The translations under genes and the position numbers were made by a program. Source: a virus. Taken from it: a stretch of DNA of 35,493 nucleotides. The stretch is taken from positions 1 to 35,493 of the IMG/VR virus record IMGVR_UViG_3300005782_000013; one strand, written 5' to 3'. Positions 1 to 35,493 of this stretch are shown in pieces. The first letter of the stretch is position 1; each line of letters starts with the position of its first letter. Under the pieces are notes generated by a model. That model made no database searches. It was not told where the DNA came from and worked only from the letters and a program-made list of their open reading frames with translations.

Positions 1-511
1 CTTTTAAAGATTGCTCGTATATTGGAGTGTAATCATTAAATAATGCCCTCCCCCCCTTCTTCCTAATGCGTAATGTAGCGATCCATTCTATGGCGATATC
101 ATAATAATTGTTCGCTAAATGCTTGTACGCAGCTAATTGTAATGGCCACCATTTTTGGGCGCTAATTGATGTTTTCCAATCGATTATTCCATAACCATCC
201 CTCCCTTTTATCTCTCCAATGAAATCTGGGGTTCCGCATAATGGTAGTTTATGATTTATTATTTTTTCTTCTAGAACAAATGGGGTTGGGGCAGTTATGT
301 CCATCCATTCTATAAAACTCTTTATACATGGTGCGAATTCATCTTCATCGGGGACGTAAGTGGCTGTATGTCGGTGTCCCATTATGTTTGCACAAGTGGA
401 ATGTACATGAGAGCCAAATTCAGCCGATCCAGGAGAATACCATCTTTTATCTATATGGCTAGAGAGGATTTCTGTAACTGATGGGCACCAATTTGATTGA
501 GTATTTACCAT
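1..511 (-). CDS. PD-(D/E)XK nuclease (RecB/Cas4-like phage exonuclease), runs off base 1
   Basis: The frame opens at an ATG at 511 and stays open for 170 codons to the window edge, so it is partial here. The core of the PD-(D/E)XK fold is visible: GTPDF (acidic residue one), then about 15 residues later IIDWKTS (the D-x-K pair), then QLAAYKHLA, the QxxxY helix typical of RecB/Cas4/YqaJ-type nucleases. The likely role is a 5'-3' or ssDNA-handling exonuclease that partners the RecT-like annealase of the same strand. AAAGGA lies about 8 bases before the ATG and a perfect consensus promoter lies 52 bases further upstream. If the contig is circular, the frame continues at 35493 and ends at 35435, adding about 19 residues. 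Fold assignment is firm; exact substrate is inferred. Confidence 0.85.
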   Translation of the reverse strand, partial: MVNTQSNWCPSVTEILSSHIDKRWYSPGSAEFGSHVHSTCANIMGHRHTATYVPDEDEFAPCIKSFIEWMDITAPTPFVLEEKIINHKLPLCGTPDFIGEIKGRDGYGIIDWKTSISAQKWWPLQLAAYKHLANNYYDIAIEWIATLRIRKKGGRALFNDYTPIYEQSLK

Positions 512-562
512 ATGGTTTCCTTTAATTTTTAGTAAGTTTTTAATAATTTTTTATTTAAAAAT

Positions 563-591
563 ATTATAAAAAAATAAGAAATAAATGTCAA
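563..591 (-). promoter_or_regulatory. Perfect consensus sigma70 promoter for the leftward operon
   Basis: On the minus strand the -35 hexamer TTGACA (591-586) is followed by exactly 17 bases and then the -10 hexamer TATAAT (568-563). Both hexamers match consensus completely. Transcription would begin near 555 and run into the nuclease gene that starts at 511. No other such site was noticed before the genes of this operon, so it may drive the whole replication/recombination module as a strong, immediately recognised early promoter. Confidence 0.85.
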
Positions 592-627
592 ATGTTTTTT
601 ATAATAAGAGATGAGATTTTTCTTTCT

Positions 628-654
628 TGACGCACCCCACCAAAAGCTGCGTCA
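628..654. repeat. Inverted repeat TGACGCA ... TGCGTCA
   Basis: TGACGCA at 628-634 and its exact reverse complement TGCGTCA at 648-654 are separated by 13 bases. The centre-to-centre spacing is 20 bases, about two helical turns, which suits binding of a dimeric protein on one face. The same 7-mer recurs in the 731-778 cluster. It sits just upstream of the leftward promoter. Confidence 0.6.
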
Positions 655-730
655 GGAACAATAACGAACTATATTTTGATATGAGAATAAATATCAATTA
701 GTTACGTCTGTTTTTAGGCTAGATTTTTTC

Positions 731-778
731 TGACGCACTATGCGTTAAAATGCGTCTTTTTGTTGACGCAGTGCGTTA
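731..778. promoter_or_regulatory. Cluster of TGACGCA/TGCGTTA dyads: operator or packaging site
   Basis: Two near-perfect dyads are visible: TGACGCA-CTA-TGCGTTA (731-747) and TGACGCA-G-TGCGTTA (764-778), with a further half-site TGCGTC at 751-756. Together with the pair at 628-654 this makes seven copies of one heptamer family within about 150 bases. The right dyad lies between the -35 and -10 of the putative rightward promoter, as a repressor operator would. Because the next gene is a likely small terminase with a helix-turn-helix, the array could instead be the pac/cos recognition site. Confidence 0.65.
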
Positions 779-789
779 AATACTATAAA
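763..789 (+). promoter_or_regulatory. Probable rightward promoter for the terminase/late operon
   Basis: TTGACG (763-768) is followed after 15 bases by TATAAA (784-789). The spacing is shorter than the ideal 17, so the call is tentative. A start of transcription near 796 would leave a short leader containing GGAGAGG (804-810) before the ATG at 814. The dyad at 764-778 overlaps the -35 and the spacer, so a bound protein would block it. Confidence 0.4.
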
Positions 790-813
790 ATGTTGGGGGA
801 AATGGAGAGGTTA

Positions 814-1320
814 ATGGGTCGAGAGCCAAGTGGGAAATGTTGTATAATTAATGGTCATCCACAGCAAAGTGTGATCGAAAGGTTGATATTGGTTAATATT
901 CCCAACAGGGAAATTGCCAAAAGATATGGGTTGTCAGAATCCACCGTTCGTAGGCACAGAAATACACATATGAATGGTGATTTTTTTAGACCGCCTGTTG
1001 TGGTCGACTCTAACGATGGCCAAGTTGTCCCTAAGTTACCAGCTTTTAATGATATAGCTTCGTGGATTGAATACCTCAGGAAGAGGATTATTCGGATTCT
1101 TGATGTTACTGAGCAACAAGAGAATTATCGTGATGCATTAGGGGCAGCGAGAGAGCTTCGTGGTAATTTGGAATTGATGATAAAAGGCGCAGAACTTTTA
1201 ATGGCGTACAAGTCGTCTCATGATATAGAAAAAGTAATTGAAGTGATACTTGAAGTTTTAGCTCCTTATCAAGAGATTAAAGATAAAGTTGCTGAAGCGT
1301 TGAGAAAACATAGCCTATAA
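814..1320 (+). CDS. Putative terminase small subunit (helix-turn-helix protein)
   Basis: The product is about 168 residues. Its N-terminal part has a helix-turn-helix pattern (NREIAKRYGLSESTVRRH) preceded by KCCIINGHP, resembling the family with a Cys/His-Pro start followed by IA-x-RF/YG-x-S-x-x-x-x-RH that commonly sits directly before large-terminase genes in prophages. The remainder is helical and fits oligomerisation. I chose the ATG at 814 because GGAGAGG precedes it at good distance; a TTG at 760 would place the start inside the dyad cluster and has no ribosome site. The gene stops one base before the terL ATPase ORF, which implies coupling. Its expected role is DNA recognition and handing of DNA to TerL. 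A transcription regulator is the alternative. Confidence 0.6.
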   Translation: MGREPSGKCCIINGHPQQSVIERLILVNIPNREIAKRYGLSESTVRRHRNTHMNGDFFRPPVVVDSNDGQVVPKLPAFNDIASWIEYLRKRIIRILDVTEQQENYRDALGAARELRGNLELMIKGAELLMAYKSSHDIEKVIEVILEVLAPYQEIKDKVAEALRKHSL

Positions 1321-1321
1321 G

Positions 1322-2125
1322 ATGTTTGATAAATTACCTTCGCATAAATATTCTCGTTTATTTTCTAATCGTAATACTAATTTTCATTTAATATCGCTTG
1401 CTTTAGATCCTATTCAATTTATGGCTGATAGCTTTGGGATGGTTCCGGATACTTGGCAAGCAAATTTATTGCGTAATCAACCTGACAATACTTTGTTGCT
1501 TTGTTCTAGGCAATCAGGGAAAAGTACGGTTAGCGCGGCATTAAGCTTGTATCGCGCTACATTTTATAAGAAATCGTTGGTACTTATTATCAGTGCTTCT
1601 TTACGGCAAGCCGAAGAATTATTTAGAAAGGTTAAAAGTGGATTATCCCATGTAACTGCGTTACATCAGATTGTTCGTGAGAATCAATCTATGCTTGAGC
1701 TTTCTAATGGCAGTAGAATAATAAGTTTGCCTGGTAGGGAAGATACTGTTAGAAGCTATTCAAGTGTAGATCTATTGGTTATTGATGAGGCAGCACAAGT
1801 TTCTGATGCGTTATATGCGACTATTAGGCCTATGTTGGCTATATCTCAAGGTAAGCTTTTGGCTCTTACTACTCCCTTTGGTAAACGAGGATGGTTTTTT
1901 AAAACATGGACATTCGGTGGGCATAAATGGGTTAAGGTTAAGGTTACTGCCAATGAATGTTCTAGGATTAGCCAAGATTTTATTGATCAAGAGTTAAAGG
2001 AGGTAGGCGAATGGTGGGTTAAACAAGAGTACTATTGTGAGTTTGTTGATACCGAAAATCAATTATTTGAATTTGAATTAATTGAAGGAGCAGTAAGCAA
2101 TGAAGTTTCCGCGCTTATTTTGTAG
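1322..2125 (+). CDS. Terminase large subunit, ATPase domain only (split TerL, N-terminal half)
   Basis: The 267-residue product contains the packaging-motor ATPase: an adenine-binding DTWQ at 43-46, Walker A CSRQSGKST at 61-69, Walker B VDLLVIDEA at 149-157 and the TTP coupling motif near 183. The typical end of the ATPase region, YYCEFVDTENQLF followed by ELIEGAV, is present, but the frame then stops about a dozen residues later. There is no RNase H-like nuclease domain in this ORF; a matching one starts at 4688. Complete TerL proteins are usually 400-600 residues. The last 26 bases overlap the start of the next gene, and the GAAGGAG that serves that gene lies within this coding sequence. 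This protein would power DNA translocation together with the separate nuclease. Confidence 0.9.
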   Translation: MFDKLPSHKYSRLFSNRNTNFHLISLALDPIQFMADSFGMVPDTWQANLLRNQPDNTLLLCSRQSGKSTVSAALSLYRATFYKKSLVLIISASLRQAEELFRKVKSGLSHVTALHQIVRENQSMLELSNGSRIISLPGREDTVRSYSSVDLLVIDEAAQVSDALYATIRPMLAISQGKLLALTTPFGKRGWFFKTWTFGGHKWVKVKVTANECSRISQDFIDQELKEVGEWWVKQEYYCEFVDTENQLFEFELIEGAVSNEVSALIL

Positions 2126-2753
2126 CTTAATGGCGGCTGTATTTTGTCTCACTATGGCCTTTAGCGTTATGGCTGGTGGAGAGCCTAAAGAATCCGGCTT
2201 GCAAAGCAATGAAGATTCTAATCAGCATAGTCATACTCATGGGACAATAACTCTTTATAAGGGGCCTCATTGGAAACAGACTTATCCCAATGATCCTGAT
2301 CCAGACAATCCTTTAGTAAATCCTGACATTGATTATGAACGAGGTACTTATAGAGATGGTCGTCCTTTTGCTCCTGAGCAAGACACGTTTTTGTTTGGGC
2401 TAAATGCTAACACAAGCCTCAACCCCCTAGCAGGGGTTGGGGTAAGTCAGAATGAATGTAGGGTAACTACTTGTGATCCTTCCCCTGTTTCAGCTGAATT
2501 CGATCAGGTACAACATAAAAGGGCACAAAGACGTGATATGAGTTCAGACAATCCAGAGAGGGATGTTAAAGCAAGTTGTTCTATGGAGCAACCGCCTGAT
2601 CCAGAAGAGTTTAATGATATGGGGAACAAATTGGGTGATATTGCTCACATATTTTTTGGTTGTAAGACAAATACTAAGGAATCAATTATGCGAATGGAAA
2701 TTCCTGGAGATCCATTGGATCAATATCTTAATTTTGTTAAAAGAATAGAATAG
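2100..2753 (+). CDS. Secreted protein of unknown function, first gene of the terL insert
   Basis: The 217-residue product starts with a clear Sec signal peptide: a basic start, a hydrophobic stretch to about residue 24 and a plausible cleavage after VMA at 25. The mature part is hydrophilic, begins near a His cluster (HSHTH) that could bind metal, is rich in Asp/Pro (NDPDPDNP) and carries several Cys (ECRVTTC, SCSM, GCKT), which suggests a disulphide-bonded periplasmic or virion-exposed protein. I do not recognise the family. The start has GAAGGAG nine bases upstream and overlaps terL-ATPase by 26 bases, so it is translated from the same message. Lysis, envelope modification or exclusion of other phages are possible roles; none is shown. 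Confidence 0.75.
   Translation: MKFPRLFCSLMAAVFCLTMAFSVMAGGEPKESGLQSNEDSNQHSHTHGTITLYKGPHWKQTYPNDPDPDNPLVNPDIDYERGTYRDGRPFAPEQDTFLFGLNANTSLNPLAGVGVSQNECRVTTCDPSPVSAEFDQVQHKRAQRRDMSSDNPERDVKASCSMEQPPDPEEFNDMGNKLGDIAHIFFGCKTNTKESIMRMEIPGDPLDQYLNFVKRIE
2420..2439. repeat. GC-rich stem-loop inside the secreted-protein gene
   Basis: CAACCCC at 2420-2426 pairs perfectly with GGGGTTG at 2433-2439 across a six-base loop. Such a GC-rich hairpin is unusual for this AT-rich sequence. It lies in frame within the coding region, so it may be a palindromic insertion or an mRNA structure; it lacks the T-run of a terminator. Confidence 0.5.
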
Positions 2754-2782
2754 AGGGGATTAATAATTAAAGGGGATGTTCC

Positions 2783-3958
2783 ATGGATTTTAAAAAGCAG
2801 GTGGTTGTTTTTTTATCGGTATTAATAGTAATAGTTTTTTTTGCAACTAATGTTTTTGCAAATTGTGGTTATTGTGGAGTTGGGAAAGAAAAAATAGTTT
2901 TAAAAGAAGATTCAACGTCAGAAGAGGAAGATGAGGGCGAAAGTTCTGATGATTTTGAAAGTGCTTATCAGCAGCATGTTCATGATAAGCAAACTTATGA
3001 ACGAATGTACCGAAATGAATTGGAAAGAATCTCTCGTAGTTATCCAAATAATGATCCAACGAAAGATAGAGAACAAGCAAAAGGGTACGTAGATGATTTT
3101 CTCAAACCCGCAATGAACGATAATTTTAAGGAGAAAGATCGTAAATTTGAGCAAGAGAATATAATAAAATCAGAAGTAGATAAAATGTACTCTAATATAA
3201 ATAAGGAATGCGAAAAAGGGAAAAAACCTAGTGCTTCGGATGAGGAGCTTAAAAAACTCGTTGAAGAAAGCAATATTGAATATGACAAAAGGGTAGCTGA
3301 AAAAAATCCTGAATTTAATAAAACGGTTGCTGAAAGAAATATTGAATTTAATAAAAGGATGGCAGCTGAAACTAAAAAATTAAAAGCAGATGATGTAGGA
3401 AGCGATATAAAACAAGGTCCGGGTAGGGTGGATAAAGAGCTTAAGGTAGTTGAAGAGCCAAAAGACATTGTAGAAAAAATAGTTATAAAAGATGTTACAA
3501 AAAACATAGCAAATGGTGAAGACAGTGGTAATGAGGCGGATGTCAGCGGTAGTGGTAGTGATAGTGAAGGGGAGATTGACAATGGTGGGAACCTAGGCGA
3601 TGTTAATGAAAGCAGCGATCACGAAGGTCACGATATGGCTGAATCCGATACAAGCTTTAACGGAACAAGTGGGGAGATAACTGGAGAGGAAGTAAGTGGA
3701 GAAGAGTCTAATGGGTTTAATGATCAAAATATAACCAATGAATTGGTTAATGATTCGTCCGAACAGCTGTCCAGTGGAGTAAATGATCAGTCAACAGAAG
3801 AGTTGTCTGACCAGGAAACAATAACAATAGAAGAAATGAATGCGCAACAAAAACCAATGCAGGATTTATCTAATATGATGTATCATAATCAACGCGATAG
3901 AGATTTCCACAGAATGTTTGTTTTTATCCCCATGATTAGAAGATGGCTTGGGAAGTAA
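2783..3958 (+). CDS. Large acidic secreted or membrane-tethered protein with 11-residue repeats
   Basis: The 391-residue product has a signal peptide or N-terminal anchor (hydrophobic residues 6-23, possible cleavage after VFA at 26) followed by NCGYCG. The rest is highly charged. Residues 40-60 are strongly acidic. Residues 164-196 contain three tandem 11-residue units (starting NIEYDKRVAEK, NPEFNKTVAER, NIEFNKRMAAE), a spacing typical of right-handed coiled coils. Residues of about 245-350 are Ser/Gly/Asp/Glu-rich and probably disordered. The C-terminus turns basic and hydrophobic (FVFIPMIRRWLGK). It starts with an AGGGGA site 7 bases upstream. The shape suggests an elongated periplasmic protein spanning some distance, as a spanin or scaffold would, but no family is recognised. 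Confidence 0.75.
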   Translation: MDFKKQVVVFLSVLIVIVFFATNVFANCGYCGVGKEKIVLKEDSTSEEEDEGESSDDFESAYQQHVHDKQTYERMYRNELERISRSYPNNDPTKDREQAKGYVDDFLKPAMNDNFKEKDRKFEQENIIKSEVDKMYSNINKECEKGKKPSASDEELKKLVEESNIEYDKRVAEKNPEFNKTVAERNIEFNKRMAAETKKLKADDVGSDIKQGPGRVDKELKVVEEPKDIVEKIVIKDVTKNIANGEDSGNEADVSGSGSDSEGEIDNGGNLGDVNESSDHEGHDMAESDTSFNGTSGEITGEEVSGEESNGFNDQNITNELVNDSSEQLSSGVNDQSTEELSDQETITIEEMNAQQKPMQDLSNMMYHNQRDRDFHRMFVFIPMIRRWLGK

Positions 3959-3961
3959 TGT

Positions 3962-3969
3962 GGGGGGGG
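3962..3969 (+). repeat. G8 homopolymer before the start of a membrane-protein gene
   Basis: Eight consecutive G residues lie 11 bases upstream of the ATG at 3981 and provide its apparent Shine-Dalgarno sequence. A change in tract length would change ribosome-site spacing. A similar G7 tract (4191-4197) precedes the next start at 4207. Confidence 0.7.
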
Positions 3970-3980
3970 AAATATTAATA

Positions 3981-4217
3981 ATGGCTTATTCTAAACGGGT
4001 GATAGGATTATTTTTAATTATATTATTTTTATTGTTTTCTTATTGTCCGTTTGTTTATGCTAAAGCGGTTAATTTATTGCCGCATAGGGCATACCATGTC
4101 GCCAATGTCTATAGTTGTCCGGTTTATTTTGAGTGGCAATACCAATACCATAGCACCTTAAAGCACCTACGTTGGTATACTGCTGCAGTTGGGGGGGTGC
4201 TAACAATTGTTTTTTAA
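3981..4217 (+). CDS. Small exported/membrane protein in the terL insert
   Basis: I place the start at the ATG at 3981, which follows the G8 tract; a TTG at 3948 would overlap the previous gene and put 11 residues before the signal. The 78-residue product has a textbook signal sequence (SKR then about 15 hydrophobic residues, possible cleavage after VYA at 27), a short region rich in Tyr/His, and a hydrophobic C-terminus (AAVGGVLTIVF) that could be membrane-inserted. It overlaps the next gene by 11 bases. No family is recognised. A holin- or spanin-like accessory is conceivable from size and topology only. Confidence 0.65.
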   Translation: MAYSKRVIGLFLIILFLLFSYCPFVYAKAVNLLPHRAYHVANVYSCPVYFEWQYQYHSTLKHLRWYTAAVGGVLTIVF

Positions 4218-4683
4218 ATGGAGAGTTATTATATTCTTATTGCTTTTTAGTTTTAATTTAATTGGTTTTAATGCGCATGCTCGTTTTGATGAAATTATAA
4301 TTGATGAACCTGCACCCCCAGAGGAGATTCCGTTAATAGATCCCATTGAATTTGACCATATTGTAAGAGATGATAATAATCGTATAGACCAAGGTGTTGG
4401 TGTTAACGAATTCGTATGCCCATGCATAATTTCTACAGGTATAAGTTTCAGCAGTGCGGCTATAATGGGGTCTTTTTTCCTAGCATATTATTTAAAGGCT
4501 AACGGGTATGGGATAACCGAGGATGAATCAGCATATTATACTAAAAAAATTATTGATAAAATTGATAAAATTGACGAGAAAGTTAATTCTTTTTTTGATC
4601 AATATAAGGGTGATGCTAAGCCAAGCACAGATGTTATGTTAGATAAAGATTCATTAGACGACCCCAAATTTTTATTGCCATAA
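4207..4683 (+). CDS. Exported membrane protein with coiled-coil tail
   Basis: The only available start is the TTG at 4207, preceded by the G7 tract at 4191-4197. The 158-residue product has a signal peptide (cleavage likely after AHA at 25), a Pro/acidic stretch (DEPAPPEEIPLIDP), a CPC motif at 71-73, a transmembrane helix at about 73-96 and a helical segment at 105-132 with heptad-like IDKIDKIDEKV. This topology would place an acidic N-terminal domain outside the inner membrane and a coiled coil on the other side. It ends four bases before the terL nuclease ORF, which lacks its own ribosome site, so termination here may be needed for nuclease translation. Confidence 0.65.
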   Translation: MFFKWRVIIFLLLFSFNLIGFNAHARFDEIIIDEPAPPEEIPLIDPIEFDHIVRDDNNRIDQGVGVNEFVCPCIISTGISFSSAAIMGSFFLAYYLKANGYGITEDESAYYTKKIIDKIDKIDEKVNSFFDQYKGDAKPSTDVMLDKDSLDDPKFLLP

Positions 4684-4687
4684 TATT

Positions 4688-5290
4688 ATGTATCAATACT
4701 TATTAGGATTAGATCTTGGCCAACAAAATGACTATTCTGTGCTATCTATTTTAGAAATAAACAAAGACAATTTAACACAACAAGTTCAATATTCGTTAGT
4801 ATATTTAAAGCGGTACGCTTTAAAAACTTCGTATATGACAATAGCCGATAGTGTAAAAATCATAATTAATTCTAATAAAATTTTAGATAAATATGCTTTG
4901 ATTATTGATCAAACAGGGGTTGGACGTCCTGTGAAGGATGTTTTCCAAGATAATAATATGGCTCCGTTTGGCATTACTATTACCGGGGGGAACAATACTA
5001 ACTGGGAAAATCGAAGGGAGGTTAAAGTCCCTAAGCGGGACATTGTTTCTTCATTGCAAGTCGTATTTCAGAATAAACGTATAAAAATTGCCAGTAATTT
5101 ACCAGATATAGATTTAATCAAAAAAGAATTACTTTATTTTAGATCAAAGATATCTAGCTCTGGGCATGATAGCTATTCAGCTATTTCTAGCATGCATGAT
5201 GATATTGTTATCAGTATTGGATTAGCCATTTGGTATGGGGAATATTTATTTAGCAGAAGAAAAAGTATTAGAATTATTGGAGGAAATTGA
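4688..5290 (+). CDS. Terminase large subunit, nuclease domain only (split TerL, C-terminal half)
   Basis: The 200-residue product begins almost exactly at the RNase H-like nuclease fold of TerL: LGLDLGQQNDYSVL carries the first catalytic Asp, ALIIDQTGVGRPVKDVF the second, and HDDIVISIGLAIW near the end the third. In one-piece terminases this fold follows the ATPase domain after a short linker. Here the ATPase half ends at 2125, with four unrelated genes between. No good Shine-Dalgarno precedes the ATG, and the upstream stop is four bases away, so translational reinitiation is likely. It should cut the concatemer at initiation and termination of packaging, presumably by binding the ATPase protein in trans. 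Confidence 0.9.
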   Translation: MYQYLLGLDLGQQNDYSVLSILEINKDNLTQQVQYSLVYLKRYALKTSYMTIADSVKIIINSNKILDKYALIIDQTGVGRPVKDVFQDNNMAPFGITITGGNNTNWENRREVKVPKRDIVSSLQVVFQNKRIKIASNLPDIDLIKKELLYFRSKISSSGHDSYSAISSMHDDIVISIGLAIWYGEYLFSRRKSIRIIGGN

Positions 5291-5336
5291 ATATAATATA
5301 ACATATTATTGTTTAAATTAGAAACCAAAGGTTAAG

Positions 5337-6773
5337 ATGACTAGAAATATATCAAAAAAAACAAGGAAACTTCATGCTGTTTCTCTTGAACGTAATGATG
5401 AAAAAGAGTTATCCTCAGTGTTTATTTCTGGGAATAAATTGTTAAAAGAGCTTATGTCTTCTAGGTCTTTTAATACATCGCATTATCCTAGTACAACCGA
5501 TTCAGCTTTAAATTACCCTACCAGCCTAGACTATTACGATTATCTATATAAATATACTCGGCAAGATATAGCCCAAAGGATTATTCAAGCGCCAGTAGGG
5601 GCTACGTGGAGGTATACTCCTAACGTTTTTGAATCTGATGAAGGAGAAACTTCATTTGAATTAGCATATGCTAAGTTAGTAGATCAGCTAGATTTATATA
5701 ATTGTCTAAAACGATTAGATTTATTGGCTGGGTTAGGTAGATATTCAATTTTATACCTAGGCTTTGATGATTCTGAGAATTTAGCTACTCCTCCTAAACG
5801 AGGGTCTAAATTATTATATTTATCTCCTATCCCTGAACCTAGAGCACAAATAAGTACTTGGGATACTTCAATTAGATCAAGTGGATACGGCCATCCATTA
5901 ATGTATAGCGTGCAAATTGCATCATTAATTACTGGGGAAACCATTGGTTCTCGAGCGATTCATTGGTCTAGGATTATTCATGTTGCCGAAAATACATTAG
6001 ACAATGAGTTTTATGGGTTGCCTAGATTAGAATGTGTTTACAATAGGTTGTTGGGCTTAGAAAAATTGGCTGGTGGTTCTCCAGAAATGTATTGGCGTGG
6101 AGCTAGACCAGGCTATACCGCTCAAGCCGCTGAAAATACTATTTTGACAGATTCTCAATTAGAGGGGTTAAAGGGACAATTATCTGATTTTGTTAATAAT
6201 TTACAAAGATGGTTATATGTGGAGGGGTTAAATATCCAATCATTAGCTCCCCAAGTTGTTTCCCCTACGGATCATGTTGATGTTCAATTACAATTAATCA
6301 GTGCTGCTACTAGAATCCCTATAAGAATCTTAATTGGATCAGAAAGGGGTGAATTGGCTTCAAGCCAAGATGAACGAGCATGGCTCTCTTTTATAGAGGA
6401 GAGAAGACAAGAAGTTGCCGATAGAATAATTTTAAGGCCATTGATTAATAGGTTGATTGGGTTTGATGTTTTGCCACAGCCAGATAATTCTTTTTATATT
6501 GAATGGGAGCCATTATTAGTTCTTTCAGATAAAGAAAAAGCTGAAATAGGTAAAATTCATACTGAAACTTTATCAAAGTATTTAGAAACGGTAGGAGGCA
6601 CTGAATTAATTCCACCTGAGTTATTTTTAAGTAGAGAGTTGGGGATGTCTACTGCGGAGATTGAGCTTGCTAAAAATATTGTAGAAGATTTAGTTAAAAC
6701 AGATGAAATAGAAGAAGATCAAAAAGAAGAAGAAATAGAAGAAAAGGGAGAGATAGATGAAAGTATTGAGTGA
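5337..6773 (+). CDS. Portal protein (DUF1073 type)
   Basis: The 478-residue product matches the DUF1073 portal family in length and landmarks: an N-terminal stretch with YDYLYKYTRQDIAQRII, then GRYSILYLGF, SRIIHVAENTLDNEFYGLPRLE, the GGSPEMYWRGARPGY segment, and RILIGSERGELASSQDERAW late in the protein. The C-terminus is very acidic (many Glu/Lys), probably flexible. The portal forms the dodecameric ring at the packaging vertex, binds terminase and seeds head assembly. AAAGG precedes the ATG. The gene overlaps thyX by 17 bases. Its position directly after the terL nuclease half follows normal phage order, showing that the terL insert does not disturb the rest of the module. Confidence 0.9.
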   Translation: MTRNISKKTRKLHAVSLERNDEKELSSVFISGNKLLKELMSSRSFNTSHYPSTTDSALNYPTSLDYYDYLYKYTRQDIAQRIIQAPVGATWRYTPNVFESDEGETSFELAYAKLVDQLDLYNCLKRLDLLAGLGRYSILYLGFDDSENLATPPKRGSKLLYLSPIPEPRAQISTWDTSIRSSGYGHPLMYSVQIASLITGETIGSRAIHWSRIIHVAENTLDNEFYGLPRLECVYNRLLGLEKLAGGSPEMYWRGARPGYTAQAAENTILTDSQLEGLKGQLSDFVNNLQRWLYVEGLNIQSLAPQVVSPTDHVDVQLQLISAATRIPIRILIGSERGELASSQDERAWLSFIEERRQEVADRIILRPLINRLIGFDVLPQPDNSFYIEWEPLLVLSDKEKAEIGKIHTETLSKYLETVGGTELIPPELFLSRELGMSTAEIELAKNIVEDLVKTDEIEEDQKEEEIEEKGEIDESIE

Positions 6774-7380
6774 AAAGATAAATATTATAAATTTTCCAGA
6801 CAAAAATGAAGTTTATAATAGGATAAACGGGGCTGCTACAGTTTGCTATCAGTCTTATCATAATGGGGCTGAATGCATCGAAAAATTTGTTAAAAAGTTA
6901 GTGAAAATGGGGCATCATAGTGTTTTAGAACACGTAAATATTACTGTGGCGATTGTTTGTGATCGTGGAGTTAGTCATGAATTAGTTAGGCATCGGTTGG
7001 CATCTTATAGTCAAGAATCTACTAGATATTGTAATTACGCTAGTGAAGGGTTTGGTGAAGAGATCGCCGTTATAAGGCCTATTTTTTATGATGAAGGCTC
7101 TCAGGCATATGAGGCATGGTATGCTGCGATGCAGCATTGTGAGGCTGCTTATTTAGGCTTAATAGAAACTGGTAGCTCTCCTCAAGAAGCTAGATCTGTT
7201 TTGCCCACTAGCTTAAAAACCGAAATAGTAATCACTGCTAATTTACAAGAATGGCGTCACATTTTTAATGTGAGATGTAAGCCGGCAGCACACCCTCAGA
7301 TGCGTTTTGTTATGAATAAATTATTAAAAGAATTTAAGGAAAGGTGTCCATTAGTCTTTGAAGATATTGTTGGCGAATAA
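6757..7380 (+). CDS. thyX: Flavin-dependent thymidylate synthase ThyX
   Basis: The 207-residue product has the ThyX signature RHRLASYSQESTRY, which fits the RHR-x7-S pattern with the nucleophilic/phosphate-binding Ser. It also has GHHSVLEHV upstream and LQEWRHIFNVRCKPAAHPQMR downstream, which bind FAD and dUMP. The enzyme makes dTMP from dUMP using methylene-tetrahydrofolate and NAD(P)H. Length is normal, so it is probably active. Placement is odd: it is nested between portal and MuF-like head genes, overlapping portal by 17 bases, instead of in the replication operon. It would therefore be made with late proteins, or the whole operon is expressed early enough to help supply thymidine for the AT-rich genome. 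Confidence 0.95.
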   Translation: MKVLSEKINIINFPDKNEVYNRINGAATVCYQSYHNGAECIEKFVKKLVKMGHHSVLEHVNITVAIVCDRGVSHELVRHRLASYSQESTRYCNYASEGFGEEIAVIRPIFYDEGSQAYEAWYAAMQHCEAAYLGLIETGSSPQEARSVLPTSLKTEIVITANLQEWRHIFNVRCKPAAHPQMRFVMNKLLKEFKERCPLVFEDIVGE

Positions 7381-7381
7381 A

Positions 7382-8344
7382 ATGATTCCTGTAGGCCTTT
7401 ACCAATTATTTAAGAGAGCGACCAAGGTTGACCCTACAAGAACATTAACATTAAGAAATAATTTTGCTCAAGACTTTAAAAATAGATTTAGGGCTATTAA
7501 GAATTTAATCCGTACCAGTATTGTCAAAAATGATTGTTTTGGCCTAAAAAAAGCTGGTTATGGTTTATTGTCGTCTATGGTAGTTACTCCATCCTCTAAG
7601 AATACTTCTGGGTGGAAGACTGAAATATACCCAATTACATATCGACAATATGCAGGGCAAAATGATGGTGATAAAATTGATAATTTTTTAGATTGGCTTG
7701 AAGAGAATGAAGATATTGCTCTTTTTCAAGAAGATCGTACTGGGCGTTCTACTAAGGTTAAAAATTCAATTTGGGCTGATATTTATATTAGAGCGGCTTA
7801 TTTATTAGGGATGCAATTTGCTAGAAACTACATTAAGAAAAACGATAACTTAATGAAAAAACTAGATATTTACTATGATATAAATACTGATAGCTCCGCT
7901 ATATTAAGTGATTTTATGATAAGAGATGTTCATTCTGAAGCTGTTGATTTAATTTATAATAGGGTTTATACTGATCTTGAAGGTATTACTTCAACTATTG
8001 AGGCTAACTTACGGAGAATATTGTCAGATGGGTTGGTTGCTGGAGAATCTCCGTTAAAAATAGCTAAAGATATTGTTAAAAAAATTGATTCAATTGGGAT
8101 TAATAGAGCTGAATTAATAGCTAGGACTGAAACTATTAGAGCACATCATCAGGCAAGCATTAACGAATACGAACGATATGGGGTCGATAAAGTTAAAGTA
8201 GAGGTTGAGTGGGTAACTGCATTTGATCCGTGTTCTATTTGTGCTGAATTAAGTGGTAAGTTCTTTACATTAAAAGAAATTTATACTATGATACCTAAAC
8301 ATCCTAGGTGTAGATGCGTTGCAGTCCCAATTGTTGAAGAATAA
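7382..8344 (+). CDS. MuF-like minor head protein
   Basis: The C-terminal third is a clear phage Mu F / SPP1 gp7 head-morphogenesis domain: LIARTETIRAHHQASINEYERYG, then WVTAFDPCSICAELSGKFF and HPRCRCVAVP with the conserved Cys pairs and His. The N-terminal 200 residues are helical and less conserved. I favour the ATG at 7382, two bases after the thyX stop, giving 320 residues; a TTG at 7358 inside thyX is the alternative. MuF-like proteins sit on the portal inside the procapsid and can be ejected or carry extra effector domains, but no toxin domain is evident here. Confidence 0.85.
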   Translation: MIPVGLYQLFKRATKVDPTRTLTLRNNFAQDFKNRFRAIKNLIRTSIVKNDCFGLKKAGYGLLSSMVVTPSSKNTSGWKTEIYPITYRQYAGQNDGDKIDNFLDWLEENEDIALFQEDRTGRSTKVKNSIWADIYIRAAYLLGMQFARNYIKKNDNLMKKLDIYYDINTDSSAILSDFMIRDVHSEAVDLIYNRVYTDLEGITSTIEANLRRILSDGLVAGESPLKIAKDIVKKIDSIGINRAELIARTETIRAHHQASINEYERYGVDKVKVEVEWVTAFDPCSICAELSGKFFTLKEIYTMIPKHPRCRCVAVPIVEE

Positions 8345-8516
8345 TTTTTTAAAAAATTGGCATATTAATTGCTCTTAAATCTTAAGATTTAAATCTTAAG
8401 AGTAAGACAAGACAAGATTAAGAATTAAGACAAGACATAAAGAAAAGAAAAAAATATATATTTTATAAAACTAAAATATATATGAAAAAAGAAAAGAAAA
8501 AAATAAGAGGTATTTG
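8345..8516. promoter_or_regulatory. Palindrome-rich intergenic gap inside the head operon
   Basis: This 172-base gap is the longest in the otherwise packed late operon. It contains AATTTTTTAAAAAATT (8343-8358), a perfect 20-base palindrome at 8381-8400 (half-site CTTAAGATTT) overlapping a second palindrome AAATCTTAAGATTT (8377-8390), a 12-base direct repeat TAAGACAAGACA at 8403 and 8426, and a hairpin with perfect 12-base arms (8454-8465 and 8472-8483, six-base loop) flanked by purine runs. No T-rich terminator follows a GC stem. It may be an mRNA-processing or translation-control element, or a protein-binding or origin-like site. No ORF is supported inside it. Confidence 0.6.
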
Positions 8517-10022
8517 ATGACTGTTCCGATTAATTTTTACTTTGCTTCTAATATCGATGGAACAAAGCCTCAAGAAAAACTTTTGCTTGGCCAAAAATAC
8601 TACATTTTGCCTGTAGTCATGATGGTTGAGGGAGCCTATACGCCAAACATTGAAAATGGCGGGAGCCAAGATGTTGATACGATCTATTTCCCTGCTGCTG
8701 TTTTACAAAAGAGTTTAAATGGGTGGAATGGTCGACCCATTATGCGTGATCATCCAGATGGATTTATTTCGTCTAATGACCCTAGCGTTTATGAAAAGCA
8801 ATGGGTAGGTTATATTTTTAATGCTTCATATAATACGTCTAAAAAAGCGTTGTCAGCTGAGGCTTGGTTGAATGTAGATAAAGCAGAAGATATAATATTA
8901 TTATATACATCTGGCGAAAAAATTGATATAAGTATAGGAGCATATGGAGATTTAATTGATACTAGAGGTATAATAAATGGGAAGAAATATACTTTAGAAA
9001 TTAAAAATTTAGTCCCGGATCATTTAGCAATATTATTGGATACTGTAGGGGCTTGTAGCAATAAAGATGGTTGCGGGCTTGGGATCGCAGCATCTAAAAA
9101 ATTTCTAATTGTAGGAGAAGAAATGGCTGATAAATCCGACAATACTTCCAGTAAGCTTCATTTAGAGAAAGAAGAAAAGGGAAAAGATATCCCTTGCCCT
9201 ACAGATATTGCGGCTATTTTGTCTACAGCAAGAAATCCTAAATATAAAGGGACTGAAACTATTTCTTGGGCTGATGTAGGTAAAACTATTGGTGATTATG
9301 TCCAGGGATATTTTAAACATAGTGGTAAATCTAAGCCTGATGATTTTTCGAAGCGTATCAGCGATATGCCAACTGAAGTTAAAAACTGGATTGCTTCTAA
9401 ATCTTTGTTAGGAGATAGTGCGGCTGAAGATGGGGCTAATTTAGTATTTTTTCCTGTCGTTAACCCAGGGACTGATAAATTAAATGCAGGTGCTTTACGT
9501 GCAGTTTTGTCTGGGCGAGGGGCACAGGCAGATATTTCTGATGCTGCAAAAAAATCAGCTCAAACAAAGGCTAGAAGTTTATTAGATAAAGAATTTAACA
9601 AGGAAACTGAAATGTCTTCAAAAGAGTTTATTTCTGAGGAACAATCTGTGGAGGTGGTTTCTTCTCAGCATAATGAAGGTGATCGTGTGGTTAGTTTTGA
9701 GGAGAAAATGGATGCCTTCATTAAGGACGTTGGGGATAATGATTTGCGTAACGCTTTAGCTGAAGCTGTTGAGGAGCGGTCTAAAAAACGGAACCAAGCT
9801 GTTGAGGTTATCAATGCTTTTGATAAGGTTAAATTTTGTGAAAAATTTTTGTCGGCTATTGCCCTTGAGCATTTAACTAAAATCAGTGAGCTTGTAATGA
9901 TCGCTAACACAAAAGGTAAGGATAGCCTCGCTCTATCTACAGTAGATTTTGGTTTGCAGGGAGCGCCTCCTTTAAAGGCGTTAAAATATGTCCCGCCGGC
10001 TAAAATCAGTTGGGATAATTAG
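8517..10022 (+). CDS. DUF2213-type prohead protease fused to a scaffold-like region
   Basis: The start is the ATG at 8517, with AAGAGG six bases upstream; a TTG one codon earlier is ignored. Of 501 residues, about the first 200 match DUF2213: GWNGRPIMRDHPDG with the putative catalytic His, DISIGAYGD with the putative Ser, and VPDHLAILLDTVGACSNKDGCG. The middle has a small domain (LNAGALRAVLSGRG-x-QADIS, then AKKSAQTKARSLLDKEF) seen in other phage protease-scaffold proteins. The C-terminal part (from about 370) is charged and helical and probably acts as scaffold. Such proteins form the internal scaffold of the procapsid, then process capsid proteins and themselves. The gene lies just before the cement and capsid genes, as expected. 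Confidence 0.8.
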   Translation: MTVPINFYFASNIDGTKPQEKLLLGQKYYILPVVMMVEGAYTPNIENGGSQDVDTIYFPAAVLQKSLNGWNGRPIMRDHPDGFISSNDPSVYEKQWVGYIFNASYNTSKKALSAEAWLNVDKAEDIILLYTSGEKIDISIGAYGDLIDTRGIINGKKYTLEIKNLVPDHLAILLDTVGACSNKDGCGLGIAASKKFLIVGEEMADKSDNTSSKLHLEKEEKGKDIPCPTDIAAILSTARNPKYKGTETISWADVGKTIGDYVQGYFKHSGKSKPDDFSKRISDMPTEVKNWIASKSLLGDSAAEDGANLVFFPVVNPGTDKLNAGALRAVLSGRGAQADISDAAKKSAQTKARSLLDKEFNKETEMSSKEFISEEQSVEVVSSQHNEGDRVVSFEEKMDAFIKDVGDNDLRNALAEAVEERSKKRNQAVEVINAFDKVKFCEKFLSAIALEHLTKISELVMIANTKGKDSLALSTVDFGLQGAPPLKALKYVPPAKISWDN

Positions 10023-10024
10023 GG

Positions 10025-10483
10025 ATGTTTGAACCAACAAAAATAATTATTGGAAGTTTGGTTGTTCCTACCATTGATTTTGGTATAGCTGTGGCTCCAA
10101 TGCAGCCTGGTAGTGTTGTAAAGTTAACCGGTAATTATGTTGGGGAGTTATTGGAGTTTTGTGGGATCGGTACCGTTGCGGCCACAGCTATAATTTCTAT
10201 TGCGTTAGAAAAAGAGTTGGGGGACATTGATTATAACTATCAAACTGGAGATTCCGTTAGTGTAGCTTTTTTGCGTAGTGGCCAACAGTTTTGGTGTAGG
10301 TTAGCTTCAAATCAAGTTGTTGCCCCAGGTGATTTTTTGTGCTCGTCGACAACCATTGGGATGGTTAAAAAATATGATTTAGAGGGGGTCCCAAGTGGGC
10401 ATCCGAATACTCTTATTGCGATAGCCTATGAAAATAAAGTTACCGATGAAAACCCAGGGATCGTCCACGCTATGATTATTTAG
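10025..10483 (+). CDS. Capsid cement/decoration-like protein, paralog 1
   Basis: The 152-residue product is a beta-rich protein that shares with the next four paralogs the layout: PGS/PGxxV near residue 27, an (A)IxIALE-type strand, GDSVSVAFLRSGQQFW, QVVAPGDFLCSS, and a C-terminal LIAIAYENKVT-x-IVHAMII strand. This resembles small phage head-decoration or cement proteins that clamp capsid lattices. It is the most diverged of the five at its N-terminus. It follows the protease/scaffold gene by two bases. Assignment to decoration is by context and fold pattern, not by a recognised named family. Confidence 0.6.
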   Translation: MFEPTKIIIGSLVVPTIDFGIAVAPMQPGSVVKLTGNYVGELLEFCGIGTVAATAIISIALEKELGDIDYNYQTGDSVSVAFLRSGQQFWCRLASNQVVAPGDFLCSSTTIGMVKKYDLEGVPSGHPNTLIAIAYENKVTDENPGIVHAMII

Positions 10484-10502
10484 GTGATAAAGGAGATTTT
10501 AA

Positions 10503-10961
10503 ATGGCTATTGCTAATATCCTTACGTCTAGTTACAGCAAGGCTACATTGGTTAGTGGAGTATTACATGAGGGTGCACTGCCAGGTTTTCTTGTACATAT
10601 TCTTGAGAAGCAGGCTGATGGTACCTTAGTTTTTAGAGCAGTCAACTCCGACAATGCGTCAGTTAGCTGCGCCATTGTATTGGAAGATGTGGCTGCCGGA
10701 CAGGTAATTGATTTTCAGCTTGATCAGGGGACCAGAATTACCGTTGCTTATGTGCCATCAGGAGAAACATTTTATGCTTATTTAACTGCTTCACAAACGG
10801 TTGTGGTCGGAGACTTATTGTCATCCAGTGCAGCTGCTGGTAGGTTGCAAAAATATCCTGGTGGTGCCCCTGCTGCACCTAACTGTATTGTAGCCGTTGC
10901 GTTAGAAGATGTAACCACTGGAGTTGGTGAGTATAGAACAATAAAAGTTAGTGCATTTTAA
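10503..10961 (+). CDS. Capsid cement/decoration-like protein, paralog 2
   Basis: The 152-residue product begins MAIANILTSSYSKATLVSG and contains PGFLVHI, the AIVLEDVAAG strand, ITVAYVPSGETFYAYL, QTVVVGDLLSSS, GRLQKY and a final CIVAVALEDVTT-x-IKVSAF. These blocks occur in the same order in paralogs 4 and 5. AAAGGAG stands at good distance before the ATG. The likely role is capsid-surface stabilisation. As the least embellished copy it is useful as the family reference. Confidence 0.65.
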   Translation: MAIANILTSSYSKATLVSGVLHEGALPGFLVHILEKQADGTLVFRAVNSDNASVSCAIVLEDVAAGQVIDFQLDQGTRITVAYVPSGETFYAYLTASQTVVVGDLLSSSAAAGRLQKYPGGAPAAPNCIVAVALEDVTTGVGEYRTIKVSAF

Positions 10962-10970
10962 AGGGACCAT

Positions 10971-11480
10971 ATGAGTCAAATACCTACGATACCTCCTAAA
11001 ACAATTATTGTCGCTGGTTTAGATCAAATGATCACTTTTAGTGGTATTTGTGCCCAAGATACTGCATCTATTATGATGCCTGGCAAGATGGTAAAGGTAA
11101 AACCTGGTGGTCCGCATAATGCATTTGTGGTTGAAACTGCTGTTTTTAGTGATTTGCAGCCTACTAATAAGGCTATCGTTTTAGATGATATTAGTCGCGG
11201 TGTTGGGGTTGATCATGAGTTTGTTGTTGGAGAATCTATCACTGTGGCTTTTCTAACAGCTGGGGTTATGTTTTGGGGTAGGTGGGATGATTTCATCCCT
11301 AGGGATATTGACATTGGTGAGTATGTTTGTGGCCCTCGTAGTTCAGTTGTTGATAGTTTGGGTAAACTTAGTAGATGGGAAGCACAAACAGTACATCCTC
11401 CAATGTATGGGATTGCGTTGACTAAAAGGGATTCCGGGGCTGAATATGAGTGGGTTTTGGTAAGGTATACTGATACATAA
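10971..11480 (+). CDS. Capsid cement/decoration-like protein, paralog 3
   Basis: The 169-residue product keeps the family blocks in a diverged form: MMPGKMVKVKPGG, KAIVLDDISRGVG, ESITVAFLTAGVMFWGRWD, IDIGEYVCGP and YGIALTKRDSGAEYEWVLVRY. It lacks the SSYSKA start of paralogs 2, 4 and 5. AAGGGA precedes the ATG. It may occupy a different symmetry position on the capsid or have taken a neck or fibre role; this is inference. Confidence 0.6.
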   Translation: MSQIPTIPPKTIIVAGLDQMITFSGICAQDTASIMMPGKMVKVKPGGPHNAFVVETAVFSDLQPTNKAIVLDDISRGVGVDHEFVVGESITVAFLTAGVMFWGRWDDFIPRDIDIGEYVCGPRSSVVDSLGKLSRWEAQTVHPPMYGIALTKRDSGAEYEWVLVRYTDT

Positions 11481-11527
11481 TATTTTTTTAAAAATATGGT
11501 ATTTATTTGTTTGGTATGGGAGACGTG

Positions 11528-11995
11528 ATGGCTATTAATTATTTCCCTACAACAATTTTATGTTCTAGTTATAGCAAAGCATTTTTAGCGGATGGTGCTA
11601 CATCGGGTGCGGTAATGCCTGGGATGCTTGCAGAAGTTATTGGTAGATTGATTGATGGAACTGTTATATATCGTCCTACGTTGGTAGAAAATGGTACAGC
11701 TACATGTTGTGTCGTTTTAGAAAATATAGCGATGGGGGCAATGGTTGGGGAGAGGATTTTTTCTCCTGATGAACGGATTACTGTGGCATATATTCCTCCA
11801 GGAGAAATGTTTAATGGGTTGGCAGACGAGGACCAAACGATAACAGTTGGAGATCATTTGACTTGTAGTGGGGGTGGACGTTTCCATCGGTTTACAATCG
11901 CTCCAGTCTATTCAAATGTTGTAGTTGCTATTGCGATGGAAAACATAGTAATACCGGCGGGAGATTATGCTTATATTAAGATGGTAGCGTTCTAA
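11528..11995 (+). CDS. Capsid cement/decoration-like protein, paralog 4
   Basis: The start is taken at the ATG at 11528 because GGGAG lies six bases upstream; a TTG at 11507 in the same frame has no such site. The 155-residue product is close to paralog 2: ILCSSYSKAFLADG, VMPGMLAEVI, CVVLENIAMG, ITVAYIPPGEMFNGL, QTITVGDHLTCSGGGRF, VVVAIAMENIV and IKMVAF. It shares an exact 18-base DNA segment with paralog 5. It lies directly before the major capsid gene. Confidence 0.65.
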   Translation: MAINYFPTTILCSSYSKAFLADGATSGAVMPGMLAEVIGRLIDGTVIYRPTLVENGTATCCVVLENIAMGAMVGERIFSPDERITVAYIPPGEMFNGLADEDQTITVGDHLTCSGGGRFHRFTIAPVYSNVVVAIAMENIVIPAGDYAYIKMVAF

Positions 11996-12020
11996 TATTT
12001 TGTTTATGAGGGAGATACAA

Positions 12021-13037
12021 ATGAATAATAATGAAGTTTCTGTCGAAACTATTAACAATGGTGAGCCTTCTGGGCAGGTTTCTGCGGCGTTGTTAGAACA
12101 ATATGGTGGCACTCGTATCAATTTAAGTGAATTGCGCAGTTTGCAACTATTTCCTAGAAATTTGTGGGAATCTTTTGATAATGTTTTGGTAGAAACTGCT
12201 AAAGAAGAATTGGTGGGGGTAGCAGATTTAAACAAAAGGGCGCAGTTGACAGTTAATTTTGATGCTATGTCTGCCGGAGTTTATGTACGAGATATAGCTT
12301 CTGGGATGGAAGACGCTTCCACCGGGTTAACTCCTGATAGTCGTGGATATGCTGAACAGCTTAATCTGGCTACTATTAGTGTGCCATTATTTGTGACCTA
12401 TAAGGATTTTTTGGTCAATGCTAGATATATGGCTGAGGCAGCTAGAGTTGGATTGCCACTAAGAACACAAATGGTGGTTGAAGCGACTAGGTCTGTTTCT
12501 AGGGCGTTGGAGTATCAGCTGTTTAGAGGGGATTTTATGGCCAGTGGAGCTACGGCTTGGGGGTATACTACATTCCCTCAGCGAAATCTCTACACAATTA
12601 CTTCATGGTTGACTGAAACTCCAGCGAATATTGTTCAACAAATTGATGATATGGTAGGGAAGTCTGTAACAAACAAACATTTTGGCCCTTGGATTTTATA
12701 TTTGCCATATGCGTATTATTCTGTAATGAATCAAGATTATTTTGTTAATGCTGTTTATGGAGCAATGACAATTAGGCAGCGTATTTTGCAGCTTCCTGGG
12801 ATAGAAGACATAAGATTTACTTATCAATTGGGGAGTGTAAAAGAAGAAGTGGTTTTGGTAGAGATGAGAAGCAATACCGTGCAATTAATTAATGGGTTAC
12901 CTTTGTCTGTTGTTGATTGGGAGCCTGCTGGGACGCCAAATTGGACTCATTTGTTTAAAGTCTTGACCATTACTGTTCCTTTATTAGTTGCTGATTATAA
13001 TGGGAATTGTGGTATTGTTCATGGGTCTATCACATAA
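12021..13037 (+). CDS. Major capsid protein (HK97 fold, DUF2184/encapsulin-like)
   Basis: I start the gene at the ATG at 12021, seven bases after GAGGGAG; a TTG at 12000 is weaker. The 338-residue product has the expected capsid landmarks: an N-terminal arm, a segment VPLFVTYKDFLVNARYMAEAARVG leading into the spine helix (ATRSVSRALEYQLFRGDF), a P-domain/A-domain region with GPWILYLPYAYYSVMNQDYF, and a late strand VVLVEMRSNTVQLI followed by ITVPLLVADYNGNCGIVHG. It has no long N-terminal delta domain, in keeping with a separate scaffold. It forms the icosahedral shell, and its neighbours on both sides are cement-like paralogs. Confidence 0.85.
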   Translation: MNNNEVSVETINNGEPSGQVSAALLEQYGGTRINLSELRSLQLFPRNLWESFDNVLVETAKEELVGVADLNKRAQLTVNFDAMSAGVYVRDIASGMEDASTGLTPDSRGYAEQLNLATISVPLFVTYKDFLVNARYMAEAARVGLPLRTQMVVEATRSVSRALEYQLFRGDFMASGATAWGYTTFPQRNLYTITSWLTETPANIVQQIDDMVGKSVTNKHFGPWILYLPYAYYSVMNQDYFVNAVYGAMTIRQRILQLPGIEDIRFTYQLGSVKEEVVLVEMRSNTVQLINGLPLSVVDWEPAGTPNWTHLFKVLTITVPLLVADYNGNCGIVHGSIT

Positions 13038-13052
13038 GGAGAGGAGGTTTTA

Positions 13053-13622
13053 ATGCCAGCCCCTCCAGTTAAACTTGGTAATATTGCATGGGGAGAAGAC
13101 ACTTATTTAGGGTCTGCTGATAGGTATATTATAGGATGGAATGTTCCGTATAGAGAAGAACATGGATTTAATATTTTATGTTCTAGTTATTGTAAGGCTG
13201 TATTGGTTTCTGCTATTTTAGGTGATTCCCATAGTGTCCCTGGAGAGATTATGGTGGTATCTGATATTGCTGCTGATGGGACCTATTATTATAAATCTTC
13301 TAATGAGATTCATAGGTCTATTGGTTGTGCGGTTTTATTGAATCATTTTGAATATGGGCATTCATTTAAAGTATATAATGGTTATGATAGGATAACCGTT
13401 GCACATTTGTCTCGTGGGGCATTGTTTCTTGGATGGCTTGAGCTTGAGCAAGAAATTGTTGTAGGAGATTTTTTGCAGGCCGGTGGTGGAGGAGCTTTAA
13501 GGAAATTTGTTGGTGGATCCCCTGCAGTTTCTGGAGTAGATCGTATTTTAGGTGTCTCTTTAACAGGGGCTAATACCGTTGGGGAAGAAAATAGAGTATT
13601 GATTAAGGTATGTGTTTTTTAA
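13053..13622 (+). CDS. Capsid cement/decoration-like protein, paralog 5
   Basis: The 189-residue product has a unique N-terminal extension of about 40 residues, then the family blocks: ILCSSYCKAVLVSA, VPGEIMVVSD, GCAVLLNHFEYG, ITVAHLSRGALFLGWL, QEIVVGDFLQAGGGG, ILGVSLTGANTVG and VLIKVCVF. A strong GGAGAGGAGG site precedes the ATG. It is the only copy downstream of the capsid gene. The extension could be an exposed domain or an anchoring arm. Confidence 0.65.
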   Translation: MPAPPVKLGNIAWGEDTYLGSADRYIIGWNVPYREEHGFNILCSSYCKAVLVSAILGDSHSVPGEIMVVSDIAADGTYYYKSSNEIHRSIGCAVLLNHFEYGHSFKVYNGYDRITVAHLSRGALFLGWLELEQEIVVGDFLQAGGGGALRKFVGGSPAVSGVDRILGVSLTGANTVGEENRVLIKVCVF

Positions 13623-13636
13623 CGTAAGCAGGTGAT

Positions 13637-14122
13637 ATGGCTGATATTTTTATTTATAGTAATATAGGCAATACTTCTTATGCAGAGGCCATTGGTTTTG
13701 AGTTAAATAATTTAACGGTAGACGACAGGGATAGTGTTGATGTATTTGTTGGACCTGGCCATGTACGGAATGTAATTGATACCAAAATTGATGATATGCA
13801 AATTAATGGATTGATTTCTAGTGCGATTATATTGGTTAGGGAGCGTTTGGGTGATCATGTGTTGAGAACTTCCGTTGGTCTTGAGATAATAAAATGGCTT
13901 ACTGCACATTTTGTATCGTTAGTAGACAATACTCAACGAATTACCAAAGAGCAAATTGGTGACCTTGAAGTTGATTATAGTGATGTTGATGCAAAGGTTC
14001 AGCTTGAGATTGGGTTGGGGGGTATCCTTTCTACCCGTTGGGGGCGTGTAGCGGCTGCTATGGATCAGACCGGTAGTTTGGCAAAAGCCGGCGGGACTTC
14101 TATCAAGTTATATGCGTTGTGA
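13637..14122 (+). CDS. Head-tail connector/adaptor protein
   Basis: The 161-residue product follows the capsid block and precedes the head-closure and neck genes, the usual site of the adaptor that docks on the portal. The N-terminal half contains VDVFVGPGHVRNVIDTKIDD and VRERLGDHVLRTSVGLEIIKWLTAHF, a helical bundle pattern that resembles the DUF4054/gp6-like adaptors. The C-terminal half has the IGDLEVDYSDV and LSTRWGRVAAAMDQTG segments. AGGTGA precedes the ATG. The function is inferred mostly from order and size. Confidence 0.6.
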   Translation: MADIFIYSNIGNTSYAEAIGFELNNLTVDDRDSVDVFVGPGHVRNVIDTKIDDMQINGLISSAIILVRERLGDHVLRTSVGLEIIKWLTAHFVSLVDNTQRITKEQIGDLEVDYSDVDAKVQLEIGLGGILSTRWGRVAAAMDQTGSLAKAGGTSIKLYAL

Positions 14123-14126
14123 CAAA

Positions 14127-14534
14127 ATGGGTATTTGGTGGGTAGAAAAGTTTTTAATTGATATATGTGTGTATTGGCGGCCTGCCAAAATAGATGGATA
14201 TGGTAATGCAATTTGGGAATACCCAATTGAGATAAAATGTAAGTGGTTTGAAAATCAAAATAAGACTAACTTATCGTCGGGGATGTCTTTAGGCTCTAGT
14301 TCAGTATTTTATGCTATTTATCCAGTATTAGTTGGTGGGTATGTTTTTAATGGGAGGTTAAAAGATTTTATTGATCCAGTTACCCCTCCATATAATCAGA
14401 AGCTTTTCGGTAAGGCTTTGGAAGTCCCTTGGGACCCTTGGCAACAAAAGTTAGCTTCTCAAATTATAGAAGCCAACAAAATGACTCCTTTGTATAATAG
14501 TACTGATTTCTATATTAGAGCGTTAACTTCATGA
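14127..14534 (+). CDS. Head closure/neck protein
   Basis: The 135-residue product (from the ATG at 14127; an in-frame ATG at 14112 overlaps the previous gene) contains CVYWRPAKIDGYGNAIWEYPIEIKCKW, which resembles the start of small phage head-completion proteins, usually with a WxxTxxDGYG-type turn followed by a CRW/CKW strand. The rest is beta-rich and ends with FYIRALTS. It overlaps the next gene by four bases. It probably seals the connector. Confidence 0.6.
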   Translation: MGIWWVEKFLIDICVYWRPAKIDGYGNAIWEYPIEIKCKWFENQNKTNLSSGMSLGSSSVFYAIYPVLVGGYVFNGRLKDFIDPVTPPYNQKLFGKALEVPWDPWQQKLASQIIEANKMTPLYNSTDFYIRALTS

Positions 14535-14926
14535 GAGTAGCATTTAAAATTATTGGGGCGGATGAATTAATTGGTAATTTAATTAAATTGTCTACACGTG
14601 AAGCTAAAATGGCTTTTAAAGGTGCTGCAAGAGAAATTGCTATTGATATTCAACGTGTTGCGCAGCAACAGACTCCAGTTAAAACTGGATTTTTACGGCA
14701 GAGCGCTCGAAATCAGATTTTGGTTACTACTAATCGTTATGCTAATGCGATAATATATTATTTGGCTAAATATGCTATATATGTACATGAGCATACTTGG
14801 AAGAAACATAGAACTGGTTCTGCTAAATTTTTAGAGTTGGCTATTTATGGTGAGATTAAAAAAGTGAGGGGTATTTTAGTAAAATATATTAATAAAGCTT
14901 TTATATCTGTTTCTTCGAAGAAATAA
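14531..14926 (+). CDS. HK97 gp10-like tail completion/neck protein
   Basis: The 131-residue product shows the gp10-like family pattern: an N-terminal beta strand (VAFKIIGADELIGNL), a long helix with VAQQQTPVKTGFLRQSARNQ, a YAIYVHEHTWKKHRTGSAKFLELA block, and a C-terminal basic helix. Proteins of this type join head and tail. The ATGA overlap with the previous stop indicates coupled translation. Confidence 0.8.
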   Translation: MRVAFKIIGADELIGNLIKLSTREAKMAFKGAAREIAIDIQRVAQQQTPVKTGFLRQSARNQILVTTNRYANAIIYYLAKYAIYVHEHTWKKHRTGSAKFLELAIYGEIKKVRGILVKYINKAFISVSSKK

Positions 14927-14931
14927 GGCAT

Positions 14932-15390
14932 ATGTTATCTGCTGCAACTATTATTGCGGAATGTTTAGAAGATAATAATTTTGGTAAAATTGGTGAGAAT
15001 TTATTTGTTAGCAATTTTACAGAGTTAACTCCAGATGATGTTATTGTTGTAGTTGATTTTGGGAGTTTTGCTGAAGATAGCCCGTCTTTAGGTTATACAT
15101 ACCCTTTGGTGCAAATTATTGTTCGGTCTGTTCGTGGTGGATACCAACAATGTTGGGATTTAACTAGGAGGATTGGTTTATATTTAAATGGATTATCTGT
15201 TAAGAAGAGAGATACTAGATTTATTTATGTCTTTGTAGATGAAGGTCCTATTGATATTGGGTATGATGATACAAATAGGCCACAATGCTCTTTGACGATT
15301 AAAATTATGCGTACTACTTGTTATTACAGGTTACAAAAGTGGGTATTTAATTTATCTTCTGCTGTTGGTGTTCTACGAATAAAGAGGTGA
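14932..15390 (+). CDS. Tail terminator protein
   Basis: The 152-residue product lies between the gp10-like gene and the tail tube, the normal place of the tail terminator. It has the matching layout: an N-terminal helix (AATIIAECLED), a beta strand with DDVIVVVDFGS, the YPLVQIIVRSVRGGYQQCWDLTRRIGLYLNGL segment that resembles the minor capsid/terminator fold, and a C-terminal DDTNRPQCSLTIKIMRT strand. It would form a hexameric ring that stops tube growth. Confidence 0.7.
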   Translation: MLSAATIIAECLEDNNFGKIGENLFVSNFTELTPDDVIVVVDFGSFAEDSPSLGYTYPLVQIIVRSVRGGYQQCWDLTRRIGLYLNGLSVKKRDTRFIYVFVDEGPIDIGYDDTNRPQCSLTIKIMRTTCYYRLQKWVFNLSSAVGVLRIKR

Positions 15391-15395
15391 GGAGG

Positions 15396-15857
15396 ATGGC
15401 TTTTAATTTAGTGCGTGCTGGGAAATTTACTACGATAGATATTGGAAAGTCTAGTTTATGGCAACCTATTGCTGAGGTTTATGAAATAGGTGCATTAACT
15501 ACTTCAAGAGAAATGTATGAGGTTACTTCTCATGGCCCTGGTTTATGGAGGAATTTTGTTCCAGGGTTATATAATGTTGCTGCTTTTACGCTTGCGTGTA
15601 ATTATTTGCCGGATAATTATGATGGGTATTGGACAATGATGACTGATTATGGTGAGTATAATGTAAAGAATTGGTATAGGATTTTGGTGCCATTAGTTGT
15701 TAGTGAGTCTAGTAATAAAGAGCATAGGTTTGAAGGATATATTAGTGAGATTAGTCCTGAGTTTGCATTAGATGATAGATTAATTTTTAATATGACAATT
15801 ACTGTAGATGGGCCTATATATTTTGAGGATATGACTAGTACCCCACCGTCAGGATAG
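15396..15857 (+). CDS. Major tail tube protein
   Basis: I take the ATG at 15396 as the start (AAAGAGG lies eight bases upstream); GTG at 15387 overlaps that site. The 153-residue product is beta-rich with TTIDIGKSSLWQPIAEVYEIG, TSREMYEVTSHGPGLW, LACNYLPDNYDGYWTMMTDY and RFEGYISEISPEFALDDRLIFNMTITVDG, the order of strands seen in lambda gpV-like tube proteins. It precedes the two chaperone ORFs and the tape measure, which confirms the role by position. Confidence 0.8.
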   Translation: MAFNLVRAGKFTTIDIGKSSLWQPIAEVYEIGALTTSREMYEVTSHGPGLWRNFVPGLYNVAAFTLACNYLPDNYDGYWTMMTDYGEYNVKNWYRILVPLVVSESSNKEHRFEGYISEISPEFALDDRLIFNMTITVDGPIYFEDMTSTPPSG

Positions 15858-15870
15858 TGAGTAAAGAAAT

Positions 15871-16224
15871 ATGCAAGAAGAGAAATTTTTGAGTAGAGAT
15901 ACAATACATAGTATTAATGATGAAAAGTATGAAGTTGTATATGTAGATGAATGGGGAGGGAATGTCAGGCTTTATGTGATGAATGGTAGGGAACGTTTAG
16001 CTATAGAAGAATGTTTTATACAAGATAGTACCCCAAAGTTAGATGTTTTTATCCGTCTTTTGGCTTTATGTTTAAAAGATGAGACTGGGCAAAGAATCTT
16101 TTTAGATGACGAAATTAATAAGCTAGGGGAGAAAAGTTCGGCTGTTACATCAAAATTAATTGCTAAGTGTTTAGATCTTAACGGGCTTTCTCCTAATGCT
16201 AAAGAAGAAATTAAAAAAAAATAA
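15871..16224 (+). CDS. Tail assembly chaperone, G-like (zero-frame product)
   Basis: The 117-residue product lies between the tail tube and tape measure, the position of lambda G. It is acidic and helical in its second half and ends in EIKKK just before TAA at 16222. The stop directly follows a run of nine A residues, where a -1 shift would continue into the next frame. It should coat the tape measure protein during tail assembly and be absent from the mature virion. Confidence 0.75.
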   Translation: MQEEKFLSRDTIHSINDEKYEVVYVDEWGGNVRLYVMNGRERLAIEECFIQDSTPKLDVFIRLLALCLKDETGQRIFLDDEINKLGEKSSAVTSKLIAKCLDLNGLSPNAKEEIKKK

Positions 16225-16577
16225 AAAGTAGTGGGTTTAAAGTTTTTTTGTTTAAGCTTGCCTTGTCTTTTGGATGTACAGTAAAAGAATTATTAGGTAG
16301 AGTTGATTCGTATGAGCTTAGTGAATGGTTTGAATTTTTTCAATTATTTCCGTGGGGGGCAGATATTGATCGAATGCGTTCGGCTATGTTGACTACTGTA
16401 ATAGCTAATAATGGGTTAGCAGTTATTAACCCTAAAAAGTATAATTCTAAAAAATATTCTTTAGAGGATTTTGCTTATCCACCAATTGAGAAACAACAAA
16501 AACGGCAAACGCTAGGGGATCATCACCGTATTCTTACTAAAATTAGGAAAAAGATAGATCGTAAAGATGCCGACTAA
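15871..16577 (+). CDS. Frameshifted chaperone fusion, GT-like (join 15871-16221, 16221-16577)
   Basis: A -1 slip on A9 at 16213-16221 makes the ribosome read ATA at 16221 instead of TAA, and the new frame is open for 118 codons to 16577. The fusion would be 235 residues. The downstream T part has no ATG near its beginning and only a TTG at 16248 without a ribosome site, so an independent start is unlikely. It includes ALSFGCTVKELLGRVDSYELSEWFEFFQLFPWG, resembling the T domains that recruit tail tube subunits. Its last 11 bases overlap the tape measure gene. Confidence 0.75.
16213..16221 (+). promoter_or_regulatory. Slippery A9 for programmed -1 frameshift
   Basis: Nine A residues are read in zero frame as AAA AAA AAA followed at once by TAA. 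Two adjacent AAA codons can slip back one base with full re-pairing, as required by the X-XXY-YYZ rule. The terminator codon in the A site may itself favour slippage. No strong stem-loop is obvious downstream. Confidence 0.75.
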
Positions 16578-18273
16578 TGTTGGGACATTAAACGCTAAGT
16601 TTAATTTAGACGCTACTAATTTTGTGTCTACTTTAGATAAAAGTGTTCTAAAAACAAAGAATGCTACTTCTACAATGGGTAGCAAATTTAGTTCTTTGTC
16701 CAATACGATTAAGTCTGTAATTGGTGTAGCTGCTATTGGTACTTTAGTCGCTTTTGGGAAGAAGCTTGCCGATACTACTGCTGGGTTTGAATCTATTGAT
16801 AGAACTTTAAGATTCGCTACTGGATCAGTTAAGTCCGGGGCTGAAGCCTTTAATTTTGCTAAAGCTGAATCTGAACGTCTTGGGTTATCTTTAGGCGTAG
16901 CTTCTAAAGAATATGGTCGTTTGGCTGCTTCTGCTAAAGGGACAACGTTAGAGGGTGAGCAGACAAGGGATATTTTTAAGGCGATAGCATCTGCGTCAGC
17001 GGTTATGGGTATGAGTGCTCAGCAAACTGAATTAGCTTTTGTCGCTTTGGCTCAGATGATTAGTAAGGGGACAATTAGTTCTGAAGAATTAAGACAACAG
17101 TTAGGGGACCATCTACCTGGTGCTATGCAGATTATGGCCCGTTCTATTGGCGTAACTACTCAAGATTTAAGCGATTTATTAAAAAAGGGTTCATTGTTAG
17201 CAGAGGATGTTCTCCCTAGGTTTGCAAAACAAATTGTGTTAGAGCTTGGTGGGTCTGTGCAAGAGGCTAGTAAGGGGATGCAGGCTTCTTTGGGGAGGCT
17301 TGGTACTGCATGGTTTGAGTTTAGGAAAGCGTTGCTTGAGGAAGGCGGGGTTGGGGCTGCTGTTAAAGTAATGATTGATCTAGTGGCTGTTGGTATCAAT
17401 AGGGTTACTGAAGGGATTAGATATTTAGTGCAATTGTGGCAGTCGTATGTTTCACCCATTATAACGAAGGCTCAAGACTTATATAGAAAGATTTTTGGAG
17501 GGCCAGCTGTCACTGAAACGATTCAAACGCAAAAGGATTTAACGGTTGAGGCAAAAAAACATGCTGATGCATTATCAGCGGCAGCTGTAGAGGCTAAAAA
17601 ATATGGTCAGGAATTATTGGCGACCTCTAAGAAGGCGAAGAAAGTAAAGCGTACTCCGTTTGAAAAAATGTTTTCTCCTACTGAAATGGAACAAGACTAT
17701 CAATTATATAAAGATTTTTTTAGTGGTGTTACCCAGCAAGCCAATAATTTAGCTTCTTCGTTAGCTGATTTAACTGTTGGTGGAACTTTAGATATGAAAA
17801 AGTTTGCTTTAGCTATTATTCGTAGTTTAAACGAAATTATTTTGCAGTTTTATGTGGCTACTCCGATTATAGAAGCATTTAGGAATTTGTTAGCTGGTCT
17901 TCATGCTGGTGGGGGGATATCTTCTGGGGTGGGCGGAATCGTGGGCGGAATTTTTGGAGCTGTGAAATCATTTTTCGGGTTTGCTTCTGGTGGCATATTA
18001 ACTGAGCCTGTTGTTGGTATTGGAGCGAATACTGGGAGTGGTTATGCTTTTGGTGAACGTGGGGCGGAGGCTGTCGTTCCCTTATCTGCTATGGATAATG
18101 GAGAAGCCGCACAGCAACCCACCAACATATCAATTAATATAAGCGCTGTTGATAGCCAAAGTTTAGTCGCATTGATGAGAAAGAATCCTCAAGCCATTGT
18201 AACTCCTGTAATAGAGGCTTTACAGATTGGAGACAGAGGGCTAATGTCTAGCCTAAGAGGGTCTGTAATATAG
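16567..18273 (+). CDS. Tape measure protein
   Basis: The 568-residue product has a helical N-terminus, a membrane-like segment near 49-66 (VIGVAAIGTLVAFGKKL), the tape-measure domain with EELRQQLGDHLPGAMQIMARSIGVT at about 175-205, a coiled-coil centre, and a Gly-rich C-terminus (GGIVGGIFGAVKSFFGFASGG) followed by YAFGERGAEAVVPLSAM, as in lambda gpH relatives. It sets tail length and may be delivered to the host during DNA entry. The length predicts a rather short siphovirus tail. It overlaps the GT-like frame by 11 bases. Confidence 0.9.
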   Translation: MPTNVGTLNAKFNLDATNFVSTLDKSVLKTKNATSTMGSKFSSLSNTIKSVIGVAAIGTLVAFGKKLADTTAGFESIDRTLRFATGSVKSGAEAFNFAKAESERLGLSLGVASKEYGRLAASAKGTTLEGEQTRDIFKAIASASAVMGMSAQQTELAFVALAQMISKGTISSEELRQQLGDHLPGAMQIMARSIGVTTQDLSDLLKKGSLLAEDVLPRFAKQIVLELGGSVQEASKGMQASLGRLGTAWFEFRKALLEEGGVGAAVKVMIDLVAVGINRVTEGIRYLVQLWQSYVSPIITKAQDLYRKIFGGPAVTETIQTQKDLTVEAKKHADALSAAAVEAKKYGQELLATSKKAKKVKRTPFEKMFSPTEMEQDYQLYKDFFSGVTQQANNLASSLADLTVGGTLDMKKFALAIIRSLNEIILQFYVATPIIEAFRNLLAGLHAGGGISSGVGGIVGGIFGAVKSFFGFASGGILTEPVVGIGANTGSGYAFGERGAEAVVPLSAMDNGEAAQQPTNISINISAVDSQSLVALMRKNPQAIVTPVIEALQIGDRGLMSSLRGSVI

Positions 18274-18864
18274 ATGGCTGTTTATCCGGATATAGTTACT
18301 GTTGTCCCTAGTAATATTCCTTTCCAATGGTCATTAATCCAGCAAATTATTGCTACAAAATTTGAAAATGGTGTAGAAAGGCGCCGGTTGGTAAGATTTT
18401 CTAAGTATAGGGTAATTACCCTTCAATACCAACAGGTTCCATTCGCTAATGTAAGGGCTATTTATGATTTTTATAATGCCCAGAAAGGGCCATTAACTTC
18501 TTTCAAATTCTTTTTCCCTGAGATCAGTCATCATTTCGATGAGTACGCTGGGTATGCACAGGATGGCCAAACTACATTAATCATGCCTTCTAAGGGCGGC
18601 GTTAATGTTATTTTGAAACAAGACGGGGTTATCGTTAGTGAGGTTAATTATATTTTTACTCCATATGCTGGTCCTGATGGGGAGGATAGAGTGACCCTCG
18701 CCTATGGTGCTCCAGAAGGAGCTAAATATACGCTTGATTTTACTGGAGTTTTAAAGCTTAAAGCTAGGTTTGATGAAGCCCCTATTGTTTTTAATGAAGT
18801 TAAGGCGGCGTTTTCTTCTTTGACTGTGGTTTTGAAACAATTGCAACCGGTTTTATGGGAGTAG
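18274..18864 (+). CDS. Distal tail protein, DUF2460 type
   Basis: The 196-residue product follows the tape measure directly and matches DUF2460: PDIVTVVPSNIPFQWSLIQQIIATKFENGVERRR near the start, FANVRAIYDFYNAQKGPLTSFKFFFPE in the middle, and a late beta region (NYIFTPYAGPDGEDRVTLAYG, LKLKARFDEAPIVF). It probably forms the ring between tube and tip. It begins immediately after the tape measure stop. Confidence 0.8.
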   Translation: MAVYPDIVTVVPSNIPFQWSLIQQIIATKFENGVERRRLVRFSKYRVITLQYQQVPFANVRAIYDFYNAQKGPLTSFKFFFPEISHHFDEYAGYAQDGQTTLIMPSKGGVNVILKQDGVIVSEVNYIFTPYAGPDGEDRVTLAYGAPEGAKYTLDFTGVLKLKARFDEAPIVFNEVKAAFSSLTVVLKQLQPVLWE

Positions 18865-18868
18865 GTAT

Positions 18869-19108
18869 ATGAAGAATATAGTCGATATCCACCAGAATAG
18901 GGGGTTGAATTTAGATAAAATAAATAAATGCCCATTTACTAGGTTGGAGGATTGCTCTCAATATTTAATAGGTATTGGCCTCAATTGTAATAATTTAAGA
19001 GAAGATAAATTATGTGGGGTGTTGTCTCGTGCCGCTGCTCCTCTTTTTTGTACGAATAATGTTCAATGTAGCGGGACGCTTACTTTAATAAAAAAAGATA
19101 ATGAGTAA
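18869..19108 (+). CDS. Small Cys-rich tail-tip-region protein
   Basis: The 79-residue product has six Cys residues, arranged as CPFTRLEDC, LNC, LCG, FCTNNVQC. It lies between the DUF2460 gene and the L-like tail-tip gene. I do not recognise a named family. The Cys pattern could bind metal or make disulphides, and the position next to an iron-sulphur-type tip protein suggests a tail-tip assembly role. The preceding stop is four bases away, with GGAGTAGG overlapping it. Confidence 0.6.
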   Translation: MKNIVDIHQNRGLNLDKINKCPFTRLEDCSQYLIGIGLNCNNLREDKLCGVLSRAAAPLFCTNNVQCSGTLTLIKKDNE

Positions 19109-19114
19109 AGATTA

Positions 19115-19765
19115 GTGCGTCATATAGACCCAACGATATTAGATAAATTTAGGCAAGAAGAGTATACGTTTGCTTATTTATTAGAATTGGCAGCAGAAGA
19201 TTCTAAATATTTTAGATTCACTAATTGGGATACTCCACTTACGTATGGGGTGGAAGTTTATTACCCTAGAGCGATGGAGATTAGTCCTATTAGTTATTCA
19301 ACTTCTTCGGTAGTAGATGTTTTGGGCATACGTATTGATGATGTGATACAAACCGAAGTTGAATCGTTGTATATAGCGTTGTTAGGCCAGGGGCATATTC
19401 CGCTAGGGGCTAAATTATATTTAGTTATTTTAGATGATAATTATAATATTCCTACGAATGGGGGGACTTTATTTTTCCAAGGGAATGTAGATAAGTGGGA
19501 GTATTCTCCCGGTGAGATTGATTTGCAAATAGCATCAATTTTTATCCAATGGAACAATGTTACTACTTATAAATATTCGGCAAGTTGTAGGTGGAGAAAG
19601 TTTGGTGGGGCTGAGTGTAAATATCCTACGCCAGGAGATTTGGTTTGTGATAGGACGTATAAGGTTTGTAGAGATGTCTATAATAATACGGAGAATTTTG
19701 GAGGGTTTAGATGGCTGCCGAGTTTGATAAACAAAATATTGATTCCAGAGAGAAAAAAGAAATAA
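19115..19765 (+). CDS. Tail tip protein with Cys cluster (lambda gpL-like)
   Basis: The 216-residue product starts at GTG 19115. Its C-terminal part has Cys at 158, 168, 178 and 185 in the context SCRWRKFGGAEC, LVCDRTYKVCRD, then NNTENFGGFRWLP. This Cys pattern and FGGF motif are those of lambda gpL and related DUF2163 proteins, where four Cys bind an iron-sulphur cluster. The N-terminal part is beta-rich. Its position before NlpC-like and J-like genes matches the lambda L-K-I-J order. The last 55 bases overlap the next gene. Confidence 0.8.
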   Translation: MRHIDPTILDKFRQEEYTFAYLLELAAEDSKYFRFTNWDTPLTYGVEVYYPRAMEISPISYSTSSVVDVLGIRIDDVIQTEVESLYIALLGQGHIPLGAKLYLVILDDNYNIPTNGGTLFFQGNVDKWEYSPGEIDLQIASIFIQWNNVTTYKYSASCRWRKFGGAECKYPTPGDLVCDRTYKVCRDVYNNTENFGGFRWLPSLINKILIPERKKK

Positions 19766-20268
19766 GTGATGATTTAGCGGAATCATGTAAAAGCGGTTTG
19801 TTGAGCCATGTGAATGCTATCAATTGGTTGATGAATACTAGATATAAGCTTGGGTCTCCTCTCAGCAAAAGTCCTTTGGCAGCTGAGTCTGACTGTTTTG
19901 GCATAGTGATAAATTATATATATTTAACTACTGGAAAGCTTTTGCCGGATGTTGAAAGTGGAGAGATTGTTAATTTAAATAATTATAAAGATGTGTATTT
20001 TAAAGATAAAAAAATTGTATTAGAAACTTTAGAAAGATATTTTCTAAAACATTTTCTTCAAATTCCAATTTTGCATAGATACTCAGGGGATATTCTATGG
20101 ACGTATGCAAAAAATGATGATGAAACGATGAATGATAGTATTGATAATTGGGCATTAGGGATTGATTGTGGAAATGGACAAATGATGACTACGTCAGATA
20201 AAGAAGGTCCTATTGTTATACAATTAAATTTATATAATGTAAAAAATGTTTATAGATATTTAAAGTGA
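19711..20268 (+). CDS. NlpC/P60-like tail assembly protein (lambda gpK-like), catalytic His not evident
   Basis: The 185-residue product contains NWLMNTRYKLG, then AAESDCFGIVINYIYLTTGKLLPD, the normal surroundings of the NlpC/P60 nucleophile (Cys62), and later GDILWTYAK and WALGIDCGNGQMM, where active members have the pattern HVGIYLGDG with the catalytic His. Here the aligned residue appears to be Ala. The protein may be a structural relic or use another residue. GGAGGG precedes the ATG, and the gene overlaps the L-like gene by 55 bases. It lies exactly where gpK homologues do. Confidence 0.65.
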   Translation: MAAEFDKQNIDSREKKEISDDLAESCKSGLLSHVNAINWLMNTRYKLGSPLSKSPLAAESDCFGIVINYIYLTTGKLLPDVESGEIVNLNNYKDVYFKDKKIVLETLERYFLKHFLQIPILHRYSGDILWTYAKNDDETMNDSIDNWALGIDCGNGQMMTTSDKEGPIVIQLNLYNVKNVYRYLK

Positions 20269-20272
20269 ATCA

Positions 20273-23224
20273 ATGGGTAGTAAAGTAAGAAAATTTATTG
20301 GAGCGGTTGCGCCTATTATTGCTGGGGTTGCAGTAGCCTTTTTTGGTCCAATTGGTGCTATTGCTGGAGCTATTTTGGTTGGTGGGAGTGCGCTTTTAGG
20401 GGGAAGATTAAGGTTTGGGGTTAGAGAGGGGGCTCGACAGGAGCTTAGGTATAATACATCAACTACACAAGCTACATTAAATTTAGTTTATGGAAAAAGG
20501 ATTATTGGGAGTAATGATGTTTTTGTTGAATTAACCAATAAGAATAAGACGTTATGGATTGTACATTGTTTGGGTGAAGGGGAAATTGAAGGGATTGAAG
20601 TTGATACTGAAGGTCATCCACTAATTACTATTGCTGGGAGAAAATTCAAGGATTATCCGTCCGGTAAAATTAAATATTATTTTCATTCCGGGACTAATGA
20701 TCAGCTTGTTGATTCTCATATACAGACAGCTATTTCTAAGTTTACCGATACTATGCGGAATACTGCATATATTGTGTTCGAGTTAGATTTCGCAACGTTT
20801 AAAACTATACCTAATAGAGAAATTGTAATAAAGGGAATTAAATTAAAAGATTTTACGAATCCTACGGTTCCTCCTGCATGGTCTGATAATCCTGTTTTAG
20901 TTTTATATGATTATGTCATTAATTCTAGGTATGGGTTGGGATGGTCCCCTGATTTGATAGATTTGGATACATGGGTGTCCGCAAAGAATTATTGTGATAA
21001 TCATATAAAGCCGTGGAAATTTAATTATGTTATTAACTCTCAGGTTAGTTCTCAATCTATTATTGATACAATTTTATATCATTTTAGAGGAGTATTGACC
21101 TATTATGCTGGTAAATTATTTTGCTATTATCTTGAAGATGCTCCAAGTATTTTTTCGGTTACCGATGAACATATTGTAAGAAGTGATGATGGATTAGCCC
21201 TTGTTTCTGTGTCACAGCCCAGCACGCATGATTTGCCCAATACTGCTTTGGTTCGTTATGTTAGCCCTAATCTTGAATGGACTGATGATGATTTTGCCAT
21301 TGGGGAGGCTGTTTCGGGAAAGGTTCGTACGATTGATTTCCCTGGGTATACGGATAGAGCATTAGCTGCTGAAATGGCAGCTTATATATTAGAGCGAGAG
21401 CGGTTAAATAGAATTTATACTGCAACATTGAGGCTAGATACTGTTATTATTGATGTTAATGATGTTATAAATTTTTCTTCAACTGAATTATTGTTTGGGG
21501 TAGATCCTACGAAAAAATATAGGATAAAAGAATCCGTAGTTTTATCGGATGGGTTGGTGCAAATTACTTTTGTTGAAGATAATGTCGAATTATATGATGC
21601 CGTTTATAATGATAATCAGGAAAGGTACATTATTGACATATATTCCCCATATGATCCACCTCCTCCAGTAATTAACATAGTTTTTGAGGAAGAATTATAT
21701 ACTTTCCGTGGGCGGACATTTGTTCGGTTGAAGTGCACTTTTGAACCTCCTACTGAATATACTTTTTATGCGTATAGCAATATTTATGTACGAGCTGGGG
21801 ATATCGGAGAATTTACGCAATTGACCAGCGTAGTAGATAACTTTTCTATGGAGAGTGTTGAAGAAAATATAACGTATTACTTTAGGTTTTGGAGTGTTTC
21901 TACTGAAGGTGCAATATCTTTGACCCCTGCTGAAGCTAATTGGTCTGTAGTGGGTATTTCTGGAGTTCTCCCGGCTAGTCCACTTGATTTATTTACTAAT
22001 ATTTCTGGGGATACAGTAACATTAACTAGCACTGATTTTTATAATCCAGACGCTATTTTGTATTCTAATGTAGAGTCATGGGAATTTAGAGCACATAAAG
22101 ATATCGCTACCGGGACATATGGCGGGGCTCTATTATTGGCTAGAAAATCTAGTCCACAATATACTTTTACCGGGCTAGCTCCCGGTAATTATAGGTTTAT
22201 TTTAGATACGTTTGGAACAAATGCGAATTATGGTAATGTTCCTGTTTATAAAAATGAAACAAAATTTATCCCTCCCAATTATGCTCTTTTTTTTAATAAT
22301 CCCGTAAGTTATACAACTGGATCGCACAATGGTACCGAAGAATCAGGGGGTAATTTAAAATGTATTATTACCAACCCAAGTCTTTCTGGGTATTATACTA
22401 CTGCTCCAGTTATTTTACAGAGTAGTGTTGTTACTGGTAAGGGGTTGGTATCTTGTGATAGGTTTTCTGGTGATCCTCCAGATAATACTGTAGTTTTAGA
22501 ATCAAAAGATGATTGGGATGCTGTATCTCTTGGAGATGAAGTAACTGCTGATGCATTTCCGTCCACGTATGTTGACGGTAAAACTGCGTGGGGGGATATT
22601 AGAGTATTTCCAGATGGTATTAGCACCGGGTCTCCTCCAGATAATTGGGTAGAGACTACTTTGGCCAATTATCAAGCTGTTTTTGAAGGTGCTCGGATAA
22701 GATGGATCGAAGACGAATATAATATAATTTATGTAATTCAGAAAAAAGAAATATATCCTGGGCCACCAATTCGGTATTGGTTTTATTTGGATGCCACTCC
22801 GGCTAATGTGATTACTGATCCAGATCATGATAGTGTAGCGGTCCAATGTGCGAATAGGTTAATTGTGTCGGCTGGTAGTATTCCTTATTTTATTAATCAA
22901 ACTTTTTATTATAGGGTAAGTTTAACTGGGGGAATGTTGGCTGCCTTAGATTATGAGTATAGTATGTCAGGGGTTACTCCTAATAATTATGCTGGGGGAT
23001 TAGGGGTTAAATTATATGTTGGTCCGAGTGCAACCGGACCATGGGCCGAATCTACTTATTTTGAGTTATTAACAACGAATTTATACATAACTACTCCTCC
23101 ATTATGGTATTATATGAGATATGATTTAACTGATTATTCTCCAACTCCTATACCTGATCCTGTCACAAGGAAACAAATTATTATTAAGCCAAGTACCCTT
23201 AAAATATACAGAAGAACGCAATAG
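20273..23224 (+). CDS. Tail tip/central fibre protein (lambda gpJ-like)
   Basis: The 983-residue product begins with a Gly/Ala-rich hydrophobic segment (residues 9-45; VAFFGPIGAIAGAILVGG), as in the I-like part of tip proteins, followed by the J-type hub: NLVYGKRIIGSND, IVHCLGEGEIEGIEV, NPVLVLYDYVINSRYGLG and a central region with VNDVINFSS. From about residue 460 it has fibronectin-like strands (PPPPVINIVFEEELYTFRG; EENITYYFRFWSVSTEGAIS) and then a unique C-terminal portion of about 350 residues. It forms the tip that connects tail and fibres, and it may contact the host receptor. Confidence 0.85.
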   Translation: MGSKVRKFIGAVAPIIAGVAVAFFGPIGAIAGAILVGGSALLGGRLRFGVREGARQELRYNTSTTQATLNLVYGKRIIGSNDVFVELTNKNKTLWIVHCLGEGEIEGIEVDTEGHPLITIAGRKFKDYPSGKIKYYFHSGTNDQLVDSHIQTAISKFTDTMRNTAYIVFELDFATFKTIPNREIVIKGIKLKDFTNPTVPPAWSDNPVLVLYDYVINSRYGLGWSPDLIDLDTWVSAKNYCDNHIKPWKFNYVINSQVSSQSIIDTILYHFRGVLTYYAGKLFCYYLEDAPSIFSVTDEHIVRSDDGLALVSVSQPSTHDLPNTALVRYVSPNLEWTDDDFAIGEAVSGKVRTIDFPGYTDRALAAEMAAYILERERLNRIYTATLRLDTVIIDVNDVINFSSTELLFGVDPTKKYRIKESVVLSDGLVQITFVEDNVELYDAVYNDNQERYIIDIYSPYDPPPPVINIVFEEELYTFRGRTFVRLKCTFEPPTEYTFYAYSNIYVRAGDIGEFTQLTSVVDNFSMESVEENITYYFRFWSVSTEGAISLTPAEANWSVVGISGVLPASPLDLFTNISGDTVTLTSTDFYNPDAILYSNVESWEFRAHKDIATGTYGGALLLARKSSPQYTFTGLAPGNYRFILDTFGTNANYGNVPVYKNETKFIPPNYALFFNNPVSYTTGSHNGTEESGGNLKCIITNPSLSGYYTTAPVILQSSVVTGKGLVSCDRFSGDPPDNTVVLESKDDWDAVSLGDEVTADAFPSTYVDGKTAWGDIRVFPDGISTGSPPDNWVETTLANYQAVFEGARIRWIEDEYNIIYVIQKKEIYPGPPIRYWFYLDATPANVITDPDHDSVAVQCANRLIVSAGSIPYFINQTFYYRVSLTGGMLAALDYEYSMSGVTPNNYAGGLGVKLYVGPSATGPWAESTYFELLTTNLYITTPPLWYYMRYDLTDYSPTPIPDPVTRKQIIIKPSTLKIYRRTQ

Positions 23225-23228
23225 GATA

Positions 23229-24608
23229 ATGGCGATTGTTAATCTCACAGCATCTATTATCTGTTATTCACGCGCAAAATTAATAAGTGGGTTCAAAACT
23301 TCGATAATTGCGCTTGGTGATCGCGCTTATCCTGACATAAATTATTATGTAGCGGATAATAGCCTTACTTTTATCTTTGGCCAGCCTGGTGCTGTTGAAG
23401 AAGATTTGCAGGCCTTAGATGTTAGTCAGCACACCAGTGCATTAGCTGCGATAGAGATTCATGGTGCTTTTTATGTTGATGTTGTACACTATTCTTTAGC
23501 TATACCTACCCTACGTAGGGAGGAGCCTCATTTTGCTAGTAATATTCAGCAAAGTAGTGCTGCTGTAGCGCATATAGTTTTGATTGGTGGTGAATTATTA
23601 GCCGACGTTACCCATAATACTGTTTCAGAAACAAAATTATCTACTGAGGGGTCATTACCAACCACTACTATAGTTCAACATTCTTTTAGTTTTGGACGAA
23701 TTTTTACCGGGACACAATTTAACTCTTTTGTTTGGCAATACTCTTTAGGCTCTGGGCTTTTAGGTGTTTATGGCATAAATATTCAAGGGGATATTTATCA
23801 ACAGTCTTCTTCTATTGCTGCCATTGATACTGATCTTGTTTTTAAGGGGGTTACGTCTGAATCGTCTGAGGCTATAGGGTCACTTCATACCGAAAAAGAT
23901 ATTTCTGTTATTGCAGCGAATCAATCAATTAGCGTTGCAACGATATTTGATTATAAGTCAATTAGTGGTTTTATTGCGCAAGAGAGTACTCAGTATAGCC
24001 GAATTCATTTTGCGCAGCCTATCTATGGAGAGTTTACGCAGGTTTCGGCATCTGTGTCTGATGTTTATGATACAATGAGGCTTCACAGCCATCCTATTCA
24101 TAGGCATTATGTTGTAAGTACGATTAGGCTTCGTACTCTTTTAGACATAGAGATAGAGCATAATACATACTCTAATTCGTTAATTCATGTTATTGGAGAT
24201 GCAAAAAGTGCTGTAGAATATGTGTCTGTGGTCCCGTACGCTTTTATTACAAAAGAAGGGCATGCATTTATTAAGTCTTTTGCTACTAGGCAAAGGACTG
24301 AAATTTCAAGAGCGTATTTAGTCCCAACTCATGTACCTAAGCAATATCTTAAGGCTTATTTATTACAGGAGTCTAAGCAAGAAGCTTACTTAGGTATAGC
24401 TACAGAAGATCTTTTAATAGATAATATTCAGTTAACTGATACCACTGCATATATTTGGACTGGGTATCATAGGTTATTCGGTGAGTTAGTCCAAAAAAGT
24501 GTTACATTTGCAGTGCCTACAAAGATCTTAAAAAAGATAATTGTTAAACCAAGGTTGATCTATTTTGGTGAACCAAACTTACATTTTATTTTTTATGAGT
24601 ATGAATAA
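23229..24608 (+). CDS. Repeat-built fibre-like protein of unknown function
   Basis: The 459-residue product shows a repeat of about 20 residues whose anchor Q or H falls at about 67, 88, 107, 129, 150, 170, 191, 232, 251, 271, 293 and 311, with the form Q/H-x-S-x-x-x-A-x-I followed by a hydrophobic Gly-containing strand. Such regular short repeats suggest a beta-solenoid or stacked beta-hairpins, as in phage fibres. Its start (MAIVNLTASIICYSRAKLISG) resembles the start of cement paralog 2. It follows the J-like gene by four bases. No named family is recognised. A side tail fibre or tail-surface protein is most likely. Confidence 0.65.
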   Translation: MAIVNLTASIICYSRAKLISGFKTSIIALGDRAYPDINYYVADNSLTFIFGQPGAVEEDLQALDVSQHTSALAAIEIHGAFYVDVVHYSLAIPTLRREEPHFASNIQQSSAAVAHIVLIGGELLADVTHNTVSETKLSTEGSLPTTTIVQHSFSFGRIFTGTQFNSFVWQYSLGSGLLGVYGINIQGDIYQQSSSIAAIDTDLVFKGVTSESSEAIGSLHTEKDISVIAANQSISVATIFDYKSISGFIAQESTQYSRIHFAQPIYGEFTQVSASVSDVYDTMRLHSHPIHRHYVVSTIRLRTLLDIEIEHNTYSNSLIHVIGDAKSAVEYVSVVPYAFITKEGHAFIKSFATRQRTEISRAYLVPTHVPKQYLKAYLLQESKQEAYLGIATEDLLIDNIQLTDTTAYIWTGYHRLFGELVQKSVTFAVPTKILKKIIVKPRLIYFGEPNLHFIFYEYE

Positions 24609-24615
24609 TATTGTT

Positions 24616-24644
24616 TTGACAATAGGTTAAAATTATTGTATTAA
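24616..24644 (+). promoter_or_regulatory. Probable internal promoter for the fibre cassette
   Basis: TTGACA (24616-24621) is a perfect -35 and is followed after 17 bases by TATTAA (24639-24644), four of six matching the -10 consensus. It lies in one of the few non-coding gaps of the late operon, 25 bases before the GTG of the next gene. A 16-base palindrome (24640-24655, half-site ATTAATTA) overlaps the -10 and could be an operator. Confidence 0.5.
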
Positions 24645-24668
24645 TTATAATTAATAGGAGGAATTACA

Positions 24669-25109
24669 GTGGCTATTAACGGTTATTCTTTATCGAGTGC
24701 GCAGGCTTTACAGAATTTACTTTTTAGATCGGATTCTCATTCGTATCCAGCAGTATTTTATGTAGCGCTATCTACTGCACCGGCTACTTGGTCTGATCCA
24801 AACCCATTTGTTAATGGTGAGCCTGGCCCTACTACCGGATACGCTAGGGTAGCGGTAACTCGTAATACGACAAACTGGACGGCAGCTGATGCGGATACAG
24901 CCAAGGTAACAAACTCTGTCGAGATTACGTTCCCCGAATCTACTCAATCATGGGGGACTATTACTGCTTTTGCTGTTTTTGGGGCTGCTACTGGTATTAC
25001 TGATTTTAGTTTGGGTGGGAACTTAACCAATCCAGTAACAATTGGAACTAGTACTATTGCCAGGTTTAATATTGGTGATCTTCAAGTTTCCAGTGTGAAT
25101 GCGCCATAA
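24669..25109 (+). CDS. Tail fibre-associated beta protein
   Basis: The 146-residue product begins at GTG 24669, nine bases after AGGAGG. Its sequence follows a widespread phage tail family: FYVALSTAPATWSDP near the start, GYARVAVTRNTTNW, NSVEITFPESTQSWGTITAFAVF in the middle and an end with GGNLTNPVTIGTS followed by FNIGDLQVS. Members lie among tail fibre genes and are thought to be small fibre or baseplate appendage proteins. Confidence 0.7.
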   Translation: MAINGYSLSSAQALQNLLFRSDSHSYPAVFYVALSTAPATWSDPNPFVNGEPGPTTGYARVAVTRNTTNWTAADADTAKVTNSVEITFPESTQSWGTITAFAVFGAATGITDFSLGGNLTNPVTIGTSTIARFNIGDLQVSSVNAP

Positions 25110-25114
25110 ATAGA

Positions 25115-25480
25115 ATGTCTGAAGTCCCTACTGTTACAGTTGTAACCCCATCTAGCAATATCTTTAGAATAAGGTTGTTAGATGGGGATATCCCAATTAA
25201 CCTCAAGGATATCACAGAGGTGGGGTTGTTTTTTGATGATGGGTTAACTGTAACGTCAGATGCATACCCTGATGTTTTTATTTGGAAAGAAGGGCATGGG
25301 TTTGATATTGCTATAGGGGTAATAATTTTTAGGTTAGGGACCGTCCTGTTGGGATTATCTGGGGTTAAAAATGCAGCTTTATATACATTTGAACAAAACC
25401 AGACAAATTCTATATTTTGGGGGCATTTAAGGATTAGAGTTGTAGCTAGAGATAATGTCCCTGGAGCCAATGCTTTATAA
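25115..25480 (+). CDS. Small fibre-region protein, BppU-N-terminus-like layout
   Basis: The 121-residue product is entirely beta-type, with IPINLKDITEVGLFFDDGL, IIFRLGTVLLGLSG, AALYTFEQNQTNSIFWGHLRIRV. That order of strands (a polarity statement, then LG, then Y-x-x-x-L-F, then WG-x-L-x-I) resembles small adaptor proteins found next to fibre genes and the N-terminal domain of upper-baseplate proteins. No ribosome site is clear, and the start is five bases after the previous stop, so it is probably coupled. It may be the socket to which the following paralogs attach. Confidence 0.5.
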   Translation: MSEVPTVTVVTPSSNIFRIRLLDGDIPINLKDITEVGLFFDDGLTVTSDAYPDVFIWKEGHGFDIAIGVIIFRLGTVLLGLSGVKNAALYTFEQNQTNSIFWGHLRIRVVARDNVPGANAL

Positions 25481-25508
25481 TTAAAGCTAATTGTAATAAG
25501 AGAAAAAC

Positions 25509-26306
25509 ATGCCTATTGAGATTATTAAAACTATACATGAATTGGCACGAAATGTAGACCCTTTGGTAGATACTGATTTGATAACAGTTTCTAAGGATGG
25601 GTCTGATGAAATTTATAAGACTACGATATTATCGTTAGCTGCGCATATTGTAAATTATAGTGCCGGGAGGGTTGGTATTTTTAAAAACCTTTCCATTAGC
25701 ACTCATATATCAAATGCACATGCTGTGCCAAAATTAGTTGTTGGCTTTAGTGAGGGAGCTGATATTATCCAATCTCAGGGGGGCCCATATTTCCCAGAGC
25801 AGGCGTATGGACAATTATCAAGTGATGCTCTTGCCTTTCCGGATATTCTGCCTCCTTGGTCTCCGTGGTGGATTGACTTTAATTGGTTAGATTTTGGAGG
25901 CCAACTTTTTACTTTTATGCCTGACTCTACGACTTATTCCTTCACCCCACCATTGCATTCATATTCTATGAATGAATCTTTTGCTGTATATCAAATAGAG
26001 ATAAATCTTGCTACCAACGGCTATATTTCTGTTTTAACTGAATCTTTTGAAATGGCTGTTGGACTTATGTTCTTTATGGGGGAACCGCCTGTTCAAAATT
26101 ATATTCTTTGGCTTAATACGAATCTTTGGAAAGGAGTTCATTTAAATTTCACTCCTTTTGCTATAAGTGGAAGTTATACACTTGTTGTCCCGTTTAATTT
26201 AACAGAAAAACGATGGTATACGCCATGTTTTGCGTTTGCTTCTCATCGCCCAGGGCTTTTTTATAACAGAGCACATACTACGTTTAAGGTTGCAAGAATA
26301 AAATAA
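25509..26306 (+). CDS. Fibre-like/receptor-binding candidate, tandem paralog 1 of 6
   Basis: The 265-residue product has the three-part layout shared by all six paralogs: an N-terminal docking-like segment of about 50 residues (DTDLITVSKDGSDEIYKTTI then LAAHIV), a central motif GGPYFPEQAYGQ, and a diverged beta-rich C-terminal domain that ends with a short strand, FKVARIK. Fibre proteins often keep a conserved anchor and vary the tip, as seen here. The sequence lacks enzymatic motifs. AAGAG precedes the ATG. Receptor binding is inferred from location and architecture. Confidence 0.6.
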   Translation: MPIEIIKTIHELARNVDPLVDTDLITVSKDGSDEIYKTTILSLAAHIVNYSAGRVGIFKNLSISTHISNAHAVPKLVVGFSEGADIIQSQGGPYFPEQAYGQLSSDALAFPDILPPWSPWWIDFNWLDFGGQLFTFMPDSTTYSFTPPLHSYSMNESFAVYQIEINLATNGYISVLTESFEMAVGLMFFMGEPPVQNYILWLNTNLWKGVHLNFTPFAISGSYTLVVPFNLTEKRWYTPCFAFASHRPGLFYNRAHTTFKVARIK

Positions 26307-26319
26307 TTTGGAGTTTGAG

Positions 26320-27195
26320 ATGGCTTTAGATCAAGTCTCTTACCATAGTCTTGATAGTGACCCTTACGAGTTGGGTGACGGTAGATTATTGTGTATAGCC
26401 CATGATAGTGACGCAGAAGCAAAGAAGGAATTGCTTGGGGATATTATTACGTATACATTAAATCATGATCCGCCATTGGACATGAGGTTTACAGATCTAC
26501 TCGTTAATAATATTTCTACTCTCCCTAGTCAATATTTACCTGAGAGCTATTCTAATATAATCAATAATACTCCAGTAGGAGATGTTGCTGTTGAGCATAA
26601 ACATAATCCAAATTTACCAAATCAATATTGGGGAACGGTACAGTGGAGTCCTGGGTCTACGCATAGAATATTGGAAGTTACTGGAGATACTGTATGGAAT
26701 GTTCCCCCTGTATCATGTTTATGGATAGATCATTTTTTAAGAAAAGTTCCACAATATTCTGATTATGCGGCTTTAGCTCCGCATACCTTCCCCGATATAT
26801 CGGGGGGGGACACTTATGCTTTTAGGGTTAAGGCTTTTTTGCCTTACAATAGTATCTACCATCTTTCGGCAAGTTGGCGTTTTAGGCCTGAGTACCTTCC
26901 GTTTGGAGTTACGACGCACCCTATGTGGGCCGATATTGGCTATATTAATACTATTGTATCGCCTTCTATGCCTATCCCTGTTGATTCTATTTTGGCGTGG
27001 CATGTGCCGTATGACCAAACTGATGGTTTTACTGTGTCGATGTCTACTTTTGTAAGGGTGGAAGCCAACCAAGCTGTAGATACATGGATTTGCCCTGTAT
27101 TAAAAAGTCATTTTAATGCTGATTTTTGGGGTATTCTTGGTAAGCCTCCATTTGAGTTAGTTGAGTATAGAGCTTCTATGTGTAGAATAGCATAA
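26320..27195 (+). CDS. Fibre-like/receptor-binding candidate, tandem paralog 2 of 6
   Basis: I start at the ATG at 26320, seven bases after GGAG; a TTG at 26308 in the same frame is less likely. The 291-residue product has LGDGRLLCIAHDSDAEAKKELL at the N-terminus, a central NQYWGTVQW corresponding to the GGPFF region, and a beta-rich tip ending in RASMCRIA. A G8 tract at 26802-26809 lies in its coding sequence (reading SGGD); gain or loss of one G would truncate the tip. Confidence 0.6.
   Translation: MALDQVSYHSLDSDPYELGDGRLLCIAHDSDAEAKKELLGDIITYTLNHDPPLDMRFTDLLVNNISTLPSQYLPESYSNIINNTPVGDVAVEHKHNPNLPNQYWGTVQWSPGSTHRILEVTGDTVWNVPPVSCLWIDHFLRKVPQYSDYAALAPHTFPDISGGDTYAFRVKAFLPYNSIYHLSASWRFRPEYLPFGVTTHPMWADIGYINTIVSPSMPIPVDSILAWHVPYDQTDGFTVSMSTFVRVEANQAVDTWICPVLKSHFNADFWGILGKPPFELVEYRASMCRIA
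26790..26809 (+). repeat. Palindrome plus G8 tract inside fibre paralog 2
   Basis: CCCCGATATATCGGGG (26790-26805) is a perfect 16-base palindrome and the right arm runs into eight consecutive G residues (26802-26809). A hairpin next to a homopolymer favours polymerase slippage. It lies in frame near the start of the C-terminal domain. Confidence 0.65.
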
Positions 27196-27209
27196 AAAAA
27201 AGGCACGTT

Positions 27210-28001
27210 ATGGCAATAACATTAAAGAATATTCCCGATTTACTCCCAGAGACTACGTTGGCTGATCCTGATATATCGATTATTGGGGGAGAGACTGAGG
27301 ACGATATTAAGAAAAGGGCTTTGGGCGGGGTTGCTGATCATATGGTGGCTACTAATAAAGATGCGAAGGCTAATGCAGTTATTGCGGGGACTGTAGGGGA
27401 CAATACAGGTGTTCCAAGTCTAAATTTACCTGAAGTAACGACTGTATGGGGTGCGCCTTTTTTCCCCAATCGTATTGGTGCTCAAGTAGCTGGGATTTTC
27501 AACCTTAACAACTTGTGGGGGTGGGGGACATGGCGTTCTTTCCCCTGTCATTATGTTGAATTTGATCATGGGCGATTACCTCAGTATTATCCAGAATTAT
27601 GTACAGATGATTGGCAAGGGATTACAGGCCAAGCGTTTAGGCTGCCACATATGAATCCTAGTATTTCGGGAGTCAGTGTGTATCTTGTGTCGGTGCAGCT
27701 TTTGTTAACCCCGTCCCCGTCAGATATAGAACATGTTAGTTTAAAAATGTATATAGGGGTTTTTAGGGGAGAGCCCGGACGTCCTCCTGAGCAGATATGG
27801 TCAACGAGAGTTAGAGAGTTTTGGGCAGATATGTTGCCTACTGCCACAGAGATAGCTTGGGGTGATTCGATAATATATCATGATGAAAATAGAGAGTCTG
27901 GGTTACACCATTGGATTATGCCTATGTTTATGGTTAATAAAGTTACTTACCTTTCGAGCCAATCGGTTGGGACTAAATTTTCTATAGTAAAGTTAAATTA
28001 A
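27210..28001 (+). CDS. Fibre-like/receptor-binding candidate, tandem paralog 3 of 6
   Basis: The 263-residue product has the shared plan: N-terminal LADPDISIIGGETEDDIKKRAL then VADHMV, a central WGAPFFPNRIGAQ (aligned with GGPYFPEQAYGQ of paralog 1), and a beta-rich C-terminal domain with HHWIMPMFMVNK and final FSIVKLN. It begins after AAGG within the preceding gap. It diverges from its neighbours over most of the tip, as expected of different receptor specificities. Confidence 0.6.
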   Translation: MAITLKNIPDLLPETTLADPDISIIGGETEDDIKKRALGGVADHMVATNKDAKANAVIAGTVGDNTGVPSLNLPEVTTVWGAPFFPNRIGAQVAGIFNLNNLWGWGTWRSFPCHYVEFDHGRLPQYYPELCTDDWQGITGQAFRLPHMNPSISGVSVYLVSVQLLLTPSPSDIEHVSLKMYIGVFRGEPGRPPEQIWSTRVREFWADMLPTATEIAWGDSIIYHDENRESGLHHWIMPMFMVNKVTYLSSQSVGTKFSIVKLN

Positions 28002-28006
28002 ATGTT

Positions 28007-28069
28007 ATGGTAGATATGACTACGATGGAAGATAAGCCTGCGGCAAAAATAAGTTTGGCCATAATATGA
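28007..28069 (+). CDS. Possible 20-codon leader ORF before fibre paralog 4
   Basis: A short frame from ATG 28007 to TGA 28067-28069 overlaps the ATG of the next gene as ATGA. The next gene has no clear Shine-Dalgarno, so translation of the leader could deliver ribosomes to it. Alternatively this is a remnant of a lost gene fragment, as the gap is longer than elsewhere in the cassette. Nothing in its sequence suggests a function. Confidence 0.25.
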   Translation: MVDMTTMEDKPAAKISLAII

Positions 28070-28962
28070 CCCATATAAACCCAACTGTAGTCTACGATCT
28101 GCCGTGGAGGCGTGCAGAAAATTTATTGGAATCTGATTCGATAATTCTATCGAAGCCTGATGGTAGTGGTGGGAATGTTTACGTAACTCTTGCAGATTTT
28201 AAAGAATACGTATTATATAGTGGGGCATCTCCATATATGAGCGAGTTGCAGTTATATAATTACATTAACTCACAGCCTGACGTTTTAGGTTATGACCCCG
28301 ATTATATTGTTGGGGATAAAGATACAATAATTTCTGGTGGTCCATTTTTTCAAAAATCGCTTTTTGGGACATGTCGTCCAAGAGATTTTAGCTCTTTGAT
28401 TACGGTTTGTTGGGATAAACCGGTACCAGTCCCAGTTCCCCCAGGTGGGTACCCTTATTTGTGGCAACCTCAATTGGATTATGATTTATTGCCTCCTAGC
28501 CAAGCTTGTCGGTTGGGTGTTTTGATGCGTACGGTAGAAGACCAGCCGACAGTTACTAAACTACGGCATCATGTGGCTATTTATTTGCCCCAAACTTCTT
28601 TTGATTCAGTTTACATAATAAATTATAAAACTAATTTTAGAGCGCATGATTTTGGTCCACGGATTCCTCCTGTAGTTTATGATTTTAAGGGCAGGGTTGG
28701 CTTTGCAAGTATGTCTGAGGATAGGTCAACAGTTGTAGATGTAACCTGTATTAGCGAATTATTCGCTTATGTTTTAACTTGGGACGAAATGACTGTTGGT
28801 GGATCTTATCTATATTATAAGGCAGCTAATACTAAGAGAACATGGCTCATTCCAATTGTGTGGTGTGCTGCAGCTGCTCCATTCTTTTTCCCGGGGTTGA
28901 TAAAAATGGAGACTCATTATAAGAGCTATGCGTCTGAATTTTCAGTGGCTAAAATGGTGTAA
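28066..28962 (+). CDS. Fibre-like/receptor-binding candidate, tandem paralog 4 of 6
   Basis: The 298-residue product has LESDSIILSKPDGSGGNVYVTL then FKEYVL at the N-terminus, a central SGGPFFQKSLFGT clearly matching paralog 1, a Pro-rich linker (KPVPVPVPPGGYPY), and a beta-rich C-terminal part with TWLIPIVWC and final SEFSVAKMV. The Pro-rich linker may separate docking and tip domains. The start lacks a good ribosome site and may rely on the upstream 20-codon frame. Confidence 0.6.
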   Translation: MTHINPTVVYDLPWRRAENLLESDSIILSKPDGSGGNVYVTLADFKEYVLYSGASPYMSELQLYNYINSQPDVLGYDPDYIVGDKDTIISGGPFFQKSLFGTCRPRDFSSLITVCWDKPVPVPVPPGGYPYLWQPQLDYDLLPPSQACRLGVLMRTVEDQPTVTKLRHHVAIYLPQTSFDSVYIINYKTNFRAHDFGPRIPPVVYDFKGRVGFASMSEDRSTVVDVTCISELFAYVLTWDEMTVGGSYLYYKAANTKRTWLIPIVWCAAAAPFFFPGLIKMETHYKSYASEFSVAKMV

Positions 28963-28965
28963 TTT

Positions 28966-29853
28966 ATGGCAGACGATATAGACATAAAGGTTAAACCGTT
29001 CCAAACATACCCGCGTGCATCTGGGATAGCAGGGGATGAAATTAGCCTTGGGTCTGATTGGGTCCAAAACCCTACATGTAAGTACCCAATGTTAAAATAT
29101 CGTAATGCAGTTATGAATACCAATTATCAACGTACGTTTAAGAACGTTACGGGAGTCAGGTCTATCAAGGATAGACAATTTGGGCGGGATGCTCTTGTTT
29201 TGCAATATCATGATGCTTATTATGATTGGATGTATGGTGGTCCTGAGTATATTAAAAGATTGTTTGGAGTATTAAAATTTGTTCCTTTAGTTGGAGCTCA
29301 TACATATGAAGCCTGTGGTGGTGATGCCGGTAATTGGCATTTGCTCCCATTTTCTACTAGGACTTCTGATGAGTATTTAATTACCAGATCATATTCTGGT
29401 ACATCGCCTATTGAGTATGGTTTTTTGCCTGCAGCTAGAAAGACTCCACCTAATTTTACGACTTCTTTCCTTTTGCCTGCGCTTAGGCCTACCGAAATTA
29501 GTCAGGAATTACATGATAATTTCCGACTTTATATGATATTTTTATATTTGAGTTCTTTGGATACTTCACAATTTTATTATTGGAATTTAAGGTTTGATCT
29601 AGCGCTTTATTTGCGGTATCCAGCTTATCCCGGTATTACTGATTTTGTTCCATTAGCATCTGTTGATTCACAATGGACGATAGCTTATGATACTTTGGCT
29701 ATATCTGGTTCTTATGTGTATAGTTGGGGTATAAATTCGAATACGGAGGTTGAAATTTTTCCTCTTTTACGGACTAATACGTATCTATGGGGATATAATG
29801 TTATATGGCTTGATAATATGAAGTCTTATTTTGGGGTTATAAGGTTGAATTAA
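28966..29853 (+). CDS. Fibre-like/receptor-binding candidate, tandem paralog 5 of 6
   Basis: The 295-residue product keeps a more diverged N-terminus (IAGDEISLGSDWVQNP) and the central YGGPEYIKRLFGVLKF motif. The C-terminal beta domain includes TIAYDTLAISGSYVYSWG, similar in outline to FAISGSYTLVVPF of paralog 1 and MTVGGSYLYYKA of paralog 4, and ends SYFGVIRLN. It begins three bases after the previous stop. Confidence 0.6.
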   Translation: MADDIDIKVKPFQTYPRASGIAGDEISLGSDWVQNPTCKYPMLKYRNAVMNTNYQRTFKNVTGVRSIKDRQFGRDALVLQYHDAYYDWMYGGPEYIKRLFGVLKFVPLVGAHTYEACGGDAGNWHLLPFSTRTSDEYLITRSYSGTSPIEYGFLPAARKTPPNFTTSFLLPALRPTEISQELHDNFRLYMIFLYLSSLDTSQFYYWNLRFDLALYLRYPAYPGITDFVPLASVDSQWTIAYDTLAISGSYVYSWGINSNTEVEIFPLLRTNTYLWGYNVIWLDNMKSYFGVIRLN

Positions 29854-29854
29854 T

Positions 29855-30721
29855 ATGGACGTAATGAGACCTATTCACGAATGGCCAGAAGGCGGTTATG
29901 GCTTTGAGACAAGTGTCGCGGCTTTAGCGGTACAAACAGATGATAACAAAATATATAAAACCGCAAGTAATCATTTTTCGGATTGGTTGTTCCCTTATGA
30001 TTATACCCCCCCCACAAGGACCGCAAGGCTTAATAATATTTCTTTAAAAGTTATTCAGCTATGGGCGCATCCTAATCCAAATGACCCAAACCGTCCGCGG
30101 GCAAGAATTTTCCATTATTTAAATAAAGGGGAAACTTACCCAGTTGATATTACTTTTGAGAATCAGTTTTATTGTGTTTTGCAATCTGGAGTTATATTAG
30201 ATACTCCGCTGTTTTTTGAATGGTTACCTTATAGATTTGAGTATGTTCAAGAATCTTTTGGAATATATGCAAATAAGTATTCAAAGGCAGTTAGGGTTAA
30301 TGGACCTGGAGAAGAGATTAGGTACGGAATTGCTATTCCCAATTTGCCAGCTGGGTATGCTAACACATCTAAATATTTGATATCTCTAAATTTAGTAACA
30401 TATAAGCCAGAAGCAGATATTTGGAATCTTAGAATTTTAATTGGGTATAGAATATTGGTTTGGTCTGCTTTACAAAAAAGGTATGTGGTTTTTTTGGGCC
30501 CGTATCAGCTCAATGAAACGCATTACCCAAAAAATTTAGCATATCAAAAAGTTGGTTTGCATGCTAATATAGTGTGGGTCCAAACAGACAGGGATTATCC
30601 AGGGACATGTGCTACTCCTCAAAACATAGTATTTGAACCTCTTTATAAGATAAATCAATTAACTCAAAATCTTGCTACAGAACTCCCCCTTTGTACTTTT
30701 AGTGTTATAAGAATTGCATAG
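29855..30721 (+). CDS. Fibre-like/receptor-binding candidate, tandem paralog 6 of 6
   Basis: The 288-residue product starts one base after the previous stop. It has FETSVAALAVQTDDNKIYKTAS then FSDWLF (compare EIYKTTI of paralog 1) and a beta-rich C-terminal domain ending in LCTFSVIRIA. A C8 tract at 30006-30013 encodes TPPT near residue 52, between anchor and tip; a length change would remove nearly the whole tip. It is the most diverged copy in the central motif. Confidence 0.55.
   Translation: MDVMRPIHEWPEGGYGFETSVAALAVQTDDNKIYKTASNHFSDWLFPYDYTPPTRTARLNNISLKVIQLWAHPNPNDPNRPRARIFHYLNKGETYPVDITFENQFYCVLQSGVILDTPLFFEWLPYRFEYVQESFGIYANKYSKAVRVNGPGEEIRYGIAIPNLPAGYANTSKYLISLNLVTYKPEADIWNLRILIGYRILVWSALQKRYVVFLGPYQLNETHYPKNLAYQKVGLHANIVWVQTDRDYPGTCATPQNIVFEPLYKINQLTQNLATELPLCTFSVIRIA
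30006..30013 (+). repeat. C8 homopolymer inside fibre paralog 6
   Basis: Eight consecutive C residues occur just after the docking segment. A one-base change would cause a frameshift and stop production of the variable tip while leaving the anchor. Confidence 0.65.
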
Positions 30722-30743
30722 AAAAATGAAATAGGAGGTATTT

Positions 30744-30989
30744 ATGGAATGTTATGATAAGAAGAAATGTCTTCAAAACGAACAATGTGTGCAGAAGGAT
30801 AAAAATATATTGGTTAGTGAGGCTATTGTTACTGTAGATAATCTTAAGACAAAAATAATAGAGTTGAGCGCTGAAAATATTGATTATTCTAAAATTAAAT
30901 TAGTATTACAAATTTTGGTACAAATAGTAATCCCAGCTATCCAGAACATTATAGATATGATTGGGAAGGCGGCGAAAGAAAAAGGGTAG
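30744..30989 (+). CDS. Small protein with amphipathic C-terminus, unknown
   Basis: The 81-residue product has a strong AGGAGG site. The N-terminus is Cys/Lys-rich (CYDKKKCLQNEQC), and residues 51-73 form a hydrophobic/amphipathic helix (IKLVLQILVQIVIPAIQNIIDMIG) followed by a basic tail (KAAKEKG). It could be membrane-associated; a holin-like or regulatory peptide is possible. It sits between the fibre cassette and ssb. No family is recognised. Confidence 0.5.
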   Translation: MECYDKKKCLQNEQCVQKDKNILVSEAIVTVDNLKTKIIELSAENIDYSKIKLVLQILVQIVIPAIQNIIDMIGKAAKEKG

Positions 30990-30999
30990 GGATATTGTG

Positions 31000-31386
31000 T
31001 TGAATATTAATAAGGTTTTTATTGCTGGGGAGTTAACTAGACCAATAACTTATAAAACGACTGTGCATGGAACAGGAATAGCCACTACAACTATTAAAAC
31101 CAGTGAAGCTTGGATTGACAAGAAAACCGGTTTGGAAAGGATTAAGTATGAGTGGCATAAAGTCGTTTTTTGGGGGAACCTTGCTTTAACCGCATATAAT
31201 ACGCTAAAGGTTGGAGATTGTGCCTCATTTGAAGGTGTCTTGCGTACAAGAAAATGGACTAATGAGACCGATGGAACGACTAAATATTTTACTGAGATTC
31301 ATATAAATGATATCAAAGAGCATATTGACCAAGTGTCTAATGCGAGTGGAAGTACTTCTAGACTTACTATAACAACGCCATATTAA
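31000..31386 (+). CDS. ssb: Single-stranded DNA-binding protein
   Basis: The start is best placed at the TTG at 31000, giving MNINKVFIAGELT, the normal beginning of SSB proteins; AGGGA lies seven bases upstream. GTG 30997 and TTG 30961 are alternatives. The 128-residue product has the OB-fold strands with TTVHGTGIATTTIKTS, EWHKVVFWGNLALTAYNTLKVGD and TKYFTEIHINDIK. The C-terminus (RLTITTPY) lacks the acidic DDIPF tip that binds host partners. It lies at the end of the late operon while the rest of the replication genes are on the other strand, meeting rusA with a three-base overlap of stops. Confidence 0.9.
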   Translation: MNINKVFIAGELTRPITYKTTVHGTGIATTTIKTSEAWIDKKTGLERIKYEWHKVVFWGNLALTAYNTLKVGDCASFEGVLRTRKWTNETDGTTKYFTEIHINDIKEHIDQVSNASGSTSRLTITTPY

Positions 31387-31772
31387 GAAATTGAAATAAT
31401 ATCAACCTTTATTTTAGGCTGGGTGCCAACGTTAAATTTGTTGGTCCAGCCTTTATTTTCTGCCCATCCATCATTTTTTATGATTCCTGTAATAATTAAG
31501 CTGTCTAATATGAATTTTATCCCTGCTGCGATATTGTCTGGATCGCGTTTTTTGTTTCGTTCGGTCCATTCAATATTTAATTGAAATTGGTTGACTGGTT
31601 TTATCCTAGCTATTTTAATTGCGTTAATAATAATAAATGTATATCGATTTTTGATGATGCTATAATACGGTATTTTCTTGTAACGTTTTTTTGAAGCTGC
31701 AATAATTTCATTCATCCCAGGGAGGGCCCCTGGGATGAAGAACGTTTGGATGCTTTTATTATTTTTGTTCAT
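31383..31772 (-). CDS. rusA: RusA-like Holliday junction resolvase
   Basis: The 129-residue product has the RusA pattern: FFIPGALPGMNE at the N-terminus, then KKRDPDNIAAGIKFILDSL followed by IIKNDGW. Asp77, Asp79 and Asp90 correspond in spacing to the metal-binding Asp residues of E. coli RusA. It cuts four-way junctions formed by RecT-type annealing and replication. The start overlaps the helicase-loader gene by 14 bases and has no clear ribosome site, so coupling is likely. It is the last gene of the leftward operon and converges with ssb. Confidence 0.9.
   Translation of the reverse strand: MNKNNKSIQTFFIPGALPGMNEIIAASKKRYKKIPYYSIIKNRYTFIIINAIKIARIKPVNQFQLNIEWTERNKKRDPDNIAAGIKFILDSLIITGIIKNDGWAENKGWTNKFNVGTQPKIKVDIISIS
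31711..31739. repeat. Perfect 12-bp GC-rich stem-loop at the 5' end of rusA
   Basis: TTCATCCCAGGG (31711-31722) pairs exactly with CCCTGGGATGAA (31728-31739) over a five-base loop. It falls in the rusA codons for FIPGALPGMN. Neither side has the U-run of an intrinsic terminator. It is among the strongest hairpins seen in the window and could reduce rusA translation or slow read-through transcription from the opposite operon. Confidence 0.65.
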
Positions 31773-32556
31773 TTTTTTTACGAGTTAAAGCTAATTGTGT
31801 TCTTTTGCTGTTTCCGTTCATTTCTATTGGTTCACATAGTTCAAAAATTCTATCTATTAAAGATTTAATTAATGAAGTTGAAATGTTTTCTTTGGCTACA
31901 GAAAATAGGTACTCTTTTAGGTTGAATGGAGAAGTGTTGCTGGTAATAAGAGTCGGCATTTGATATCTTATCCTGTTGTCTATAATTTCATATATAAAAT
32001 CTAGTGACCAATTGGTTATAGTGTGATTCCATAGGTCATCAATAATTAATATAGGTATCAATGCCCACGAAGGAAAGTGGATTTTTTCTACTCTGTACCT
32101 CCATAATGTGTTTGGGATATTAACGAAATATGTATGTTTATAGTTTTGAATAATCATCCTATTGGCGAAGCAATAACTTAAATGGGTTTTGCCGACTCCA
32201 GATGAGCCATAAATGTACGGTAATATTGAATGTTTTTCGATTGTTTCTTTTTCTAGCTTATTAATTAATTTTTGGTTGGAGGCTTCCTCCGTAAGCATTT
32301 TCCCAAATGTTATTATGGTTGCTGTCTTGGGTAAATTAGACCATTCATATAAATGTGTTATACGCTTCTGTTTTTCTTCTTGTTCCTTGCGTTTGGTTTC
32401 TTTGAGTTGGCAATCATCGCATATACTTTGTCCTATGGTAATTCCTAGCATAGTTTTAAGGCTATAGAGCGGATTTTTTTTACAAATACGGCAAGTCCCT
32501 ACAATATCCACCTGGATATTTACTGGGTTAATTTCAAGTGGACGTAGCTGGGTCAT
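31759..32556 (-). CDS. DnaC-like replicative helicase loader (AAA+ ATPase)
   Basis: The 265-residue product has a Zn-finger-like set (C22-x2-C25 and C46-x2-C49), a Walker A motif GSSGVGKTH at 117-125, a Walker B motif ILIIDDL at 169-175, a sensor I region (LITSNTS) and an Arg-finger-like DRIFELC near 240. This is the layout of phage DnaC/DnaI loaders that put the host DnaB helicase on the origin. AAAGGAG precedes the ATG. It overlaps the upstream initiator-like gene by 23 bases, so the two are made together. Confidence 0.85.
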   Translation of the reverse strand: MTQLRPLEINPVNIQVDIVGTCRICKKNPLYSLKTMLGITIGQSICDDCQLKETKRKEQEEKQKRITHLYEWSNLPKTATIITFGKMLTEEASNQKLINKLEKETIEKHSILPYIYGSSGVGKTHLSYCFANRMIIQNYKHTYFVNIPNTLWRYRVEKIHFPSWALIPILIIDDLWNHTITNWSLDFIYEIIDNRIRYQMPTLITSNTSPFNLKEYLFSVAKENISTSLIKSLIDRIFELCEPIEMNGNSKRTQLALTRKKNEQK

Positions 32557-33322
32557 TTTCCATCAACTCCTTTAACCCTTGCATTGCTGGATCTTCATGT
32601 AGCTTTCGACTGATTGCTTTTTTTTTGAAGATTAGGGGGGTTGGTTTATTTTGCCATCCTTTATCGTCTAAGAAATTGCCAAATCCCAACAAGTATTGAC
32701 CATTTTTCTTCTCCCAAATTGGGGTTTGTCGTAAAGTTATTATATGGTTCTTAATTTTTATGAATTCATTTTTTTCAGCTATTAGAAGTTGTTTCCTAAC
32801 TTTTTTGTTGGTTATAGGTTTGGGTGAGGATAATGTTTCCGTCATTTTTCTCATCGCTTTGTTAGAGGCTTCTTCCATAATTTGCATAAAGATTCTTTTA
32901 GATTTAATCGTTTGGATTGATGTTTTTTTTGGGTGGTAAATACTTTTTAAATATTCTAATAATTTTTCCCTACGTTTTTCATTATTATTACTGTCTTTTT
33001 TTAATTTATCTTTTTGTTGTTGTTCATACTTTTTCATAATGGGTAGATACTTTATGGTGATTATCGAGGCAGCTTCATCGATTTCGCTGAATACTTCTAT
33101 AGGGGATTCATCTAAATATTTAAAAACATTAATTATCTCTTTCTCTGGTGTGCGTAAAATATTTGCCCATTCTAGTATTGAATAGTTACAAGTACCAAGA
33201 TTATCGCTTTTAATTGTTCTTCCTTTAATGATGCTCCAAACACCTTTCATAGTATTGGATATTGGGGCTGTTTCTAGCTCCCATTCATCAGGAATCCATT
33301 TTAACCATTTTTGAGTAGTCAT
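32534..33322 (-). CDS. Replication initiator-like protein (winged-helix, O/DnaD-like)
   Basis: The 262-residue product has a winged-helix-like N-terminal half (LGTCNYSILEWANILRTPEKEIINVFKYLDE), a charged central linker (KKYEQQQKDKLKKDSNNNEKRREK), and a C-terminal region with NGQYLLGFGNFLDDKGWQNKPTPLIF, similar to the W-rich ends seen in phage replication proteins. It lies just upstream of the DnaC-like gene, the normal place of the origin-binding protein that recruits the loader. AAAGGA precedes the ATG. Family assignment is moderate. Confidence 0.65.
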   Translation of the reverse strand: MTTQKWLKWIPDEWELETAPISNTMKGVWSIIKGRTIKSDNLGTCNYSILEWANILRTPEKEIINVFKYLDESPIEVFSEIDEAASIITIKYLPIMKKYEQQQKDKLKKDSNNNEKRREKLLEYLKSIYHPKKTSIQTIKSKRIFMQIMEEASNKAMRKMTETLSSPKPITNKKVRKQLLIAEKNEFIKIKNHIITLRQTPIWEKKNGQYLLGFGNFLDDKGWQNKPTPLIFKKKAISRKLHEDPAMQGLKELMENDPATST

Positions 33323-33340
33323 TTTTTATCCTTTGGCTTT

Positions 33341-34336
33341 TTAAAATAAATTTGTTTTATTATCTACAGGAGCTAATTTTATAAATGGGTCACCTGTTTT
33401 TAGCCAATGTACGAATTCTTCCCAAAAATCTTTGAATCCGTTATATTCAATTATTGCGTCTTTATAGGTTATAACGTCTATATCGGAGCGTGATGCCATT
33501 AATTTACAATACTCATCTAGTTTAGTAGTTATCTCTTTGATAGGGATCGTAGCAATTTCTGAGGGAGCATTTAAAAGGTGTTGTTTACATAATTCATTAA
33601 AATCTTCACCTAGTGTTCTTTTTGTGGACTTGGGGCTAACAAAAGTTGCAATGTGGTTAATACTTTCAGCGATTGTTGCGTTGACATGACTATTCAATTG
33701 AGGCTTAGTCTCTATTTGAGGTTTAATTTCGGACTTGGGAGTAATATCAACATAATCCTTAACTTCTTCGGCTACTCCAAACCCTTTCAGATAATCGCTA
33801 AAACCATCCCTTAGGGCCCAAGATCTAGCCCTCATTTGGAGCATTCTTTTGGGATATTTTGCCCAAGGGCTATGTTGAGATTTATTATTGTTAGAATAAA
33901 CCCATAGGCTAGCATTTTTAGCATCAACTATCGAGAATGTCCGTTTAATAATCGTTTTAAACCCTAAACGTTCTATTTCGCAAATTGCTGTAAAATTATC
34001 GGTAGGAAAGTCTCCTTCAAATCGTTCAGAAAAGTCTTTAACTTGGTTCGATTTTAGAACTAAAGCTAAAACTGCATCGCCCCAAAGTGCTGGTTTACCA
34101 TTAATTACCGCTATGTTTTGGACCGCTTGCATTGGAGATAAGCCGACTTCTAGCCCCATTTGGATAGCGACGAATATTGATTCTGGCTTTTGGAGCCCAT
34201 TGGGCATTAGGCCTGAAACAGACAGTATCTTAGAAAATCTCCATAACCCTTCAAAATCGGTAGGGATTAAGCCCCCGTTAGGTTTGCCTGTTTCGATGAT
34301 TGCTGATGGCTGTTGGTTGGTTTGTGCTTCTGTCAT
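33341..34336 (-). CDS. recT: RecT-like single-strand annealing protein
   Basis: The 331-residue product has the RecT-family core: KPESIFVAIQMGLEVGLSPMQAVQNIAVINGKP, then ALWGDAVLALVLKSNQV, KTIIKRTFSIVDAKNA, SPWAKYPKRMLQMRARSWALRDGFSD and LKGFGVAEEV. These are the residues of the annealing domain; the C-terminal third is variable and probably binds partners. It pairs complementary ssDNA, working with the PD-(D/E)XK exonuclease, SSB and RusA of this genome. GAGGGA precedes the ATG. Confidence 0.9.
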   Translation of the reverse strand: MTEAQTNQQPSAIIETGKPNGGLIPTDFEGLWRFSKILSVSGLMPNGLQKPESIFVAIQMGLEVGLSPMQAVQNIAVINGKPALWGDAVLALVLKSNQVKDFSERFEGDFPTDNFTAICEIERLGFKTIIKRTFSIVDAKNASLWVYSNNNKSQHSPWAKYPKRMLQMRARSWALRDGFSDYLKGFGVAEEVKDYVDITPKSEIKPQIETKPQLNSHVNATIAESINHIATFVSPKSTKRTLGEDFNELCKQHLLNAPSEIATIPIKEITTKLDEYCKLMASRSDIDVITYKDAIIEYNGFKDFWEEFVHWLKTGDPFIKLAPVDNKTNLF

Positions 34337-34337
34337 T

Positions 34338-34895
34338 TTATCCCTCTATTGTTTTTTTGTTTGTAGTGATTTGGACTGTTTCGTCTTTTGACATCATTAT
34401 TCCTGGGATTATAGTTACCCCGGCTTTAACCATGTCATGTATTTTGGGCGCTATAGCCTTTTTAATTTGTTCATATCTAGCATCAATTATTTCTGTTGGT
34501 AATTGGGTATGATTGTGAATCATCCATGTTGTTTTATTCTTAATTTTTGCTGTACCTAATGTAGAAGTAACGTTTTCATCGTTCTCTAAACAAAAATCGT
34601 CTATTTGGCTTTGTAGATGGGATTGGATCGTTGCCAATGGTTTTAATTCATTTTGAGCCACACTATCAGTGAAATTAACAATTTCTAAGTAGGGGTTTCT
34701 GAGAAGTTTGCGCGTTGTTTCTATTAGTGATTCAATCTTTTTTGCTTGGATGTAAAGGTCAATAGCTTTTTTACACGTAGCGTGATCGGTGATTTTGCTG
34801 TTTTGTGCTTCTTCAAATAATATTTCGATTTGTTTATTATATTTATCAATGATACTTTCTTTAATTAAGCCTTTGATTGCAGTTATAGCTTTCAT
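34338..34895 (-). CDS. Coiled-coil recombination-associated protein of unknown function
   Basis: The 185-residue product ends one base before recT. Residues of about 15-100 are helical and charged, and the C-terminal part has TTWMIHNHTQLPTEIIDARYEQIKKAI and VKAGVTIIPGIMMSKDETVQI, the W-x8-IP...IK.G...IPG pattern common to a phage protein that regularly accompanies RecT/exonuclease genes. A Gam-like or accessory role in recombination is possible but not shown. AAGGA precedes the ATG. Confidence 0.7.
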   Translation of the reverse strand: MKAITAIKGLIKESIIDKYNKQIEILFEEAQNSKITDHATCKKAIDLYIQAKKIESLIETTRKLLRNPYLEIVNFTDSVAQNELKPLATIQSHLQSQIDDFCLENDENVTSTLGTAKIKNKTTWMIHNHTQLPTEIIDARYEQIKKAIAPKIHDMVKAGVTIIPGIMMSKDETVQITTNKKTIEG

Positions 34896-34898
34896 CCT

Positions 34899-35150
34899 TT
34901 ATTTATCCTTAAGGTAATTAGAGATATGTTTAGCTGCACCAATAGAGCAAGTTAATATCCCCCCAGCTACAAGAATTTCGCTTCCTATTAATAGGTTCCC
35001 ACCTACATACTCATGGAGGCAATCTATATGCCTGTTATAAAAATTAGGTATACCTCCTGGTCCGTCCTGGTCTATTGCAAAGGTTGTATTTTGTTTAAAA
35101 AAAAGGATGGATGTAAGTAATATAAAAATTCTTAAATACTTTTTATCCAT
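34899..35150 (-). CDS. Small exported/membrane protein in the early operon
   Basis: I use the ATG at 35150 (AGGA upstream); a TTG at 35171 is the alternative. The 83-residue product has a signal peptide with cleavage likely after TFA at 25, a short polar part (DQDGPGGIPNFYNRH), and a Gly-rich transmembrane helix at about 53-76 ending in SNYLKDK. This plan resembles the 4207-4683 product (signal, Cys near the helix, TM, YLK). It could act in the envelope early after infection, for example in exclusion of other phages; no family is recognised. Confidence 0.6.
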   Translation of the reverse strand: MDKKYLRIFILLTSILFFKQNTTFAIDQDGPGGIPNFYNRHIDCLHEYVGGNLLIGSEILVAGGILTCSIGAAKHISNYLKDK

Positions 35151-35214
35151 TAATTTTATCCTATATAACAACCAAGTTATTAAAGAAAGTTGGGGAGGGG
35201 GAAATTCTGTTCAA

Positions 35215-35448
35215 TTATATCAATATCAATAGAATCGCTGCTGCTACGCTGCCAGTAATTGCTGCAGCGAGAGATAATACCGAGATATATTCAACTACTT
35301 GTTGATCTGCGCCAAGTTTTTTATTCTTTTTTTCTTTGTAAAATATTCCTCCCCCAATTATGGCCGCGGTTAAAGCTGCGGCAGGGGTTTGGTAAGCCAT
35401 GTGTTGAACTATAGCCAAAAAATCTGTAAAAAAGTCAGTTGGGAACAT
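35215..35448 (-). CDS. Small two-TM membrane protein (holin-like topology)
   Basis: The 77-residue product has TM segments at about 22-38 (PAAALTAAIIGGGIFY) and 52-76 (YISVLSLAAAITGSVAAAILLIL) joined by a basic loop (KEKKNKK). Two helices and a basic loop fit a class II holin, but the location in the early operon argues for an alternative such as superinfection exclusion. AGGAG precedes the ATG by six bases. The gene begins 14 bases upstream of the stop of the nuclease frame if the map is circular. Confidence 0.6.
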   Translation of the reverse strand: MFPTDFFTDFLAIVQHMAYQTPAAALTAAIIGGGIFYKEKKNKKLGADQQVVEYISVLSLAAAITGSVAAAILLILI

Positions 35449-35493
35449 TAGTATCTCCTAACCTTAGTTGGTGTTTTGTTGCATGTAGTAGGC
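35435..35493 (-). CDS. Probable C-terminal end of the PD-(D/E)XK nuclease (circular join)
   Basis: Reading the minus strand from base 1 onto base 35493, the nuclease frame stays open for GLLHATKHQLRLGDTNVPN and stops at TGA 35437-35435. The result would be a helical C-terminus of normal length for this nuclease group. The overlap with the next start is typical for this operon. This is evidence for a circular or circularly permuted contig, not proof. A second frame (AYYMQQNTN then TAA) is also open here. Confidence 0.55.
   Translation of the reverse strand, partial: LLHATKHQLRLGDTNVPN

Follow-up and report, generated by a model that had tools for sequence, protein, structure and literature searches.

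Large terminase encoded as separate ATPase and nuclease genes in a clade of tailed viruses and virus-derived plasmids

Introduction

Can the large terminase (TerL) of a virus be supplied as two separate proteins, one carrying the ATPase and the other the nuclease? Textbook TerL is one polypeptide chain, in which interdomain coupling through a hinge drives DNA translocation and controls cutting. The question is raised by a viral record of 35,493 nucleotides (IMG/VR record IMGVR_UViG_3300005782_000013; the whole stretch is referred to below as the window), in which each of the two TerL domains has its own ORF and four further ORFs occupy the 2.56 kb that separates them. When the ATPase and nuclease domains of the T4 enzyme are separated without the hinge, they keep their activities and lose DNA translocation completely (PMC9958956). 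A motor working in trans would therefore be notable.

Results

The features of the locus are listed in Table 1. The ATPase ORF matched Terminase_6N in Pfam (E 6.7e-16) and phrog_7579, annotated as 'terminase large subunit', in the PHROGs (positions 3-238 of 239, E 7.6e-59). When its AlphaFold2 model (single chain, pLDDT 89) was searched with Foldseek, the best PDB matches were the ATPase domains of P74-26 TerL (4zni) and T4 gp17 (2o0j), both with E around 1e-14, and a profile search also matched P74-26 4zni and T4 gp17 2o0h. R63, Q64, G66, K67 and S68 of the Walker A motif RQSGKS, as well as the Walker B and catalytic residues D155 and E156, were invariant in the rows of 53 relatives. The ORF thus has the ASCE P-loop ATPase with Walker A, Walker B and catalytic Glu that characterizes TerL and, judged by its profile matches and predicted fold, is a complete TerL ATPase half.

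Table 1. Features of the terminase region of the window
Feature	Coordinates	Strand	Remarks
Small HTH protein, candidate TerS	760-1320	+	directly upstream of ATPase gene; weak HTH matches and position
TerL ATPase half	1322-2125	+	two-gene large terminase, phrog_7579 type; 267 aa
Cargo ORF 1	2100-2753	+	217 aa; N-terminal signal-like segment
Cargo ORF 2	2783-3958	+	391 aa; N-terminal signal-like segment; acidic
Cargo ORF 3	3981-4217	+	78 aa from ATG; hydrophobic N-terminus; frame opens at TTG 3948
Cargo ORF 4	4207-4683	+	158 aa (TTG); N-terminal signal-like segment and further hydrophobic windows
TerL nuclease half	4688-5290	+	RNase H-like, phrog_27743 type; 200 aa, ATG
Portal protein, Phage_portal_3	5337-6773	+	Pfam PF06381 E 1.9e-31; phrog_146 E 2.8e-57
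ThyX thymidylate synthase	6757-7380	+	between portal and head morphogenesis gene; Pfam Thy1 E 1.6e-49
SPP1 gp7/MuF-type head morphogenesis protein	7358-8344	+	phrog_758 E 2.5e-34

The nuclease ORF had no match in Pfam or NCBIfam, and its sole strong PHROG match was phrog_27743, a family of 'unknown function' (E 2e-39). A nuclease profile of 59 rows matched the G20c/P74-26 TerL nuclease structures 5m1f and 5tge (E around 1e-15) and, weakly, herpesvirus UL15 (E 0.0065). The AlphaFold2 model (single chain, pLDDT 90) gave the G20c TerL nuclease 5m1f as best PDB match in Foldseek (E 5e-10), and matches were also obtained with the TerL nuclease domains 5tge, 2wbn (SPP1) and 3n4p (HCMV). Residues D9, D74, D171 and D172 were invariant in the 59 rows. 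Profile, model and invariant residues all point to an RNase H-fold nuclease with the acidic metal-binding triad of TerL, and on these grounds the ORF is a complete TerL nuclease half. An earlier interpretation made from the letters of the window alone (the sequence-only reading) had named the two ORFs an ATPase with Walker A/B motifs and an RNase H-like nuclease with conserved Asp residues, and both assignments agree with these results.

The nuclease ATG lies 4 nt past the stop codon of cargo ORF 4 and is not preceded by a Shine-Dalgarno-like motif. The sequence-only reading had drawn attention to this lack of a ribosome site; the absence is real, but it is not distinctive because just 12 of the 42 genes in the window have such a motif and the other 30 do not. 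Translational coupling of the nuclease ORF to the preceding cargo ORF is possible.

By Pfam and PHROG matches the 35.5 kb record carries a siphophage-type gene set, which includes genes for portal, ThyX, a MuF-type head protein, protease, major head protein, neck, tail tube, tape measure, tail fibre J, SSB, a DnaC-like loader and RecT. A similar HTH ORF stands in front of the ATPase gene in the related locus L028 (2994-3623), and another separates nuclease and ATPase in the related locus L110; by this position and its weak HTH matches, the HTH ORF of the window is a candidate gene for the small terminase (TerS). The terminase genes of the window thus lie beside a portal gene and a putative small terminase gene, as expected for TerL. 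The truncated ORF at the left end of the record matches a complete 184-aa ORF of L028 almost from end to end, and those related records that are longer measure 36-42 kb; the record is therefore probably close to a complete genome. Its TerL genes are a single ATPase and a single nuclease. A second complete terL elsewhere would have argued against the two-gene interpretation; none was found in the record by search with the ATPase protein or by Pfam Terminase_6N and PHROG scans of the other ORFs scanned.

In the window the two domains are encoded as separate ORFs and not as one polypeptide joined by a hinge or linker. Closely related Thermus and Meiothermus phages (Riverbug; MMP7/MMP17) have one-piece TerL, and the ATPase half is 40-43% identical to the TerL of Thermus phage Riverbug and the Meiothermus MMP phages. 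Alignment to these one-piece relatives placed the break within the short linker, with all conserved segments kept, which agrees with the proposed split at the domain boundary.

Cargo ORF 1 overlaps the end of the ATPase gene by 26 nt, out of frame, and has AGGAG upstream; no relatives were found in the Pfam, PHROG, NCBIfam or IMG/VR scan. Cargo ORF 2, which contains a short 33-nt tandem repeat (3266-3364), had no family above cut-off in Pfam, PHROGs or NCBIfam, and the same was true of cargo ORF 3 in Pfam and PHROGs. For cargo ORF 4 no convincing family was obtained (Pfam, PHROGs, NCBIfam) and no IMG/VR relative. A hydrophobic N-terminal segment was present in all four, as judged by hydrophobicity, in keeping with their description as signal-peptide or membrane genes. 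The same genes had been called foreign-looking. Composition gives this no support, since the GC content of the insert (0.363) equals that of the window (0.366). A search for flanking repeats or tandem structure, such as a mobile element might have left around the insert, showed weak repeats of a chance-like kind and the 33-nt coding repeat, and nothing else. The promoter/terminator scan gave promoter-like counts at the level of shuffled sequence and, within the gap, no terminator-like site.

We searched 171 sequences, comprising the window and related loci, with HMMs for the ATPase and the nuclease half. Both domains were present in 106 loci and lay in different ORFs in 104 of them. The one-piece form is under-represented in this sample, since the loci were collected by homology and for the most part with profiles made from split members. 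The two exceptions were Meiothermus phage MMP17, with one-piece TerL, and L061, which resembles a two-gene locus whose ATPase contains a frame change. After removal of near-duplicates 76 non-redundant pairs were left. The gap between the halves was at most 350 bp in about 61 pairs, often with the genes overlapping by a few bases, 350-1000 bp in six, and 1 to about 2.6-2.7 kb in eight. In one pair, from the archaeal locus L110, the order was reversed (nuclease, HTH TerS-like ORF, ATPase). The relative frame of the two genes was -1 in 42 of the 76 pairs. Phages as well as MAGs of archaea and bacteria contributed loci, and the hosts indicated by the MAG contigs include Methanoregula/Methanothrix archaea, Acidobacteriota, Myxococcota, Magnetococcales, Actinomycetota, Gemmatimonadota, Chloroflexota and Planctomycetota.

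In trees nearly all two-gene members fell into one group, with support of 100/99 in the first tree and 99/99 in the second, in which the pSR11 row was disregarded. The window, which has a stand-alone ORF for each of phrog_7579 and phrog_27743, falls inside this strongly supported, mostly two-gene clade. The first tree suggested re-fusion in the Thermus/Meiothermus phages; this is not claimed, because a single two-gene clade was not rejected by the AU test (p 0.77). Evolutionary distances measured on the ATPase half are correlated with those measured on the nuclease half (Mantel 0.415, 0 of 2000 permutations). Nuclease genes were duplicated beside one ATPase gene in several relatives (L115, L117, L118, L123 and the plasmid pSR31), and one contig (L029) had a nuclease and no ATPase within 26 kb. 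Taken together, these comparisons indicate that two-gene TerL is a clade trait, neither a local accident nor an intron. The abutting genes of most relatives further indicate that the split long predates the insert, and that cargo arrived later in some lineages.

The pair is also found on closed plasmids of cultured Salinibacter ruber, namely pSR31 (strain RM158), pSR14 (SP38) and pSR11 (M8), which excludes a metagenome artefact as the source of the two-gene form. In these plasmids the two genes overlap and are annotated as 'terminase family protein' and 'hypothetical protein'. On pSR11 the two proteins cover the phrog_7579 and phrog_27743 models from end to end, and among the genes of this 11 kb plasmid that were scanned there was no recognised portal or capsid gene.

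The window belongs to a clade of eight members (support 100/100), in all of which the gap is at least 311 bp. The sequence-only reading had asked for relatives with the same gap; the gap recurs and its content differs. In the window the cargo consists of four signal-bearing (secreted or membrane) ORFs, in L028 of glutamate dehydrogenase and DUF5320, in L002, L003, L047 and L049 of a cytosolic protein, a small secreted protein and a lipoprotein-like protein, and in L030 and L031 of one short ORF. Cargo thus appears, from these gene contents, to be ancestral in the clade but changing, and is unrelated between subclades. Because the content varies by subclade, the insertion point is better seen as a tolerated site than as one event special to the phage of the window. 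For L002/L003 the dN/dS values were 0.059 (ATPase), 0.087 (nuclease), 0.076 (portal) and 0.20-0.24 (cargo), and in two close cargo-bearing pairs the values for both halves ranged from 0.05 to 0.13. The low values in L002/L003 show that both halves are under purifying selection while cargo separates them.

The two-gene ATPases have their C-termini at almost one position (median tail 6.5 aa). A C-terminal motif, [DE]V-x-P-L-[FWE], was noticed in them: PL[FWE] occurs in 45 of 89, and in 40 of these it stands exactly 28 aa after the EY anchor. A second copy was found in seven of 18 long tails, as against 0.38 in shuffles (maximum 4 in 5000 shuffles), with a pattern chosen after the tails were seen. 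In the window ATPase the motif is eroded (NEVSALIL), and it is degenerate in the window's clade. As the pattern was chosen post hoc and is degenerate there, a role of [DE]V-x-P-L-F as a docking element on the ATPase is a speculative lead only.

Discussion

Many genomes contain two intact, conserved and selected TerL halves as separate ORFs. We think that these probably make up a packaging motor whose two polypeptides act in trans. The ATPase and the nuclease would be translated as separate proteins and would come together at the portal, without a covalent bond, as a single motor. In this reading the point of separation is the flexible interdomain linker, which leaves the conserved elements of either domain complete, and the two-gene state is ancient in a wide group that takes in tailed viruses and plasmids derived from viruses. 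Since neither gene depends on the other's position, their junction has become a site that tolerates insertions, at which the window's clade now carries changing cargo. The sequence-only reading had spoken of a functional two-protein motor and not decay; intact motifs, conserved arrangement and purifying selection support this, and under this reading both proteins would be expressed, would associate and would package DNA as a complex. Against such a motor stand the loss of translocation by the separated T4 domains (PMC9958956) and the one-piece TerL of the closely related Thermus and Meiothermus phages. The wider picture is more tentative, and we give it somewhat less than even chances: a clade-wide hetero-oligomeric motor working in trans, perhaps held together by repeated [DE]VxPLF docking, in which the hinge essential in T4 would be dispensable, subunit numbers would be uncoupled, the nuclease could be duplicated or specialised, and cargo could be inserted freely.

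It is also conceivable, though rather unlikely, that the ATPase ring translocates DNA alone and the nuclease is a separate, transiently recruited cutter, an arrangement closer to a phi29-like motor with a free nuclease. The halves need not adjoin or keep their order, as the reversed pair in L110 and the ATPase-free contig L029 illustrate, and the duplicated nuclease genes beside one ATPase mean that the subunit ratio need not be 1:1. Against a free nuclease speaks that T4-type motors need the C-terminal domain for translocation (PMC9958956, PMC8589836), that the genes are adjacent in most relatives, which suggests coordinated production, and that the evolutionary distances of the halves correlate. 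Removal of the 2.6-kb insert as an intron or intein, or its bypass by frameshifting or readthrough, would restore one-chain TerL. Spliced group I introns that split terL have been documented in Jug phages (PMC12363816), and the overlapping genes of many relatives would permit frameshifting; a -1 frameshift may indeed produce a fusion in such relatives. We nevertheless regard removal or bypass as very improbable for the window. An Rfam scan of the whole window gave no group I or II intron at E up to 1, which also speaks against the intron that the sequence-only reading had named as a refutation of itself. The gap of the window contains 53-92 stops per frame, in most relatives the ORFs abut, each with a stop and a start of its own, which leaves no intervening DNA to be taken out, and gene order is reversed in L110. 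The cargo, moreover, consists of secreted or membrane proteins or an enzyme, not of homing endonucleases. No joining element at the DNA, RNA-intron or frameshift level was found in the cargo-bearing or order-reversed cases.

Two further explanations are given hardly any weight. The pair could be a disrupted, decaying terminase of a defective prophage or satellite, and some relatives do lie on small plasmids with no recognised portal or capsid gene among those scanned, such as the 11 kb pSR11. This is at odds with the invariance of all catalytic residues, with the low dN/dS of both halves in the two close cargo-bearing pairs, and with the portal, head, tail, tape-measure, RecT, SSB and helicase-loader genes of the window. 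An assembly or binning artefact could have put 2126-4687 between the halves of one gene, the window being a metagenomic record; this is just as improbable, since independent contigs share the split with gaps that differ in size and content, and the two-gene form occurs on closed isolate plasmids.

Compared with the one-piece TerL of T4 (gp17) and P74-26/G20c, the two-gene enzyme has the same ATPase and nuclease folds, the same catalytic residues and the same place next to the portal gene. It differs in that the domains are separate ORFs with their own start and stop, whereas T4 requires the covalent hinge (PMC9958956). Fold and role would thus be those of TerL as known, and what appears to be new is the absence of the covalent link. 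In Jug phages terL likewise consists of separate ORFs with intervening DNA, but there the genes are split by group I introns that average about 206 nt, splicing restores one chain, and the intervening genes are homing endonucleases (PMC12363816); in the window's group no intron was found, the split is clade-wide and at the domain boundary, and the cargo consists of unrelated genes. Essential replication or transcription enzymes made as several polypeptides, presumably reassembling, are known from jumbo phages (split RNA polymerase beta/beta' and DNA polymerase III core), although the review in question takes a TerL that combines ATPase and nuclease domains in one chain to be universal in its jumbo phages (PMC7824862). 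The open-access literature searched gave no account of a clade in which the TerL ATPase and the TerL nuclease each have their own gene. The families to which the halves belong are phrog_7579 (TerL, 239 aa) and phrog_27743 (233 aa); the latter is listed as unknown, the NCBI record of the nuclease reads 'hypothetical protein', and the split-terminase pairing is unannotated there.

Profiles and models would thus assign a TerL nuclease function to phrog_27743 and to the 'hypothetical' genes beside 'terminase family' genes. Where full-length TerL is required as a hallmark, such genomes will be missed. The naturally separated domains allow a direct test of motor function in trans, of the ratio of engine to cutter, and of how the cutter is restrained during packaging, and the Salinibacter ruber plasmids offer a cultured system for two-gene TerL.

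Number and arrangement of the terminase halves

Among the related loci fetched for comparison (L-numbers), the stand-alone TerL nuclease was duplicated next to a single ATPase gene in L117, L118, L123, L051 and the Salinibacter ruber plasmid pSR31, and in L115 it was present in three copies. The catalytic acids were kept in the nuclease copies of these loci, and in L077 the second copy had lost the first Asp. The additional ORF in L163 (165 aa, on a contig shared with L064), which lies between ATPase and nuclease and has a GKST resembling Walker A and a Walker B of sequence IDDAD, is possibly a duplicated ATPase half. In the 26-kb contig L029/L042 (IMGVR 3300024265_002405) the nuclease half was present and no ATPase half was found; the nuclease is directly followed by a 1995-aa ORF to which no Pfam family was assigned. 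The order of the halves was reversed in the methanogen-associated contig L110.

Coordinates of features in the window and in related loci
Locus	Positions	Feature
L115	519-2459	three TerL nuclease genes and one adjoining ATPase
L172 (pSR31)	5178-6436	duplicated TerL nuclease
L163	10705-11202	second, divergent TerL-like ATPase ORF
L110	10001-11926	nuclease, TerS-like HTH ORF, ATPase
L158	4622-6091	one-piece TerL
L028	4427-5989	glutamate dehydrogenase and DUF5320 genes
Window	6757-7380	ThyX
L028	8204-9022	counterpart of window ThyX

In L158 the ATPase belongs to the two-gene clade, and the C-terminal nuclease did not match the clade's nuclease profile; the protein may be a clade ATPase fused to a nuclease of another family. 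Many two-gene ATPases, those of L110, L108, L111, L159 and L067 among them, end in a short linear motif, [DE]VxPLF, which is repeated in several of the longer tails and could be a docking motif for the nuclease.

Associated genes and replicons

On two small S. ruber plasmids, pSR11 (L173, NC_014026.1, 11.2 kb) and pSR14 (L174, 14.9 kb), the terminase pair occurs together with ParA and a primase. None of the scanned pSR11 genes gave a portal or capsid match. Both are possibly packaging-parasite (satellite) plasmids.

The window's ThyX gene is flanked by the portal and MuF genes. Its L028 counterpart appeared ThyX-like by eye, and the usual RHR signature was, likewise by eye, absent. Between the terminase halves of the phage L028 lie a full-length glutamate dehydrogenase gene and a DUF5320 gene, an unusual metabolic cargo.
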